A stretch of 64,000 bases of DNA from assembly GCF_002896875.1 (NCBI RefSeq), contig NZ_CP023278.1, positions 682,001 to 746,000 of the forward strand. The letters are read 5' to 3'. The translations under genes and the position numbers were made by a program. The DNA comes from Nostoc sp. CENA543 (GTDB taxonomy: Bacteria; Cyanobacteriota; Cyanobacteriia; Cyanobacteriales; Nostocaceae). The notes beneath the pieces were generated by a model. The model did no database searches. It worked only from the letters and a program-made list of their open reading frames with translations, and was not told where the DNA came from. Positions 1 through 64,000 of this stretch are shown piece after piece (the first letter of the stretch is position 1; every line of letters starts with the position of its first letter).

Positions 1-60
1 GCACCAAGCGAAAAACTGCGTGCTGCTGCTCAACGCTATAAACAAAACATGGGTGTGTAA
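1..60 (+). CDS. DUF1778 (TacA-like) antitoxin, C-terminal end only
   Basis: The first 20 codons are open and end in TAA at 58-60. The visible tail contains the motif EKLRAAAQRYKQ, which matches the usual C-terminus of DUF1778 antitoxins. The stop codon directly abuts the GTG start of a GNAT acetyltransferase, the standard antitoxin-toxin order. Such antitoxins carry an N-terminal ribbon-helix-helix DNA-binding domain and neutralise the toxin through this C-terminal segment. Only the tail is visible, so the identification leans on the neighbour. Confidence 0.6.
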   Translation, partial: APSEKLRAAAQRYKQNMGV

Positions 61-570
61 GTGGCTTTATCTGATGATGATTATTTCATAGAGCCGCTAG
101 GAAAGCATGACCGGGCGGCTTTTTGTTGTGGTGTTGAAGAACTAGACCGTTATTTAAAACAACAAGCCGGACAAGATGCTCGTAAGCGAGTGGCTGCTCC
201 TTTTGTGTTAGTTGAAAAAAGTTCTGGTAGTATCGCTTGTTATTACACACTTTCAGCCACAAGTATTAAATTGGGAGAATTACCATTAGCAATAAGTAAA
301 AAATTGCCAAAATATCCTATAGTTCCTGCAACCCTTCTTGGTCGATTAGCTGTAAATCAAAACCATCGCCAAAAAGGATTAGGAGAAATGCTATTAATGG
401 ATGCACTTTATCGCAGCCTCAACAGCGAAATTGCCACAACTGCTGTAATAGTTGAGGCCAAAGATGATGATGCTCGTTCTTTTTATGAGCATTATAATTT
501 TATGAGGTTTCCTGATTTTTCTCACAGACTTTTTCTAATGATGGAAACTATCGCCAAAATGTTTGCGTAA
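61..570 (+). CDS. GNAT-family acetyltransferase toxin (TacT-like)
   Basis: A 169-residue GNAT N-acetyltransferase. The acetyl-CoA pyrophosphate-binding loop is visible as LGRLAVNQNHRQKGLGEMLL at about residues 93-112, followed by a C-terminal SFYEHYNF segment typical of GNAT strand 5 and helix 4. Toxins of this type (TacT, AtaT) acetylate the amino group of aminoacyl-tRNA and block translation. The GTG start at 61 follows the antitoxin stop with no gap, which implies translational coupling. The next gene is on the other strand, so the pair forms its own unit. Toxin function is inferred from family and pairing; the substrate tRNA is unknown. Confidence 0.8.
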   Translation: MALSDDDYFIEPLGKHDRAAFCCGVEELDRYLKQQAGQDARKRVAAPFVLVEKSSGSIACYYTLSATSIKLGELPLAISKKLPKYPIVPATLLGRLAVNQNHRQKGLGEMLLMDALYRSLNSEIATTAVIVEAKDDDARSFYEHYNFMRFPDFSHRLFLMMETIAKMFA

Positions 571-654
571 ATAGGAAAACTTTTTCACCCATCTTGTAAG
601 CATCTTCTTCCATGTAAATGATGCGATTGTTATTTTCTCTTCTTAAATTACCTA

Positions 655-1395
655 TTATTCAGATTTACTAATAAATACAAATCCTCGCGTTTTACCGGAA
701 ACTGAATCAACTGTATTCATTGCTTTCCACAAATCCGTTGTCTTCACCCAAACGGGCGGATATTTATAACGGGAGACATCCATAATTAAAAATCTATCTG
801 TCTGCTCGTTATATGCGGCTAAAGGCGATATGTGTCCCCCACGTTCCTGATTAATTTCTTTACGTAAATAATTAACGATGACAAAATTTCCTGGCTGTTG
901 TAAATTGGCTGCCGCCATTTTTCTAAAGTCATCTATATTAGAATCAGCAGCATGATAGACTTTAACGCTGACATCATAACTAGCAATTAATCCTCCCAGT
1001 TCTACCAAAGTTATACCTTGACGTGAGACTTTTTCTGGAGTAATGACTGCTTGAGTTTTGGGATTACTAAAAAAGTTCTCTTGTGTAAAAATTCTATAGG
1101 GAGAATATTGTGGTGCTACTGGTGCAGAAATTTCCAGGCTATTGAAAACCATTACAATACTAGCGACACCACAATAAGCTTGATTATTTTGAGTAATAAA
1201 CTGGCTACTTAAAGGAAAGAAGTCTTCCCGATGACGACTAGTAATTAATAAATTTTCTCCAGCGTCAGAGTTGAAATTAACTAGATTAGGAGCTAGTTTG
1301 AGAGTTTGAGATAGTGCTTGATTGCTAGCAGTAGATAACCCGATAATGGTAGCGGAAATAAAAGTTTTAATACTTGTTTGCAGCTTCAAAATCAT
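655..1395 (-). CDS. Prokaryotic phytochelatin-synthase-like cysteine protease
   Basis: A 246-residue protein with an N-terminal hydrophobic segment (about residues 8-28) that looks like a signal peptide. The papain-like PCS fold is shown by the QAYCGVAS motif (Cys75), GGHISPLAAY (His188) and FLIMDVSRY (Asp206). The spacing of this triad (113 and 18 residues) equals that of the Nostoc enzyme NsPCS/Alr0975 (Cys70, His183, Asp201). Cyanobacterial members lack the plant C-terminal domain. They mainly hydrolyse glutathione or its conjugates to gamma-glutamylcysteine and make little phytochelatin. Likely periplasmic. It stands alone between oppositely oriented genes. Confidence 0.88.
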   Translation of the reverse strand: MILKLQTSIKTFISATIIGLSTASNQALSQTLKLAPNLVNFNSDAGENLLITSRHREDFFPLSSQFITQNNQAYCGVASIVMVFNSLEISAPVAPQYSPYRIFTQENFFSNPKTQAVITPEKVSRQGITLVELGGLIASYDVSVKVYHAADSNIDDFRKMAAANLQQPGNFVIVNYLRKEINQERGGHISPLAAYNEQTDRFLIMDVSRYKYPPVWVKTTDLWKAMNTVDSVSGKTRGFVFISKSE

Positions 1396-1437
1396 CTCTA
1401 TACTTTTTCTATAAACAAAATTTCAATGGATGTTAAA

Positions 1438-1474
1438 CCTGAATCGTGTTAGCGATGCGTTAGCACGGTTCAGG
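1438..1474. repeat. Imperfect hairpin upstream of the PCS-like gene
   Basis: CCTGAATCGTG and GCACGGTTCAGG form a near-perfect inverted repeat around a loop that contains ttagcgatgcgtta. It lies between the PCS-like gene and the Coq4 gene, both on the minus strand, so it could terminate the Coq4-side transcript poorly or be one of the dispersed palindromes common between Nostoc genes. There is no T-run next to it. Confidence 0.5.
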
Positions 1475-1532
1475 AATCACCGCACTTTTAGGGTAGTGAG
1501 GATGTCAAGAAATACCCAATAAGATACAATTC

Positions 1533-2201
1533 CTAATTGGGATGGAAAACTGTAATTCCCAATTCACTACGCCATTGAGTTAAGGGTTTTTCCCAATTAT
1601 CTTCCCATTTTTGTGCCATCAAGGGTTTGGCGTTGAGTCCCATTTCCCAACCGCGATAAATATACTGCATAATGGCTGCTAATTCTGGGGTATTATTCAA
1701 GAAGTTAATAATACCAGCAGTCATAATAGCGATCGCAATGGGCGATTTCATCTGTGCTAGCTGAAAAGCTTGTAACCCCAGTTCCCCTGGTGCGTCAGTC
1801 TTAAACCCAGTTACAATATGATGGATATCATGGGTTTGACTGCGGCGCAAACTGACATAACTAATATCGTCTTTGACTTCTCTGGGACGATAAAATGTAG
1901 GATCAAAGTTGTTTGCAGTTAGATACGCTGCAAACTGATAACCCAAGGAATCTGGCGAATAGGTGAGTAATTTGGCTACATCTGGTACGGGGGCTAAATA
2001 ACGTTCCTGAATAATTGCTGCTACTTCCAGTTGTGATTTGAGATATTCTACAGAGATGGTGCTGAGTTCTGTTTTAGCAAGAATCGCATCTAAATCATAA
2101 ATTGCTGAGAACGTTGCAGGGTCTTGAGTCATTATACAAAAACTCTGGAGTGCCTGAATTTGTTCAGCTAGGGGAATTTCTTGTTGGGTAGATAAAATCA
2201 T
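1533..2201 (-). CDS. Coq4 family protein
   Basis: A 222-residue protein of the Coq4 family. The metal-binding signature HDxxH(x11)E is present exactly as HDIHHIVTGFKTDAPGE at about residues 124-140. The C-terminal half has the usual helical pattern ending in a Trp-rich segment (QKWEDNWEKPLTQWRSELG). In eukaryotes Coq4 organises the ubiquinone biosynthetic complex and takes part in C1 decarboxylation. Cyanobacteria make plastoquinone instead of ubiquinone, so the role here is open. The nearest gene upstream in the same direction is the ABC permease, about 105 bases away, with no clear coupling. Confidence 0.82.
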   Translation of the reverse strand: MILSTQQEIPLAEQIQALQSFCIMTQDPATFSAIYDLDAILAKTELSTISVEYLKSQLEVAAIIQERYLAPVPDVAKLLTYSPDSLGYQFAAYLTANNFDPTFYRPREVKDDISYVSLRRSQTHDIHHIVTGFKTDAPGELGLQAFQLAQMKSPIAIAIMTAGIINFLNNTPELAAIMQYIYRGWEMGLNAKPLMAQKWEDNWEKPLTQWRSELGITVFHPN

Positions 2202-2306
2202 GTTTAGTTCCCTTTTTTAGTAAAAAACATAAATCTATAAATACTGCTAAACCAGAAAAATTCTACTAGACCAGGGAATGATTACCCAGATAAATTTTGA
2301 TGAAAC

Positions 2307-2939
2307 TTAATTTTCTACCTTTAATTTTTTTTCTAGCCAACCAATTAATGAATCTGCCAATAAAGCGATCGCGGCGGCAGGAACTGCACCTGCTAAAATT
2401 AACTGGTTATTCACAATAGCAATTCCTCGAAAGATAAATACCCCCAAACCCCCAGCCCCAATTGCAGCCGCAATAGTCGCAACCCCAATTGCAATCACTG
2501 TTGCCACTCTCACCCCTGCTAAAATTACCGCCATTGCTAAGGGAATTTCTACCTGAAATAACAATTGTCTATCAGTCATTCCCATCCCCCGCCCAGCTTC
2601 GCGAATTGCAGGATCTACGCTGGTAATTCCTGTATAAGTATTACGAATTATCGGCAATAAGGAATATAAAGTTAAAGCCACAATTGCCGGAACAGCACCA
2701 ACTCCGCCAATTACAGGTACAGGAATTAGTAACCCAAATAAAGCTAAACTCGGAATAGTTTGCAGGATATTAACAACACCTAAAATTGGTTGTCGGAGTT
2801 GCTTTTGCCGGGTGATAAAAATTCCTAAAGGAATCCCCACAATAATGGCAATACTAATAGCAACACCCACCAAAAATAAATGCTCTAGCGTGTGTTGTAA
2901 AATTTCTGGGGCATACTTCACTAAAAAGAAATCTTTCAT
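2307..2939 (-). CDS. Osmoprotectant (glycine betaine/choline type) ABC transporter permease
   Basis: An integral membrane permease of the OpuC/ProW class with about six membrane helices. The EAA loop is visible as REAGRGMGMTDRQLLFQVEIPLAM. I chose the ATG at 2939 because it overlaps the ATPase stop as ATGA, the classic coupled start, giving 210 residues. An in-frame ATG at 2966 would add nine residues that overlap the ATPase gene. It partners the upstream ATPase. No substrate-binding protein or second permease lies next to it, so those parts must be encoded elsewhere or be dispensable. Confidence 0.85.
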   Translation of the reverse strand: MKDFFLVKYAPEILQHTLEHLFLVGVAISIAIIVGIPLGIFITRQKQLRQPILGVVNILQTIPSLALFGLLIPVPVIGGVGAVPAIVALTLYSLLPIIRNTYTGITSVDPAIREAGRGMGMTDRQLLFQVEIPLAMAVILAGVRVATVIAIGVATIAAAIGAGGLGVFIFRGIAIVNNQLILAGAVPAAAIALLADSLIGWLEKKLKVEN

Positions 2940-3694
2940 AGGTTGTCTTGCTGGGAACGCAGACATTGGAGAAAAGCCAGAGTTTCTGGATGTTGGGATT
3001 GCATGAATTCATCCTTGGTACCTAACACTACCAATTCTCCCCCATACATTAACCCAATGCGTGATGCTAAAACAAAGGCTTCTTGAATATCGTGGGTGAC
3101 AAACACCACTGTTTTACCTAATTCCCGTTGCAACCGCCGAAATTCTTGTTGTAATTCTAAGCGTGTAATCGGATCAAGTGCGCCAAAAGGTTCATCCATT
3201 AATAATACAGGAGGATCGGCGGCTAAAGCTCTAGCTACGCCTACCCTTTGTCTTTGTCCCCCCGATAATTCATGGGGATAACGCCTAGCAAATTGCGCTG
3301 GATCTAGTCCTACTAAATGTAATAATTCGTAGACTCTGGTTTTAATTTGTTTGGGTTTCCAACCTTCTAGAGAAGGAACTAAACCCACATTCCGTTCGAC
3401 TGTGAAATGGGGAAATAGACCAGTTTCTTGAATAACATAGCCAATTTTCCGCCGCAGTTTAATTTCATCCCATTGGGTAGTCGCTACACCATTAAATAAC
3501 ACCTCTCCTTGGCTGGGTGTCAATAAGCGGTTAATTAATTTCATAGTGGTAGTTTTACCGCTACCACTACGTCCCAGTAATACTAATGCTTCTCCATGAT
3601 GAATCGCAAAATTGAGATTTGACACCAAAGAACGATGGTTACGACTCAAGGTAACATCACAAAATTGAATGGCAATTGAGTTAGCTTGTGGCAT
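2936..3694 (-). CDS. Osmoprotectant ABC transporter ATP-binding protein (OpuCA/ProV-like)
   Basis: A 252-residue ABC ATPase with Walker A GRSGSGKTT, signature LSGGQRQRVGVARAL, Walker B VLLMDEPFGALD and a switch His in FVTHDIQEA. EPFGALDPITRLELQ followed by the IQEAFVLASRIGLMYGG segment is characteristic of quaternary-amine importers. The long C-terminal CBS domains of OpuCA/ProV are absent, as in shorter OpuC homologues. It is the first gene of a two-gene operon and its stop overlaps the permease start by ATGA. It would drive uptake of compatible solutes at the plasma membrane; the substrate is inferred from family. Confidence 0.85.
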   Translation of the reverse strand: MPQANSIAIQFCDVTLSRNHRSLVSNLNFAIHHGEALVLLGRSGSGKTTTMKLINRLLTPSQGEVLFNGVATTQWDEIKLRRKIGYVIQETGLFPHFTVERNVGLVPSLEGWKPKQIKTRVYELLHLVGLDPAQFARRYPHELSGGQRQRVGVARALAADPPVLLMDEPFGALDPITRLELQQEFRRLQRELGKTVVFVTHDIQEAFVLASRIGLMYGGELVVLGTKDEFMQSQHPETLAFLQCLRSQQDNL

Positions 3695-3791
3695 GACAGT
3701 GAAAAATTATGCTGCCTGTTAGCCTCAGATTCTACTCTTTGGCATACCTTAGCGTAAACCTTTTCGCTCCTTGGCGTTAATTAACTACTAG

Positions 3792-5453
3792 CTACAATGC
3801 CTTTGTTGCTGACTCACCAGCTTTCTTTAATTGGCGCGTTATTTGCAACAACATGAAACTCAAAAGGATTGTGTGTCCGATAATTCCCATAATGGAAGTA
3901 ATTATTGTTACTTCACCTGATGGATATAAAACAACTACGGGTGCAGCTACGGAAAATAGCCAAAGGAAAGTATAGTTTTGAGGAGAGGAAAACAGCATAC
4001 CCAAAGCTACGACTGGTAAGATCATCACACCGATCATCACACCATTAGTCAAAAATAGCCTTTGTCCGTGTTTCATCAGTAAAAGTAGCTGTGTTAAGGC
4101 TGCATAGATGAGGGTGAGACTACCAGCAAAGATGAGGGCGACTAAGGAAACAACTTTATCCTCTCGATCAGCTAAAGAAACAAGGGCAAATAAACTCAAG
4201 CCTGTAATGGCAATCATGACATTAATCGCGATCGCCAAGATCGCCGGACTTTTTTCACCCCAAATTAAGTCTTGAACTAAATTCAGCTTTTTACCCTGTT
4301 GAGTGCCGAAATGACGATAACGCGCCCAATCTTGTAATGTGTGACGATGGGGAGTTAAGGCTGCAATTAAATACAAGCAAAAACACAAGTCCAGAAACAT
4401 CAAACAAGCGATGTTTTCTCGCATGGCGTAAGTATAACTACCATCACCAAAGACTAATTGTGACCAGTTAGCAAAGCCCACAGTAATAATTGTGAAAGCT
4501 GATGTGAGCCAGTAACTCTGTTGTTTACTGAGCATGGTAGCATTGCGATCGCGGAAGCATCTTTGTAATGATTGCCAAAGAAAATAAGCTCCCACTAAAT
4601 GAATCACTACCGTAAAACCAATAATTTCTACCCAACTGTTTCCTATTAGAAAATTAAACCAACGCACATTAGCTACATCCATCCTATTTGTGTCGTTTCC
4701 CAAACTGGAAATGACATAATAAGGATTCAGGAAATTCAAAATTTTAAATGGATGATTACTGGTAGTGCCGCTTGTAATTACTTGTTGAGTGATTGACAAA
4801 AATCCTAAAACTGCGCCACTTCCTAACCACGCTTGAAAGCTACCTAACCAAGAACCGACCAAACCAAATAACAGTGCGCCACTAAAGTAAAGTAAACTAG
4901 AAGTAAGAACCAGAATATAAAAACCGCAAATCAAACCTAAAGGAATTTGAGCGTTTAAACCTAACCATAAATGAAACGGAATCGCTAGGCACACTCCCAA
5001 ATAGACTAAGATGGGAACTCCTAACATTTTACCGAAAAGAATACTTTGGGGTGATTGCGGACTCAAGCGAATAAAGTTGAGTGTATCGCGTCTTTCTTCT
5101 GTAGATAAATCGTTAATGAGTAGGTAAATACCCGCCACAATAATTACAAAAATCCCCAGAATACTCAGCCAGCTAAATGTATCTTGAAACCACACTTGCC
5201 AATTTATATCCAGATTCCCGGAATTATCTAAAAAGCATTCATTGTAAATCTCTAAATTCTGACCTCGACAATATCTATTTGAACCGATTGGATTACTGGG
5301 TAAAAGACCTTGAAAATAAAGGAACACCACCAACTGCGTCAGGAAGGAAGCAACCATGATGATTAACACATTGCGTTTATGCAATCGTCCTTTAATCTCA
5401 CGTAATAATTGCGGATTCCAGTCTCCGATTTGATTTATCCAGTTAGTTTGCAT
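3792..5453 (-). CDS. ABC-2 type transporter permease, cyanobacterial family (copy 1)
   Basis: A 553-residue membrane protein with a short cytoplasmic N-terminus (GDWNPQLLREIKGRL), a first membrane helix, an extracytoplasmic segment with two cysteines and then about ten further hydrophobic helices. The conserved ERRDTLNFIRLSPQSPQSI stretch followed by GKMLGVP at about residues 117-147 is nearly repeated in the neighbouring gene, so the two are paralogues. It is the last gene of a three-gene minus-strand operon with a paralogous permease and an NatA/CcmA-type ATPase. It probably forms half of a heterodimeric exporter. Cargo unknown. Confidence 0.75.
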   Translation of the reverse strand: MQTNWINQIGDWNPQLLREIKGRLHKRNVLIIMVASFLTQLVVFLYFQGLLPSNPIGSNRYCRGQNLEIYNECFLDNSGNLDINWQVWFQDTFSWLSILGIFVIIVAGIYLLINDLSTEERRDTLNFIRLSPQSPQSILFGKMLGVPILVYLGVCLAIPFHLWLGLNAQIPLGLICGFYILVLTSSLLYFSGALLFGLVGSWLGSFQAWLGSGAVLGFLSITQQVITSGTTSNHPFKILNFLNPYYVISSLGNDTNRMDVANVRWFNFLIGNSWVEIIGFTVVIHLVGAYFLWQSLQRCFRDRNATMLSKQQSYWLTSAFTIITVGFANWSQLVFGDGSYTYAMRENIACLMFLDLCFCLYLIAALTPHRHTLQDWARYRHFGTQQGKKLNLVQDLIWGEKSPAILAIAINVMIAITGLSLFALVSLADREDKVVSLVALIFAGSLTLIYAALTQLLLLMKHGQRLFLTNGVMIGVMILPVVALGMLFSSPQNYTFLWLFSVAAPVVVLYPSGEVTIITSIMGIIGHTILLSFMLLQITRQLKKAGESATKAL

Positions 5454-5563
5454 AGTGAAAACTCATGTGGTGTTAGGTGGAATTGACTTACACAACTGGT
5501 AGATGTTTTAAGTTTATAGTCAGGAATATGTTCCTAACTATAAACATCGGATAATTGATATAT

Positions 5564-7465
5564 TTAGCGTCCTGCTAATAAAGCTTTACTAGCAGATTCC
5601 CCCGCCAGTTTGATTTGTTTGTTGAGGTGAAAATTCAACAATCCTAAAACCATCAACTCAGCTAAAAGTGACATAAAAACAGTAATAGTTGCAGAGTCTT
5701 TTACACCCGCCCAAGGAAAAGTCGAAAATAGCCACACTGAAGGATAATTTTCTGGATAAATGCTACATAATCCTAGAATCGCCGGTGGGAGAAACATGAC
5801 TAAAGCCATAGTGCCAACTCCCCAGATACCCCGTTGAGGATTTTTTAGCATCAGCATAGTTTGCAATATGGCAGCATAAATCATTGCCATGCTGACAAAT
5901 AAGGCTACACTTAAAACCGCTTTCATTCTCCCAATTTCGTTCATCCAACCAAGAGCGTTGCTATTTCTGAAATTTAATGCAGGTGCAATAATTATCCAAA
6001 TAACTACAGGTGTCACAATAATTAAAAGGTTGATAGCAATTGCTATCAAAGATGGGCTTTTTTCTCCCCAAATGCCATCTTTTAACCAAGAACTACGCCA
6101 AAATTTTTGCTGATTAGACACTTCATAGTAACTATAGCGTGACCAGTCTTGAATTTGCTGGCGATGGGGAGATAAAACAATCATCAGCGCAAACACCAAC
6201 GCCACGTTAAACAATATAAGCAAAACCAAGTTTTCGCCGATTTGATGATTTACATCATAGTAGCAATTCCTCCCATAATAAGGATAACAGGAGTTATTTG
6301 CGTACTGGAGAGTAAATCCCCAAAAGATGAACTGACAACAACCGACAAAAAAATAGCTTTGACCTTTACTTAAAACGGCTGTTTCAGGATTGCGAAATCG
6401 ACGCTGTAATGCTTGCCAAGCCCAGTAGATACCAACACTGTAGTTAAATAAATGTAAGGCTAATAAACCTACAAGACTTTTACCTAAAGGTAAGTAGAAA
6501 AATTGTAATTCATCTAGGGATCGATCCCCATATTTGCGGAATACATTACTAAATAGATAACCCATCATGTCAAATGGGCTTAATATTCTTAACCATGTGG
6601 CTGTATTGATACTATCAGAGCTATAAGAAGCTAAGTTAAAAGTTGTAAACAAGAATAATAAAACTGCACCACTAGCTAACCAAGGTTGAAATCCACTAAA
6701 CCAACGACTAATTAAGCCAAATAAAAGTGCGTAACTATAAAAGAAAGCGCAACAACCAACAAGCAAAATATCAAATATGAGGATGTGGCTCAAGGCGATT
6801 TTGGCAGATAAGCCAGAAAGCAAATGTAAAGGTAAAGCTGCAAATACTATCAGATAAATGACAATCGGTACTCCTAACATTTTGCCTATTAAAATGCTCA
6901 TTTCTGATTGGGGAGTCAGACGCAAAAAATTCAGCGTTCCGCGTCGTTCTTCTTGCGCCAAATTATTAATGAGCAGATATGTACCAGCTACTAACAAAAT
7001 AAACACAAACACCACAGTTAAGGTGAGAAAAATATATTCCCAGTGATCCCGCCACCAAAGAGTGAAATTGATTTGAGCAGTAGGACAGTATGTCTCATAG
7101 AGATTTCTATTAATATTGGTCTGTTCTGTTTGGAAACTGGCTAACTGGGTTTTTAGTGCTTGTAACTTGACTTTATCAAAGTTGGGTTGACCACTATATG
7201 TATTAATCTTTTGCTGGACTTGAGTAATTAATTGAGACAGTATATTGAGGCGTTCACGATAACCTGGAGCTAAATTGCAATATGTCCCGGACATAGAATA
7301 TTTTGCCCCAGGATAATCAGCAAATTGATAGATAAAAGTTCCTAGTTGCCCTAGTAGCGATAAGCCAACGGCAATCACTATATTAAAAACCTTGAGCCGA
7401 CCTTTAAGTTCCCGGAATAACTGTGGATTCCAGTTGCCTATTTTATCTATTAAATTCAGCATCAT
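5564..7465 (-). CDS. ABC-2 type transporter permease, cyanobacterial family (copy 2)
   Basis: A 633-residue paralogue of the downstream permease, with the same N-terminal GNWNPQLFRELKGRL and the same QERRGTLNFLRLTPQS...GKMLGVP core. It differs by an insertion of about 70 residues between the first two membrane helices (about residues 55-130), with heptad-like spacing and flanking cysteines (TYCNLAP, ETYCPTA). That suggests an extracytoplasmic coiled coil possibly clamped by a disulphide. It sits 24 bases downstream of the ATPase gene, in one operon. The substrate cannot be read from the sequence. Confidence 0.75.
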   Translation of the reverse strand: MMLNLIDKIGNWNPQLFRELKGRLKVFNIVIAVGLSLLGQLGTFIYQFADYPGAKYSMSGTYCNLAPGYRERLNILSQLITQVQQKINTYSGQPNFDKVKLQALKTQLASFQTEQTNINRNLYETYCPTAQINFTLWWRDHWEYIFLTLTVVFVFILLVAGTYLLINNLAQEERRGTLNFLRLTPQSEMSILIGKMLGVPIVIYLIVFAALPLHLLSGLSAKIALSHILIFDILLVGCCAFFYSYALLFGLISRWFSGFQPWLASGAVLLFLFTTFNLASYSSDSINTATWLRILSPFDMMGYLFSNVFRKYGDRSLDELQFFYLPLGKSLVGLLALHLFNYSVGIYWAWQALQRRFRNPETAVLSKGQSYFFVGCCQFIFWGFTLQYANNSCYPYYGRNCYYDVNHQIGENLVLLILFNVALVFALMIVLSPHRQQIQDWSRYSYYEVSNQQKFWRSSWLKDGIWGEKSPSLIAIAINLLIIVTPVVIWIIIAPALNFRNSNALGWMNEIGRMKAVLSVALFVSMAMIYAAILQTMLMLKNPQRGIWGVGTMALVMFLPPAILGLCSIYPENYPSVWLFSTFPWAGVKDSATITVFMSLLAELMVLGLLNFHLNKQIKLAGESASKALLAGR

Positions 7466-7489
7466 TGGTGGTATCTCCCAAGTTAATGA

Positions 7490-8440
7490 TTAAGATGCTT
7501 GTTTGTGTCCTAGTTTTAAAAATATGGTTTCTAAATCTTCTTGAACACAGTGAAAATCAGTAAGAGGAATCCCCGATGTAATTAGCGATCGCAATAATTC
7601 GGCGCATTCTTCCTGTGTACCGTTAAAATTAACTTTTAAGCCATTTTTACCTGGTAATTTCTCCCACTCTTCTACATGGGGATGATGTTTGACTGCGCTT
7701 AACAGTGCCTCGACATCACCTAAAGTTGATAAAACTATTTGTTGGCGAGATAACCGTTGATAAAGATGTTGGAGGGAGGCACTTTCTACCAGAAACCCTA
7801 ATTCCATAATGCCTACAGAAGTACACAACTCTGCTAAGTCACTCAGCACATGGGAAGAGATTAAAATTGTCATTCCCGCTTCTTGTAGTGCCTTAATAAT
7901 TTCTCGGAATTGCATTCTAGCTATGGGGTCGAGTCCCGAAACAGGCTCATCCAATAACAGTACAATTGGCTCATGGATAATAGTCCGTGCTAAACTCAAA
8001 CGCTGCTTCATCCCCCGTGACAGGGTAGAAATCAGACTGTTGCGTTTATTACCCAGTTGGATGAGTTCTAAAACTTCGTGTAGGCGTTGGGTGCGGCGTG
8101 GTTCTCGCAACCGATACAAACGCGCAAAATAATCTAAGTAATCCCAAACCGTTAAGTCTTCATACAGGGGATAATCATCGGGAAGGTAGCCAAGACGACG
8201 TTTGAGGGTGGGGTTACTCTTGTCACGACGCAGGCGATCGCCGTTAATATAAATCTCACCCGTAGTTGGTTCTTCTGCTGCTGCCAACATTCGGATGAGA
8301 GTGGTTTTACCTGCGCCATTGGGGCCTATCAGTCCGTATACTTCACCTGCTTGGATTTCTAACTCAACATCATTAACGGCTACGTGCCGTTCAAATTGCT
8401 TAGTTAAGCCATTGGTGCGAATTGCTAATTCTTTTGTCAT
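7490..8440 (-). CDS. ABC transporter ATP-binding protein (CcmA/NatA type)
   Basis: A 316-residue ABC ATPase with Walker A GPNGAGKTT, signature LSRGMKQRLSLART, Walker B VLLLDEPVSGLDP and switch ISSHVLSDL. The C-terminal 80 residues after the nucleotide-binding domain form the accessory domain usual for ABC-2 exporters. It heads the operon with the two permeases at 5564 and 3792 and would power both. There is no substrate-binding protein, which fits an exporter. A promoter should lie in 8441-8720, where I could not identify a clear one. Confidence 0.85.
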   Translation of the reverse strand: MTKELAIRTNGLTKQFERHVAVNDVELEIQAGEVYGLIGPNGAGKTTLIRMLAAAEEPTTGEIYINGDRLRRDKSNPTLKRRLGYLPDDYPLYEDLTVWDYLDYFARLYRLREPRRTQRLHEVLELIQLGNKRNSLISTLSRGMKQRLSLARTIIHEPIVLLLDEPVSGLDPIARMQFREIIKALQEAGMTILISSHVLSDLAELCTSVGIMELGFLVESASLQHLYQRLSRQQIVLSTLGDVEALLSAVKHHPHVEEWEKLPGKNGLKVNFNGTQEECAELLRSLITSGIPLTDFHCVQEDLETIFLKLGHKQAS

Positions 8441-8624
8441 AGCTGCTGGGGGTGCGGCTGTTGTTTAAACACTAACCTAACTTCTTTCTACAGCTTTCGG
8501 TAGTCTCGTTTCGGAAACTGTAACCAAAATCACGTATGTCTTGAGTTTGAGGTTGTGGTTTTGCCACATTCCATAGATAGAAAAACTCTACTAAATGCGT
8601 TATCGTCTCGGAGAGAAGTCCATT

Positions 8625-8654
8625 GCAAATTGCGAATTGCGAATTGCGAATTGG
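8625..8654. repeat. Short tandem repeat, heptamer ATTGCGA
   Basis: Three to four head-to-tail copies of a heptamer (attgcga) lie in the 281-base gap between the ABC ATPase and the desaturase remnant. Heptameric STRRs of this kind are typical of heterocystous cyanobacteria. A small minus-strand open frame across this gap is made partly of the repeat and is not credible as a gene. Confidence 0.7.
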
Positions 8655-8721
8655 TATTAGATGGTTTTGAAACTTTGTTATAAAATCCAGGTACATAAGT
8701 GATTTTTTAGATACCACTGTC

Positions 8722-9513
8722 ATGCACAAAAATACTAATAAATCTTTAGATGAGTATATAGTTAATAATCATGATGCTAATCATTATCTTTATGAATGAG
8801 CCATAGTTGCTTTTATATTATTAATAGTTTATGGCTTATCCGTAGCTGAATTGATTCCAAATTGGATTGTATTTATCATCATTTCTGTGACTCTACCCCG
8901 TTGGGTTATTAATGTACATGAACTTCTGCATATTAAAAGTAGTAAAGAGATAAATCAGATTATCAGATGCTTGGGTATCAGCCCTATACCACTCTCTATT
9001 TTTACTCTCAGTTATCAACAAATTCATGAAATTCACCTAGCTCATCACCGTCATTCAGCAACAGAGTCTGACCCTGATGCTTACCATATTAGAGGAAATT
9101 TATTTTTGGTTATTTTGAATGCTTTTATTACACCAGAGCAAAGTTCTATTCGTTGGATAAAAGTCAATGGAATTAATTTTCAACTAGGAATAGATTTACT
9201 CATAAAACTATTAATTTTAATAGTTTTAGCTTTTTTAGGCGGACAAAGATTTCTATGGTTTTGGTTGTTTCTACGAATTGTTTATGGACTAGGAGATATA
9301 GTATTTTTCCGTCTTGTTCATCACCAAAAAGGAGAATACGGAACGTTTGCCATGAAAATTCCTAATATTATCGAAACCTGGGGAGGAATAATTTTTGGCT
9401 CAACTGTCATTCAAGCAACAATTCATCACGATGTCCATCATAAACATCCTCGCATTGCAGCACATAATCTAGCTAAAGCCAGGTCATACGTAATTAGTAG
9501 TCCAAACAATTAA
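8722..9513 (+). pseudogene. Membrane fatty-acid desaturase/carotenoid hydroxylase-like protein with an in-frame TGA
   Basis: From the ATG at 8722 the frame runs 25 codons to a TGA at 8797-8799. It then continues open in the same frame for another 237 codons to 9513. The downstream part has histidine boxes HELLH, HEIHLAHHRH and IHHDVHHKH plus several membrane helices, as in the di-iron FA_desaturase superfamily (desaturases, CrtR/CrtW-like enzymes). Residues straight after the TGA (AIVAFILLIVYGLSVAEL) read as the first membrane helix, so the stop splits one gene. A TTG at 8851 could start a shorter product lacking that helix. Sequencing error and readthrough are alternatives. Confidence 0.72.
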
Positions 9514-9547
9514 TTTTTTCATAAGTCGAACAAGGTGAATAATTAAA

Positions 9548-9603
9548 GGTTTGTAGTGAGAACTTTAGTTCTCAAAAAAGGACTAAAGTCTTTACTACGA
9601 ACC
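9548..9603. repeat. Dispersed palindromic element (copy 1)
   Basis: A 56-base imperfect palindrome with arms beginning ggtttgtagtgag and ending ctactacgaacc style, each arm carrying an internal ctttagt motif. A second copy with the same arms lies at 29674-29729. It stands between the desaturase remnant and the CRISPR array. Such elements are multicopy in Nostoc-type genomes and may fold as hairpins in RNA; here it could act as a transcription barrier. Confidence 0.75.
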
Positions 9604-9623
9604 TAAAGCGTCTATGAGTGCTG

Positions 9624-12180
9624 CCTTTAGTCCCCTTGCGGGGAAATGGTTAATGGAAACTCAGTGGGTGCGGGACAAGCAAATTCACTCAGTTTCTAGT
9701 AGTTTTGTTTCAGTCCCCTTGCGGGGAAATGGTTAATGGAAACCCAAACACCCACTGATAAAATCCCACGCCGAAAGTGTTTCAGTCCCCTTGCGGGGAA
9801 ATGGTTAATGGAAACGAAGTTTTACAAGAAGTAAAAGAATTAAAAGTAACGTTTCAGTCCCCTTGCGGGGAAATGGTTAATGGAAACTCAAAAAGACTTT
9901 GAATTATCTAGCAATAGTGGATTTAGGTTTCAGTCCCCTTGCGGGGAAATGGTTAATGGAAACTGACAAATACATAGAACAAGCTATGACAAGAAATGTT
10001 TCAGTCCCCTTGCGGGGAAATGGTTAATGGAAACACGCGTTTTATTTTGTTGTTTTTTCTTCTTACAAAAATAACCAGTTTCAGTCCCCTTGCGGGGAAA
10101 TGGTTAATGGAAACCTGACATTAAAAAAGCTCTAGCGAATAACTAGAGCATGTTTCAGTCCCCTTGCGGGGAAATGGTTAATGGAAACTCCTCCGGCTGC
10201 CATTTCAAGTCTTGTTGAGCAAAAGGGTTTCAGTCCCCTTGCGGGGAAATGGTTAATGGAAACCGCGCCTATTGGCTGGACTACCCAGGTAAACGCTAAG
10301 TTTCAGTCCCCTTGCGGGGAAATGGTTAATGGAAACTTTCTTAGAAGCCAATGAAAAGGATATTATCAGAATTGTTTCAGTCCCCTTGCGGGGAAATGGT
10401 TAATGGAAACCGGTCGCCAAGCGATTGATGATGCTGTGGGAAACGTGTTTCAGTCCCCTTGCGGGGAAATGGTTAATGGAAACCCATCTGTCAACTATGC
10501 AATGCAGGTGACAAACTTGTTTCAGTCCCCTTGCGGGGAAATGGTTAATGGAAACGTGTGAATGGAAATTCAAAAACAATGGCATCTTTACCGTTTCAGT
10601 CCCCTTGCGGGGAAATGGTTAATGGAAACGCTCTAGCTGTTGATGAAAAAGTTGAGTCTATTGACAAGTTTCAGTCCCCTTGCGGGGAAATGGTTAATGG
10701 AAACCTTAACAGAGTTTGGCGTAATTGATACCAGATTCGAGACTTGTTTCAGTCCCCTTGCGGGGAAATGGTTAATGGAAACTTGGGTTTGTTGTTGATT
10801 GGTTTGGAAATCAGTTGTTTCAGTCCCCTTGCGGGGAAATGGTTAATGGAAACCACGCTGGCAGGTCTTTACTTGATGCACAACGGGCTACAGTTTCAGT
10901 CCCCTTGCGGGGAAATGGTTAATGGAAACTTTAGTCTCGGCAGAGCATATATCTATTTGTCCTGGCCAGTTTCAGTCCCCTTGCGGGGAAATGGTTAATG
11001 GAAACCATCATTGGGACAGAAACCCTGCAAATAACCGTCGTGAGGTTTCAGTCCCCTTGCGGGGAAATGGTTAATGGAAACTTAGAAAAGGAGGGAGTTA
11101 AGTTTTCAAATTTTGTTTCAGTCCCCTTGCGGGGAAATGGTTAATGGAAACTCGCGCTTTCTTCACGGGGGGCTGCTCGTTGTATGGTTTCAGTCCCCTT
11201 GCGGGGAAATGGTTAATGGAAACCCCATGATCTATATGTTTGAGCTTTAGTTGTATCTAGTTTCAGTCCCCTTGCGGGGAAATGGTTAATGGAAACCTTA
11301 ATTTTGCCTGCATCTTCAAGCATCCCTAAATGTTTCAGTCCCCTTGCGGGGAAATGGTTAATGGAAACTGTTTCTCCGTTATCCAATGATGATACAACTC
11401 GCTAGTTTCAGTCCCCTTGCGGGGAAATGGTTAATGGAAACATCGTGGAGGCTAATTTGGCGGATGCCCTCCAAGCGTTTCAGTCCCCTTGCGGGGAAAT
11501 GGTTAATGGAAACCTAACGGTAACTTCTAGTGCCTCAGTAACTCTTGGGTTTCAGTCCCCTTGCGGGGAAATGGTTAATGGAAACAGTTTTACTAGCCTC
11601 AGCGATCGCACTTACCTACAAGCGTTTCAGTCCCCTTGCGGGGAAATGGTTAATGGAAACCCATAGCGGACTCTAAGACTCCCAAGACTCCTTTGTGTTT
11701 CAGTCCCCTTGCGGGGAAATGGTTAATGGAAACCTCTCGCCGTTATTTTTGCCAATTGTTGGCGAATGAACGTTTCAGTCCCCTTGCGGGGAAATGGTTA
11801 ATGGAAACCCTTCCACTCTTCATATTTGTATTCGGAAGGGATAAGAGTTTCAGTCCCCTTGCGGGGAAATGGTTAATGGAAACCCTCTGGGAATCCTGGT
11901 GGCATTTCTACGGCTGCCACAGGAAAGTTTCAGTCCCCTTGCGGGGAAATGGTTAATGGAAACCATCCGGTTAGTTATAAGTTAATTTGTATTACTTGTT
12001 TCAGTCCCCTTGCGGGGAAATGGTTAATGGAAACATAGTGACACAGAAACACTCAAAGGATTACAGCAAGTTTCAGTCCCCTTGCGGGGAAATGGTTAAT
12101 GGAAACCACACTAGGTTTTTGCAATTAATTAGTTTTGTTGCTCGTTTCAGTCCCCTTGCGGGGAAATGGTTAATGGAAAC
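9624..12180 (-). CRISPR. CRISPR array, 35 repeats of 37 bp and 34 spacers
   Basis: The 37-base repeat reads on the plus strand GTTTCAGTCCCCTTGC at its start and GGTTAATGGAAAC at its end, with an internal palindrome CCCC-TTGC-GGGG. I counted 35 copies, the first at 9624-9660 and the last at 12144-12180, with 34 unique spacers of 33-46 bases. The first copy has three changes in its first five bases; all others look identical. On the minus strand the repeat ends in ACTGAAAC, the usual 8-base crRNA 5' handle. Together with the degenerate copy at the 9624 end, this places the leader after 12180 and transcription on the minus strand. No cas gene is present in the window, so processing proteins must act in trans. 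Subtype cannot be assigned. Confidence 0.98.
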
Positions 12181-12470
12181 AGCTCGGTACTGAAACTGAT
12201 ATAGAGCAAGCTTCCTGGGGAGCATTTTGACGAGTCGCAAAATTAGGTCGATTTCAGCCCACCTTATTGCGAGTAATTTGCAACTTCCCGAATAATAGAA
12301 ACGCTGTAGTTATTATGTTGTCAAGGTTCTGGCGATTTTGACGAATCCCCCAGGGTTTTCGCCCTCGATTCGACTCGTCAATCATCAAGCTTATTACATC
12401 ATCATAGGATGAGTATTTGCTATTGTCGAGTGTTTTCTTTAATCCAGTCTACAACACCACTCCTGTAGAT
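12181..12470 (-). promoter_or_regulatory. Probable CRISPR leader
   Basis: This non-coding stretch lies between the leader-proximal repeat and the clpC terminator. A minus-strand TTGACA at 12319-12324 could be a -35 box, with TATTAT (21-base spacing) or TTTCTA (17-base spacing) as weak -10 candidates; the transcript would then start about 100 bases before the first repeat. TTGACGAGTCG at 12227-12237 is an exact inverted copy of 12371-12381, and TTTTGACGAATC at 12336-12347 is a related third copy. These could be sites for the adaptation machinery or a regulator. The assignment rests on array polarity; the promoter itself is uncertain. Confidence 0.55.
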
Positions 12471-12471
12471 C

Positions 12472-12505
12472 AAAAACCTCTGATAGCAGAGTACCAGAGG
12501 TTTTT
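12472..12505 (-). terminator. Rho-independent terminator of clpC
   Basis: AAAAACCTCTG and CAGAGGTTTTT form a perfect 11-base stem around a 12-base loop, with T-runs in either direction. It lies 28 bases after the clpC stop and is symmetrical enough to work on both strands, insulating clpC from the CRISPR leader. Confidence 0.88.
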
Positions 12506-12533
12506 ATGGCATACTATTTTGCTGATTTAAATA

Positions 12534-14984
12534 TTAACCAGCATTTGCTAATAGTAATTCGCGTTTTTCTGAGTCGCGTACCTTAACTTGTCCATCATCA
12601 TCGACATCCACGACGGCGGTACAACCTTCGCTGATTTCACCAGCTAGCATGGCTTCAGCAAGGGAATCTTCCAACAGGCGCATGATGGCGCGACGTAATG
12701 GTCTAGCACCGTAGCTGGGGTCATAACCTTCCCTGACTACTAAGTCTTTGAACCTTTCGGTAACTTCTAAGGTGATACCTTTTTCTGTCAGGCGGCTAGC
12801 GACATCACGCAGCATAATTTCGGCAATTTGCTTGACTTCATCCTTAGATAGTTGAGTGAAGACGATAATTTCATCCACCCGGTTGAGAAATTCAGGACGG
12901 AAGTAATTTTTCAGTTCTTCGTTGACTAGGTTACGGATGCGGTGGTAACTAGCATCTGGTTGGTTGTCGAATTCAAAGCCTAAACCGCCGCCACCTTTTT
13001 CAATTACCTTAGAACCAATGTTAGAGGTCAAGATAATTAAGGTGTTCTTGAAGTCTACCTTACGACCTTTTGCGTCAGTTAGGTGTCCGTCATCGAGAAT
13101 TTGCAGCAGCATATTGAACACATCGGGGTGCGCTTTTTCGATTTCGTCGAATAGCAGCACGGTGTAAGGTCTGCGGCGTACAGCTTCGGTGAGTTGTCCG
13201 CCTTCGTCGTAACCGACGTAACCAGGAGGTGAACCGATGAGTTTAGATACTGTGTGGCTTTCCATGTATTCGGACATATCTAACCGAATCATGGCATCTT
13301 CTGCACCGAAGAAGTAAGTTGCTAAGGCTTTGGCTAGTTCGGTTTTACCAACGCCGGTGGGGCCGGAGAAGATAAAGCTAGCGATGGGACGGTTGGGATT
13401 TTTTAACCCGACTCTGGCGCGACGGATGGCGCGAGACACGGCTGTCACTGCTTGTTCTTGACCGATAAGCCGCTTGTGTAGGGTGTCTTCTAAGTGCAGG
13501 AGTAATTCTGACTCAGACTCGGTGAGTTTGTTGACGGGGACACCAGTCCAAGAAGCGACGATTTGGGCGATGTCTTCTTCGTCTACGACGATGGGGTGAG
13601 TGGCTGTTTCAGTGGAAGCGGCTTGCAGTTCTGCTTCTAGGGCGATTTCTTGGTCGCGCAGTTCCCCGGCTTTATCGAAGTTTTGCAGTCTGACGGCTTC
13701 GTTTTTCGCTTTGGCGACTTCCCGCAGTTTCCGCTTGAGTTCTTTATCGGTGGAAATTTGAGAGTTTCTCAGACGTACCCGTGAACCTGCTTCATCAATT
13801 AAGTCTATAGCTTTGTCGGGTAAAAAGCGATCGCTAATATAACGATCTGATAACTCAGCCGCCGCAATCAAGGCTTCATCAGCAATTTGCACTCGGTGGT
13901 GTTGTTCGTAAACTCCGCGCAAACCGTAGAGGATTTCAATGGTTTCAGATACAGAGGGTTCACCGACTAAAATCGGTTGAAAACGTCGTTCTAAGGCGGC
14001 ATCGCGTTCAATATGTTGGCGATACTCATCTAAGGTGGTAGCACCAATACATTGCAGTTCACCCCGTGCTAAGGCTGGTTTGAGGATGTTGGCTGCATCT
14101 AAGCCGCCTTCAGTCCCCCCCGCACCGACTAGGGTATGAATTTCATCAATGACTAAGATGACATTTCCGGCTGTGCGGACTTCATCGACAATTTTTTTGA
14201 TGCGTTCTTCAAAGTCTCCCCGGAAGCGAGTCCCCGCCACCAATAACCCCATGTCGAGGCTGATGACTTGCTTACCTTCCAAGACTTCGGGGACATCTTG
14301 GTTAATGATACGCTGTGCCAAACCTTCGGCGATCGCTGTTTTACCTACCCCTGGTTCACCAATTAACACAGGGTTATTCTTCGTGCGGCGACCGAGAATT
14401 TGAATAGCGCGTTCAATTTCTTTTTGACGACCCACTACAGGGTCAAGCTTACCTTCTTGAGCGAGTTTGGTGAGGTTTCTGCCAAATTCCTCTGTGGTGA
14501 GGGTTTGGTTGCGTCTGGGACTACCAGCACCACTACCTACCGTCACTGGATCTTCACCTAAACGCCGAATCACAGCAGTCCGAACATTTCTGAGGTCAAC
14601 ACCCAGATTTTGCAACACTTTGGCGGCGACACCTTCACCTGATTCTGTTAAACCTAGTAGTAAGTGTTCTGTGTTGATGTAATTATGACCTAGACTGTGA
14701 GCTTCTCTAAATGATTGCTCAAATAGACTTTTGACTTTAGGAGTAAAGGGAATTTCTGGTGGAACGAAACCAGTACCCCTACCAATAATTTTTTCGACTT
14801 CCCGACGTGCGTCTTTGAGAGTCACACCCAACTCATTCAGCACTTTGGCAGCAACCCCAGTTCCTTCTCCCATCAAACCCAGGAGAATTTGTTCAGTTCC
14901 TACGAAGTTGTGTCCCAGGCGACGTGCTTCCTCCTGAGCGAGCATAATCACTTTGATGGCTTCGGAAGTGAAGTGTTCAAACAT
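12534..14984 (-). CDS. clpC: ATP-dependent Clp protease ATP-binding subunit ClpC
   Basis: An 816-residue Hsp100 AAA+ unfoldase that feeds proteins to the ClpP/ClpR protease. In order: two Clp-N repeats (residues 1-150), AAA1 with Walker [10 protein letters not shown] and Walker [11 protein letters not shown], a middle coiled coil of the short ClpC type (about 410-460), AAA2 with Walker [10 protein letters not shown] and Walker [12 protein letters not shown], then the C-terminal D2-small domain. The ClpP-docking loop GFEFDNQ region is of ClpC type. Length is normal. The 232-base upstream region (14985-15216) separates it from a divergent DUF3288 gene and should hold both promoters; I could not place them. 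A strong terminator follows. Confidence 0.97.
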
Positions 14985-15216
14985 AGCGGGTTCTTGCTCC
15001 CTTGCTGCTTGGACTTTGGGCGATCTAATAATTTCACCCTTATCTAAACTTTTTTGTATTTTCTTAAAGATAATGTATCTTTATCTCTGATGGGGTGACA
15101 GTGGTGAGAGCCGTATGCACTCAGGGGTGGTAGCCGTCATCTTTAATTATCGTGCTACGGGCAGGTTTTAGTTTTAGACTCGGTAATGAGATTCCAATTT
15201 TACCACAGTATCAACT

Positions 15217-15513
15217 ATGACCGAACAGCACGGAAGTAAAGACCAACAGCACCCACTTTACAACCGCGATCGCCCTCTTATTGATATTCTACTAAGTCAA
15301 ACCGCCACAGACTACAATTTAGCCGAATTAGCCCGTCTCAGAATCCGTTATCAAGGCTTCCCAGGCGCGAGGGACATACAAAGCGACCTAGATAAAGTTT
15401 TGCAACAATGGGGCTTAACTGAGGCGGAATTATTCGAGAAAACCCGACAATTGCATGATATTGGCGGTATTTATAAAAGTCGCGGCAAACGAGAGGAGCA
15501 GGATTGGAATTAG
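15217..15513 (+). CDS. DUF3288 family protein
   Basis: A 98-residue cyanobacterial protein of the DUF3288 family, recognised by QHPLYNRDRPLIDILLSQ, ARLRIRYQGFPGARDIQ and a C-terminal GGIYKSRGKREEQDWN. It is soluble, charged and has no membrane segment. Function unknown. It is divergent from clpC and convergent with the MlaD gene; the 78 bases after it are CCCCTGC-rich low-complexity sequence. Confidence 0.85.
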   Translation: MTEQHGSKDQQHPLYNRDRPLIDILLSQTATDYNLAELARLRIRYQGFPGARDIQSDLDKVLQQWGLTEAELFEKTRQLHDIGGIYKSRGKREEQDWN

Positions 15514-15591
15514 GCAGGGGGCGTATCAATTCAAAATTCAAGAGTTTTTCTGTCTCTGCTCCCCTGCTCCCCTGCCCCCTGCCCCCCTGCC

Positions 15592-16977
15592 TCATTCCCC
15601 ACTCCGATATTGCCGTAATTTCTGCAAAAGCTTCTCCTGAGATGATGTAGGACTAGTGGGGTTAACCGTACTTTCAATTTTGCTGGATGTGGGATTGTTG
15701 GTGGGTTTTTCTGGTTGGTTGGAGGTTAACACTAATTGGGATTTGCTGGCGGCGGCTTGCATGGACTCTAAAGTTACAGCAACATTGACTTGCTCTTGCA
15801 TTTGGTCTGTGGAAGAGACTAGGGTACTCAAACCGTTGACTAGTTGCCGTAAGTTATCGCGAAATTTGGGATCTCCAGTTAATTCGTCTAAATCAGAGGT
15901 GATTTTTTGGGTGTTTTCAAATGTTACTCTGGCTGAGTCTAGGGTTTGTTGCAGCAGCAGAGCGTTTTTAGGATCATTTAATGCCTGAGTGGCATCTTTT
16001 AAGTTAGCGGATGCTTGGGCGGCGTTGGCTGAGAGGGTTTCTAAATTTTTCAGTAATTCCCCGTCGGATAACCGCGTAATGGCGGGGGAAAGACTACTGA
16101 CTGTTAACCGCAGTTGGTTGCTAGTTTCAGTGATGTTATTCAATGCACTCACTAATGTAGAACGATTAGAGGTAACTAGTTCATCTAATTGAGTGAGTAA
16201 CTTATTAGCTTGAGCTGCGGTAGTGCTGAATTGACTAGCAGTGTTACCTAATTGGTCTACAGTCTTGGTGGTGGAAACGGTGAGTTTATTGGTGGCTTGT
16301 TGGATAGAATTGGCAGTGGCGGCAAATGTCCCGATTTGTCCTTGAAAGCTTCTGCTTAATCTCCCGACATCTCGACTCAATGAGGAGACGCTAGTAGCGG
16401 CTTCTGCTGAGGTTTCTAGTAATCTATTTACTCGTTGATAAAATTCAGGATTATTATAAGTGGTTGCTAATTGCGTGCTACTACGGATGAGTTCATCTAG
16501 ACTGATACCAATTTGACCCTTGAGCCGAGAACCATTGCAAACAATCAGAGTGCGATCGCAATTTTTATCCAGAGGTTTAGCGATTTTATCTTGAGTTGGT
16601 AGTGAAGATTTGGGCGTGATATCAACAATACTTTCACTAATTAAGCCGCTTTGGTTAGCTTCAACCAAAACATCACGGGGAATAATTAAATCAGCTTGGG
16701 CAATTTCAATTTCTACTTCTACAGCATTTGGCTTGGGTTCAATGCGAGCAATATTCCCGACTTTTACACCCCGATAACGCACAGGCGCGCCTTTTTGCAT
16801 ACCGCCAGCATTGGCAAATTCTACAATAGCTTTGTAGGAACTACGAGAGGCTGTGACTCGATTGAGCCAGAGAACGATCACAAAAAATGCTCCTAGTCCC
16901 AGTAAAACCAATAATCCGACTGAGCCTTCCCTTAACGTCCGTCGAGATGCAAAACGAGTGGTGATAGAATCGCGCAT
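15592..16977 (-). CDS. MlaD/MCE-domain lipid transport protein
   Basis: A protein with one N-terminal membrane helix (SVGLLVLLGLGAFFVIVLWL) followed by an MCE domain (VEFANAGGMQKGAPVRYRGVKVG...) and a long helical tail rich in Ser, Thr, Asn and Gln up to the C-terminus. I place the start at the ATG at 16977, 16 bases after the ATPase stop, giving 461 residues. An upstream in-frame ATG at 17031 would overlap the ATPase gene. In Mla-type systems the MCE protein forms a periplasmic ring that carries phospholipids between membranes. The long tail is expected to form a tube or needle, as in YebT/LetB or chloroplast TGD2. Its partner ATPase lies just upstream; the MlaE permease is not in the window. 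Confidence 0.85.
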   Translation of the reverse strand: MRDSITTRFASRRTLREGSVGLLVLLGLGAFFVIVLWLNRVTASRSSYKAIVEFANAGGMQKGAPVRYRGVKVGNIARIEPKPNAVEVEIEIAQADLIIPRDVLVEANQSGLISESIVDITPKSSLPTQDKIAKPLDKNCDRTLIVCNGSRLKGQIGISLDELIRSSTQLATTYNNPEFYQRVNRLLETSAEAATSVSSLSRDVGRLSRSFQGQIGTFAATANSIQQATNKLTVSTTKTVDQLGNTASQFSTTAAQANKLLTQLDELVTSNRSTLVSALNNITETSNQLRLTVSSLSPAITRLSDGELLKNLETLSANAAQASANLKDATQALNDPKNALLLQQTLDSARVTFENTQKITSDLDELTGDPKFRDNLRQLVNGLSTLVSSTDQMQEQVNVAVTLESMQAAASKSQLVLTSNQPEKPTNNPTSSKIESTVNPTSPTSSQEKLLQKLRQYRSGE

Positions 16978-16993
16978 ATTATTCTTTGCCCAA

Positions 16994-17776
16994 CTAACCA
17001 ACAACCTGAATTGGCCCTTGTACACTTCCACTCATAAATTGATGAATTAATGGATGGTCTGTGTTATTTAGTTCACTAACTGAACCTTGCCACTGCACTT
17101 TACCTTGATAAAGGAATACTAGTTTATCAGCAGTACGCCGTATTGTACTATCTTGATGTGTCACGATCGCATAGGTACTGCAAACACCTTGAGTAGTTTG
17201 TAATCCCCGAATTAAATCTTCTATTACCGTAGAAGCAATGGGATCAAGTCCGGCTGTCGGTTCATCGTAAAGTAAAACCTCTGCGCCTTCTTCGGGATTA
17301 TCAGGGTTAGCCATAATCGCACGCGCAAAACTCACCCGTTTTCGCATCCCTCCAGATAACTCCGACGGGTAGAGATGACCAATACCTGGTAAACCCACCA
17401 TTTCCAGTTTTTCCCTGACTAATTCTTGAATGCGCGATCGCGATAACTTAGAGTTTTGATACAGTAAAAACCCCACATTCTCTTCCACAGTCAACGAATC
17501 AAATAAAGCTGCCTGCTGAAATACCATACCAATACCCACAGGGTCATGACCATCTTCAATTAACCCCTCTCTTTTTACTCCTTGCACGTAAACTTCCCCC
17601 TCATCAGGAGTAATTAAACCAGCAATTACCCGTAAGATCGTCGATTTACCGGTTCCCGAAGGGCCGATAATTCCTAAAGCCTCCCCCCGATAAATCGTTA
17701 AGTCCACATTATCTAAAACCCGATTGTTCCCAAAGGATTTAGAAACGCCTTTTAGTTCAATTAGTGGTTCAGTCAT
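16994..17776 (-). CDS. MlaF-like ABC transporter ATP-binding protein
   Basis: A 260-residue ABC ATPase of the Mla/Ttg2A/TGD3 type. Motifs: Walker A GPSGTGKST, signature LSGGMRKRVSFARAI, Walker B VLLYDEPTAGLDP and switch IVTHQDSTIRRTADKL. The GGMRKRV signature and the TAGLDPIAS sequence are characteristic of MCE-associated ATPases. It precedes the MCE gene by 16 bases. The start codon lies within the last unit of a TAATGAC heptamer repeat, so no normal ribosome-binding site precedes it. It would energise lipid transfer between envelope or thylakoid membranes together with an MlaE permease encoded elsewhere. Confidence 0.87.
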   Translation of the reverse strand: MTEPLIELKGVSKSFGNNRVLDNVDLTIYRGEALGIIGPSGTGKSTILRVIAGLITPDEGEVYVQGVKREGLIEDGHDPVGIGMVFQQAALFDSLTVEENVGFLLYQNSKLSRSRIQELVREKLEMVGLPGIGHLYPSELSGGMRKRVSFARAIMANPDNPEEGAEVLLYDEPTAGLDPIASTVIEDLIRGLQTTQGVCSTYAIVTHQDSTIRRTADKLVFLYQGKVQWQGSVSELNNTDHPLIHQFMSGSVQGPIQVVG

Positions 17777-17860
17777 TAGTCATTAGTCATTAGTCATTAG
17801 TCATTAGTCATTAGTCATTAGTCATTGGGCATGGGGCATGGGGCATGGGGCATGGGGCAT
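17772..17860. repeat. Two adjoining heptamer STRRs
   Basis: Plus-strand GTCATTA is repeated seven times plus a partial copy (17772-17826), then GGGCATG four times plus a partial copy (17827-17860). The first block includes the start codon of the MlaF-like gene on the minus strand. Copy number in such tracts usually varies between strains. Confidence 0.95.
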
Positions 17861-17931
17861 TGAGAATTTAGATATATAATCTCTCTTGTCTCCCCTACAC
17901 CCTTACACCCTTACACCCCTACACCCCTCTC

Positions 17932-19431
17932 ATGTCTCCCCAATCCCCCATCATCATTATCGGTAGCGGTATCGGCGGTTTATGCGCTGCGGGTTTGTTG
18001 GCGCGTTATGGTAAACAGGTGATTGTATGTGAAAGTCATACAATGGCGGGTGGTGCTGCTCATAGTTTTAAACGGCGCGGTTTTGAATTTGATTCTGGCC
18101 CCTCCTTTTATTGCGGTTTAACTGGTAAAGACAGTTTAAATCCCGTCAAACAGGTGCTTGATGCTTTAGGTGAATCCATCCAAGTTATACCCTATGATCC
18201 TTTAGGTCACTACCACTTTCCCGAAGCCAGTCTTGCAGTCTACAGCAATCTTGCACAATATCATCAAGAGCTACATAAAATTACACCCCAAGGTGCAAAG
18301 GAATTCCAACAATTTGAGCAACGCCTTTTAGGACTCTATGAGGCGATGAAAGGTATACCTACTTTGGCATTGCGCTCAGATTGGCAGGTGATTTTAGTAT
18401 TATTACAACGTTATTTGCCATCCTTGGCGAAAATGTTACCTTACTTATCCCTGGTGCAGTCTTCTGTAGGCAATGTTATGGATGCTACAGTCAAAGACCC
18501 CTGGGTACGGCGACTGATTGATTTAGAGTGTTTCTTACTTTCTGGCTTAAAAGCCCACGGCACAATTGCACCTGAAGTAGCATTTATGTTGGGTGAACGT
18601 TCCCGTGGGGTGGAGTATCCTGTGGGGGGGAGTGCTGCAATTGTTGATGCTTTGGTGCGGGGGTTGGAAAAATGGGGTGGGAAGTTGCGTTTAGGCTGTC
18701 ACGTTGAGCAAATTTTGGTAGAGTCTGGCAAAGTTACGGGTGTGCGGTTACGCAATGGTGAAGTTTTGCCAGCAGCAATTGTGATTTCTAATGCCACCCT
18801 TTGGGATACCTATAACAATTTACTGCGTCCTGAAGATTTGCCTGCGGCTTATCGTGAAAGTGCTTTAAAGACTCCAGCCGTTGAGAGTTTTATGCACTTG
18901 CACTTAGGTATCCGCGCCGATGGGTTAGATAATTTAACTGGACATCATGTGGTAGTCCATGATTCTAGTCAAGATATCACCACACCAGGTAATACTTGCA
19001 TGATTTCGATTCCCAGTGTGTGGGATAAAAATTTAGCCCCAGAGGGACATCATGTGGTTCATGCTTACACCCTCGAACCCTACGCTGGCTGGGAACGCAA
19101 TGATGAGTATGAAGCGAAGAAACGAGAAAAAGCCCAAAATTTATACCGTTCCTTAGAGCGTATTATCCCTGATATTCGTGAACGTGTGGTATTAGAACTC
19201 ATCGGTACACCGTTAACCCATGCTCATTATCTCCGAAGATATCAGGGAACTTATGGCCCGGCGATCGCAGCAGGTAAAGGGTTATTTCCTAGCACACACA
19301 CGCCTATCCAGGGTTTATATCGTGTGGGTGATAGCACCCTACCAGGAATCGGCGTGCCGGCTGTCGCTGCTTCTGGGATTTTGTGCGCCAATAGTTTAGT
19401 AAATTTGGGGCAAATGACGGAGTTATTGTAA
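17932..19431 (+). CDS. CRTISO/phytoene-desaturase family FAD-dependent oxidoreductase
   Basis: A 499-residue flavoprotein with an N-terminal dinucleotide-binding motif IIIIGSGIGGLCAAGLLARYG and FAD-contact segments FEFDSGPSFYCGLTG, GGSAAIVDALVRGLEKWGG and the C-terminal YRVGDSTLPGIGVPAVAASG. Layout and length fit the carotenoid isomerase/desaturase superfamily (CrtH, CrtI, CrtO). Family members isomerise or desaturate carotenes at the membrane. I cannot tell whether this is CrtH itself, which converts poly-cis lycopene to the all-trans form, or a paralogue. It stands alone; an STRR and a C-rich tract precede the ATG. Confidence 0.8.
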   Translation: MSPQSPIIIIGSGIGGLCAAGLLARYGKQVIVCESHTMAGGAAHSFKRRGFEFDSGPSFYCGLTGKDSLNPVKQVLDALGESIQVIPYDPLGHYHFPEASLAVYSNLAQYHQELHKITPQGAKEFQQFEQRLLGLYEAMKGIPTLALRSDWQVILVLLQRYLPSLAKMLPYLSLVQSSVGNVMDATVKDPWVRRLIDLECFLLSGLKAHGTIAPEVAFMLGERSRGVEYPVGGSAAIVDALVRGLEKWGGKLRLGCHVEQILVESGKVTGVRLRNGEVLPAAIVISNATLWDTYNNLLRPEDLPAAYRESALKTPAVESFMHLHLGIRADGLDNLTGHHVVVHDSSQDITTPGNTCMISIPSVWDKNLAPEGHHVVHAYTLEPYAGWERNDEYEAKKREKAQNLYRSLERIIPDIRERVVLELIGTPLTHAHYLRRYQGTYGPAIAAGKGLFPSTHTPIQGLYRVGDSTLPGIGVPAVAASGILCANSLVNLGQMTELL

Positions 19432-19619
19432 TTGGTAATTAACTTGTCCTTGCTACCACACAACTTAGTTTTGTGACCAAACAATTCGTATTCGCAACAA
19501 TTCTATATCTTTGACTTGCTCACTCACTTACTCTACAACAAAGTTAGAGTCTCAGGGAAATCAGGCAAAAATACTATAATTTATCCTAAGCGTGATTTAT
19601 CCTACTCCTAAGCGCGAAA

Positions 19620-21056
19620 ATGACAGAAGTATCTTTAAAGCTTTTCTTTTCTTACTCACACAAAGATGAATCTCTACGGGATGAATTAGCCGACCACCTT
19701 GCTACATTGAAAAGAGAGGGTGTAATATCAAGGTGGCATGACCGCAAGATACTACCTGGACAAGAGCGGGATCACCAGATTAACGATAATTTAAATACAG
19801 CTGATATCATTCTGTTGCTAGTCAGTTCAAACTTTCTGGCTTCCGATTATTGTTGGGATGTGGAAGTTAAAAGGGCAATAGAACGCCATAATGCAGGAGA
19901 AGCTTGTGTAATTCCGGTGATTTTACGTCCTGTTGACTGGAAAGGCACGCCATTTGCTAAACTGCAAGCTTTACCAAAGAATGCTGAACCCATTGTATCC
20001 AGAAATTGGCATACTACAGATGAAGCTTTTATGGATGTAGCAAAAGGTATTCGTGCGGCTGTTGAAAAACTCAAACAGGAAAGAGAAGAACGCCAACAAA
20101 AATTGCAACGCCAACGAGAACAAGAAGCTGAAAGACTGCGACAGCAGGAAACCGCAAGGTTACAAAAACAACACGAACAAGAAAAAGTTGAAAGACTGCA
20201 ACGAGAACAAGAAGCCGAGAGACTAAGACAGCAAAGGGAAGCAGAACAACAAGAGGCTTACGCAAATAATTTAAGACTTTACGAGCAGGAATTTTCTAAA
20301 GCAGTTTATTTGAGTAACCCAATCAGTGAATATGTTCGCAATGGGCTAAAACAATTTCAGCAGTCTTTAAATCTCAGAGATGAAGATGTAAGACGAGTTG
20401 AAAAAACAATTTTAGCTCCACTAGAAGAAGTTGAGAGAATAAGGAAACAACAAGAAGCAGAAAAGCTGCAACGCGGACAAGAAGAAGCAGAGAGAATAAG
20501 GAAACAACAGGAAGCTGAGAGGCTAAAACGGCAACAAGAAGAAGCTGAAAGGCGGTTACAGGAAACTGATGATCTGAGTTCTGATAAAGGTGTAGACTAT
20601 AGACGGTTGCGTGATTTACTTAAAGCTGGAGACTGGAAAAAAGCAGATCGAGAAACTCTGCAAGTGATGCTAAAAGTTGCAGGTAGAGAAAAAGAAGGCT
20701 GGCTTGATATCGATTCAATTACAAAATTTCCCTGCACTGACTTACGCACTATTGACCAACTGTGGGCAAAATACAGCAATGGACGCTTTGGATTTAGTGT
20801 ACAAAAACGTATCTGGGACAGTGTTGGAGGCCATCTTCAAACTGATTATGAGACTTGGTGCAAGTTCGGCGATCACGTGGGCTGGTATAAGAAGGAGTTT
20901 ATGATTTTTGGGGATTCTATTTTGAAAAGTTATGATGATCTGACATTCAATGTCAAAGCTCCCGAAGGGCATCTACCCGCCAGGTGTGGGATGGAGGGGG
21001 TTTGGCAATTTGGGTGGCGTTTTTGGGTCTCTCTTCTCTCGCGTCGAGACTTGTAA
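19620..21056 (+). CDS. TIR domain/coiled-coil/GUN4 domain protein
   Basis: A 478-residue protein. Residues 1-150 form a TIR domain (LKLFFSYSHKDE, SRWHDRKILPG, ADIILLLVSSNFLASDYCWD) with candidate catalytic Glu82. Residues about 150-230 are a charged Arg/Glu/Gln coiled coil. Residues 232-285 are a helical module (LYEQEFSKAV...LNLRDEDVRRVEKTI), then a second coiled coil to about 335. The C-terminus (about 336-478) is a complete GUN4 domain (VDYRRLRDLLKAGDWKKAD, GRFGFSVQKRIW, LPARCGMEG). GUN4 binds porphyrins such as Mg-protoporphyrin IX; bacterial TIRs often cleave NAD+ or make nucleotide signals. The combination suggests tetrapyrrole-sensing TIR signalling, which is inference. There is no close operon partner. 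Confidence 0.87.
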   Translation: MTEVSLKLFFSYSHKDESLRDELADHLATLKREGVISRWHDRKILPGQERDHQINDNLNTADIILLLVSSNFLASDYCWDVEVKRAIERHNAGEACVIPVILRPVDWKGTPFAKLQALPKNAEPIVSRNWHTTDEAFMDVAKGIRAAVEKLKQEREERQQKLQRQREQEAERLRQQETARLQKQHEQEKVERLQREQEAERLRQQREAEQQEAYANNLRLYEQEFSKAVYLSNPISEYVRNGLKQFQQSLNLRDEDVRRVEKTILAPLEEVERIRKQQEAEKLQRGQEEAERIRKQQEAERLKRQQEEAERRLQETDDLSSDKGVDYRRLRDLLKAGDWKKADRETLQVMLKVAGREKEGWLDIDSITKFPCTDLRTIDQLWAKYSNGRFGFSVQKRIWDSVGGHLQTDYETWCKFGDHVGWYKKEFMIFGDSILKSYDDLTFNVKAPEGHLPARCGMEGVWQFGWRFWVSLLSRRDL

Positions 21057-21295
21057 AGTCTAACACATAAAGCTTACACAAAATGGTAACGATTTATAAA
21101 TAGGTCATTTCCCACGAAGTCTTGCTGGTTCTACGTTGCCGTTACCTGGTACTGTTCCTTCTGCCCTTTTTCCCGTTCCTCTGGTTTTTCTTGTAGTGTG
21201 CTGCCAGCAACCTGTGGGTGATAACAATTAGCTAGGATAATGCTCAAGAAAATCTAAAATATAAGGAATGAGCATTATTATTAAAAACTAATTAA

Positions 21296-22204
21296 ATGAC
21301 GCGATTTATTCATGATCAATTTTCCAAAGATTATTTAGAAGAATTACTAAAACCATTCGGAAAAGTTCAAGCACCAAGTCGAGTAGCAGCAGAAGTCAGA
21401 GAAATAGATGTATTATTTTCTCCCTTCACTACACAAACAGCCAACATAGAAACATTAGGATTATTAGGAAAAATGGCAACCACCGCCGCCATTTTTGAAC
21501 CATTTCGTAACCCAGCAACCAAAGAAGAAATCACAGATTGTCTATTGAAGCTATTAGAAGTCAGAAACGCCATTCAAAGAGAAGCCAACCGCAATAAAAC
21601 CTCAATCCCAACCGCAGAAATTCCCCAATTATGGGTTCTGACTCCCACCGCATCAGAGGCGATAATTTCCGGCTTTGGTGCAACCTTTAAATCAGACTGG
21701 GTAGAGGGAGTTTACTTTTTACCTGAATATTTGCGGACAGCTATAGTGGTCATTCATCAGCTACCATCCACTCAAGAAACACTATGGCTGAGAATACTAG
21801 GGCGTGGTAGAGTACAGCAACAAGCGGTTGATGAATTGACAGCACTTCCAGCCAATCACCCCTTTGTGGAAGTGACGTTAGAATTACTCTATAGCCTGCA
21901 ACAAAATTTGCGAATCAATCAGAATATAGAAATAGATGATCGGGAGTTAGTGATGAGATTAGCACCACTGTATCAAGAAGATAGGGCGCGAGCTATCCAG
22001 GAAGGAGAACAAAAAGGAGAACAAAAGGTAATTCTGCGCCAGTTAAATCGTCGGTTTGGAGACATTGACTTGTCTTTAATTGAGCAAATTAAAGGATTAT
22101 CTACTGAAAAATTAGAAGCTTTGGCAGAACAATTGTTAGATTTTAATGAGGTTGCAGATTTAGCGACTTGGTTACAGCAACAACAGGAAAGTCAAAATCA
22201 GTAA
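21296..22204 (+). CDS. DUF4351/Rpn-type PD-(D/E)XK protein
   Basis: A 302-residue protein. The N-terminal two thirds begin FIHDQFSKDYLEELLKPFG with REIDVLFSPF, as in Rpn/transposase-like nuclease relatives. The C-terminal 60 residues (LRQLNRRFGDIDLSLIEQIK, LSTEKLEALAEQLLDF) are a DUF4351 domain, preceded by a short GEQKGEQK hinge. Such proteins are multicopy in cyanobacteria. The PD-(D/E)XK fold suggests a nuclease, but I cannot point to a full catalytic set here (D at REIDVLF is a candidate). It lies 239 bases after the TIR-GUN4 gene with no sign of coupling. Confidence 0.75.
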   Translation: MTRFIHDQFSKDYLEELLKPFGKVQAPSRVAAEVREIDVLFSPFTTQTANIETLGLLGKMATTAAIFEPFRNPATKEEITDCLLKLLEVRNAIQREANRNKTSIPTAEIPQLWVLTPTASEAIISGFGATFKSDWVEGVYFLPEYLRTAIVVIHQLPSTQETLWLRILGRGRVQQQAVDELTALPANHPFVEVTLELLYSLQQNLRINQNIEIDDRELVMRLAPLYQEDRARAIQEGEQKGEQKVILRQLNRRFGDIDLSLIEQIKGLSTEKLEALAEQLLDFNEVADLATWLQQQQESQNQ

Positions 22205-22386
22205 ATTAGTTACATAGTATAGGACGCTAAAATAGCATCAGTTTGATTACCTCTACCCAACCCCTCTCTCTTGAAAAGTTCTGATCGGAGGAAACCTCCG
22301 CTCAGACTTTTCGCTCCGACGCGGAGAGGGGCTTAAATATCCTTAAAGGTGAATGAAAAATTAAGTAAGTCATGCAGAATTTAACT

Positions 22387-23028
22387 TTATACTTCCAGTT
22401 GACAAATTGCTTTAAAAACTTGCAGCAACTCAACTGCACGGGGTGATTCCATTAAATTTAATAATGGCATCATTTGATAAATAGGCGGATTACCTTGTTG
22501 AATATAAACAAACTGATAAAGTCTACCGTTAGTTATTAATCCCCAAACTGATTGTTGATTATCTAGACCTCTATAAGCATAGGTTAATAATTGCGATAAA
22601 CCTGTTGATACATCAATTTGACTATTTTTTGATTCAACAATTAATACCCAAAAATATGCTTGAGGTTTTGTGTGTTTAACTTTGTTAATAGCTAAAATAT
22701 CAAATCTGCCTTTAATTGTGATATCTTCGTCTTCTACTTCAATATCAGCAATATTTTCTTCTAAACGAATCTCAATAGGATATTGATAAAAGCCAGCTAA
22801 CCTGAGTAATGGAGCAACTACAAGCAATTTGACTTGTCCTTCAGACAATTTTCCTGATATTAGATAGCGTCGAAAGTCATCTCTAATTTGAAAAAGTTCT
22901 TGCTGTTCTGCTTCTGTGATAGGCTTTAAAGATAGTAAGTTAGAAAACGCATCATTATATTGTTCTTGAAATCCAAATAGACGCTGAACTTCTTCTAGGG
23001 ATAAATTACGAGCATTCAGAATCGTCAT
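22387..23028 (-). CDS. HsdR_N-like PD-(D/E)XK nuclease-fold protein
   Basis: A 213-residue protein with a recognisable PD-(D/E)XK core: FDILAI (Asp), FWVLIVESKNSQIDVS (Glu-x-Lys) and a following Gln-rich helix (GLSQLLTYAYRGL). This resembles the nuclease domain of type I restriction R subunits, but the helicase part is absent. Such stand-alone proteins are common in cyanobacteria and often called restriction endonuclease subunit R. I start it at the ATG at 23028; an upstream ATG at 23115 would translate the dispersed acgcagagacgcagag repeat. Biological role unknown. Confidence 0.75.
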   Translation of the reverse strand: MTILNARNLSLEEVQRLFGFQEQYNDAFSNLLSLKPITEAEQQELFQIRDDFRRYLISGKLSEGQVKLLVVAPLLRLAGFYQYPIEIRLEENIADIEVEDEDITIKGRFDILAINKVKHTKPQAYFWVLIVESKNSQIDVSTGLSQLLTYAYRGLDNQQSVWGLITNGRLYQFVYIQQGNPPIYQMMPLLNLMESPRAVELLQVFKAICQLEV

Positions 23029-23269
23029 AGGTTTTTGTATAATTGTAGCGATTTTTTCCACGCAGAAGCGCAGAGACGCAGAGAGTGTGAGGAGTTTGAG
23101 GTTTTGAAGTCTCAAACTCTTCTTAATGCCTAAGTAAGTCGGTGAGAAAAAACCTAACTACCTTAAGAAATGTAAACTAGGCTCAAATCCTCTTTCCCCC
23201 TGCTCCCTGCCCCCTTGCCCCCTGCCTAATCAGAACTACAAATATTTACCCTGTTCTACTTATGTGTTT

Positions 23270-24340
23270 TTAGCTTTCTACTACTTCACGCACTAAGGAA
23301 GCTAGTTTATCTGCACTATCAGGAACTGCGATCGCTTTCGCATTCTCTGCCATTTTCCTTAACTCGTCTGGTGATTGCAATAAATTTAAAACTTGAGTTT
23401 GCAATAGTTCTGCTGTTAACTCTGATTGTTGAAAATTTAAGGCTGCACCAGCTTGAGTAAATACTGCGGAATTACATGATTGATGGTCTTCGGCGGCAAA
23501 GGGATAGGGTATTAATATCGCTGGTGTTCCACATACAGCTAATTCTGTTAAACTACCCGCACCGGAACGGCTAATGGCTAAACTTGCACGTTGCAATAGT
23601 GCTGCCATGTTGTCATAAAAAGGTAATTCTATATACTGGGGATGTTTTAATGTTCCCACATCGGGATCGCGATCGCCTGTTAAATGTACGACATACGCAC
23701 CAGCATTAAACCAGGCTGGCGCAGATTCGCGCACTAGTTTATTGACTGCGACTGCACCTTGGCTACCACCAAAAACGACGATTACAGGAACATTTTCAGG
23801 GATAGCTAAATCTAGTTGGACACTGCTAGTATCGAGGAATTGGGAACGAACGGGAGTACCAACAGTGACATTTTTGGCACGGGGTAAATACTTAGTAGCT
23901 ACGTCAAATCCTAAAGCTACCACACTACACCAAGGGCCGAAAAACCGTGTTACCTTACCGGGTAAAGCGTTAGATTCATGAAAAACTACAGGTAAACCCA
24001 AAGAACGCGCCGCAATTACTGCTGGCCCAGCAATGTATCCGCCAGTGGTAAAAACTCCTTGAAATCTCCCTTGTTTGAGGAGTCGCCTGACTTGGAAAAT
24101 TGCACTAATCAGTTTACCCAAGGTGAGTAAAGAAGCAATGCTTAACCCTTGCTGAAACCCTTCAACTGCAATAGTATGCAAAAGATACTTTTGCGGGACA
24201 AGCTGGGTTTCTAACCGGTTGGGGACACCTAGCCATTCAATCTCATATTCTGGTAATTTATCAGCCAATGCGATCGCCGGAAACAAGTGTCCACCAGTCC
24301 CACTGGCAGCTATTAGTAATTTTATGGGTGCGTTTGTCAT
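23270..24340 (-). CDS. murG: UDP-N-acetylglucosamine--undecaprenyl-PP-MurNAc-pentapeptide transferase MurG
   Basis: A 356-residue GT28 glycosyltransferase. The N-terminal ASGTGGHLFPAIALA motif is the lipid I/phosphate-binding G-loop; FGGSQGAVAVN, RSGAGSLTELAVCGTPAILIPYP and AAEDHQ are the UDP-GlcNAc-binding motifs of the C-terminal lobe. It adds GlcNAc to lipid I to make lipid II on the inner face of the plasma membrane. Length is normal. It stands alone, outside a dcw cluster, as is usual in cyanobacteria, and is divergent from the NTF2-like gene across 84 bases. Confidence 0.97.
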   Translation of the reverse strand: MTNAPIKLLIAASGTGGHLFPAIALADKLPEYEIEWLGVPNRLETQLVPQKYLLHTIAVEGFQQGLSIASLLTLGKLISAIFQVRRLLKQGRFQGVFTTGGYIAGPAVIAARSLGLPVVFHESNALPGKVTRFFGPWCSVVALGFDVATKYLPRAKNVTVGTPVRSQFLDTSSVQLDLAIPENVPVIVVFGGSQGAVAVNKLVRESAPAWFNAGAYVVHLTGDRDPDVGTLKHPQYIELPFYDNMAALLQRASLAISRSGAGSLTELAVCGTPAILIPYPFAAEDHQSCNSAVFTQAGAALNFQQSELTAELLQTQVLNLLQSPDELRKMAENAKAIAVPDSADKLASLVREVVES

Positions 24341-24424
24341 TCAAACTCTACCATTTAGTGCCTAGCTTAACTAAGATAAAACAATTTCCTCACCTTCTCT
24401 ACTACAATCAGTAAACTCTTACCC

Positions 24425-25255
24425 ATGAACAAGACAATTTTATTTTTACTAAAACGCCAAAACCGCCTCTCTACGGCTATTGCATTGATTTTGTCTATCT
24501 GCTCGTTTGGTATAGTTAATCATTGGCAATACGCACGAGCCGTAGAAGTTGCCCAAAGTAATAATACTCAAAACGCACCCGCAGCCGTTACAAATCTTTT
24601 GGCGCAAATTGATGCTGCTGCTAGTAAAGGTGATGCTAAAGCCGTACTGCAATATTACAGTCCCAGTTTTGTGCATAGTGATGGTTTAACCCGCCAAACA
24701 ATGGAAAAAGCTTTGGTGACATTCTGGAAACGCCATCCCAATGTCCGCTACAGCACACAAGTACAGTCTTGGAAATCTGAAGGTAATGCCATCGTTGCCG
24801 AAACTGTTACTAATATCTCAGCTTCACCCTCAGCCAGCAACAGTAATTTGGCATTGAACTCTACCATCAGATCCCGTCAGCGCATCGTAGGTGGTGCAAT
24901 TACACGCCAAGATATTGTCTCAGAACGAACTGTACTTACATCCGGTAACAAACCGCCCCAAGTAGATGTGAAATTACCCCAGCAAGTCAAAGTCGGGCAG
25001 CAGTATAATTTTGATGCGATCGTCGAAGAACCTTTGGGAGATGATTTACTCTTAGGTGCAGCATTAGAAGAACCCATTCAAGCCTCAAAGTATCTCAACC
25101 CCACAAATGTAGATTTACAACTACTCAATTCTGGTGGTTTATTTAAAATTGGACGCGCCCCCGCTACCCCCGGTAGTCGCTGGATTTCTGCCGTAATCAT
25201 GCGTGGTAACGGCATGACGGTAGTTACTCAGCGTTTGCAGGTGGTGAGGAAGTAA
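24425..25255 (+). CDS. Secreted NTF2/SnoaL-like protein
   Basis: A 276-residue protein with an N-terminal basic stretch and hydrophobic helix (STAIALILSICSFGIVNHW), probably a signal peptide ending near AVEVAQS. Residues about 55-150 (LLAQIDAAASKGDAKAVLQY...MEKALVTFWKRHPN) look like an NTF2/SnoaL alpha-beta cone. The C-terminal half (VDVKLPQQVKVGQQYNFDAIVEE...) is beta-rich, like an Ig-like or carrier domain. Probably periplasmic. Function unknown. The GC-rich heptamer repeat starts only a few bases after its stop. Confidence 0.65.
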   Translation: MNKTILFLLKRQNRLSTAIALILSICSFGIVNHWQYARAVEVAQSNNTQNAPAAVTNLLAQIDAAASKGDAKAVLQYYSPSFVHSDGLTRQTMEKALVTFWKRHPNVRYSTQVQSWKSEGNAIVAETVTNISASPSASNSNLALNSTIRSRQRIVGGAITRQDIVSERTVLTSGNKPPQVDVKLPQQVKVGQQYNFDAIVEEPLGDDLLLGAALEEPIQASKYLNPTNVDLQLLNSGGLFKIGRAPATPGSRWISAVIMRGNGMTVVTQRLQVVRK

Positions 25256-25261
25256 GGCAGA

Positions 25262-25388
25262 AGGCAGGGGGGCAGGGGGCAGGGGGCAGGGGGCAGGGGG
25301 CAGGGGGCAGGGGGAGACAAGGAAGAAAAACTATTGACTAATGACTATTGACTAATGACTATTGACTAATGACCATTGACTAATGACT
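25262..25388. repeat. Two STRR blocks upstream of and into the SDR start
   Basis: GGGGGCA is repeated about six times (25262-25313), then the 14-mer TATTGACTAATGAC is repeated three to four times (about 25333-25388). The last unit supplies the start codon of the SDR gene, and each unit contains the same ATGAC. The layout mirrors the MlaF start at 17776. Confidence 0.93.
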
Positions 25389-26150
25389 CTCACCAATCAA
25401 ATTGTTTTAATTACTGGCGCAAGTAGTGGTATCGGTGCGGCTTGCGCTAGGGTTTTTGCGGCGGCGGGTTCAAGGTTGATTTTGGCGGCGCGGCGGTTGG
25501 ATAAGTTACGGCAGCTTGGGGAGGGGTTAAATCTTGCGCCTGAGCGAGTTCACTTTATACAACTGGATGTGCGCGATCGCTTGGCTGTAGAATCGGCTAT
25601 ATCAACCTTACCGCCAGCATGGTCAGATATTGATATCCTGGTTAATAATGCGGGTTTAAGTCGCGGTTTGGATAAGCTGCATGAGGGCGATTTCCAAGAC
25701 TGGGAAGAAATGATTGATACCAATATTAAGGGTTTATTGTACCTTACTCGTTATGTTGTACCAGGAATGGTGACGCGCGATCGCGGTCATGTGATTAATA
25801 TTGGTTCTATTGCTGGACATCAGACTTATCCTGGTGGTAATGTCTACTGTTCTACTAAGGCGGCGGTGAAGGCGATTTCTGAAGGTTTAAAACAAGACCT
25901 TTTAGGGACGCGTATTCGTGTGACTTCTGTTGATCCTGGGATGGTGGAAACAGATTTTAGTAATGTGCGGTTTCACGGGGATGAGGAACGCGCTAATAAG
26001 GTTTACCAAGGCGTAACACCACTCACAGCCGATGATGTGGCGGATGTGGTCTTTTTTTGTGCGACGCGATCGCCTCATGTCAATATTAATGAAGTGATTA
26101 TGATGCCCGTAGACCAAGCTAGTGCTACTTTAGTTCACCGTAGAACATAA
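25383..26150 (+). CDS. SDR family NAD(P)-dependent oxidoreductase (YdfG-like)
   Basis: A 255-residue classical short-chain dehydrogenase. Visible: the TGxxxGxG cofactor motif as ITGASSGIGAACARV, NNAG as LVNNAGLSRG, catalytic Ser in INIGSIAGHQTYPGG, and the YxxxK pair as YCSTKAAVKA. Basic residues after strand 2 (AARRLDKLRQL) suggest NADP(H). Closest in style to YdfG-type 3-hydroxy acid/serine dehydrogenases; the substrate is not decided by the sequence. The 3' end overlaps the convergent CruP gene by 16 bases. Confidence 0.87.
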   Translation: MTLTNQIVLITGASSGIGAACARVFAAAGSRLILAARRLDKLRQLGEGLNLAPERVHFIQLDVRDRLAVESAISTLPPAWSDIDILVNNAGLSRGLDKLHEGDFQDWEEMIDTNIKGLLYLTRYVVPGMVTRDRGHVINIGSIAGHQTYPGGNVYCSTKAAVKAISEGLKQDLLGTRIRVTSVDPGMVETDFSNVRFHGDEERANKVYQGVTPLTADDVADVVFFCATRSPHVNINEVIMMPVDQASATLVHRRT

Positions 26151-27679
26151 TCACCACCAGAACCAAATTTCCACCCATCTATTAACCGATGCCAGTAATA
26201 TTGTTGTGGAGTTGGTAAATTTTTCACCGCAGGTTCTATGATGGGAGTGATGGCATTTAAGGCAGAGTAAATACCTAAATTGCTGTAATGTAACATCCAA
26301 TCTAATAGGTTAATTAAACCTACCTGCGGCATAATTTTTGCTACTAATACCGGATGATGAATTGCTGTTCTGGCTAAGGTTTGTGTCAGGGCAGAAAACT
26401 GGACTATATCTTGTAAAAATGGTTTGAGAATCGGCATCCCTAATTGTTGCATTTCTTGGAATACTGCCGATAGTAACTGGTTAATTTGTGTGGGTGGAAT
26501 TGTTTGATTTACACCCACACTCATGGCTTTTTGGAATAACCAAGTCACACTCAAACTCGGTTGATATGGTTGCAATTGAGACAAGGCTTTAGCTGAAAGT
26601 TGCTCAGTTTGTAGTGCTTCTGCAATACCAATTGTTAATCGCTGCAAATGTCGTACCATTGCACCAAAACCACCAAAACTTAAGGGTGATTGACTACCGC
26701 TACTATCTCCCACAGGTAAAATTCGCTGCCAAGGAGTATGTAAGGGACTTTGGCGATAACTGGGAAAAAAACCAAACAAGGCGCGTTGAAATTGGAGTTG
26801 CTGCAATTCTCTGCCTTGATATTCTGGTAATAATCGCAGATATTCTTCAAACAACACCTCTAAAGTTAACCGTTGGGGATGAGCATCCAAGTAGGTAAAT
26901 AGATAAGTTGTTCTCCCATCTCTAGCGGGGAAAGCTTCCCAAAAATATTGACATTGATTCTGTAAAGAAGTGAAGGAGAGGATTAAATCTCCTGAGTTGT
27001 TTTCTGGGAAACCTTGAGCGCAACTTCCCACTACTAAACATAAAGCATCGGGTTTTTTTCCTTGGCGCGCTTGTTTTGTTATGGGAGAAAAATGTCCCAT
27101 TGCATCGAGTAATAATTTACCTTTGTATTGACTGTTAACTATTACCCCGTCTGGATGCACTGCGACTGTGTTAAATGGTGTATTTTCTAACAGTTCTCCG
27201 CCGGCTGCCAGAAATTTACTTTTGAGTGTGGCTAATAAATAAACGGGATCTATGCCAATATTTAAAACATTTTCTACCCAGATTTCTCCACCATCTTGAA
27301 ATTTTACCCTAGCGGGATTGTATTCTGTAGCGATCGCCTCTGCTAATTCTTCGGCTGTGAGTAAATTCAACTCTACAAATACTTCCAACTCTTGGCGGGA
27401 AATATTCCACTCCTGTTCCCTTCCCCGCAAAATCCCTCGTTCGAGCAACGCCACTTTCAGTCCCCGCACCGCTAAAGCGCAACCAATTAAAATCCCTAAA
27501 GTCCCACCACAAATAATCACATCCCAGTCTACAGCACCTAATAACTGTTGACTTTCTGTCACTACTGTGGGTGTCGGTGTAGTGTTTTCTCTAATCGATT
27601 TGAGGATTTGATCAGCACGACGTAAACCGCCTAAAACATCCCCCGGTAGATGCGAGAGAATTTCTTCAGTGAGGGACAT
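26135..27679 (-). CDS. cruP: CruP-like lycopene cyclase family flavoprotein
   Basis: A 514-residue FAD-dependent protein. The dinucleotide-binding motif is VIICGGTLGILIGCALAVRG at about 54-73. The segment EWNISRQELEVFVELNLLT, NPARVKF and the later LPVGDSSGSQSPLSFGGFG are typical of the CruA/CruP family. CruA is a lycopene cyclase of green sulfur bacteria and some cyanobacteria. CruP is its universal paralogue in cyanobacteria and plants, linked in plants to limiting carotenoid epoxide accumulation under oxidative stress. Length favours CruP over the longer CruA. Direct cyclase activity is uncertain. The gene stands alone, convergent with the SDR. Confidence 0.72.
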   Translation of the reverse strand: MSLTEEILSHLPGDVLGGLRRADQILKSIRENTTPTPTVVTESQQLLGAVDWDVIICGGTLGILIGCALAVRGLKVALLERGILRGREQEWNISRQELEVFVELNLLTAEELAEAIATEYNPARVKFQDGGEIWVENVLNIGIDPVYLLATLKSKFLAAGGELLENTPFNTVAVHPDGVIVNSQYKGKLLLDAMGHFSPITKQARQGKKPDALCLVVGSCAQGFPENNSGDLILSFTSLQNQCQYFWEAFPARDGRTTYLFTYLDAHPQRLTLEVLFEEYLRLLPEYQGRELQQLQFQRALFGFFPSYRQSPLHTPWQRILPVGDSSGSQSPLSFGGFGAMVRHLQRLTIGIAEALQTEQLSAKALSQLQPYQPSLSVTWLFQKAMSVGVNQTIPPTQINQLLSAVFQEMQQLGMPILKPFLQDIVQFSALTQTLARTAIHHPVLVAKIMPQVGLINLLDWMLHYSNLGIYSALNAITPIIEPAVKNLPTPQQYYWHRLIDGWKFGSGGDYVLR

Positions 27680-28369
27680 AAAGATTCACCCTAGTTAATC
27701 AAGATTTGTAGTTAGAACTTCACTCATCTCTACGAGACAGCTACAGGTTTACGTCAGCGTTTCGCAGGGAATAAATGAGGATGTATGGCAACTATTTTAC
27801 ATTAGTTAATCTATTCCAGAAGGAAGAGAAATAGGAAAACTAGGAATTATAGCGATTCCCAGTTAAGTGAGATACAGATAATATTTTGAAACGCAGAGGA
27901 GCGCGGAGTAAAGCGCAGAGTTACGCAGAGATTTGTATCTCAGCAGATTAGGAAACGCTATATCATGTTTTGAGTGACGTATTAATGTTGACCATCAGAA
28001 ATAATATTATCAGTGTCTACATCATTGAGAATGATTAGTTAGCTAATGGATAGAATTTTGTGTTTATGAGATTACATAATTAGCTTTTTGTCCATCATAA
28101 ACAGAAATATTTTTTCTGTTTCTCAATATCTATTATGTAAAAAAATGGTTATCAAAATATTGTTTATCATGATGAATAATTTCTCTAAATCCGGAAATTA
28201 ATTACAAAATCTGTCTCAAGAAAGATTATTGATTTTTAAATTGCTGAATGCAAATATTTACTATATGATGATCGGTGTCGTTCAATCCATCAATAAAATA
28301 ATAGATTCGATTTCAGAGAATTAGACAGCATCACCGTTTCAAGAATCCTCTGAATAGTGAGAATTTTTC
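27680..28369. other. 690-base intergenic region without a recognised gene
   Basis: AT-rich spacer between the divergent CruP and GT4 genes. It contains a dispersed acgcagag-type repeat (about 27890-27935) and no open frame with a family signature. Promoters for both flanking genes should be here, most likely near 28300-28369 for the polysaccharide locus; I found no clear -35/-10 pair. Confidence 0.6.
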
Positions 28370-29668
28370 ATGAAAATTGCTTTTATAGTCGGTAGTTTTC
28401 CTGTAATTTCAGAAACTTTTATTATCAATCAAATCGTTGGATTGATGGAAAGGGGAAATACAGTAGATATTTATGGTGTAGAGAATGGCAGTGTAAATGA
28501 TACAGCTAAAGTACATCCAGATGTAGAAAAATATCAACTGCGTCAGTTCACTCACAATCAACCAAGCATACCTGAAAACTACTTATGGCGGTTGCTCAAA
28601 GCCATCTGGTTAATCATAATCAATTTTCACAAATCTCCATTAGTGATTCTGCGATCGCTCAATTTTTTGCAATATGGAAAATTAGCTGCTTCCCTACGAT
28701 TACTATATTTAACAGTACGCCTTTTAGAGTCTCCCAGCTACGATATTATTCACTGTCAATTCGGCACATTTGCTTTAATAGCGATGATGTTGCGTGATAT
28801 CGGCGCAATCAAAGGCAAATTAATTACTTCATTTCGAGGCTACGATATTAGCTTATTTGTTCAGCAAAATGGAGAAGATGTTTATAATTCTCTCTTTGCT
28901 CAAGGTGATTTTTTTCTGACTAATTGTGAATTTTTTCGCCAAAGAGCCATCAAACTTGGTTGTGACCCCCAAAAAATCGTCGTGCATGGTTCAGGAATAG
29001 ATTGTAGTCGCTTTCCCTTAAAATTGAGATATCCTCATGCAGACGGAAAAATCCGTATCGCGACAACCGGCCGCCTCATTGAAAAAAAAGGTGTAGAATA
29101 CGGGATTTTGGCGATTGCTCAAGTTAGTAAAATTTATCCCAACATTGAATATAACATCATCGGTGATGGCGAATTAAAAGCCAATTTACAGCAACTCATA
29201 GATTCATTGCAAATTGCTGACCAAGTGAAAATATTAGGATGGAAAACCCAACCAGAAATTATTGAAATTTTAAATCACACTGATATTTTTATCGCTCCCA
29301 GTGTGACTGCAAAAGATGGAAATCAAGATGCACCGGTTAATACTTTAAAAGAAGCAATGTTAATGGGTTTACCTGTCATTGCTACCACTCACGGCGGGAT
29401 TCCTGAATTAGTCAAAGATGGGATTTCTGGTTTTTTAGTTCCAGAAAGAGATGCTCAAGCTATTGCTGAAAAATTAATTTACCTAATTGAGTATCCAGAA
29501 ATTTGGACAGCAATGGGACAGGCCGGTCGTGCTGATGTGGAAAAAAACTACGATATCCACAAGCTAAATGATGAACTAGTAAGAATTTATCGCCAAGTTA
29601 TCAGCAATGATTTGTCAACGCAACAGTTGGGTTTAGTGGTGAGTGCTGAGTCAATACAGTGCAGTTAG
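28370..29668 (+). CDS. GT4 family glycosyltransferase (WcaL/colanic-acid type)
   Basis: A 432-residue GT-B glycosyltransferase. The N-terminal lobe starts MKIAFIVGSFPVISETFI, the donor-side lobe has ATTGRLIEKKGVEYGI, and the retaining GT4 EX7E motif is present in the NTLKEAMLMGLPVIATTHGG region. The FPVISETFI start is typical of WcaL/AmsK-like transferases of exopolysaccharide clusters. It opens a plus-strand run of polysaccharide genes. The last residues overlap the start of an STRR-like tract. The sugar and acceptor are unknown. Confidence 0.87.
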   Translation: MKIAFIVGSFPVISETFIINQIVGLMERGNTVDIYGVENGSVNDTAKVHPDVEKYQLRQFTHNQPSIPENYLWRLLKAIWLIIINFHKSPLVILRSLNFLQYGKLAASLRLLYLTVRLLESPSYDIIHCQFGTFALIAMMLRDIGAIKGKLITSFRGYDISLFVQQNGEDVYNSLFAQGDFFLTNCEFFRQRAIKLGCDPQKIVVHGSGIDCSRFPLKLRYPHADGKIRIATTGRLIEKKGVEYGILAIAQVSKIYPNIEYNIIGDGELKANLQQLIDSLQIADQVKILGWKTQPEIIEILNHTDIFIAPSVTAKDGNQDAPVNTLKEAMLMGLPVIATTHGGIPELVKDGISGFLVPERDAQAIAEKLIYLIEYPEIWTAMGQAGRADVEKNYDIHKLNDELVRIYRQVISNDLSTQQLGLVVSAESIQCS

Positions 29669-29673
29669 AAAAT

Positions 29674-29729
29674 AGTTTGTAGTGAGGACTTTAGTCCTCA
29701 TCTAAGGACTGAAGTCCTTACTACGAACT
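29674..29729. repeat. Dispersed palindromic element (copy 2)
   Basis: A near-perfect inverted repeat with arms agtttgtagtgaggac and gtccttactacgaactt, the same family as 9548-9603. It lies six bases after the GT4 stop, where its RNA hairpin could attenuate or terminate transcription toward the next glycosyltransferase. Confidence 0.8.
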
Positions 29730-29861
29730 TTTCCTTACTTCACAGACCCCAAATTTTAGCCTTCACTGAACCGTACTGAGTGCTGAGTTGTAAGTGCTAA
29801 AAAATTCTACCCTGTCCTCCTTGTCTACCTTCTAATTCCCAGTCCCCAGTCCCCAATCAAT

Positions 29862-30875
29862 ATGATCAAATCATCAAAAAATCCCGATATCACTATTATC
29901 GTCTCCCCTAGAGAACGTTTTAGCTGCACCATTGAATCTTTAGAAAGCATTTACGAACATACCGATTATCCCTTTGAATTAATCTATATAGATGGCGGTT
30001 CTCCACGGCACATCAAAGAATATCTAGCCACACAAGCACAACAAAAGCAATTCCAACTGATTCGCACAGATCATTATCTTTCCCCCAACCATGCGCGCAA
30101 CCTGGGTTTGCGTCATGTTACTAGTAAGTATGTTGTATTCATCGATAATGATGTTGTAGTTACCCCTGGCTGGCTTAAGCCTTTGATTGAATGTGCAGAA
30201 TCAACTGGTGCAACTATAGTTAGTCCTCTGATTTGTCAGGGTACACCTCTGCATACAGAAGTACATTGTGCAGGCGGAGAAACCGGAATTAAGGTGGAGG
30301 CTAAAGGCGAAACCACCAGACGGCGTATGATTGAAAAGATTTATAAACAAGGTCGTCAAGTTGCAGATGTGCGTCCTCAATTACAACGCCAACAAACTGG
30401 ACTCGCAGAATTTCACTGCATGATGGTACGCACAGAGATATTCCAAAAAATTGGCTTGCTAGATGAAGGACTACTCAACACCAAAGAACACGTAGACTTG
30501 TGTATTTTGGTAACTGAAACTGGCGGGACAATTTACCTCGAACCAGAATCACTGATGACTTATGTTACAGGTAAACCCTTAGAAGCGTCAGACATCCATT
30601 ACTATATGCTGCGCTGGAGTGATGCTTGGGAACTAGCCAGCCTCCAACGCCTACGGGAAAAGTGGAATCTCACCGAAGACGAATACTTCCAAAACAAATA
30701 CAAACGCTTGGGATGGCGGCGAAACATGGCTATTATCAATCCCCTAGTGGGTAAGTTGCCTGTTGGTCAATTTGGTTCAAGAGTAGTCAGGAAAATTTTA
30801 CGCATCTTAGATAAAGTTGCTAACCGCTACATCACCAAACGTTACGCAGCATTACAAAACAGTAGTTTGAGTTAG
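29862..30875 (+). CDS. GT2 family glycosyltransferase
   Basis: A 337-residue GT-A glycosyltransferase. Residues 5-40 hold the nucleotide-binding strand (ITIIVSPRERFSCTIESLE), followed by the metal-binding DxD equivalent in VVFIDNDVVVTPGWL, then HARNLGL. The middle carries a GLLDEGLLNTKEHVDLC acceptor-side motif resembling the ED-helix of rhamnosyl-type GT2 enzymes. Cytoplasmic and membrane-associated in function. It belongs to the polysaccharide cluster but is separated from its neighbours by 190 and 360 bases. Confidence 0.85.
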   Translation: MIKSSKNPDITIIVSPRERFSCTIESLESIYEHTDYPFELIYIDGGSPRHIKEYLATQAQQKQFQLIRTDHYLSPNHARNLGLRHVTSKYVVFIDNDVVVTPGWLKPLIECAESTGATIVSPLICQGTPLHTEVHCAGGETGIKVEAKGETTRRRMIEKIYKQGRQVADVRPQLQRQQTGLAEFHCMMVRTEIFQKIGLLDEGLLNTKEHVDLCILVTETGGTIYLEPESLMTYVTGKPLEASDIHYYMLRWSDAWELASLQRLREKWNLTEDEYFQNKYKRLGWRRNMAIINPLVGKLPVGQFGSRVVRKILRILDKVANRYITKRYAALQNSSLS

Positions 30876-30913
30876 TAAACACAATTTTTATTACCTTATC
30901 ACGCATCTTTTTG

Positions 30914-31161
30914 ATCCCCCCTAATGGCAGGGCTGTTTCACTCCCTAAAATGCGTAAAATTGCAAGATTCAAAGAGATAAAAATTAAGCATAAGCCCACA
31001 ACTTTAATCAAAAATCTTTGCGCCTTCAACTCAAAATATGTAATTTTCCTTTGCGTCTACCCTTCGGGAACGGCTTCGCCGAATGCGCCTTTGCGTGAGA
31101 TTATCCTCTCGACAAATCTCCAACACAAGCGAATGAAACAGCCCTGCTTTTTAAGGGGGAT
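30914..31161. mobile_element. MITE-like element with 27-28 bp terminal inverted repeats
   Basis: The left end begins ATCCCCCCTAATGG and carries GCAGGGCTGTTTCA; the right end is its inverse, TGAAACAGCCCTGC followed by AAGGGGGAT. The inner 14 bases are a perfect inverted match and the outer ATCCCCC also matches. The 248-base element has no transposase frame; its interior includes a dispersed Nostoc palindrome (cccttcgggaacggcttcgccgaatg). It fills most of the 361-base gap before wzm. No target duplication was obvious. Confidence 0.65.
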
Positions 31162-31236
31162 TTAGGGGAGCAAACCACATTCTGCACCCAGATATGTTGA
31201 CACCTTAACCCCATTCCTCAATGTAGGTGAAAAACT

Positions 31237-32109
31237 TTGAAACGACAAAACAAACAAAGTTCTCAGCTACCACAGAGTATCTATACACCTGAAAGTCTGC
31301 TGAGACATCCTCTAATATTACTGCGACAAATGTGGCGAGACTTGTTAGCGTCTCGTGAATTAGCTTGGCGGTTGATGGTGCGGGATATTAGCGCGCAATA
31401 TCGACAATCGTTTTTAGGTATTGCTTGGGCTTTTTTACCGCCAATTGTCTTAGCTGCTAGCTTTACTTTAGCTAATACAGCCAAAGTTATTAATGTAGGC
31501 GCGACTGATTTACCCTATCCCGCTTATGTCATGTTCAGCACTGCATTATGGCAAACTTTTGTGGAAGCTTTAAATGCTCCAGTGCAGGCGGTGACAGTTG
31601 CAAAACCCATGTTAGCCAGGGTAAATTTCCCACGGGAAGCGTTAATTTTAGCAAAAATTGGGGAAGTATTTTTTAATTTCGCCATCAAGTTAATTTTAAT
31701 TATTGGATTGTTTATTTGGTTTCACATTCCTGTCAGTTGGACGGTAATTTTAACGCCAGTCCCGTTAATTCATTTAGTTTTACTAGGAACATTTATTGGG
31801 ATTTTATTAGCTCCCTTGGGAGTGTTATATCAAGATGTTTCTAAAGGTTTAACTTTGGTGACGGGGTTTTGGTTATTCCTCACACCTGTAATTTATCCTG
31901 TCCCAACAGAAGGAACATTTGGTTTATTAGTTAGGCTAAATCCTGTCACACCTTTATTAGTCACAGTGCGAGAATTAGCTACTACAGGTGTGGTTTCAGA
32001 ACCGTTAGGTTTTTGGTTAGTAAGTACCGTAACTTTTATCGGTTTACTACTAACTTGGGTAGTGTTCCGCTTGGCTATGCCATTTGTGGTTGAGAGAGTA
32101 AGTTCTTAA
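31237..32109 (+). CDS. wzm: Polysaccharide ABC exporter permease (Wzm/KpsM type)
   Basis: A 290-residue ABC-2 permease with a cytoplasmic N-terminus (LLRQMWRDLLASRELAWRLMVRDISAQYRQSFLGIAWAF) typical of Wzm/TagG and six membrane helices. It starts at TTG (31237) after AGGTGA seven bases upstream; no in-frame ATG precedes it. It is followed after two bases by the Wzt ATPase, so the pair is translated together. It exports a lipid-linked glycan across the plasma membrane, probably an O-antigen or capsule-like polymer. Confidence 0.88.
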   Translation: MKRQNKQSSQLPQSIYTPESLLRHPLILLRQMWRDLLASRELAWRLMVRDISAQYRQSFLGIAWAFLPPIVLAASFTLANTAKVINVGATDLPYPAYVMFSTALWQTFVEALNAPVQAVTVAKPMLARVNFPREALILAKIGEVFFNFAIKLILIIGLFIWFHIPVSWTVILTPVPLIHLVLLGTFIGILLAPLGVLYQDVSKGLTLVTGFWLFLTPVIYPVPTEGTFGLLVRLNPVTPLLVTVRELATTGVVSEPLGFWLVSTVTFIGLLLTWVVFRLAMPFVVERVSS

Positions 32110-32111
32110 TA

Positions 32112-33389
32112 ATGACTAATTTAATAGAACAAAAAATTCCTGTGCAGCATCAAGATGCTGATGTGTTGATTTCAGTTGATCAAGTTTCTAAAAAGTTCTG
32201 TCGCAATTTAAAGCGATCGCTCTTTTATGGTGTACAAGATATTGCCACTGAATTATTAGGCGGCAATCGTAAAAGCGACACTTTACGCCCGCAAGAATTT
32301 TGGGCAATTAAAGATGTGAGTTTTCAACTCAAACGCGGCGAAGCTTTAGGTTTAGTCGGTTCAAATGGTGCTGGTAAAAGTACATTACTCCGCATGATTA
32401 GCGGTTTAATTAAACCTGATACTGGCTGTATAAAAGTCAAAGGCAGAGTAGCACCTTTAATTGCTTTAGGTGCAGGGTTTAATCCTATCCTCACCGGTAG
32501 AGAAAATATTTATGCTAATATGGCAATTCTTGGTTTATCTACTCAACAAATTGCCGAAAGATTTCAAGATGTCATCGATTTTTCGGAAATTGGCAATGCT
32601 ATTGACGCGCCCGTCCAAAGCTATAGTTCGGGGATGGCGGCGCGATTGGGTTTTGCTTGTGCAGTTCATGTAGAACCAGATATTTTACTAATTGATGAAG
32701 TGCTAGCGGTGGGTGATATTAAATTTAAAATGAAGTGTCACCGCAAGTTGGCACAACTGCGCGAAAAAGGCACAGCTTTTATTTTAGTTTCCCATAATTC
32801 CCATAGCATTCTCAATGTTTGTGATGCTTCGATTTATTTATCTAAGGGTCAATTAATTGCGTCTGGGGAGACGGAAGCGGTAATTCGGAAATATGAAGAA
32901 GATTTATGTTTAAGTGGTACAGAAATAGCATTAGGAAAATTAGTTTTACCTGAAAAGCCAGCAACAGCAAGTTTAGGCTTAGATATTACCTCTGTGTTTT
33001 TTAGAGATGAGCAAGGTAATTTACTAGATGCACCGCTTTCTGGTGAACCTGCTTATTTATGTGTGGAATGTAAATCTTATCAAAAAATCGACCAAGCTAA
33101 TTTAGGTGTTTTAGTCACAGCTTTATCTGGAGAAAATGGGCTGGTTCAGTATATTACATCTAACTGCGATCGCGAAGATTTAACTATTCTCCCTGGACAA
33201 TCAGAAATTCAAATGTATATGCCATACTGCTCCTTTGTTCCTGGTGTATACAGTGCCAAAATTTATATTAGAAGAGGCGTACAATCTTTCGATATTGTGG
33301 AATCTTTTAGATTTACAGTTAAGAGCAACAAAACTATTAGTAGATGTTTATTTTATCAACCCCGCACATGGCAAGTTATTCATCAATAA
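32112..33389 (+). CDS. wzt: Polysaccharide ABC exporter ATPase with C-terminal carbohydrate-binding domain (Wzt type)
   Basis: A 425-residue protein. The N-terminal 250 residues are an ABC ATPase: Walker A GSNGAGKST, signature YSSGMAARLGFACAV, Walker B ILLIDEVLAVGD, switch LVSHNSHSI. The last 150 residues (SLGLDITSVFFRDEQGNLL ... FVPGVYSAKIYI) are a beta-sandwich Wzt_C domain, which in E. coli O9a binds the modified chain end and gates export. Its presence implies a glycan with a defined terminating group. It is coupled to wzm and followed 15 bases later by a GT2 gene. Confidence 0.9.
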   Translation: MTNLIEQKIPVQHQDADVLISVDQVSKKFCRNLKRSLFYGVQDIATELLGGNRKSDTLRPQEFWAIKDVSFQLKRGEALGLVGSNGAGKSTLLRMISGLIKPDTGCIKVKGRVAPLIALGAGFNPILTGRENIYANMAILGLSTQQIAERFQDVIDFSEIGNAIDAPVQSYSSGMAARLGFACAVHVEPDILLIDEVLAVGDIKFKMKCHRKLAQLREKGTAFILVSHNSHSILNVCDASIYLSKGQLIASGETEAVIRKYEEDLCLSGTEIALGKLVLPEKPATASLGLDITSVFFRDEQGNLLDAPLSGEPAYLCVECKSYQKIDQANLGVLVTALSGENGLVQYITSNCDREDLTILPGQSEIQMYMPYCSFVPGVYSAKIYIRRGVQSFDIVESFRFTVKSNKTISRCLFYQPRTWQVIHQ

Positions 33390-33404
33390 ATATAGGTATT
33401 ACAG

Positions 33405-34298
33405 ATGAATAAACCTCTACTAAGCATAATTATTCCTACTCACAACCGACCCCATTTAGTAACTCAGGCTGTGCAGAGTGCGCTTGAGCAAACTATGGAT
33501 GATTTTGAGGTCATTGTGGTAGATGATGCTTCCACACAGCCAATAGATTTACCTTCCCACCCCAAGTTGCGAGTAATTCGCCTATCACAACCGCATGGTG
33601 GTGCGGGAACGCGTAATGTTGGACTAGCAGCAGCTATTGGTCGTTGGGTAACATTTCTTGATGATGACGATCGCCTGCTGCCCCACATGGCAGAATTATC
33701 ATTAAAGGCGTTATCTTCAACTACTCTCAGCGCACCTGTGGCGGTAATTTCCGGCTTAGAAGAAGTCAACCCCCAAGGTGAGGTTTTAGGAATGCGTTTA
33801 CCCCCGCTACTGCGTCCACGCGGCGCGCATTTTTTCCTTGAAGAACTCGAAGCAGGTAAATCATATAATACCAAGCAAACCCTCGTAGTTGAGCGTGAAG
33901 TGCTGCAAAAAATTGGGGGTTGGGATAATCATATGCGATCGCGCGTTCACTCAGAACTATTTCTTAGACTCAACCCAGTTTGCTCAATTATTGGTCTTCC
34001 CATCATTACCTACCAGTTATACAACCATCAAGGGCAAAGAGTTTCACGTAATCCCCAACTGCGTCAAGAAAGCTTTATTCGCCTAGTTGAGAAACATCAA
34101 AAACTGTTCCAAGCCCATCCCCAAACCTTTGCGAAATTCGTCTATGAACACGCTCGTAAATGTTACGAAATTGGACTAAAACGCGAAGCATTTTCTAATT
34201 TATGCTGGGCAATGCAAATAGACCCACCACAAATATTTCCCCGTATTGCCGCAAAATTCTATCAATCGCGAATGAAATTATACAATTTTAGATTTTAG
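33405..34298 (+). CDS. GT2 family glycosyltransferase
   Basis: A 297-residue inverting GT-A enzyme: LLSIIIPTHNRPHLVTQAVQ at the N-terminus, FEVIVVDDAST, GTRNVGL, and the metal-binding VTFLDDDDRLLP. The acceptor-side half is short and has no membrane helix. It starts 15 bases after the wzt stop, so it is probably cotranscribed with the exporter and adds a sugar to the exported chain. Donor and acceptor unknown. Confidence 0.88.
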   Translation: MNKPLLSIIIPTHNRPHLVTQAVQSALEQTMDDFEVIVVDDASTQPIDLPSHPKLRVIRLSQPHGGAGTRNVGLAAAIGRWVTFLDDDDRLLPHMAELSLKALSSTTLSAPVAVISGLEEVNPQGEVLGMRLPPLLRPRGAHFFLEELEAGKSYNTKQTLVVEREVLQKIGGWDNHMRSRVHSELFLRLNPVCSIIGLPIITYQLYNHQGQRVSRNPQLRQESFIRLVEKHQKLFQAHPQTFAKFVYEHARKCYEIGLKREAFSNLCWAMQIDPPQIFPRIAAKFYQSRMKLYNFRF

Positions 34299-34386
34299 AT
34301 TTTGTAATGCTTTGATAGAGAGCTTTTAACAAACGAAATTTCCCTATTCCCCATTCCCCATTCCCTATTCCCTATTAAGGTTCAAT

Positions 34387-35349
34387 ATGCCCAAAAAAGC
34401 CTCTGTAATCATACCTTGTTTTAATGCTGAGAAGTGGTTGAAAGAAGCAATTGATAGCTGTTTACAACAAACTCATTCTAATTTAGAAATTATCGTCATT
34501 GATGATGGTTCTACAGATAATTCATTAGAAATAATTAAAAGCTATGATAAACAAATTATTTGGCGGAGTTATCCCCATCAAGGCGGAAATTATGCACGCA
34601 ATCGTGGCTTTGATTTAGCTCAAGGCGAATACATTCAATATTTAGATGCAGATGATTATATTTTGCCTGAGAAAATAGCAAGGCAGATAAACTTTTTAGA
34701 AACTACAGGCGCGGATGTTGTGTATGGTGATTGGAGACATCAGCGTCATTTACCTGATGGCAATGTTGTTTTAGAGAAGATAGAGATTTCGGGCAATCAA
34801 CCAGATATTTTAGCTGCTTTGTTGGCTAATTGGTGGGTGGCGTTAGCAGCTTTAATGTACACCAGAAAAGCAGTAGAAAATAGTGCTAGATGGGATGAAA
34901 ACCTTCCTGCTGCCCAAGATAGAGATTTTTTCCTCTCTGTTGTTATGAATGGAGCTAAAGTTGTTTATCAACCTGGTTGTCATGCTATTTACAGAAGGTA
35001 TGGTGCGGTAACTGTTTCTACTGCTTCTAAAGAACGTTGGTTAAAAAGTCATCATTTAGTATTGCAAAAAGTAGAACAGCAACTCTCACAAAAAAATCAG
35101 CTTTATCCTACTTATCGTCAGGCTTTAGCCACATCATATTTTGAGTTGGCGAGAGAAGCTTTATTTTTCGATTATTCCCAATATTTAATGTTTTTGGAAG
35201 CAGCATTAGTGATGTTTCCAGAATTTCAGGCTAATAGTAAAAGAAAATTCTACAGAATATTGCAAAATATTTTCGGCTTTCGGCAAGCGGAAAGAATTGC
35301 ATGTGGTATCTTGTTTGCTCAAAAGTTTGTTAGTTCCCGCTTTGCTTAG
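34387..35349 (+). CDS. GT2 family glycosyltransferase
   Basis: A 320-residue GT-A enzyme with ASVIIPCFNAEKWLKEAI, LEIIVIDDGSTDNSLE, NYARNRGF and the metal-binding YIQYLDADDYILPEK. The AAQDRDFFLSVV segment corresponds to the catalytic-base helix. An 88-base gap with ttccccattccc repeats separates it from the previous gene. It is the last recognised gene of the polysaccharide locus. Confidence 0.88.
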   Translation: MPKKASVIIPCFNAEKWLKEAIDSCLQQTHSNLEIIVIDDGSTDNSLEIIKSYDKQIIWRSYPHQGGNYARNRGFDLAQGEYIQYLDADDYILPEKIARQINFLETTGADVVYGDWRHQRHLPDGNVVLEKIEISGNQPDILAALLANWWVALAALMYTRKAVENSARWDENLPAAQDRDFFLSVVMNGAKVVYQPGCHAIYRRYGAVTVSTASKERWLKSHHLVLQKVEQQLSQKNQLYPTYRQALATSYFELAREALFFDYSQYLMFLEAALVMFPEFQANSKRKFYRILQNIFGFRQAERIACGILFAQKFVSSRFA

Positions 35350-35514
35350 ATGATGATGATTTAGCTTTTAAACTGGGTGGAAAAACTCTTTCCTTAGTTG
35401 TTTCTTCTGGTTATGGTCATGTGACGTTATTTTATTTGAAAGATGTATTTTGGCATCAGTTGTGGCAATGTGGATATAGATACAGACTCATAACCCACAA
35501 TGTAGGAAATACTG

Positions 35515-35691
35515 ATGAATCGTTCAAAAATAGTGGCAATTATTACGGGCGCGGTTTCTATTTTGTTAGCCCTTGCATACCTGATTGTCGTGCAAATCTT
35601 AGACTATCGTGATATGCAGCCCGCACCCATTGGTCAAATTAACCAACTATCAACAGTTGTCGGGTTACTCATGACATCTGCTTTTCATTAA
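35515..35691 (+). CDS. Small membrane protein, 58 residues
   Basis: An ATG-started frame of 58 codons ending TAA at 35689-35691. Residues 5-28 form one hydrophobic helix (KIVAIITGAVSILLALAYLI) after a short positive start (MNRSK), and the tail has a second weak hydrophobic stretch (LSTVVGLLM). I believe similar small proteins occur in other Nostocales but cannot check that here. There is no strong ribosome-binding site; the upstream region includes aaatactg. It stands alone, 166 bases after the GT2 gene. Function unknown. Confidence 0.6.
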   Translation: MNRSKIVAIITGAVSILLALAYLIVVQILDYRDMQPAPIGQINQLSTVVGLLMTSAFH

Positions 35692-35727
35692 TGCGCTGCT
35701 TCTTATTTCCTAGAGATGATGTTGTTC

Positions 35728-35760
35728 AGATCCCCGACTTTTTGAAAAAGTCGGGGATCT
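35728..35760. repeat. Perfect palindrome, terminator-like
   Basis: AGATCCCCGACTTTTT and its inverse flank a GAA-type loop, giving a 14-base stem. It lies 36 bases after the small membrane protein and may terminate that transcript, although the T-run is inside the stem and not after it. A related stem with CCGACTTC/GAAGTCGGGGAT occurs at 62326-62354, so it is also a dispersed repeat. Confidence 0.7.
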
Positions 35761-36094
35761 ATTAAGCCAAAATCTTTATATTGGTAGTTGTTTATTTATT
35801 CATAGATTTAAGTCAATGATTAATATTGACTTAAACTGATGTCAATAGGTGTCAATCCATAGACTAAACTCTATGGATATACCCAAGAAATTGATTATAT
35901 AAGAATTAATTAGAGTAGTTATCGTAGATTTATTTTGATGGGTAATTCCTTTTTGATAGATATAACGGTAAGCTGATAAGAATATTAAGCAAACATAAAC
36001 TACCTTTATCTACAAATACTTGGTTTGACTGGGAGCAAAGTTAAGTTTGCCCCCATTGTTGTTAATCTGTGCTACAAATCCAGAGGTTAATTTC
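35761..36094. other. Upstream region of the CO2-uptake ndh operon
   Basis: 334 AT-rich bases with no gene. Several related tgtcaat/attgacat motifs occur between 35810 and 35865 (aatgattaatattgac, gatgtcaataggtgtcaat). They could be operator half-sites for a LysR-type regulator such as CcmR/NdhR, the known repressor of inducible NDH-1MS operons. The link is an inference from position only. Confidence 0.35.
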
Positions 36095-37954
36095 ATGGCT
36101 CAGTTTCTACTAGAGACTGTTTGGCTAGTTCCGTGCTATGCCTTAATAGGTGGACTATTGGCTATTCCTTGGTCGCCGGGAATCATCCGCAGAACCGGGC
36201 CAAGACCAGCAGGTTATGTCAATTTAATCATGACATTTTTGGCGTTGGTTCATAGTGCTTTGGCACTACAAGCAACCTGGAATCAACCAGCCCAAGAAGT
36301 ATTAATTCCCTGGCTATCAACCGCAGGATTAAATTTGACTATTACTCTAGACATTTCCTCCGTAAGTGTCGGTGCAATGGTAGTAGTAACCTGCTTAAAC
36401 TTTTTAGCCCAAATTTTTGCAATTGGCTACATGGAAATGGACTGGGGCTGGGGACGCTTCTATTCCTTATTGGGATTATTTGAAGCGGGCTTGTGTGCCT
36501 TAGCTCTATGTAATAACCTGTTTTTCAGCTATGTAGTTTTGGAAGTGCTGACCCTGGGAACATACCTATTAGTAGGTTTATGGTTTAGCCAACCCTTGGT
36601 AGTGACTGGTGCAAGAGACGCTTTCCTTACCAAACGGGTAGGAGACTTATTCTTGCTGATGGGGGTCTTGGGACTGTGGAATCTCGCCGGAACTTGGAAT
36701 TATGCGGATTTAGCCGAATGGGCTGCTACAGCTAAGGTTGACCCAACTGTAATGACATTGGTGGGTTTAGCTTTAGTAGCCGGGCCGATGGGTAAATGCG
36801 CCCAGTTTCCTCTGCATTTGTGGTTAGATGAGGCAATGGAAGGCCCTGTCCCTAGCACAATTTTGCGTAACTCGGTGGTAGTTGCTAGTGGTGCATGGGT
36901 ACTAATTAAACTACAGCCCGTGTTAACTTTATCACCTGTAGTTTCAGCGTTTATTGTCGCCATTGGCGCGGTGACAGCAATTGGTGCTTCCTTAATTGCG
37001 ATCGCTCAAGTTGACATCAAACGTTGCTTATCTTACTCTGTCAGTGCTTACATGGGCTTAGTGTTCATTGCTGTAGGCACACAACAAGACGAGGCTGCAT
37101 TATTATTGGTACTCACTCATGCTGTATCAGCCGCCTTGCTAGTGATGAGTACCGGCGGAATTGTTTGGAACAGCATCACTCAAGATGTTACTCAACTGGG
37201 TGGCTTATGGTCACGCCGTCCCATTTCCGGTTTAGCCTTCATTGTCGGAACCTTGGGCTTAATTGGATTTCCCCCCTTGGGTAGCTTTTGGGCTTTATTA
37301 AAATTAGCTGATGGTTTGTGGGGAAATTACCCTTGGTTAGTGGGAATTATCATTGCAGTTAACGCTTTAACAGCCGTCAGTTTAACAAGAGAATTCGGCT
37401 TAATTTTCGGTGGTAAAGCTAAACAAATGAGTGAGCGATCGCCTGAAGTGCATTGGCCAATGGTACTGCCAATGGTGATTTTATTCGGCTTCGTTTTACA
37501 TTTACCTTTGGTGTTACAAAGCTTTTCACTTTTACCTAGTTGGGCAACCTTAAATAAAGACGTGGCACTATTACTAATTTGGTCAAGTATTTTCGGATGC
37601 AGTATTAGCGCAGTCATTTATTTAGGCAACATTCCCAAACCCGTCCGCCTACCTTGGAAGCCTCTACAAGACCTATTTGCTTACGACTTTTACACACCCA
37701 AACTCTATCGCATGACCATCATTTTCAGCGTTGCTCAACTTTCCAAATTCGCTGATATGGTTGACCGCTTTGTAGTAGATGGCATTGTTAACTTTGTTGG
37801 TTTATTTTCCCTGTTAGGTGGCGAAGGTTTGAAATACAGTACCAACGGACAAACCCAGTTTTATGCCTTCACCGTGTTACTAGGCGTAGGTGTCTTAGGC
37901 GCGTGGGTAACTTGGCCATACTGGGGAGTACAGTTCTTAAGCCTCATTTTTTAA
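36095..37954 (+). CDS. ndhF: NAD(P)H dehydrogenase subunit NdhF of a CO2-uptake complex (NdhF3/F4 type)
   Basis: A 619-residue membrane subunit of the ND5/NuoL family with about 16 helices. The GPMGKCAQFPLHLWLDEAMEGPVP region and IAQVDIKRCLSYS are hallmark proton-antiporter segments. I start it at the ATG at 36095, preceded by AGAGG eight bases upstream; an in-frame ATG 48 bases earlier lacks this. It is shorter than respiratory NdhF1, and it is followed by ndhD and a ChpXY gene, as in NDH-1MS/MS' complexes that hydrate CO2 at the thylakoid. The paralogue (F3, inducible, or F4, constitutive) is not certain. Confidence 0.88.
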   Translation: MAQFLLETVWLVPCYALIGGLLAIPWSPGIIRRTGPRPAGYVNLIMTFLALVHSALALQATWNQPAQEVLIPWLSTAGLNLTITLDISSVSVGAMVVVTCLNFLAQIFAIGYMEMDWGWGRFYSLLGLFEAGLCALALCNNLFFSYVVLEVLTLGTYLLVGLWFSQPLVVTGARDAFLTKRVGDLFLLMGVLGLWNLAGTWNYADLAEWAATAKVDPTVMTLVGLALVAGPMGKCAQFPLHLWLDEAMEGPVPSTILRNSVVVASGAWVLIKLQPVLTLSPVVSAFIVAIGAVTAIGASLIAIAQVDIKRCLSYSVSAYMGLVFIAVGTQQDEAALLLVLTHAVSAALLVMSTGGIVWNSITQDVTQLGGLWSRRPISGLAFIVGTLGLIGFPPLGSFWALLKLADGLWGNYPWLVGIIIAVNALTAVSLTREFGLIFGGKAKQMSERSPEVHWPMVLPMVILFGFVLHLPLVLQSFSLLPSWATLNKDVALLLIWSSIFGCSISAVIYLGNIPKPVRLPWKPLQDLFAYDFYTPKLYRMTIIFSVAQLSKFADMVDRFVVDGIVNFVGLFSLLGGEGLKYSTNGQTQFYAFTVLLGVGVLGAWVTWPYWGVQFLSLIF

Positions 37955-38093
37955 TAGTGCTGAGTTATGAGTGCTGTTAGCGGTAGTGCAGTGTTTAGAT
38001 GTTAAGAAAACTCTACCTTGTCTACCTTGTCTACCTCGTTCTCAGTCCCAAATCCCCAATCCCCAGTCCCTAACTACCAATCATCAAATTAAT

Positions 38094-39605
38094 ATGCTCA
38101 GTGTTTTAATTTGGATACCAATTATCAGTGCGATAATTATCGGGTTTCTCCCTGGTAAAGTCGTTCCAGCAAGTCGGGTAAGACTAGTTTCTTTAACTGT
38201 TGCCGGTGTAGTTTTACTGTGGAATTTGTTTATTCTGCTGAAATTTGATATCAGCAACCCTGGGATGCAATTTCAAGAGTATTTACCTTGGAATGAAACC
38301 TTGGGTTTGAGTTATCAACTAGGTGTAGATGGCTTATCAATTTTAATGTTGATTCTTAATAGCCTGCTTACCTGGGTTGCGATTTACAGCAGCAGTAAAG
38401 ATACCGAACGCCCCAGACTTTTTTACTCGATGATTCTATTAGTCAGTGGTGGTGTTGCTGGTGCATTTTTAGCTGAGAACTTATTACTTTTCTTCCTGTT
38501 TTACGAATTAGAATTAATCCCCTTTTATCTGTTAATTTCCATTTGGGGAGGCGAAAAACGGGCTTATGCGGGTATCAAGTTTTTAATTTACACTGCTGTT
38601 TCCGGTGCTTTAATTCTCGCTACCTTCTTAGGTATGGTCTTCCTGACTGGTTCTACCAGTTTCTCGTTTGATGCCGTATCTACACAAACTCTCTCCGCAG
38701 GTTTACAATTCATCCTCCTAGCAGGAATCATCTTAGGTTTTGGGATCAAAATTCCCCTTGTTCCCTTCCACACTTGGCTACCTGATGCTTATGTAGAAGC
38801 TTCCGCACCCATTGCTATTTTGTTGGGTGGTGTGTTGGCGAAGTTGGGAACTTATGGACTGTTGCGGTTTGGTATGGGAATGTTTCCCGAAGCTTGGAGT
38901 GTTGTTGCACCAACTCTAGCTATTTGGGGTGCAGTTAGTGCCATCTATGGGGCAGTAATTGCGATCGCGCAAAAAGATATCAAGCGCATGGTAGCATACA
39001 GCTCTATCGGTCACATGGGCTATGTGTTGCTAGCTAGTGCCTCCAGCACAGCCTTAGCACTAGTGGGCGCAGTTTCTCAGATGTTCAGCCACGGTTTAAT
39101 TCTGGCAATTCTTTTCCACCTAGTCGGCGTTGTGGAAGCAAAAGTTGGTACTAGAGAATTAGATAAACTCAACGGTTTGATGAGTCCCATTCGTGGTTTG
39201 CCCTTAATTAGCGCGCTACTAGTTCTCAGTGGGATGGCAAGTGCCGGGATTCCTGGTTTAATCGGGTTTATCTCAGAATTTATCGTCTTTCAAGGTAGTT
39301 TCTCAGTTTTCCCCATCTCAACACTTTTGTGCGTCGCCTCTAGCGGCTTAACAGCAGTGTACTTTGTCATTCTTCTCAACCGTACCTGCTTTGGCAAATT
39401 GGATAATAACCAAGCTTACTATCCCAAAGTTTTATGGTCTGAGAAAATGCCCGCCTTAATTTTGGCATCCCTCATCATCTTCTTAGGCATCCAACCCACT
39501 TGGTTAGTCCGTTGGAGTGAACCCACGACTACAGCAATGGTTGCCACAATTCCATCAATAGAAAAAACCATCAACTCTCAAGTAGCTTTAAAACCAGGGG
39601 TGTGA
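38094..39605 (+). CDS. ndhD: NAD(P)H dehydrogenase subunit NdhD of a CO2-uptake complex (NdhD3/D4 type)
   Basis: A 503-residue ND4/NuoM-type membrane subunit with about 14 helices. Conserved elements are LLLFFLFYELELIPFYLLI (proton-channel Glu), FGIKIPLVPFHTWLPDAYVEA and IAQKDIKRMVAYSSIGHMG. I choose the ATG at 38094. The in-frame stretch from 37971 would translate an STRR-like tract of CCCAATCCCC units. It forms the distal proton-pumping module with NdhF. It lies 139 bases after ndhF and is part of the same operon. Confidence 0.9.
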   Translation: MLSVLIWIPIISAIIIGFLPGKVVPASRVRLVSLTVAGVVLLWNLFILLKFDISNPGMQFQEYLPWNETLGLSYQLGVDGLSILMLILNSLLTWVAIYSSSKDTERPRLFYSMILLVSGGVAGAFLAENLLLFFLFYELELIPFYLLISIWGGEKRAYAGIKFLIYTAVSGALILATFLGMVFLTGSTSFSFDAVSTQTLSAGLQFILLAGIILGFGIKIPLVPFHTWLPDAYVEASAPIAILLGGVLAKLGTYGLLRFGMGMFPEAWSVVAPTLAIWGAVSAIYGAVIAIAQKDIKRMVAYSSIGHMGYVLLASASSTALALVGAVSQMFSHGLILAILFHLVGVVEAKVGTRELDKLNGLMSPIRGLPLISALLVLSGMASAGIPGLIGFISEFIVFQGSFSVFPISTLLCVASSGLTAVYFVILLNRTCFGKLDNNQAYYPKVLWSEKMPALILASLIIFLGIQPTWLVRWSEPTTTAMVATIPSIEKTINSQVALKPGV

Positions 39606-39735
39606 GGGAAAGAATTTTAGATTTTAGATTTTGGATTTTAGATTGAAATCCAATCCAAAATTTAAAATCCAAAATCCAAAATTGAATTGCCCAATCCCTA
39701 ATCCCCAATCCCCAGTCCCCAATCCCCAATCCCCA
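39606..39735. repeat. Short tandem repeats between ndhD and the CO2-hydration gene
   Basis: Two tracts: TTTTAGA-type heptamers with their inverse TCCAAAA (about 39616-39682), which can pair into a hairpin, and CCCCAAT heptamers (about 39690-39735). They fill the spacer inside the operon and leave no normal ribosome-binding site before the next ATG. Confidence 0.85.
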
Positions 39736-39738
39736 ACT

Positions 39739-41061
39739 ATGGTACAAACCCCAGAAAAACCCGTTACCAAAATTCCCCCTTCCCGCCACGAATTTGCTGA
39801 TATCATCTATCGCTTAGAAGCTGGCGGTTCGATGTTACCTGATACGCCAGAGAATTTAATGCAAATTATCGGTATCTACAAAGCCTATGCTGTACCGATG
39901 GATTTTTACTGGCGCGACTTACTCTATATCGCCGAACAAGTCTTTTTAGATCCCTTTCCCTTTTTTAAATACTTTATTTCCCAAGAATATTTAGATAGAC
40001 ATAATCATTACGCTGGGGACGACGCTGATTTAAGAATTTGGCGTGGTGAAGCCACAGCACACCCAGAACTTTTGGCATTTATGGACAGGGGCGAAACCTT
40101 CAAGATGCCAAAAATATTGCATCATTTACTGCACGATCGCGTCAATATGGAATTTGCCGAAGCCTGTATGCGGGCTATGTTGTGGCATCGTCATATGTAC
40201 GCGCCCGTCAACCAATTTGATGCTTACCTCGACTCAGAAGAATACAAAGCTAACGCCGATAGGGCAATTAAAGCTTACTTTAAAGGCAACCCCGTAATGT
40301 TGGGACTCTACAAACTGTTCCCCGATATGTTCTTGGAACAGTGCCGTCAAATGTCCTATTACGCCAACCTGGGTTTATTCTGGGAAGTCATGGCACCGGT
40401 ATTTTTTGAAATGTCGGATATCTATGATGAAGGTGGCTTTAAAGGCGTTCCCGATGCAATGAACTTTTTAGTCAATGGGATATTTGCGATCGCCGGTCGT
40501 CCGATTTACCATCATGTGTATATCCGTGGTGAATGTTACGAAATCATCCCCAAATCTAAAGGTTTCACTTGGCTGTACGAAGCCGCATTACCCTATGTAG
40601 AGGCTGTATTCTACCGCACAGCCCCCTTTAGAGGCACAAAATCCTATAACGCCCAAGCTGGTCAAGTCCCCGATGACCAAAAAGATTTCCACTACGGCAT
40701 TCTTTACGCTGACGTATTCCCCGTTGGTACAGCCGGAATTCCACCGACATTGTTAATGCAAGATATGTTGCATTTCTTACCCCAATATCTGGTTGATTAT
40801 TACCAACAACATTGTCGGGGTGAGGAAGATATGCTGATTCAGTTGGGGATTAGTTTCCAGCGTTCCATGTACAATGTTACCTCTGCGGTAATTCAGGCAT
40901 TGCGGACTGCTTTGTTATATCCCTTAGACGACCCCAACCCCAAGCATTTGCAAGCTAACCGCGAGTTTTTTGAAGCGCAACTCGGCCGCTTTACCCGTCC
41001 TGAATATGGTATGCGTGATGCGGCGCGTCTGCGAGACATCCAGCGTCAAGATTATCGCTAA
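39739..41061 (+). CDS. CO2 hydration protein, ChpXY family (CupA/ChpY more likely than CupB/ChpX)
   Basis: A 440-residue soluble protein of the ChpXY family (FADIIYRLEAGGSMLPDTPE, AYAVPMDFYWRDLLYIAEQ, HLLHDRVNMEFAEACMRAM). It docks on the NdhF/NdhD module of NDH-1MS and carries a zinc site proposed to hydrate CO2 to bicarbonate in a redox-driven, one-way manner. The start is the ATG at 39739; upstream in-frame codons read through repeats. The length near 440 and the F-D-Cup order favour CupA. However, the usual fourth gene cupS does not follow: the next gene, VapC, is on the other strand. Confidence 0.85.
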   Translation: MVQTPEKPVTKIPPSRHEFADIIYRLEAGGSMLPDTPENLMQIIGIYKAYAVPMDFYWRDLLYIAEQVFLDPFPFFKYFISQEYLDRHNHYAGDDADLRIWRGEATAHPELLAFMDRGETFKMPKILHHLLHDRVNMEFAEACMRAMLWHRHMYAPVNQFDAYLDSEEYKANADRAIKAYFKGNPVMLGLYKLFPDMFLEQCRQMSYYANLGLFWEVMAPVFFEMSDIYDEGGFKGVPDAMNFLVNGIFAIAGRPIYHHVYIRGECYEIIPKSKGFTWLYEAALPYVEAVFYRTAPFRGTKSYNAQAGQVPDDQKDFHYGILYADVFPVGTAGIPPTLLMQDMLHFLPQYLVDYYQQHCRGEEDMLIQLGISFQRSMYNVTSAVIQALRTALLYPLDDPNPKHLQANREFFEAQLGRFTRPEYGMRDAARLRDIQRQDYR

Positions 41062-41103
41062 TTTACTGGGAGACGCGAGTCATCGCGTCTCTACCCAAAA
41101 GAC

Positions 41104-41505
41104 CTATATCTCCCAATCCTCAATCAACAAGTTATTAATGCGTTGAAATTCTCTCGTGTTATGGGTGATGAGAGTTAAGTTTTTGGAGAGTGCGATCGCC
41201 GCAATTTGTAAATCATACGCTCCAATCGGAGTACCTAATGCTTCTAGTTGAGAGCGAATTTTACCAAATGTTGTGGCTGCTAAATCGTCAAAAGGTAGTG
41301 ATATAAATTGAGCTAAAAATTGCAGTTGTAAGGTAAGGTTACGTTGTGGATTGGCACTTTTCATTGCTCCATAAAATAGTTCGGCTTTGACGATTGAGCA
41401 AACTGCAATATCTTTAGTAGAAGTAGATTCTAATTTCTGTTTTAAAGTGGAATTTTTACCCCGCATATAAATAATGCAGGTGTTAGTATCGAGGAGGAAT
41501 TTCAC
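41104..41505 (-). CDS. vapC: VapC-type PIN-domain toxin
   Basis: A 133-residue PIN ribonuclease. Acidic metal-binding residues are visible: Asp6 in FLLDTNTCI, Glu in VKAELFYGA, Asp in PIGAYDLQIAA, and the closing THNTREFQRI. VapC toxins cleave tRNA or rRNA. The start overlaps the upstream antitoxin stop by ATGA. The pair is convergent with the CO2-hydration gene. Confidence 0.9.
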   Translation of the reverse strand: MKFLLDTNTCIIYMRGKNSTLKQKLESTSTKDIAVCSIVKAELFYGAMKSANPQRNLTLQLQFLAQFISLPFDDLAATTFGKIRSQLEALGTPIGAYDLQIAAIALSKNLTLITHNTREFQRINNLLIEDWEI

Positions 41506-41780
41506 AGTATTGGTTCGCGTTCTGTTTGTTGTCCTTGGGGATGGCGGAAGAATGTTTCATCTTGGATACATCCATAGAATTGAGGTTGGGGATATTCGCT
41601 GATCTCAAATTCTCCGCGTAATTCAGCCGCGAGTGATTGACGGAATAATTCTGAGATTTTGCTTAGTTGATGGATGTTGTTATTTTGTGTAGTCAGACTT
41701 TGTGCCAGGATTTGAATAATATAGAGTTTATCGTCAGGTGAAAGGTGAAGGAGTTGTTGTTCAAGTTCTGGAGCAACCAT
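41502..41780 (-). CDS. Antitoxin of the VapBC pair
   Basis: A 92-residue protein whose stop overlaps the VapC start by four bases. The N-terminus (ELEQQLLHLSPDDKLYIIQILAQSL) is helical and resembles cyanobacterial VapC-associated antitoxins of the DUF2281-like kind. The C-terminus (EISEYPQPQFYGCIQDETFFRHPQ) is the probable toxin-binding arm. It would also autoregulate the operon. The identification rests on position and style. Confidence 0.7.
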   Translation of the reverse strand: MVAPELEQQLLHLSPDDKLYIIQILAQSLTTQNNNIHQLSKISELFRQSLAAELRGEFEISEYPQPQFYGCIQDETFFRHPQGQQTEREPIL

Positions 41781-41882
41781 AATGAGGCTTAAGAGGAGGA
41801 TAATTTCATTTTAATCCTTGTTTGAGCCAAAACGATTTGGAAGCGATGTCTGCGACGGGCTTTCCTGCGGAACGCTGCGCGA

Positions 41883-41998
41883 ACGCCTACGCATCTGTAG
41901 TAAAAGTAGATGCAGACAGGTTAGCTCAAATGCTGCCGTCTCTGGGAGTAAGAATGCAGTATGAGCCAATTCGCTTTTGTGGTGCTTGCTCTAGGTGA
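41883..41998 (+). pseudogene. Possible gene remnant
   Basis: An open stretch without its own start ends at TGA 41996-41998. Its last 30 codons (VDADRLAQMLPSLGVRMQ, then EPIRFCGACSR) look protein-like, with a CxxC pair. Upstream, the frame runs into a dispersed palindromic repeat (about 41850-41890). I do not recognise the family. It may be the tail of a gene disrupted by repeat insertion, or chance. Confidence 0.25.
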
Positions 41999-42011
41999 GG
42001 ATAACTGAATC

Positions 42012-43400
42012 TTAACGCCACTTACGTTTAGTAAACCACCACGCTATCCACCAAAAACAGGCTGTAGCTAGAAAACTCCACAACAAGGATGATACTAAAG
42101 GGTGAATTGGGTACTTGAAATTAATTGGTGCGAATGGTTTATCTATGTGTCCGGTAACAACACCAGAAACTATTGCACCGCCACCAAAGGCTATACCTAA
42201 TACTTGGATGGTGCGTTCTAAAGAGCGATCGCTCTCTGCTTGTTGTGTTTCTACTACACCCCGAATTGTATCAACTAATTGTCCAAATATTTCTTTACCT
42301 GGAGCGAGATAGTTAATATCTGTTTGGATTTGTTGTTGCAATTTTTGACATTCTTTGTTGAAAAAATCTTCCCAAGATTGGGGAGTATTGCCGTTATTAG
42401 TGGCTTTAATGTTATCTGAGCAGATTTTATAATTAGTAATGTTAGTAGTAATTTCTGTGTGGTGTGTTTCTAAATCTTGACAGCATCTGGTGTAGTCTAA
42501 GTTTGTTTGCGGAACTTGAGATATTAAACTTTTTAATGCGGATAAATTTGGTTGATTTGCAGTTATCAAGCTGTTAAATTGTTGGATTTTATTTTCTAAA
42601 TCGCCGTAAATTTTTCTTCCTTCTCCATAGCGTTGACGTGCCAGTTGATAAATGTAAAGGATTTTGTGGTAGCTACAAAATAAATCTCGCACCCAGTTAT
42701 AAGCTGATTCTGCAAGCATTCCTGTTGCTGCTTGACTATTATTGATAACTATTAAAATCTGACACTGTTTAGCAGGGTTATCTGGTGCATTGGTGTCAAG
42801 TGCTTGGTATTCAAATAATAAACTCTCAAACAGTTCTCCCTTATGTATTAATGTGGGAGAATTTAAACTAGTTCCTGCTACTAAGGCTATGGCAATTTTT
42901 TGTGCTAAAGTGTCACAATCTTCACTGGGTTCTACTTCCCCATAAACCGATAATGTTTGTCCTAATGATGCTTGAATAGTCGCGGGTAATAAAGATTGGG
43001 GTTGAAAATGTTGCAGTTGGGGGATGTCTATTTCGGTGTTTGGTAATTCGGGAAATAAGGTTAAATCAACGGCGTAGGTGTCGTTAAGTAAGAATGGCTG
43101 AAGATTAGCGTTAATATTAAATCCGGCTGGTGTGGGTAGACTACCTAAGTCTAAATCTTTTCCTGAAATGCTTAACCATTCACTTTTGATGGCTATTTCT
43201 TGCTGGGGTGTGTATACACCATGATGATAAGAAACTAGTTTTGAGCGCAAATCTTTTAAGTCAGGAAAGGGAAGGGTACTCTCTCCCAGTTTCACCAAAT
43301 TTTCCCATAATAAATGAGCATCTGCCACAACTTCATCAGGAAGATGGGTGAGGGTGTGGCGGAGATGAAAGGCGTAGAGACTGAGGCTAAAATTCTTCAC
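42012..43400 (-). CDS. Unrecognised protein with two C-terminal membrane helices, third gene of the CHAT operon
   Basis: A 462-residue protein. Residues 1-390 are soluble and mixed alpha/beta, with a helical, Gln-rich middle (YGDLENKIQQFNSLITANQ, CQKLQQQIQTDINYLAPG). The C-terminus has two hydrophobic segments at about 397-416 (QVLGIAFGGGAIVSGVVTG) and 436-456 (HPLVSSLLWSFLATACFWW), with a short loop between them and a basic end (TKRKWR). This resembles CorA-like or pore-forming effector anchors, but I see no GMN motif. The ATG overlaps the upstream gene by four bases. Since a CHAT protease is encoded in the same operon, it could be that protease's membrane target or effector. That is inference. 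Confidence 0.65.
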   Translation of the reverse strand: MKNFSLSLYAFHLRHTLTHLPDEVVADAHLLWENLVKLGESTLPFPDLKDLRSKLVSYHHGVYTPQQEIAIKSEWLSISGKDLDLGSLPTPAGFNINANLQPFLLNDTYAVDLTLFPELPNTEIDIPQLQHFQPQSLLPATIQASLGQTLSVYGEVEPSEDCDTLAQKIAIALVAGTSLNSPTLIHKGELFESLLFEYQALDTNAPDNPAKQCQILIVINNSQAATGMLAESAYNWVRDLFCSYHKILYIYQLARQRYGEGRKIYGDLENKIQQFNSLITANQPNLSALKSLISQVPQTNLDYTRCCQDLETHHTEITTNITNYKICSDNIKATNNGNTPQSWEDFFNKECQKLQQQIQTDINYLAPGKEIFGQLVDTIRGVVETQQAESDRSLERTIQVLGIAFGGGAIVSGVVTGHIDKPFAPINFKYPIHPLVSSLLWSFLATACFWWIAWWFTKRKWR

Positions 43401-43774
43401 TGTGTTGGTTGAAATTTTTGCTTGTCTGATAAAGGCGAGTTAAGTTTAATAGCATTGTCTAACAATTCCTTTGATGATGGGCTGGGTTTATCTGGTGGTG
43501 TCTGTGATTTACTCTTAGCTATCCCTAAGTTTTTACCTACATCAATAGAAGATTTGTCACTGATTATTCCGAGGTTTTGGGTGTAAGCTGCTAACAGTTG
43601 ACTGCGAGATGCTGTTTGTAACCATTCTTCTAATATTTCGGCAATTTCCTCATCGTCATCTTCTGGTAAACTGCTACGTATTTGTTCTAATTCTTCCCAG
43701 TCTATTAGAGAAATTAACTGTGATTGTGAATTGAGTATTTGAATAAAGGCTTGGATGCTAGTTTGAGATGACAT
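43397..43774 (-). CDS. Small acidic protein, middle gene of the CHAT operon
   Basis: A 125-residue protein. Residues 1-70 are helical and acidic (LIDWEELEQIRSSLPEDDDE, EILEEWLQTASRSQLLAAY), like a small adaptor or death-fold-like domain. The C-terminal 50 residues are Ser/Pro/Lys-rich and probably disordered. It begins three bases after the CHAT gene stop and its own stop overlaps the next gene by ATGA. I recognise no family. Its position suggests an adaptor or a substrate of the CHAT protease. Confidence 0.6.
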   Translation of the reverse strand: MSSQTSIQAFIQILNSQSQLISLIDWEELEQIRSSLPEDDDEEIAEILEEWLQTASRSQLLAAYTQNLGIISDKSSIDVGKNLGIAKSKSQTPPDKPSPSSKELLDNAIKLNSPLSDKQKFQPTQ

Positions 43775-43777
43775 TTG

Positions 43778-46700
43778 TTAAACTCCTTTACCTGTGTGAT
43801 AAAAAGCAGCCCAATAAAAAGGTGACTCAAATGGTAGTGTAGATTCTCCTTTGTCTTTGACGATTTCAGTCAAGTATTTATATATTTCTATCTGACAATC
43901 TAGACGTAATGATGATTTAGGTAGCCAATATTGAAAGCCTTTAATTGTTGTATTTCTTAACCAGCGTTGTGCTGCGTTTAGAGCTAATACAATATTGGTT
44001 TGCTGCTGTAGTTCTTCGTAAAATTTAATCATGAATAAGGCTGTAGCTGTAGCACTGACAGTCCAAAGGCTGCTGACTACATTGGTGCTACCTGCTAATA
44101 AAAAGCCACTGGGTAAACCTATGTATTCGTCACTGGTGTTTCTGGAATCTATCATCCCAGTTTCGCAAGCTGAGAGGGTGACTAGGCGACAGTTCATTAA
44201 TTTGAAGTGAGCGATAATCTCTGTTAAAGTTAGGTTTGCGTCAGCTAACTGTAAACCGGAATCTTGAGGAGAGTTAGGATTGAAGTAGCCGTGACAAAAG
44301 AAAAATATGCTGCTAGCTTGGCGGAATTCTGGGTTGAGGGTGGTGTGCTGATTTTCATCAACATGGAGAATTGCTGATTTGTTGGCTTTGGCTTGTTTGA
44401 TAATATGAGATTGAGTAAATTTCTTTTTAATGACGTTGACTGCACCTAAGTCTTGTTCATAATCTTCATATAAATCTTTTGTGGGGTTCTGCACAGCAAA
44501 TAAAGATTTTAATAATGATTGAGATTCATGATGTTGACGCAGTTGCAGTTGTTGTAAGATTTGACAACTAGGTGCATAGCTTACGCCCTTGGGGAATAAG
44601 TCAATTAAGTATGATGATTTGACGGGTAAAGCATGGAGAGGGAATAGATGCAAAAAGCGATGAGGAATGAGAATCAATCTTTGGCATTGTTCGGGGATGT
44701 GGGCTAATATTTCTTCAATGTGCAGAATTCCTGCTAACTTGTTTAGGCGTGTTTCTAGTTGGTTCTGCCATTGAATTTCATTTTTGTCTTTTGGGTTGTA
44801 GTAATCATTTACATATTCATTAATCCAATTAAATAGTGCGTCTAATTCTGCTGCTGGTGATTGCCAAAATGCTAATTGTTGTCCGTGAGGTTTGATAATA
44901 AATGTGAGAATTGTATCTGTGGCAATGTACCATTCTATAATTGCAGTGTTGTCATCTAAAGTTTCTGGGAATTTATCAAACTTGAAACTAGAACCAATAG
45001 GCAAATATTTATCTTGTAAGTTGTTGCGTTGCTGTCGTAATTGTTGAAGATGTTTTGCTAAGTCTTGGAGATTTTCCGCTTTACCATTTTGGATTTGATA
45101 TTGTCCTACTAATATTTCATCTCTGTAAGTTTCTAGTTGAGTGAAAACATCTGGAGGGAAGATGCTTTGAGAGTCACGTTTCAGGATTTGCTCAACTAAA
45201 CTGCGAGTTTTGCTACATTCAACATATTCAATTGCTTCTGTTAGACTACCTAATTTCAAGCAAACTTCTACCATACGGCTATAAACTTTGTTAAACTGTT
45301 CCGCTTGTTTGCGTTTGCTTTCTTCACCAGATACTATTTCTTCTCGTAAAGATTCTACTGTGTCAATGGCAAATTTAAAAGTATTGTATGCTAAATTAAA
45401 CTGGTTTGCGTCTTGGTAAGTAATTCCAAGTGCAAACAAAGTTTTTGCATGATTTTCAGGCAAAGCTTCTTTGGTGTAGACAGTTAAAGCAGCAGTATAA
45501 GCTGTGATCGCATTTTCGATGTTCTCTGCTCTGTCGCCTTTGATTCTATCGTTGTAGACAATTCCAAGATTATTTTGCGTTGCTGCCCAATCAATAGGCA
45601 AAGCTTCCCTGGTTCTGACAGTTAAAGCAGCAGTATAAGCAGCGATCGCATTTTCGATGTTCTCTGCTCTGTCGCCTTTGATTCTCTTGCTGTAGACAGC
45701 AGCGAGATTATTTTGCGTCATTGCCCAATAAACAGGCAATGCCTCAGGAGTGTAGACAGTTAAAGTCGCAGTATAAGCAGTGATTGCCTGTTCGATGTTC
45801 TCTGCTCTGTTGCCTTTGATTCTATCGTTGTACGCAAAAGCGAGATTATTTTGCGTTGCTGCCCAATCAACAGGCAATGCCTCTGGAGTTCTGACAGTTA
45901 AAGCCGCAGTACAAGCCGCGATCGCATTTTCGATGTTCTCTGCTCTGTCGCCTTTGATTCTATCGTTGTAGGCAGCAGCAAGATTATTTTGCGTCGCTGC
46001 CCATTGTTGAGGCAATGCTTCTGGAGTGTAGACAGTTAAAGCCGCAGTACAAGCCGCGATCGCATTTTCGATGTTCTCTGCTCTGTCGCCTTTGATTCTA
46101 TCGTTGTAGGCAGCAGCGAGATTATTTTGCGTCGCTGCCCATTGTTGAGGCAATGCTTCTGGAGTGTAGACAGTTAAAGCCGCAGTACAAGCCGCGATCG
46201 CATTTTCGATGTTCTCTGCTCTGTCGCCTTTGATTCTCTCTCTGTAGGCAAGAGCAAGATTATTTTGCGTCATTGCCCAATCAACAGGCAATGCCTCAGG
46301 AGTGTAGACAGTTAAAGCCGCAGTACAAACCGCGATCGCATTTTCGATGTTCTCTGCTATGTCGCCTTTGATTCTCTCCCTGTAGGCAGCAGCGAGATTA
46401 TTTTGCGTTGCTGCCCAATCAACAGGCAATGCTTCCTTAGTTCTGACAGTTAAAGCCACAGTAAAAGCCGCGATCGCATTTTCGATGTTCTCTGCTCTGT
46501 CACCTTTGATTCTATCGTTGTAGGCAACAGCGAGATTATTTTGCGTCATTGCCCAATCAACAGGCAATGCTTCCTTAGTTCTGACAGTTAAAGCCGCAGT
46601 ATAAGCCACAATCGCATTTTCGATGTTTTCTGCTCTGTCGCCTTTGATTCTCTCCCAGTAGGCAACAGCGAGATTATTTTGTGTCCCTGCCCATTGTTGA

Positions 46701-47296
46701 GGCAATGCTTCAGGAGTGTAGACTATCAGTGCGACTTTATAGCCAGTAATGGCAATTTCCATATTGCTGGCTTTGTTACCTAAGGGAAATTGTTGAATTA
46801 GATTGCTAAATTCAACAATAACTGCTGCTAAATATTCCGCTTTATCTGCTTTCGCTTCTCCTAGTCTATTTGTCCCCCAACGACGTAGTATTTCTGCAAA
46901 CACTCCTTCAAGTTTGTCTGTATTTTGTGCCAACAAGGGGTAAACTACCTGGGGATTAGCTTTGCTGTCTGCGGTTGCTTGTAACGTTTGGTATAAAAAA
47001 TTAAAATATTCTTTTTCTGTGGCAGTCAATGATAATTCAAATTCACTATAAACCCCAAGTTGCTGTCCCACTATATTCATTAAACGGTTAGCTTGGTCTA
47101 ATTCGCCTCGGCTTAATAGATTACTTGCTATTTCTAGCATCTTCTGCACCAAGCCAGCATCAAGTAAATCTTGGTGTGCGGCTAAAATCTCCAGTTCTTC
47201 ACCACTAGGAGCATCTAACAGACTGCGAATGACGTTGAGATAGGCTTGCTGACGCTGTTCGTTCATGAGAGAGGGCGTGAGGCGCAACATAATCAA
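43778..47296 (-). CDS. TPR-repeat CHAT-domain (caspase-like) protease
   Basis: A 1172-residue protein. After about 175 helical residues come ten 46-residue TPR-like units (NIENAIAACTAALTVYTPEA...), then further TPR helices (about 640-760) and a C-terminal CHAT domain from about 850. The catalytic dyad is His1002 in FFFCHGYF and Cys1044 in TLSACETG; the GLPSGFLLAGSTNVVSSLW stretch is also typical. CHAT proteases are clan CD relatives of caspases and separase; one (Csx29) acts with type III-E CRISPR. It heads a coupled three-gene operon. An ATG six codons downstream of the first is an alternative start. Regulation is probably by ligand binding to the TPR array. Confidence 0.88.
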   Translation of the reverse strand: MIMLRLTPSLMNEQRQQAYLNVIRSLLDAPSGEELEILAAHQDLLDAGLVQKMLEIASNLLSRGELDQANRLMNIVGQQLGVYSEFELSLTATEKEYFNFLYQTLQATADSKANPQVVYPLLAQNTDKLEGVFAEILRRWGTNRLGEAKADKAEYLAAVIVEFSNLIQQFPLGNKASNMEIAITGYKVALIVYTPEALPQQWAGTQNNLAVAYWERIKGDRAENIENAIVAYTAALTVRTKEALPVDWAMTQNNLAVAYNDRIKGDRAENIENAIAAFTVALTVRTKEALPVDWAATQNNLAAAYRERIKGDIAENIENAIAVCTAALTVYTPEALPVDWAMTQNNLALAYRERIKGDRAENIENAIAACTAALTVYTPEALPQQWAATQNNLAAAYNDRIKGDRAENIENAIAACTAALTVYTPEALPQQWAATQNNLAAAYNDRIKGDRAENIENAIAACTAALTVRTPEALPVDWAATQNNLAFAYNDRIKGNRAENIEQAITAYTATLTVYTPEALPVYWAMTQNNLAAVYSKRIKGDRAENIENAIAAYTAALTVRTREALPIDWAATQNNLGIVYNDRIKGDRAENIENAITAYTAALTVYTKEALPENHAKTLFALGITYQDANQFNLAYNTFKFAIDTVESLREEIVSGEESKRKQAEQFNKVYSRMVEVCLKLGSLTEAIEYVECSKTRSLVEQILKRDSQSIFPPDVFTQLETYRDEILVGQYQIQNGKAENLQDLAKHLQQLRQQRNNLQDKYLPIGSSFKFDKFPETLDDNTAIIEWYIATDTILTFIIKPHGQQLAFWQSPAAELDALFNWINEYVNDYYNPKDKNEIQWQNQLETRLNKLAGILHIEEILAHIPEQCQRLILIPHRFLHLFPLHALPVKSSYLIDLFPKGVSYAPSCQILQQLQLRQHHESQSLLKSLFAVQNPTKDLYEDYEQDLGAVNVIKKKFTQSHIIKQAKANKSAILHVDENQHTTLNPEFRQASSIFFFCHGYFNPNSPQDSGLQLADANLTLTEIIAHFKLMNCRLVTLSACETGMIDSRNTSDEYIGLPSGFLLAGSTNVVSSLWTVSATATALFMIKFYEELQQQTNIVLALNAAQRWLRNTTIKGFQYWLPKSSLRLDCQIEIYKYLTEIVKDKGESTLPFESPFYWAAFYHTGKGV
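45386..46765 (-). repeat. Ten tandem 138-bp units inside the CHAT gene
   Basis: Each unit encodes 46 residues beginning N-I-E-N-A-I, and most carry a HIP1 site. Unit boundaries fall every 138 bases from 46765 downward. Units 5 and 6 (45938-46213) give identical protein and differ at a single base, so they arose by recent duplication or conversion. The outer units are more divergent. Confidence 0.93.
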
Positions 47297-47415
47297 GAGA
47301 ATAATTCAACGCTAACGCCCTCAATTACAGAAAAGTGTAGAATTTCATCACAGGTGATGTGTTTCTGACGATGCAAGAATCTCATGAAAGAAAAAGTCAT
47401 AGAAAGGTAAAAGTT

Positions 47416-47598
47416 ATGTGGGAAGATCCAATTATTGAAGAAGTTTATCAAGCTAGACAAGCTCATTCAAACCAATTTAACAATGACTTACAAGCAATTT
47501 ATCAAGATTTAAAAGTACAAGAAAGAAAAAGCAAGAGAAAATTTGTTTCTTATCTTCCAAAGTTATTGAAAGATGTTTCTTTATTGCATAAGACTTAA
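47416..47598 (+). CDS. Small cyanobacterial protein, possible orphan antitoxin
   Basis: A 60-residue charged protein starting MWEDPIIEEVYQAR and continuing QFNNDLQAIYQDLKVQERK. Very similar short proteins starting WEDP occur widely in cyanobacteria and are often annotated as hypothetical or antitoxin-like. I take the ATG at 47416, after AAAGG eight bases upstream; an in-frame ATG at 47371 would add an N-terminus unlike the family. No toxin gene adjoins it. It is divergent from the CHAT operon. Confidence 0.65.
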   Translation: MWEDPIIEEVYQARQAHSNQFNNDLQAIYQDLKVQERKSKRKFVSYLPKLLKDVSLLHKT

Positions 47599-47697
47599 TA
47601 GACATAGGAGTGAAAATCAATGTAGAGACGTAGCAATGCTACCTCTCTACAAAGGTTTCGGGTAACGCAGAATTAATTTCTACCAGATGTCTAACGA

Positions 47698-48066
47698 CTA
47701 ACTCACAGTCTCAACTAACTTTTTGCGGCTAGGACGTTTACGCTCTGATTTTTTCTTGAATCCTACAGCTTGAGCCTGATTACTATCTGAGCCATACTGT
47801 CCCCGTACAACTTCCTTCATCGCTAACACCGCATTGTGAAATTCCCACTCCGCTAATCGAGCCGCATCAGACGCAGCACGGTATAAAGTTAGTTTCTCCA
47901 CCTCGGCTTTTTGAGCATTTAACATCGCTTCGTAAGTTGCCGCTAACTTGCTTGTGGAAGCATCATCTCGACTGGTTTGATAATCAGTAATAGTTTGCAA
48001 ACCGTGAAATGAATTAATATCTTGATCAATGTTAGAAGGCGTAAGACGGCGGTTTGTGTTTTGCAT
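47698..48066 (-). CDS. Hypothetical helical protein
   Basis: A 122-residue soluble protein with a central helix (AATYEAMLNAQKAEVEKL, AEWEFHNAVLAMKEVV) and a basic tail (KKKSERKRPSRKK). The QYGSDSNQAQAVGFKKKSERK ending is familiar from hypothetical proteins in cyanobacteria. No catalytic motif is visible. The basic tail could bind nucleic acid. It stands alone among repeats. Confidence 0.6.
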   Translation of the reverse strand: MQNTNRRLTPSNIDQDINSFHGLQTITDYQTSRDDASTSKLAATYEAMLNAQKAEVEKLTLYRAASDAARLAEWEFHNAVLAMKEVVRGQYGSDSNQAQAVGFKKKSERKRPSRKKLVETVS

Positions 48067-48277
48067 GGCTGTTAATATATCCGTAGTGGACTATATATTT
48101 AGCGTGTCAATTTAAACCTGAAATCGCTTGAGAAAATACACGGAATTAACGCGATGTGCAACTTAATTTTTGCCACATCTTTCCCAAGACGCAAAACAGC
48201 CACTCTCCGAGTACCTCTTATACCATTGCACTAAAAATCTGATGCAGATGTAGATTAAGTTGACGCAAGGAAACCCA

Positions 48278-48453
48278 ACACCAATATCTATGTTGAGTTC
48301 ACGGCATCTGGAAAACCCCTCTCCAAACCTCTCCCCTACAAGGAGAGAGGCTTTAATTTTCCCCCTTCCCTACTAGGGAAGGGGGTTAGGTTTTACGTTA
48401 ACTTTTCCACATAACGTGAAAAGTCAGACACCAATATCTATGTTGAGTTCACG
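48278..48453. repeat. 26-bp direct repeats flanking a repeat-rich block
   Basis: An exact 26-base sequence beginning acaccaatatctatg occurs at 48278-48303 and 48428-48453, 150 bases apart. The stretch between holds two dispersed hairpins (acctctcccctacaaggagagagg; ccccttccctactagggaaggggg). The 48067-48699 gap around it has no credible gene. Confidence 0.85.
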
Positions 48454-48467
48454 AGATTGATGTCAGG

Positions 48468-48572
48468 CAATACATTGAGAATGCAAGACAATACATCGTG
48501 AATGTAAAGCAATACATTGCGAATGTAAGACAATACATCGTAAATGCAAGACGATACATTACTAATATAGGC
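48468..48572. repeat. Five 21-bp tandem units
   Basis: Units of 21 bases begin CAATACAT (48468, 48489, 48510, 48531) with a fifth degenerate one at 48552. A short plus-strand open frame crosses them only because 21 is a multiple of three; I do not call it a gene. Confidence 0.88.
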
Positions 48573-48699
48573 AATCACATTTTAGGTAGAGCTATGGCAG
48601 TTAAAAATTGCAACTGTAACAAAGCAATACCTACTGCTGGCTACACTTACGCATTTTTTATTTTAGCGATCGCCAAAATTATAATTGAATTTTGGATAA

Positions 48700-48978
48700 T
48701 TATATTGCTGTCTGTTCGTCGCAGTTTTCAATGTAACGACGTAAAACAGAGTTGATTAAGGCTTTATATTCTCCACTTTGAGCTTGAAACCACTTGAGTA
48801 TATCTGGTTCAATCTGTACCAATTGTAGTGCTTGAGGTGCGGGAATTCTGAGGGTAGCCTGCTCAAAAAATTCTTCTGTCAATGGTGGAATGTCAGAGTA
48901 GTCAATTTCTTCATCGTTCATTGACTCTAGTGCTGTCCAGTTAGTACGAGAGGTATTGCTCAAGTCTTTGTCGCTCAT
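48700..48978 (-). CDS. brnA: BrnA-type antitoxin
   Basis: A 92-residue protein. The N-terminal half (MNDEEIDYSDIPPLTEEFFEQA) and the C-terminal ribbon-helix-helix part (VQIEPDILKWFQAQSGEYKALINSVLRRYIE) match BrnA antitoxins. Its start overlaps the 3' end of the brnT-like frame by 38 bases, the usual brnTA arrangement. BrnA binds BrnT and represses the operon. The toxin gene is truncated, so this antitoxin may be residual or act in trans. Confidence 0.85.
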   Translation of the reverse strand: MSDKDLSNTSRTNWTALESMNDEEIDYSDIPPLTEEFFEQATLRIPAPQALQLVQIEPDILKWFQAQSGEYKALINSVLRRYIENCDEQTAI

Positions 48979-49099
48979 ACCGATTTGCCCTTCGTGCTGA
49001 AATGATCCGAATCACATTATTTTTGCGTTCTGTCCAAACTACAACCGCTACACCGTTACCAAGGAAACCTATACCAAACCAACGGTCTTCACCGCAATG
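48941..49099 (-). pseudogene. brnT: Truncated BrnT toxin gene (C-terminal part only)
   Basis: The last 52 codons match the C-terminal half of BrnT: GEDRWFGIGFLGNGVAVVVW, RIISARRANRYERQRLEQY. The N-terminal half (usual motif FEWDxxKxxxNxxKHGxxF) is missing. In its place the frame runs into a gggagca repeat tract (about 49105-49137). The catalytic ribonuclease should be non-functional. Full BrnT is about 90 residues. Confidence 0.8.
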
Positions 49100-49386
49100 A
49101 AAAAGCAGGGGAGCAGGGAGCAAGGGAGCAGGGGGAAAAATCACTCCACTTGCGGGTGTTAGCGTACCACTTTGCTACGCAACGCTACCGCGAACGTGGA
49201 AGCAAGCTACGCGCAGCTTCTCATAGAGAAGGGGAAGGTAGTTCGGTTTGTACCTTTAGTTCCACCTGCATCTTATCAAATCGCATTTGCTATTTCGGAG
49301 ATCGCCATATCTTCCAAATCTCAATCAACAAGCGATCGCTCTCGTGTTATTGTGAATTTTGCTGCCAAAATTCGCCTAAAATTGAA

Positions 49387-49409
49387 AAAGCCGCTTTAGT
49401 AGCGGCTTT
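49387..49409 (-). terminator. Terminator after tRNA-Val
   Basis: On the minus strand AAAGCCGC and GCGGCTTT pair around TACTAAA and are followed by TT, giving a clean intrinsic terminator eight bases after the tRNA 3' end. Confidence 0.88.
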
Positions 49410-49416
49410 GGGTGTA

Positions 49417-49489
<73 letters not shown>

Positions 49490-49596
49490 GTTTGCGCTTT
49501 TTGTTTTGCGCTCACAATTAAATAATATAGCAAAATATTTTTGATTGCGCTAGTATTTTGAAGAAATTTTTTAAAATATTTTTTGAGAACCTGTAA

Positions 49597-50208
49597 ATGC
49601 CTTCTGGTGGAACGCACGATCGCATTACTTTATGGGCGTTGCCAGTGGTGGCGGGTGTGACTTTCTGGCAGACTCGTAGTGGCAATGTCACTTTGTTGGT
49701 GGCTGGTGGGTTTATGTTTGGTGGTTTGATGTTCGGCCCCGACTTAGATATATACTCCCGTCAATACCAACGCTGGGGTTTTCTGCGTTGGATTTGGCTA
49801 CCTTACCAAAAGAGTCTCCGCCACCGTTCTTTTTTATCCCACGGGCCAATTATTGGCACAACTCTCAGGGTAGTTTATCTCAGCAGCATCATGGCAATCT
49901 TGGCGATGGTGATGGTGGCTATCGCTGAGAAGTTATGGAATATCACTGTTTCTTGGCAAGATATAGAAGGGACTGTGGGGCGATCGCTATCTAGTTACGC
50001 GACAGAGTGTCTGGCTTTATTTTTGGGTTTAGAACTCGGTGCAATGAGTCATTCCCTCAGCGATTGGGGCGGTTCGGCTTACAAACGGTTTCGCAAGCAA
50101 GGACTCCAGGGAATACTTCCTAGTGGCAAAATTAAGAAACGTAAAGTTACGCGTCGCAGAGTCAGCAAGGGAGTAAAAGTCAATGACAAAGGACAAAGAA
50201 CAAAATAA
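49597..50208 (+). CDS. DUF2227 family putative metal-binding membrane protein
   Basis: A 203-residue protein starting MPSGGTHDRITLWALPVVAG, with conserved histidines (THDR, LRHRSFLSHGPIIG, MSHSLSDW), a FGPDLDIYSRQYQRWG motif and three to four membrane helices. This is the DUF2227 family, related to YdjM-type membrane-bound metal-dependent hydrolases. Substrate unknown. The 3' end overlaps mazG by 26 bases, so the two are coupled. Confidence 0.87.
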   Translation: MPSGGTHDRITLWALPVVAGVTFWQTRSGNVTLLVAGGFMFGGLMFGPDLDIYSRQYQRWGFLRWIWLPYQKSLRHRSFLSHGPIIGTTLRVVYLSSIMAILAMVMVAIAEKLWNITVSWQDIEGTVGRSLSSYATECLALFLGLELGAMSHSLSDWGGSAYKRFRKQGLQGILPSGKIKKRKVTRRRVSKGVKVNDKGQRTK

Positions 50209-51022
50209 TGCAGAAACTTTGGCGGCGTTGCAAGAGTTAATTGATGTGGTAGCGAAATTGCGATCGCCTGATGGGGGTTGTCCTTGGGATTTGGCGCAAA
50301 CTCCTGAAACTCTCACACCCTACGTAATTGAGGAAGCCTACGAGGTTGTAGATGCCATTAAAAACGGCACACAAGCAGAAATCACCGAAGAATTAGGGGA
50401 TTTACTTTTACAGGTAGTCTTACAGGCGCAAATTGCTAGGGAATCTAGCCAATTTTCCCTACAAGATGTTGCCCAAGGTATTGCTCAAAAGTTGATTCGT
50501 CGTCATCCTCATGTATTCGGTGATGTGTCGGTGCAGAATGCAGAGGAAGTGCGACAAAATTGGGAACAAATTAAGGCAGAGGAGAAAGGAGAAGCTTCAC
50601 CAGACAGCCAAAAGTTGAGTACCAAACTCAGTCGTTACAACCGGACTCTTCCTCCACTGACAGCAGCCATGAAGATTTCCCAAAAAGCGGCGGCGGTTGG
50701 TTTTGAGTGGGAAAATATTGATGGAGTGTGGGCAAAGTTCCATGAAGAGTTACAGGAGTTTCAACAAGCCTTAGCCGCAGAAACACCAGAACGCCAACAA
50801 GCCGAATTAGGTGATTTACTCTTTGCAGTCATTCAGTTAGCCCGTTGGTATAATCTCGATCCCAGTGCAGCTTTACAAGGCACAAATCAAAGATTTGTCC
50901 AACGTTTGCAAAAAATGGAAGCAGTTGTTAGCCGTCCCTTATCTGATTACAGTTTGGATGAGTTAGAAGCTTTATGGCAACAAGCTAAAGCCCAAATAGC
51001 CAAAGAGAGTAATCAAGAGTAA
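50183..51022 (+). CDS. mazG: Nucleoside triphosphate pyrophosphohydrolase MazG
   Basis: A 279-residue protein with two tandem MazG domains. The first has CPWDLAQTPETLTPYVIEEAYEVVDAI and EELGDLLLQVVLQAQ, the second FHEELQEFQQALAAE and AELGDLLFAVIQLARW; EExxE and ExxD metal ligands are visible in both. MazG hydrolyses NTPs and dNTPs to monophosphates plus PPi, cleaning the nucleotide pool and affecting ppGpp levels. The ATG at 50183 lies inside the DUF2227 gene end. Length fits full-size bacterial MazG. Confidence 0.95.
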   Translation: MTKDKEQNNAETLAALQELIDVVAKLRSPDGGCPWDLAQTPETLTPYVIEEAYEVVDAIKNGTQAEITEELGDLLLQVVLQAQIARESSQFSLQDVAQGIAQKLIRRHPHVFGDVSVQNAEEVRQNWEQIKAEEKGEASPDSQKLSTKLSRYNRTLPPLTAAMKISQKAAAVGFEWENIDGVWAKFHEELQEFQQALAAETPERQQAELGDLLFAVIQLARWYNLDPSAALQGTNQRFVQRLQKMEAVVSRPLSDYSLDELEALWQQAKAQIAKESNQE

Positions 51023-51121
51023 ATTGCACCACAGACGTGATAATCATCATGCTCATTTTTCGTCCTGGCTGAGAGTTTTTGCAAAAAACCTCTCATCTTG
51101 GCTGATGACGAATTTTTTTAG

Positions 51122-51481
51122 TTATGTATTAGATAATAATTTTTCCTTGGCTACTAACTCATCTTTGAAACCTACCAGCACAGCTTTACTATCTTTGACA
51201 AAAAGCGGACGCTTGAGTAACATTGCATCTTGAGTAAATGCTGTAATCCATTGTTCGTCAGTCCAGGTTTTCTTTTCTTCACCTAAAGCGCGGTAAGATT
51301 GACCAGAGGTATTACGCATGGGTGCTGCACCTAGAGACTTTACCCAATTTGTAATTTGATCAGCAGTTGGTGGATGTTCTTTGGTATTAATAAACTCGTA
51401 TGCAATATTGTGATTTTGTAGCCAAGTCAGAGCTTTTTTGCAGGTACCACAGTTAGGAATTCCGTAAACTTGCAGTGACAT
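51122..51481 (-). CDS. ArsC/Spx-family thioredoxin-fold protein
   Basis: A 119-residue protein with an N-terminal CxxC (IPNCGTCKKALTWLQ) and an ArsC/Spx core (EFINTKEHPPTADQI, RPLFVKDSKAVLVGF). It most resembles the YffB/Spx-like reductase group. In cyanobacteria it could be a glutaredoxin-coupled reductase or a redox regulator; the sequence does not decide. It lies seven bases after the histidine-kinase gene, so it is probably cotranscribed with it. Confidence 0.82.
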   Translation of the reverse strand: MSLQVYGIPNCGTCKKALTWLQNHNIAYEFINTKEHPPTADQITNWVKSLGAAPMRNTSGQSYRALGEEKKTWTDEQWITAFTQDAMLLKRPLFVKDSKAVLVGFKDELVAKEKLLSNT

Positions 51482-51488
51482 AATAATT

Positions 51489-52928
51489 TTAAATATTGAG
51501 CTTACCTGAAATCATCATCTTACTATTTTCTGGTAACAACTGGACTGTAAAAACAGACCCCTCATCAACTTTACTTTTGACACTAATTGAACCCCCACAA
51601 TTCCATAACAATCGCTGCACAATTGTTAGTCCTAAACCTGCACCGTTGATTTCGTCGCTGACTCCTGAACGTACACGATAAAAGCAGTCAAAGATTTTGG
51701 GGATTTCACTTTCAGCAATACCGACTCCTGTATCACGCACTTCTAACTGCACATATTCACCTTGAACTCTGGCTTTCACCCAAACTTGACCACCATTATT
51801 AGTGAAATTAATGCTGTTGTTGAGTAAATGAATGACTATTTGCTTGAGTCCACCACTGACGCACCAAACAGAAGGTAAATCGGTGGGTACGGTGTAGGCC
51901 AGCATGATACCTTTTTCTTGAGCTACGGGTTGATAGGTGCTAACTACTCCAGGAACAATATCTGCAAGTTTGACTAACTCTAAGGTGGTATTTTCTAATG
52001 TATGTTCTAGTTCGACAAGATCCAGTAGACTGGTGATTAAAATACTCTGGCGATCGCACTGGTTATTGAGCATCTGTAAATAACGTTGTCGTTGGTTGGG
52101 TTTAATATTTGGTGAATTCAACAACGACAAGGCTGTTTTGATTTGAGTTAATGGTGTCCGCAACTCTTGACAGACATTACTCAAATATTCATCTTTTAGT
52201 CGCTCTTTTTTATGTAACGTCTGATTTTTTTCCTTTAATTTAGCAATGCGTTCAGTTCTAATCTGCCGATTAATTTCATCCTGTCGCTGAATTTGCTTGG
52301 CTAACAGTTTACTAACTAATGTTGGTTCTAATACAGATGGCACAACAAAATCTGTGTGTGGAATTGTCTCTGCTTCTGACAAAATCTCTTGTTTTAATCC
52401 ATCCAGCACTTTTTGAATAACTTGAGTATCAACACTAACTATAGTTGATAAAGGTTGACTTTTAGTTGTATTTGCGTGACTAATAATGTTACTTGTATCT
52501 CTTTTTGTCGGCTGATAGGCTGCAATTAAACTAGCAAAATTTTGAGATATAACTATAATAAAATATTCGCAACTAATATGACTATTTGGTATTGCTGACA
52601 AATTTATTGAGCGACAAAACAAAGAAGATGAAGAAGTTAAATCTATTTCATCCTCTGATGCGGTTTTCTTCTCTCTAATTTGACAATCGTAAATAGAATT
52701 AGCCGTTTTCACTGATGACTGATACCTGATCAATTCGGCATACCAAATTTTGCCAGGAGGAAGTTTAAACCATATCGTTGCATTAATCTGCCCTTCAATC
52801 AGTAAATCAATTGTGGCTCTCACCAGTGATAGCAGCGTCGCAGGATTAAGAGCAAATGCTTGGGAAGGGGATTCTACTCCTAAAGCTAGCTGATAAACTG
52901 AAAAATCCTTGTGCAGAGAGTCATTCAT
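51489..52928 (-). CDS. DICT-like sensor histidine kinase with Gln in place of the H-box His
   Basis: A 479-residue soluble protein. The N-terminal 200 residues resemble the cyanobacterial DICT sensory region (DFSVYQLALGVESPSQAFALNPATLL). A coiled coil follows (about 210-245), then a HisKA dimerisation helix and an HATPase_c domain with N, G1 and G2 boxes (LLNNSINFTNNGG, VRDTGVGIAES, GAGLGLTIVQRL). The H-box reads YLSNVCQELRTPLTQIKT; the codon is CAA, Gln where His is normally phosphorylated. It may be a pseudokinase or use another site. No response regulator adjoins it. Confidence 0.85.
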   Translation of the reverse strand: MNDSLHKDFSVYQLALGVESPSQAFALNPATLLSLVRATIDLLIEGQINATIWFKLPPGKIWYAELIRYQSSVKTANSIYDCQIREKKTASEDEIDLTSSSSLFCRSINLSAIPNSHISCEYFIIVISQNFASLIAAYQPTKRDTSNIISHANTTKSQPLSTIVSVDTQVIQKVLDGLKQEILSEAETIPHTDFVVPSVLEPTLVSKLLAKQIQRQDEINRQIRTERIAKLKEKNQTLHKKERLKDEYLSNVCQELRTPLTQIKTALSLLNSPNIKPNQRQRYLQMLNNQCDRQSILITSLLDLVELEHTLENTTLELVKLADIVPGVVSTYQPVAQEKGIMLAYTVPTDLPSVWCVSGGLKQIVIHLLNNSINFTNNGGQVWVKARVQGEYVQLEVRDTGVGIAESEIPKIFDCFYRVRSGVSDEINGAGLGLTIVQRLLWNCGGSISVKSKVDEGSVFTVQLLPENSKMMISGKLNI

Positions 52929-53142
52929 GGGCTAAACACGACAAATAAAAAGTCAAAGGGATAGAGGAATTCATCATCTCATTGATTTTCACTTATTTAT
53001 ATACTTTTTGACACCTAAAATACTTAAAAAGTATTAATTGGGGACTGGGAGGTAGAAGGCAAGGGGGCAGGGTGCAGGGAGAAGTGGGGAAATTCTTCTC
53101 CCTCCTGCACCCTGCTCCAATTCCTCTTCTCTGCCTACTTTA

Positions 53143-54627
53143 CTAACCTCTAGCTAGCAAAGCTTCACGGGCGTGTTCTCGGTCGTCAAAGTGGATTTTT
53201 TCTGTGCCGAGGATTTGGTAATCTTCGTGACCTTTGCCTGCGAGTAATACGCCGTCTCCTGGTTGGGCTTGGAGGATGGCGGTACGGATGGCGGTAGCCC
53301 GATCGCAAATTACTATCGGCTGTACAGTGTCGGGTATGCCTGCCAAAATATCTTCTAAAATCTTTTCGGGGTCTTCGGTGCGGGGATTATCAGAGGTGAC
53401 TACGGCCACATCTGCTAAGTCGGCGGCGATTTTACCCATTTTCGGGCGTTTGGTGCGATCGCGATCGCCTCCACAGCCAAAGACACAAATCATTTTCCCT
53501 GGAATAAATGGTCTGGCGGCTTTGAGTAAGTTTTCTAAGCTGTCTGGGGTGTGGGCATAATCGACGATCACGCTAATTTCTTGGTGAGGACTAATCTGCA
53601 CCCTTTCCATCCGCCCTGGAACACCAGGAAATTCGGGAATCGCGGCGGCGACTAGTTGCAAATCTAAGCCTAAATGTAAAACTGCACCTACAGCTGCTAA
53701 AAGATTTTCTAAATTATATTGACCGACTAAAGGAGATTGAAAACCGACTTCGCCTACTGGTGTGTGTAAAGTGCCACTTACCCCATTGGGTTCATAGTTT
53801 AAATCACTCATCCACAAATCAGCACTGGCATTATTAACACTGTAACTCCATACCTTATCAGGGTTTAAAGCGGCAATTAAACGTTTACCGTAGGGGTCAT
53901 CAGCATTAATGATTGCCCGTCCTTTGAGATATTCGGGGCTGAATAACAAAGCCTTCGCCCCAAAATAATCTTCCATATCGTGGTGATAGTCCAAGTGGTC
54001 TTGGGTGAGGTTACTAAATACCCCCACCTCAAAGGGACAACCCAAAACCCGCCCTTGGGCTAAAGCGTGGGAACTGACTTCCATCACCCCAAACTCACAG
54101 CCAGCTTTGACAGCTTGGGCTAGTTGTTGTTGTAGTTCCACCGCAAAGGGTGTGGTGTGGGCGGCAGTTTGCTCAAAACCTGCCCAACGGGTGTAGAGAG
54201 TCCCCATCAAAGCTGTCGGTAATTGGGCTTTGTTTAACAAAAATTCAATCAGGTGGGTGGTAGTAGTTTTACCATTAGTACCCGTCACACCCACTAGCTT
54301 GAGTTTCTGTCCTGGGTATCCGTAAAACGCCGCCGCAATTTGGGCGCAAGCTTTGGTCATGTCGTTAGCACTAATGACAACAGCCTCATCTGTGGGAGGA
54401 TTTTTTTGTGCAGCTTGGGAAGAAACGATCGCTGCTACTGCACCAGATGCGATCGCACTTGGCCAAAACTCCCCACCATCTACCCTTGTTCCAGGCATCC
54501 CAATAAACAAATCTCCTGCACCGCAAGCATGGGAGTTGGTCTTTAATCCTTGGACTTCAGCATCCACAAAAGCAGGAGGTAGTTTTTCCACACCGTCAAC
54601 TGTCGCTAGTAATTCCCGCAATTTCAT
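53143..54627 (-). CDS. murE: UDP-N-acetylmuramoyl-L-alanyl-D-glutamate--2,6-diaminopimelate ligase MurE
   Basis: A 494-residue Mur ligase: N-terminal UDP-binding domain, ATP-binding VGVTGTNGKTTTTHL, central MEVSSHALAQGR and VFSNLTQDHLDYH, and C-terminal SDNPRTEDP, where DNPR specifies meso-diaminopimelate. It adds the third residue of the peptidoglycan stem peptide in the cytoplasm. I start it at the ATG at 54627, with GAGG eight bases upstream; an in-frame ATG at 54648 lacks such a site. It is followed by GGGGCAGG-type repeats. Confidence 0.96.
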   Translation of the reverse strand: MKLRELLATVDGVEKLPPAFVDAEVQGLKTNSHACGAGDLFIGMPGTRVDGGEFWPSAIASGAVAAIVSSQAAQKNPPTDEAVVISANDMTKACAQIAAAFYGYPGQKLKLVGVTGTNGKTTTTHLIEFLLNKAQLPTALMGTLYTRWAGFEQTAAHTTPFAVELQQQLAQAVKAGCEFGVMEVSSHALAQGRVLGCPFEVGVFSNLTQDHLDYHHDMEDYFGAKALLFSPEYLKGRAIINADDPYGKRLIAALNPDKVWSYSVNNASADLWMSDLNYEPNGVSGTLHTPVGEVGFQSPLVGQYNLENLLAAVGAVLHLGLDLQLVAAAIPEFPGVPGRMERVQISPHQEISVIVDYAHTPDSLENLLKAARPFIPGKMICVFGCGGDRDRTKRPKMGKIAADLADVAVVTSDNPRTEDPEKILEDILAGIPDTVQPIVICDRATAIRTAILQAQPGDGVLLAGKGHEDYQILGTEKIHFDDREHAREALLARG

Positions 54628-54659
54628 TTTGTGAACCTCGGCACTCACTATTCTTGCGC

Positions 54660-54947
54660 TTATTCTGCATTATTTTTTTCCGTCTTGGCTAAATACTTAC
54701 ACAACATTTGCTCTAATTGCTGCACGCTAGCACGGGGAGAAGGGCGGGGTAAAGCTTGTGCTTTCTCTTCCTCAGACTGGATTAAATGCAAAACGGGAAT
54801 CTCATACTGATAGGCATTAAACCAATCTTCACGGGTAGTAATGTCACGAATCTCTAACTCAAATGTCAAGTTTTGGATCTGTTCTAGCTTTTCTTGCAAG
54901 CCTTCACACAAATGACAACCAGGTTTACTGTACAAAATTAATCGCAT
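54660..54947 (-). CDS. Glutaredoxin-like family protein (DUF836)
   Basis: A 95-residue thioredoxin-fold protein with CxxC near the N-terminus (LYSKPGCHLCEGLQEKLEQ), a DITTREDWFNAYQYEIPVLHL strand with the cis-proline, and a charged tail. It fits the DUF836/glutaredoxin-like family. It is upstream of murE on the same strand and possibly cotranscribed. Partner unknown. Confidence 0.82.
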   Translation of the reverse strand: MRLILYSKPGCHLCEGLQEKLEQIQNLTFELEIRDITTREDWFNAYQYEIPVLHLIQSEEEKAQALPRPSPRASVQQLEQMLCKYLAKTEKNNAE

Positions 54948-55021
54948 TGACTTTAACTAATCGCGCCTGTGGCATCTTTTATGATATATGCAAAATAGAG
55001 TTATGGATTGAGAGTAGATGT

Positions 55022-55579
55022 ATGACTCAACTTAAAGCTCAACTCACACTCGCCGAATTCCTCGCCTTACCAGAAGGCGATATCACCTACGAATTAGTTA
55101 ATGGCGAATTAAAACCTAAAATGGCACCAAAAAGATTTCATTCGAGAGTAACACTGGCTCTCGGTCTACTTTTAACACCTTGGGCGCAAAATCGAGGAGA
55201 GGTTGGTATTGAGTGGGCGATTACTCTCAAACGCCAGGGGCAAGACTGGGTTCCTGTACCAGACTTATTATATGTTTCCTTTTCACGGTTGCCGAATGAT
55301 GTCGTTGAAGATGAACCTTGCCCCATACCCCCAGACTTAGTGATTGAAATTATCTCCCCTGGCCAAAGTTTCGGCGAGATGGCAGCTAAAGCCACAGATT
55401 ATCTAGATGCGGGTGTGATGAGAGTTTGGGTGATAGATACCAAAGCTAAAACTGTGACTGTTTTTTATCCTGATACCAGACCCCAAACTAAAAGCGGCGA
55501 AGCTAGTTTAGCTGATGAATTACTGACAGATTTACAACTCACACCACAGCAAATCTTTCAATTAGCAGGAATTCCTTAA
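55022..55579 (+). CDS. Uma2 family (DUF820) putative endonuclease
   Basis: A 185-residue protein of the Uma2/DUF820 family with a PD-(D/E)XK fold: LTLAEFLALPEGDITYELVN, VPVPDLLYVSFSR (Asp), PPDLVIEIISPGQSFGEMAAK (Glu) and YLDAGVMRVWVIDT. Uma2 genes are expanded to dozens of copies in cyanobacterial genomes; their role is unclear. I start it at the ATG at 55022; a longer in-frame start would overlap the divergent glutaredoxin gene. Confidence 0.88.
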   Translation: MTQLKAQLTLAEFLALPEGDITYELVNGELKPKMAPKRFHSRVTLALGLLLTPWAQNRGEVGIEWAITLKRQGQDWVPVPDLLYVSFSRLPNDVVEDEPCPIPPDLVIEIISPGQSFGEMAAKATDYLDAGVMRVWVIDTKAKTVTVFYPDTRPQTKSGEASLADELLTDLQLTPQQIFQLAGIP

Positions 55580-55599
55580 TATTCTCGTGCGAGCTGCAA

Positions 55600-55818
55600 T
55601 TAAAGCATATTATGACCACAGTAGCCACATATTTTTGTTTCTTTTTCTATGTATTTGCCACAATTAGGGCATTTTCTTAAAGCAGAAAGAAAGGGAATAA
55701 TGAATAAACCGACTACAAAAAATCCACAGAGAAACCAAACTAGTGCGCGTCTGTTTTTGCCCTGTGCAATCAGAGCTGTGATCACACCAGTAAAGAGAAG
55801 TACAATGATATATTCCAT
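55600..55818 (-). CDS. Small membrane protein with C-terminal zinc ribbon
   Basis: A 72-residue protein: two short hydrophobic segments (IIVLLFTGVITALIA, LVWFLCGFFVVGLFIIPFL), then a CPNCGKYIEKETKICGYCG zinc ribbon with two CxxC knuckles. It begins 26 bases after the TIR-WD40 stop on the same strand, so it is probably in that operon. It could be a membrane partner of the TIR protein; this is only positional. Confidence 0.68.
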   Translation of the reverse strand: MEYIIVLLFTGVITALIAQGKNRRALVWFLCGFFVVGLFIIPFLSALRKCPNCGKYIEKETKICGYCGHNML

Positions 55819-55844
55819 ATAATTAATCTATTTAAACTCAAGAC

Positions 55845-58109
55845 TTAAAGACCTATTTTCAGGCTCCATATTCTCACAGATTTATCTTGACCACCACTCA
55901 CCAAAGTATAGCCATCTAAGCTGCTGCGAACGGATAAGATGCGTCCAATATGTCCCTCTAAGCTGTTTTCTAATTGCCCTGTTACTAAACTCCATACTTT
56001 GAGTGTTTTATCATCGCCACCACTAATTAATCTATTGCCATCAGCAGTAATTGCCACAGATGCAACATTACCGATATGTTCTGTAAGATTTGCTTTTAAT
56101 TCTCCAGTCAGCGCATCCCAGATTTTGATATGTCCTTCTTCACCTGCACTAGCGATAGTTTTCCCATCAGGACTAATCGCAACAGAACGCACAAAACCTG
56201 TGTGTCCTTCCAGGGTTTTCAGCAATTGGCGTGTGGCTAAGTTCCAGATTTTTACTGTTCTATCATTGCTGCCGCTAGCTAGTAATTGACTATCATTACT
56301 AATCGCAATGGTACGAACAAAACCTGTGTGACCTTTCAAAGTATGAAATAAGTTGCCATTAGACGAATACCAAAGTCTGATAGTTTGATCTGCACTACCA
56401 CTAGCAATCATCTTTCCATCTTTGCTAATCACGACTGTAGTCACCCAGTCTGAATGCCCGTTGAAAGTACGAATTAGCTTACCTGTGCTTAAATGCCAAA
56501 GTTTAAAAGTCCTATCAGCACTACCACTCACTAATAGTTGATTATCTGCACTTAAGTCAATGGTGGTAACTATATCTGTATGTCCAGTTAAAGTTCTGAG
56601 TAATTCTCCAGATATTACCTCCCAAATATTAATTTTTTGCCCATCACTGTTGATGACGATTGTCCCTAGAGAATTAGTAGCTACAGCTTTAATATCACCT
56701 AAGTTTGCTGTTAGAGCAATTTGAGATTGCCAATTTAGAGGTTTGTCGATAGACAAATTTATTTGGTAATTTTTATATTTGGGTAAGGTAATATGCTGTT
56801 TAATTAGCTCTACGTCTTGATCTGCAAGTCCTAAAGATTTTTGTGTTTTTTTCAAATTACTATTAGTCAATTCGCTTGGAGGATAATCAATCCTGAAAAC
56901 AATCCCTAGTTCCTGCTGATAACGTTGTAATTTTTCTTGATAAGATTTTTCTAAGGCTTCTTTGATTTGGGATATTCCTTTTTGGGCTATGTCGGTAACA
57001 ATATTTTTATCTGAAGAAATACCCCATTGATCAGATACATTATTAGCAACTTTTAGGACATTTTGGAGCAGATTTTTACTTTCAATATTGAGTTTATTGG
57101 CTAATCTCAAATTATTTGCTGCTGCCTCTAATTCGCTAGTTTCTTCGAGGGATTGTGCGGTATTTGATTCTTTTACTTGATGATAATTTTGGGGTTTATT
57201 ATTTGCATTATTGGATAAAGTTTCAGCAGCACTAGCTTCTACAGGTTCTTGTATGTTAACTTGTAATTTTGTTTGATAATATTTAGATTCTGCTTGAGAA
57301 CGAATAGGTAATTCAATTCTTTTGGCATCTTCAGGTTTGATACCTAAATCTCTTTGCCTTAGTTCTAAATCCCTCTCAATTCTGCTATTGAGAGGGTATT
57401 CCGACTCAATTACTTTTTTAAAGGTTTCTTCGTATTTTCGCAGTTTCTGTTGATAAATTACATATGGCTCAAAAGCTCTTTGTTCGATATCTTTCGCTTG
57501 TTCATTGGTTAATCCTAGTTCTTCCCTTAGTTCATTGAGTGTATCTCTGGAAGGCAAAGAAATCGTTCCATCCACAGATAAAATTTCTTCAACCTTGGCT
57601 TTATAACGATTGAGATTTCTGGCAACTTGCTGTTGCGCTAACTGCTGCTGACGTTGAATTATCAGGGTTTCCGCTACTCTACGAATACCTTGAGCTATGT
57701 TGTCGAAAGCTTCATCTCGAATTTGCCAACTGGTTACGGGTTGAGCATTTTTAGGGAGAAATTGCAGTTTGCCAAATGGTGCGCCTGTCCAATCGACTTT
57801 TCGCAAGATCACCGGTATAACACAGGCATTGCCTTCATTATGACGTTTCATCGCTGTTTTAACTTCAACATCCCAGCAGTAGTCAGAAGCGATGAAATCT
57901 GCACTAATCAGCAACAAGATAATATCAGCTGCGAGTAAGTTTTCATTAATTTGACTATCCCATTCTGCTCCCGGCAGGACTTTTCTATCATGCCAGCTTG
58001 AGATTACACCCTGCTGTTTTAAAATGCTCAGGTGATTTGCTAATTCGTCTCGTAGCTCTTCATCTTTATGCGAGTAGGAGAAAAAAAGCTTAACTGAGTT
58101 TTCTGCCAT
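55845..58109 (-). CDS. TIR domain/helical modules/WD40 protein
   Basis: A 754-residue protein. Residues 1-150 are a TIR domain with candidate catalytic Glu82 (DYCWDVEVK), about 70 percent identical by eye to that of the TIR-GUN4 protein over the first 90 residues. The middle has at least three copies of a helical module of about 50 residues (about 166-218, 222-275, 390-450), each with a pattern like YPLN...LGIKPEDAKRIE. The C-terminal 290 residues are seven WD40 blades (TGHTDIVTTIDLSADNQLLVSGSAD and similar), a single propeller. By analogy with WD40-sensor immune proteins the propeller would detect a ligand and the TIR would cleave NAD+ or make a messenger; this is inference. Confidence 0.87.
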   Translation of the reverse strand: MAENSVKLFFSYSHKDEELRDELANHLSILKQQGVISSWHDRKVLPGAEWDSQINENLLAADIILLLISADFIASDYCWDVEVKTAMKRHNEGNACVIPVILRKVDWTGAPFGKLQFLPKNAQPVTSWQIRDEAFDNIAQGIRRVAETLIIQRQQQLAQQQVARNLNRYKAKVEEILSVDGTISLPSRDTLNELREELGLTNEQAKDIEQRAFEPYVIYQQKLRKYEETFKKVIESEYPLNSRIERDLELRQRDLGIKPEDAKRIELPIRSQAESKYYQTKLQVNIQEPVEASAAETLSNNANNKPQNYHQVKESNTAQSLEETSELEAAANNLRLANKLNIESKNLLQNVLKVANNVSDQWGISSDKNIVTDIAQKGISQIKEALEKSYQEKLQRYQQELGIVFRIDYPPSELTNSNLKKTQKSLGLADQDVELIKQHITLPKYKNYQINLSIDKPLNWQSQIALTANLGDIKAVATNSLGTIVINSDGQKINIWEVISGELLRTLTGHTDIVTTIDLSADNQLLVSGSADRTFKLWHLSTGKLIRTFNGHSDWVTTVVISKDGKMIASGSADQTIRLWYSSNGNLFHTLKGHTGFVRTIAISNDSQLLASGSNDRTVKIWNLATRQLLKTLEGHTGFVRSVAISPDGKTIASAGEEGHIKIWDALTGELKANLTEHIGNVASVAITADGNRLISGGDDKTLKVWSLVTGQLENSLEGHIGRILSVRSSLDGYTLVSGGQDKSVRIWSLKIGL

Positions 58110-58771
58110 ACCACTTTAAGAAATGCTTTTTATAAAGACTAAGAAATAAAAGTAATTATTTATTTACGTAATTTAACGTTTTTTTAAATAATCTAGAGTA
58201 TTTTATCCCATAAATCTTTATTTTGCAATATATTTAGATATTGTCGATAAATTAGCAAGATGGTGTGACAGCTATTTAATTAAAATGGATATACCGCAAA
58301 TTTTGATTTGCGCTATCTATCGATAATTTAGCATTCGCGAAAGAAAAAACCTGATTTTTTAACCAAACCAAAAATATAGTCATCTAATTTGATTACCGCA
58401 GTTCTTTTAGATGTGGTAATTAGGGAACGGAGAACAAACAGGTAAAAGAAAATCATGAATAAATCACTACTGATTTTTTTACAATCAAATATAAATCTTT
58501 ATCTAAGATTACTATAGCGATCGCTTAATTCATGATTGATGAGATTTGTCTAAATTCAGGAGATATTTCTTCTTTTCTGTTTGATATTGCTCTATCACCA
58601 GAATAAAGCAGCCTTTCTATAGAACACTTCCATTCTGACTATAGAAAATAGTTATTAACAAGATACTAAAAATTATTACTAAAACTTTAACTTAAAGTAC
58701 GTATGCTAGTTTTTGATGGACAATAGGAATATATGCAATCTCCAATGTAGAGCCTAAGCTTGGAGGTCACT
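58110..58771. other. 662-base AT-rich intergenic region
   Basis: No gene seen. It should hold the promoter of the TIR-WD40 gene (minus strand, near 58120-58250) and that of the 37-residue protein (plus strand). There are runs of A/T and one HIP1 octamer near 58520, but no repeat array or hairpin that stands out. Confidence 0.5.
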
Positions 58772-58885
58772 ATGACACACGATTTTCCTTTATTTGACCC
58801 CACAACTTACCTAGTCGTCAAAATCAGCTTATTAATTATCTTGTTGCTGGTATTTTTAGCCATTTATGCGGCACCAGTAGTATAG
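58772..58885 (+). CDS. Small single-helix membrane protein, 37 residues
   Basis: A 37-codon frame starting ATG at 58772 with a strong ribosome-binding site GGAGG six bases upstream. After MTHDFPLFDPTTYLVVK comes one membrane helix (ISLLIILLLVFLAIYAAP). The size and layout resemble small subunits of photosynthetic or NDH complexes, but I recognise no specific one. It precedes the 180-residue gene by 59 bases on the same strand. The strong Shine-Dalgarno supports translation. Confidence 0.65.
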   Translation: MTHDFPLFDPTTYLVVKISLLIILLLVFLAIYAAPVV

Positions 58886-58944
58886 TTACTAGTTGATTAA
58901 TCATCTCAGTTGTACAACTCTCCTCAATATTTGGAGATGTAATC

Positions 58945-59487
58945 ATGCTGAGTTTAATTATCCCTGCACAAATATTTGTGCTATTCGCCGCTTTGTTAAT
59001 AAATGTCTTTAATTGGCATCAATCTCATCAAAAACAAGATACAAAACCCCAAATTAACATTGCCAGTTTAGCAAACGGTAACTATCAATTCTGCTCTCAA
59101 CCCGATCCCCAAGACTGGCGAGTCGGTGCGGGAGTTTGCGCCAATTTTCACAAAACAGCAAATCGATTTGAGGGATATTACGGCTATCCCCATTCAGACA
59201 ACTTTATCTGTATCAGAGGTAATGTCAAAGGCAATCTCATTACAGGTGAAGCGTTCACTATATTGTGGGGTGGTAATCAAAAAAATCATCTACCCCAATC
59301 TAGATTTATCTGGGATGCTGAAGGGCGATTGACACTAAGTCAAAGTTATTTGATGGGTACTGCTAATCATCATGAGGATGCTATGCAGAGGATTCTGTAT
59401 CGTCAGGCTTTGCTAAATCTTGAGGGATTCTATCAATACAACCGCCCTCGTATGACACCGCCATTGCAACTTTGCAAATGGAATTAG
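58945..59487 (+). CDS. Conserved cyanobacterial hypothetical protein with N-terminal membrane anchor
   Basis: A 180-residue protein starting with a hydrophobic helix (LIIPAQIFVLFAALLINVF) followed by an extracytoplasmic domain (NGNYQFCSQPDPQDWRVGAG, GVCANFHKTANRFEGYYGY, NFICIRGNVKGNLITGEAF). Several cysteines may form disulphides. It looks like a small beta-barrel-like secreted domain. TTTGGAGATGTAATC precedes the ATG, giving a GGAG site. Function unknown. Confidence 0.65.
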   Translation: MLSLIIPAQIFVLFAALLINVFNWHQSHQKQDTKPQINIASLANGNYQFCSQPDPQDWRVGAGVCANFHKTANRFEGYYGYPHSDNFICIRGNVKGNLITGEAFTILWGGNQKNHLPQSRFIWDAEGRLTLSQSYLMGTANHHEDAMQRILYRQALLNLEGFYQYNRPRMTPPLQLCKWN

Positions 59488-59497
59488 TAACAAACAA

Positions 59498-59665
59498 CTA
59501 ACTAGCGTGTTCCCAATCACTTAATAATTCGGGTGCTTGGGTGATTTTTTTGGGTTTGCGTAAGGGTACTTGAGGCGAACCAATATCCACACTAGGAAAA
59601 GATTGCTGTCGTTTCTTAGGAGATTTTTTGTCAGGTTTAGTTGTCAGAGTCTGTGTTGTCATCAT
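59498..59665 (-). CDS. Small basic protein, 55 residues
   Basis: A minus-strand frame with two consecutive ATGs (59665 and 59662) and a TAG stop at 59498-59500. It is Lys/Pro-rich and probably disordered (TKPDKKSPKKRQQSFP, LRKPKKITQAPELLSDWEH). It is convergent with the 180-residue gene, with 10 bases between stops. No family recognised; codon use is normal for the region. Confidence 0.45.
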   Translation of the reverse strand: MMTTQTLTTKPDKKSPKKRQQSFPSVDIGSPQVPLRKPKKITQAPELLSDWEHAS

Positions 59666-59882
59666 AATTAAAAAAACCTTAATAGAAAACTGCGCCTACA
59701 GTTTATAACATCAATTTCCCAATGGCAAATTTCTGATGAAGGATATGGAAAATTTCCGCGATCGCACGGGTATATAATTCACATATCTTTCATCCCTATA
59801 AAAGTAGGTTTTTTCTATTATTCTCGGCTTTTTAGCGATTATCCGGCTAATGCAAATATTTTCTCTTGTCGATATTTACACT

Positions 59883-61160
59883 CTAAAATCTAACCATTGA
59901 TAGAATTTGTCTAGTCATAATTACTAATGCCACCATAATCATGATCATCAAAGTTACCCTTCCCCCTGGAACTAGCAATTGATGCACATGATCTTGGTTT
60001 TGACGTTGCTTCCAAGTCATCAACGCAGGGATGATTCCTCCCAAAATGGAAATACTGAAAGTCCCAGAAATATCTAAGGCTGTAATAAAGATATGAGGAT
60101 TAACCGCCCCTAAACTCATTGGTGGTAACAAAATTAGAGAATAAAGTGGTAAACGCTGATCAAGTCCCCTTTGACGAATTAACGCCACATCTTGAAAGAA
60201 ATCCACTAACCCATAGACAAAGCCAATAAAAGACGTAACAATTGCAAACTCAGAAAATATAGATACCAGCACACCCAACCATTCACCAGCACCCCCAGCG
60301 CGGAGAATTTGCAAAGGGTCAAAATGATGATATTTCTGCACCATTTCTGGATTGACACTGCCTAAAATTACCGCATTCCATGCCAAAAACATCACTAAAG
60401 GAATGGCAGAACCAATAACAATTGATTGGCGAACCTTGCGACTATCTCCTTCTAATTGAGTTACTACCACCGGCACAATATTATGATAAAAAAGTGCTAC
60501 TAACATCACAGACACAGCACTTCCCACTGCACCCCAATCTTGAAAGAGAAACTGCACACTTTTAACTTGTCCCGTTCCTAAAAGTAAGAGTCCCAAGAAG
60601 GAAGCAATGACGATAGCAACAAACGCACTATTAAGTTTTGCAATAAATTTTTCTCTTCCCCAATACATAATTCCACCAAACAGTATGGTGAAAGTCGTTG
60701 TTCCTAGCCACCCAGGTAAATGATTGGGTATACCCCCAACTTTAGTCAACGCAGAGATTAAAATTTCCCCACCTTGCGCCATATAAGCTACCAACAAAGC
60801 ATAGTGCATGAATAAATAGGCACCACCTGCAATTTTCGCCGCCAATTTACCCAAAGTATTTTCCACCATTGCCAAAAAACCAACACTCAAGCGTCCTTCT
60901 AAACGCATTGAGTTTAAGTTCACTTCTGCAATCAATAACCCAGATACTAAGGTGTATAGCCAAACTAAAATGAGTAAAACTGTGGAAGGGAGAATACCGG
61001 AAGGTAGTGTCACCGCAGGTAAAGCCAAAATCCCTGCACCGACTGTTGTACCAGCAATTAAAGCGGTACTGCTGAACACACTACCTGGTTGATGAGTTAA
61101 TTGACTCTCATTTAGTTCTAATCGGGAAAATAAACGCGTAGCTGGGTTTATAGATGTCAT
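59883..61160 (-). CDS. Aromatic amino acid permease family transporter (HAAAP, TyrP/Mtr-like)
   Basis: A 425-residue secondary transporter with about 11 membrane helices. The first helix ALIAGTTVGAGILALPAVTLPSG carries the G-x-G-AGILALP motif of the HAAAP/APC group, which includes TyrP, Mtr and TnaB. It likely imports tyrosine or tryptophan by proton symport at the plasma membrane; the exact substrate is not readable. A terminator-like hairpin lies just upstream. Confidence 0.83.
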   Translation of the reverse strand: MTSINPATRLFSRLELNESQLTHQPGSVFSSTALIAGTTVGAGILALPAVTLPSGILPSTVLLILVWLYTLVSGLLIAEVNLNSMRLEGRLSVGFLAMVENTLGKLAAKIAGGAYLFMHYALLVAYMAQGGEILISALTKVGGIPNHLPGWLGTTTFTILFGGIMYWGREKFIAKLNSAFVAIVIASFLGLLLLGTGQVKSVQFLFQDWGAVGSAVSVMLVALFYHNIVPVVVTQLEGDSRKVRQSIVIGSAIPLVMFLAWNAVILGSVNPEMVQKYHHFDPLQILRAGGAGEWLGVLVSIFSEFAIVTSFIGFVYGLVDFFQDVALIRQRGLDQRLPLYSLILLPPMSLGAVNPHIFITALDISGTFSISILGGIIPALMTWKQRQNQDHVHQLLVPGGRVTLMIMIMVALVIMTRQILSMVRF

Positions 61161-61183
61161 CTTTAATAACTGTTTCCACTAAG

Positions 61184-61217
61184 AAAAACCCTAGTTTTTC
61201 AGGAGATTAGGGTTTTA
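61184..61217 (-). terminator. Hairpin with T-run upstream of the HAAAP gene
   Basis: On the minus strand AAAACCCTA and TAGGGTTTT pair around a 14-base loop and the stem ends in TTTTTC. It lies 24 bases before the permease start. It may end the transcript of the 61459 gene or act as an attenuator of the permease. Confidence 0.65.
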
Positions 61218-61458
61218 TATTGCAAGCTTGAGCCAAAATATTAAGTTATATGAATATTGTAGCAATCTTTATAATCTTGTGTAAACTCAAATACAAGTAA
61301 TTACTGAGCTAGTAGTGCTGTTAGCGGTAGCGAGGCGTTCAGCCGATGCAATTATCTTAATTTTCTACTCAGCACTCGTTACTCAGCACTCTTGTGGTCA
61401 AAAGAAACAGCGATCGCTCTAAGGGTTGTTTTAAAATCACTCAGCAACACCGCAATTT

Positions 61459-62244
61459 TTAATCTTGTGGTGGTAATTTAATACTGCTTGTTCCATCGGG
61501 GTTGATTACTACCTGTCCGCCTAATTTCTCAATAGCATCAATAGCCCTTTTCCGAGTTTTTTCATCAACCGGATTAGTTAATATCATGCCCCAAGTGGCA
61601 ATTTGTGCATATATGCTATTAGGATTACGACTAAGAAATTCGGCAGTTTTTTGAGAAGTAAAAGCGACAAATTTGCTTTCTTCATCTTCGTATTGACTAG
61701 CCCAATTAGCTGCCATCAAAAAAGATGACTCAGACGCTTTAGCATCACCTAAAAACAATAATTCATCAATTCCTTTATAACGCCAAATATAATAAGACTT
61801 TTCAGGTACATGGGGAGATAAAGATTTTAAACTTTCTGACATTAATGCTATTGAACGTTCTGGCACACCAGCATAAAGAGATGTACTAGTAGATAGGGCG
61901 ATGTAAGCTTCTAAAAATCTAGGGTCATGTTTTAAAATGATGTCAAAATATTCTGGACTTAAACTATATCCTGTGCGTTCGCGAATTTCATCGTCGCCAA
62001 AGTATTGTAAAAAATTGAGATATACCCAATTTGCCATTAAATTATCATAGCCAAAACTAGGTGTTTGCTTGAGTAAATCTAGTCTGACTTTTTCTTGTTG
62101 CAGTTCCTTTTCTAGAGTTGCTAAAGGGATATACTGCCGACTGTTGAGTAATTTTTGCAGTCTAGGAAATTGCATGAAAGCAATGCCTAACATACACGAA
62201 ACTACTACTAAAGGGGTGACGATACTTTGACGCGACATTAACAT
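61459..62244 (-). CDS. Membrane-anchored TPR-like protein
   Basis: A 261-residue protein with an N-terminal hydrophobic helix (SIVTPLVVVSCMLGIAFMQF) followed by helical, TPR-like segments (YFDIILKHDPRFLEAYIAL, YYIWRYKGIDELLFLGDAK, SSFLMAANWASQYEDEESK). A Cys near the end of the first helix could be a lipobox, but the context (VVVSCMLG) is poor. Cyanobacterial homologues are mostly hypothetical. The first ATG (62244) or the one two codons on are both possible. Function unknown. Confidence 0.62.
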   Translation of the reverse strand: MLMSRQSIVTPLVVVSCMLGIAFMQFPRLQKLLNSRQYIPLATLEKELQQEKVRLDLLKQTPSFGYDNLMANWVYLNFLQYFGDDEIRERTGYSLSPEYFDIILKHDPRFLEAYIALSTSTSLYAGVPERSIALMSESLKSLSPHVPEKSYYIWRYKGIDELLFLGDAKASESSFLMAANWASQYEDEESKFVAFTSQKTAEFLSRNPNSIYAQIATWGMILTNPVDEKTRKRAIDAIEKLGGQVVINPDGTSSIKLPPQD

Positions 62245-62729
62245 GGCTTACTAATTTTCTTAGGCATCTTGGCTCATTGTATATATAGCAGTCCTATCTG
62301 ATTTGTGAGAACTTGCGGTGTCCATATCTCCGACTTCTCAAAGAAGTCGGGGATCTTGTGTCTCATGAATGATTTAGGATTGCTATGGTATTATTCCCAA
62401 TGCAATACCTGAGTGTTCACATGGTATGGAAAAACCTCCTCTACAGTTTGCTTCCTGTACGATAATTATTCGCTAAAAGTCAAGAAGTTGAAACTCTTCA
62501 CCCTAACCTACTAGGGAAGCTAAGTTAAAGGGGAGTTTTAATGTTTACAAACCAGTAATTACTCTGCTTAAATAAGTTTTTATTATACGTGTGGCAGCAA
62601 TAAACATCAAGGATACACTGCTAGGGATGGTAAGTTTGATTACTTTTATTAAGTAACCCTAGTCAAATTTACCACAGCTATTAAAATTGTATCTTGTCTA
62701 CATTGAAACCTTTTACTGTTAATTAACTC
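62245..62729. other. 485-base intergenic region with a dispersed hairpin
   Basis: At 62326-62354 the arms ATCTCCGACTTCT and AGAAGTCGGGGAT pair around a short loop; this resembles the palindrome at 35728. The rest is AT-rich with no credible frame and should contain the divergent promoters of the two flanking genes. Confidence 0.65.
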
Positions 62730-63182
62730 ATGGAAATTACTGCCCCAGAAGAATCTATTAAAAATGGTCAACTGATCAAGGCGGAAAGCGGGAATTTTCA
62801 ATCAATAATTCAGCAGATCAATGCTAATAACCTGGATAATAAGAGTATTATCGATGTCATGAAGGCAGCGATCGCAGAAGTTGTACAGTTAGAAATTACT
62901 ACTTGGGTTGAAGAACCTTCTACGCAACTGGATGGAGAATTACAACCTCTACCGACAACTGCTAAACCTGGTAACAGAATTTATACCAAGATTAATTTAA
63001 TTGATGGCGACATCGAAAATGAGGTTGGTAGTCAATTTCTCAGTAGTGGCCCTTATGCAGAACTCCTCAGCTTTCATTTAGACCAAGTAAAAGAGAGTCG
63101 AGAAATTATGCAAAAGAATATAGAAAGTGTCCATAAGGTCTATAAAATCCTTAAGGAAATGGCCAGCTCTCGCACAATGTAA
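62730..63182 (+). CDS. Unrecognised protein, first of a pair
   Basis: A 150-residue soluble acidic protein. Residues about 40-60 form a helix (IIDVMKAAIAEVVQLEITTW), and the C-terminus has a long helix (ELLSFHLDQVKESREIMQKN). The motif LE-x-x-T also occurs in the next gene (DITALEVNTMV), so the two may share a helical start. No family recognised. The ATG at 62730 is preceded by TTAATTAACTC, with no clear ribosome-binding site. Confidence 0.55.
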   Translation: MEITAPEESIKNGQLIKAESGNFQSIIQQINANNLDNKSIIDVMKAAIAEVVQLEITTWVEEPSTQLDGELQPLPTTAKPGNRIYTKINLIDGDIENEVGSQFLSSGPYAELLSFHLDQVKESREIMQKNIESVHKVYKILKEMASSRTM

Positions 63183-63332
63183 GTATTACGAAAATAATAA
63201 GTTGTTTAATTAGCTAATGATCTCCTTTTACACCTACAGTAACTTAGCTTTATCTGTAGGTGAGTTTACTTGTAATTATCAACGTACACAATTCCCAGAG
63301 AATATTTTGCCAAGATTAAAGAGGTAGTCACT

Positions 63333-64000
63333 GTGGTTGATAGGACTCAAACTCAAGCTAGAGACAGTTTAACTAATCAAAATAGAGATAATCTGACCTC
63401 AGCAAATAAAACTTCTAGTCCCAATGGCATTCAATCCCAGGCTAGAGGCTTATTAAATAAATTCGTATCTTCCGTACAGGTCTTAATTGAGGATATTACT
63501 GCTTTAGAAGTCAACACAATGGTGGTGAATAGAATCAATGGTACAAAATTTAGTGCATGGGAAGCCTATCAAAGTATCTACTCTATAGGTGATAAAGATT
63601 ACTTTGAAGAAATGGAAATTCCTGCGAATAAAGAATTGCGCGATCGCTATAAAAGTTTATTCTCACAATTAGAAAGAGAATACTTTCATATTCTAGTGGA
63701 AGAAGGGAACTATAAATCAAATTCTTTGCAAAATGAAAAAGTCAAAAGATATCATCAAAGGCTAAACTTCTTAAAGGAAATTAGAAGAGGCAAGATAATT
63801 GAATCTGATCCTAGATATGTGGAGTTAGCTAGACCTATATTACCTGCTCCTGCGCCCGTAATAGAAGATATTAATCAGGAAAATCAAACAAATTGGCAAG
63901 AAGAATGGCAGAGAAATTGTGATGAAATTCAATCTCTTTTTCAAAATGATAAATTTATGCGAACTCTGCGTAAAGTGATTGAACTGAAGGCGGCTTTAGA
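63333..64000 (+). CDS. Unrecognised protein, partial (runs off the window)
   Basis: An open frame from a GTG at 63333, preceded by GAGG eight bases upstream, to the end of the window (222 codons, no stop). The N-terminal 35 residues are polar and probably disordered. Then comes SVQVLIEDITALEVNTMVVN, a helix-rich region with EIPANKELRDRYKSLFSQLE, and a proline-rich stretch near residue 175. It follows the 62730 gene by 150 bases and is probably cotranscribed. Function unknown. Confidence 0.65.
   Translation, partial: MVDRTQTQARDSLTNQNRDNLTSANKTSSPNGIQSQARGLLNKFVSSVQVLIEDITALEVNTMVVNRINGTKFSAWEAYQSIYSIGDKDYFEEMEIPANKELRDRYKSLFSQLEREYFHILVEEGNYKSNSLQNEKVKRYHQRLNFLKEIRRGKIIESDPRYVELARPILPAPAPVIEDINQENQTNWQEEWQRNCDEIQSLFQNDKFMRTLRKVIELKAAL

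Follow-up and report, generated by a model that had tools for sequence, protein, structure and literature searches.

In cyanobacteria, GUN4 domains occur fused to kinases, caspases, trypsin and TIR domains, an observation that Kaur et al. 2020 (PMC7159879) credit to Davison 2005. The same paper proposes that tetrapyrrole binding provides allosteric control of the GUN4 fusion partner. Both the fusion and the tetrapyrrole-sensor proposal were thus already on record; what is new is the C terminus of the TIR–GUN4 protein described here. Hypervariability of the GUN4 lid is not described in the accessible portion of that paper, and no report of it, or of a link between GUN4 and RAYT transposases, was found in the open-licence literature, although there may be earlier work elsewhere.

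Canonical GUN4 proteins provide the reference for this C terminus. In Synechocystis GUN4, the tetrapyrrole lid follows the GHLP sequence and bears the LxNxLR motif (N211, R214), which is missing from GUN4 paralogues generally (PMC10156173). In Chlamydomonas GUN4, N219 is required for bilin binding, and the N219G mutant still binds porphyrin (PMC10156173). The R211E change in Arabidopsis GUN4 weakens the binding of PIX about 5-fold and that of MgP about 12-fold (PMC8967248); R211 is the counterpart of Synechocystis R214 by our own reading of the alignments. Two further systems offer points of comparison. The variable proteins of cyanobacterial diversity-generating retroelements (DGRs) carry CLec or FGE domains on kinase, caspase and TIR partners (PMC7517822), and among the RAYT (TnpA-REP) transposases, subclass 2.1 is given no REP (PMC6006769).

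The TIR–GUN4 protein and its lid

The window, a 64,000-nucleotide stretch of Nostoc sp. CENA543 (Nostocaceae; NZ_CP023278.1, positions 682,001 to 746,000), holds a gene whose product has exactly the architecture of the TIR–GUN4, kinase–GUN4 and caspase–GUN4 conflict proteins (Davison 2005; Kaur et al. 2020, PMC7159879). Its open reading frame starts with ATG and ends with TAA (Table 1).

Table 1. Features of the TIR–GUN4 gene and its 3' end, in window coordinates
Feature	Position	Strand	Details
TIR – coiled coil – GUN4 gene	19620..21056	+	478 aa; stop TAA 21054-21056
TIR domain, aa 9-116	19644..19967	+	Pfam; PADLOC ThsB-type TIR model 5e-62
Candidate catalytic Glu82	19863-19865	+	invariant in 9/9 TIR–GUN4 proteins
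Long helical / coiled-coil linker, aa 136-316	20025..20567	+	AF2 helices H136-231, H237-249, H254-316
GUN4 domain, Pfam PF05419	20580..21008	+	last conserved block APEGHLP, its end at 20978
Variable region (VR), 53 nt	20979..21031	+	encodes ARCGMEGVWQFGWRFWV(S); in place of the LxNxLR tetrapyrrole lid of canonical GUN4
Conserved 3' element core, TCTTCTCTCGC[AG]TCGAGACTTGTA	21032..21055	+	coding in all three frames, staggered stops
Element 3' flank (TGTAACATNTAA... block)	21056..21130	+	89% identical to syntenic G007 gene

Pfam places TIR_2 at aa 9-116 (8.8e-14), TIR at aa 13-146 (8.4e-9) and GUN4 at aa 321-463 (3.9e-44). Sequence matches among solved structures agree, with the GUN4 structures 1z3x, 1y6i and 4ykb at the C terminus and the CRISPR TIR protein Cat1 at the N terminus. 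The AF2 model of the GUN4 part (pLDDT 81) superposes on GUN4–MgDIX (4xkc) with a TM score of 0.81, and the Pfam match, the model and this comparison all assign the GUN4 fold. The full-length model (pLDDT 61.8) is too weak to place the TIR domain relative to GUN4. The TIR domain has both the fold and the candidate catalytic glutamate of a ThsB-like NADase or cyclase, and Glu82 is kept with its surroundings, without exception, in the nine TIR–GUN4 proteins of the family. The original prediction of a TIR domain joined through coiled coils to a C-terminal, sensor-like GUN4 domain, with Glu82 retained, is thereby confirmed. No defence-island context is seen at this locus. The ThsB-like TIR gene has no ThsA partner beside it; its neighbors on the two sides encode an FAD amine oxidase and a DUF4351 protein. 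Elsewhere in the window (55845-58109, minus strand), another gene encodes a TIR of this type ahead of a helical region and WD40-like repeats.

The genome encodes 14 GUN4 domains: one canonical GUN4, three TIR–GUN4 proteins, two kinase–GUN4 proteins, a caspase, a trypsin-like and an ATPase-like fusion, and others, the classes besides TIR being assigned from reading the sequences. The canonical copy (L001) keeps the lid motif as LSNQLR. In the window protein, A454, C456, M458 and E459 align with L209, N211, L213 and R214 of Synechocystis, and the stretch corresponding to LxNxLR reads ARCGME. As judged from this alignment, the window protein is a GUN4 fold without the lid that holds the tetrapyrrole-contact motif. 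The earlier description of a full GUN4 domain therefore holds for the fold and fails for the lid.

A sensor in which GUN4 binds porphyrin or bilin, gates the TIR activity and reports photosynthetic status, as the original prediction had it, is unlikely. The resemblance to GUN4–MgDIX favors it, as does its outline in Kaur et al. 2020 (PMC7159879), and some lid mutations leave porphyrin binding intact (PMC10156173). However, the LxNxLR lid is lost and the stretch is hypervariable (see below), the residue aligned with R214 is a glutamate where R211E in Arabidopsis cuts affinity 5- to 12-fold (PMC8967248), and a random lid is not needed for a fixed ligand. Porphyrin binding by the window GUN4 may still occur, since the Chlamydomonas N219G protein bound porphyrin (PMC10156173), but the sequence gives no support for the domain as a porphyrin reader. 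While Kaur et al. (PMC7159879) treat GUN4 as a tetrapyrrole sensor, we somewhat favor reading the GUN4 end as a diversified recognition domain, with the 3' element marking the class of GUN4 genes that replace their lids.

The variable region and the conserved 3' element

Whichever of its three frames is read, the 24-nt element specifies a tail of the form hydrophobic-x-Ser-Arg: FSRVETCKL in frame 1, SSLASRLVNCNI in frame 0 and LLSRRDL in frame 2, each followed by a stop. The last of these supplies the final residues of the window protein; sister proteins end in LFSRxETCKV, of which LLSRRDL resembles a frame variant. A frameshifted pseudogene was considered as the origin of the LLSRRDL end and rejected, since genes make use of each of the three frames and show a depletion of in-frame stops. 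Because the tail is available in any frame, the element may be conserved both as an any-frame coding sequence and as a DNA site.

In the Nostoc genome the element is found solely at the ends of GUN4 genes, and it occurs in 143 of the 218 genomes of the family, with no hits for the reversed control in either search. The best 80 of 116 stretches in a GTDB scan are all cyanobacterial except for one from Rhodanobacter. Among 120 element copies from that scan, 106 lie directly behind a GUN4 domain and the remainder are mostly at locus ends or behind decayed genes. The bases flanking the search pattern are 85-98% conserved. A conserved hairpin 3' of the element (CTGTAAC...GTTACAG) was unsupported, its arms pairing in about half of the sequences at several positions, and an Rfam search near the TIR–GUN4 gene gave no match. 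Four loci (L128, L129, L133 and L140) are single open reading frames in which two or three GUN4 domains stand in tandem, every domain having a lid and an element to itself. The internal elements are translated in an open frame, and for one pair of internal lids (L129/L133) the identity between species reaches 96%.

The VR lies between GHLP and the element and ranges from 28 to 244 nt, with a median of 58. Its composition (G 37, T 32, A 19 and C 12%) differs from that of the preceding GUN4 core (A 33, G 26%), and runs of G and T are over-represented. The 5' border falls inside the proline codon, with 98% conservation of the CC and randomness setting in at the wobble base, which fits a border set by selection on proline; the 3' border varies by two bases. 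In a set of 159 unique VRs, the frame of the gene is open in 155, whereas the two remaining frames are open in only 53 and 62. Stops make up 0.14% of in-frame codons compared with 5.1 and 5.8% off-frame and 5.6% expected from composition. The three frames are used 78, 42 and 39 times, and the codon-position and amino-acid composition is nearly equal in all of them. The pattern, as read from these sequences, is that of random nucleotides filtered for an open frame.

Syntenic comparisons indicate how the VR changes. Pairs were accepted when the upstream and far-downstream flanks were both at least 85% identical. Across the 90 resulting pairs, which are partly non-independent, include some paralogues and are all between species representatives, VR identity is below 0.60 in 85, 0.87 in two and complete in three, with none between 0.6 and 0.8. 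Random VR pairs have a mean identity of 0.44 and a 99th percentile of 0.60. When the pairs are reduced to 23 independent groups, the VR is replaced in 21. The VR-bearing loci were collected via the element, and element-less paralogues and the upstream RAYT count (below) serve as controls. In these element-less GUN4 genes the lid follows the core (identities of 0.99/1.00, 0.97/0.99 and 0.86/0.88), and its length changes only in multiples of three. The two behaviors can be seen in a single comparison of the Nostoc genome with a relative (G009), where the tail of an element-less caspase–GUN4 protein is 0.99 identical and an element-bearing TIR–GUN4 gene has a VR identity of 0.57 beside a far flank of 97%.

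The window gene itself can be compared with its syntenic counterpart (L080) in genome G007, with identities of 81% upstream, 89% in the element region, 94% far downstream and 0.44 in the VR. At this locus and in other syntenic pairs, the GUN4 core has also diverged between conserved flanks (0.62 for the window), as if whole GUN4 segments had been exchanged on top of lid replacement; this points to ordinary recombination acting as well. In three independent cases of VR pairs with a shared prefix (L149/L227, L136/L277 and L200/L252), the 5' part is kept and the element-proximal part altered. The turnover of lids is not constant, since some close pairs retain identical lids. A comparison of plasmid strains gave only one weak match.

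It is very likely from these comparisons that the lid is hypervariable and that lid change goes together with the element. Simple rapid drift of a C terminus free of constraint, helped by homopolymer slippage, would fit the excess of G and T runs and the differences in frame from gene to gene. It is highly improbable as the explanation given the strong selection against in-frame stops, the bimodal identities immediately beside an intact element and the stable lids of element-less paralogues.

RAYT-type nucleases and the source of lid DNA

The commonest neighbor of the element is a Y1 (IS200-like, PF01797, 1e-18) HUH transposase of the RAYT type, in convergent orientation and usually 44-115 nt behind the element. 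Of 163 terminal genes, 42 have an intact or decayed RAYT downstream, in every case convergent, whereas the upstream control gave 1 of 163. Most of the 42 end 95-140 nt from the element start, the convergent gene or its remnant being first met about 95 nt past that point. Conversely, the 12 best homologues of the RAYT, taken from 12 genomes, are all behind GUN4 genes. By our own count from element and RAYT searches, the element is present in 66 of the 92 genomes that have a RAYT of this clade and in 77 of the 126 that have none, so the linkage is local and not genome-wide. Across genomes, co-occurrence with the element is weak for the RAYT and the DGR reverse transcriptase alike.

The GUN4-linked enzyme has the Y1_Tnp core with NHVH, W and YIHANP (YIHxNP) motifs and an SSPGQ tail, features it shares with the RAYT/TnpA-REP transposases (PMC6006769), and it was assigned to subclass 2.1 by motif only. 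Like them, it has no recognizable second transposon end. Unlike them, it sits convergently behind a GUN4 gene and a unique element instead of among dispersed REPs. A two-ended mobile element around the RAYT was rejected, with the RAYT 5' flanks all different and no second end. A search for another conserved neighbor returned only unrelated genes (ferredoxin-like, Uma2-like and DUF4351) at varied distances.

The RAYTs beside elements are frequently decayed. Remnants are present at two GUN4 loci of the Nostoc genome, no RAYT gene or remnant is detectable 3' of the window's TIR–GUN4 gene, and no intact member of the GUN4-linked clade was found in that genome, where the only Y1 transposase is a 144-aa open reading frame. 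One kinase–GUN4 gene with an intact RAYT adjoining (L088:3914-4160) has a 105-nt VR of nearly pure G and T that runs into a stop after three codons; it resembles what lid diversification would yield before selection.

Where the new lid DNA comes from was addressed by searching for donors. None was found in the Nostoc genome for five of its VRs, and VRs share substrings no more than shuffled VRs do. With no donor found in these searches, it is likely that new lids arise without the copying of a template in the genome. Donor cassettes were rejected on the same results. Conversion by, or exchange of cassettes with, GUN4 copies that are silent or paralogous is suggested by tandem GUN4 genes and by the exchange of GUN4 cores at syntenic loci, but it is very unlikely to supply the lids when five lids of this genome have no donor, substring sharing is at the level of shuffles and base composition is near-identical at all codon positions. 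The antigenic variation of Neisseria pilin and phase-variable tracts, as generally understood, also involve localized variation with G-rich DNA; unlike these, the GUN4 lids have no silent copies and are not mere changes in repeat number.

The DGRs of cyanobacteria (PMC7517822) are another parallel. In both cases variation falls near the 3' end of an effector-fused ligand-binding module, next to a conserved 3' DNA sequence, and targets are dispersed and remote. The GUN4 lids differ from DGR targets in having no template repeat or A-specific substitution, in varying in length and frame, in not requiring a reverse transcriptase, and in residing on a GUN4 fold instead of a C-type lectin. The Nostoc genome carries a genuine and complete DGR (L147:3268-6904; G000:C1 about 2,487,267-2,490,903) with a TIR–FGE protein (VR 4822-4950), a small accessory open reading frame, a reverse transcriptase (5442-6512) and a template repeat (6776-6904) whose differences from its VR are A-specific. 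The TIR of this TIR–FGE protein is a relative of the window TIR.

The presence of this DGR, and the IMH-like position of the element beside the variable region, raise the prospect that a template repeat and reverse transcriptase rewrite the GUN4 lids. That would be most surprising. Searches of the Nostoc genome with the VRs and element returned only GUN4 genes and no template repeat, and the VR/TR end of its DGR is unrelated in sequence to the GUN4 element. The lids do not show A-to-N change at constant length, being of all lengths in the range given above, in all frames and at random-background identity. A DGR reverse transcriptase is found in just 56 of the 218 genomes, and by our own count from element and reverse transcriptase searches 98 element-bearing genomes have none. 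A DGR with its template repeat elsewhere was rejected for these reasons.

The favored account is break-and-fill. In discrete events, the lid DNA would be exchanged wholesale for G/T-rich sequence whose length and frame are random. HUH enzymes cut single strands of DNA and remain attached through a 5'-phosphotyrosine. With a cut at VR|TCTTCTC, the element side would be held in place while the 3' end of the lid could be trimmed and extended before rejoining; such a course would account for the element staying intact, for partial replacements at the 3' end, for the missing template and for the open-frame filter. Selection retains only open-frame lids, as the depletion of in-frame stops shows, and the element closes the protein in any frame with its hydrophobic-x-S-R tail. 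That a RAYT-type HUH nuclease makes the break at the VR/element border, with the element left intact and the free lid end trimmed, extended and rejoined, is put forward tentatively, at a little under an even chance. The caution about the RAYT is needed because the intact gene is missing from the Nostoc genome and many others.

The same break-and-fill process might instead be driven by another enzyme, with the RAYT a passenger that uses the element as a landing or binding site. The many element-bearing genomes without an intact RAYT of the clade, Nostoc included, would fit a passenger, as would the frequent decay of the adjacent copies. This possibility is somewhat less likely than not, given the uniformly convergent orientation (42/42) and narrow spacing of RAYTs and remnants, the linkage of all 12 best homologues to GUN4 genes and the lack of any other conserved neighbor at a fixed place.

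GUN4 effectors as a possible diversified repertoire

A few observations bear on a possible defence role. In PADLOC, a kinase–GUN4 relative matches PD-T4-6, and the TIR matches ThsB models. In the kinase–GUN4 protein of the Nostoc genome (L019:3617-4951), the PD-T4-6 profile PDLC04062 spans the GUN4 domain, so kinase–GUN4 proteins already match a defence model. A GUN4/kinase gene is also one of those that carry mutations in a cyanobacterial substrain resistant to phage (PMC10811720).

From the domain architecture and the retained Glu82, there is perhaps an even chance that the effector, in this protein a TIR NADase or cyclase, is under the control of a ligand bound at the variable lid. An analogy is the N-region diversity of V(D)J recombination in CDR3, where, as generally understood, G-rich nucleotides of random length are inserted at a binding-loop junction and filtered for frame, much as in the GUN4 lid. 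It is an analogy only: the GUN4 lid is bacterial, no RAG or TdT is known, three tail frames are usable and replacement is by block. The findings suggest that cyanobacteria rewrite a lid on signalling proteins with no detectable template, in the manner of the junctional diversity of immune receptors. More tentatively, and with somewhat less than even confidence, a template-free RAYT system acting at a phylum-wide element may rewrite a CDR3-like lid on GUN4 receptors with TIR, kinase, caspase and other effectors, giving an innate-immune or signalling repertoire.

If this is correct, it would represent a bacterial way, distinct from both DGRs and cassette exchange, of diversifying receptors through random loops. 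The diversity would be located in a family of TIR, caspase and kinase effectors thought to act in immunity and cell death in multicellular cyanobacteria. It would also provide a function for a class of domesticated transposases, RAYT subclass 2.1, that has no known REP partner. Many proteins annotated for their GUN4 domain would then be reread, from sensors of chlorophyll status to diversified receptors.
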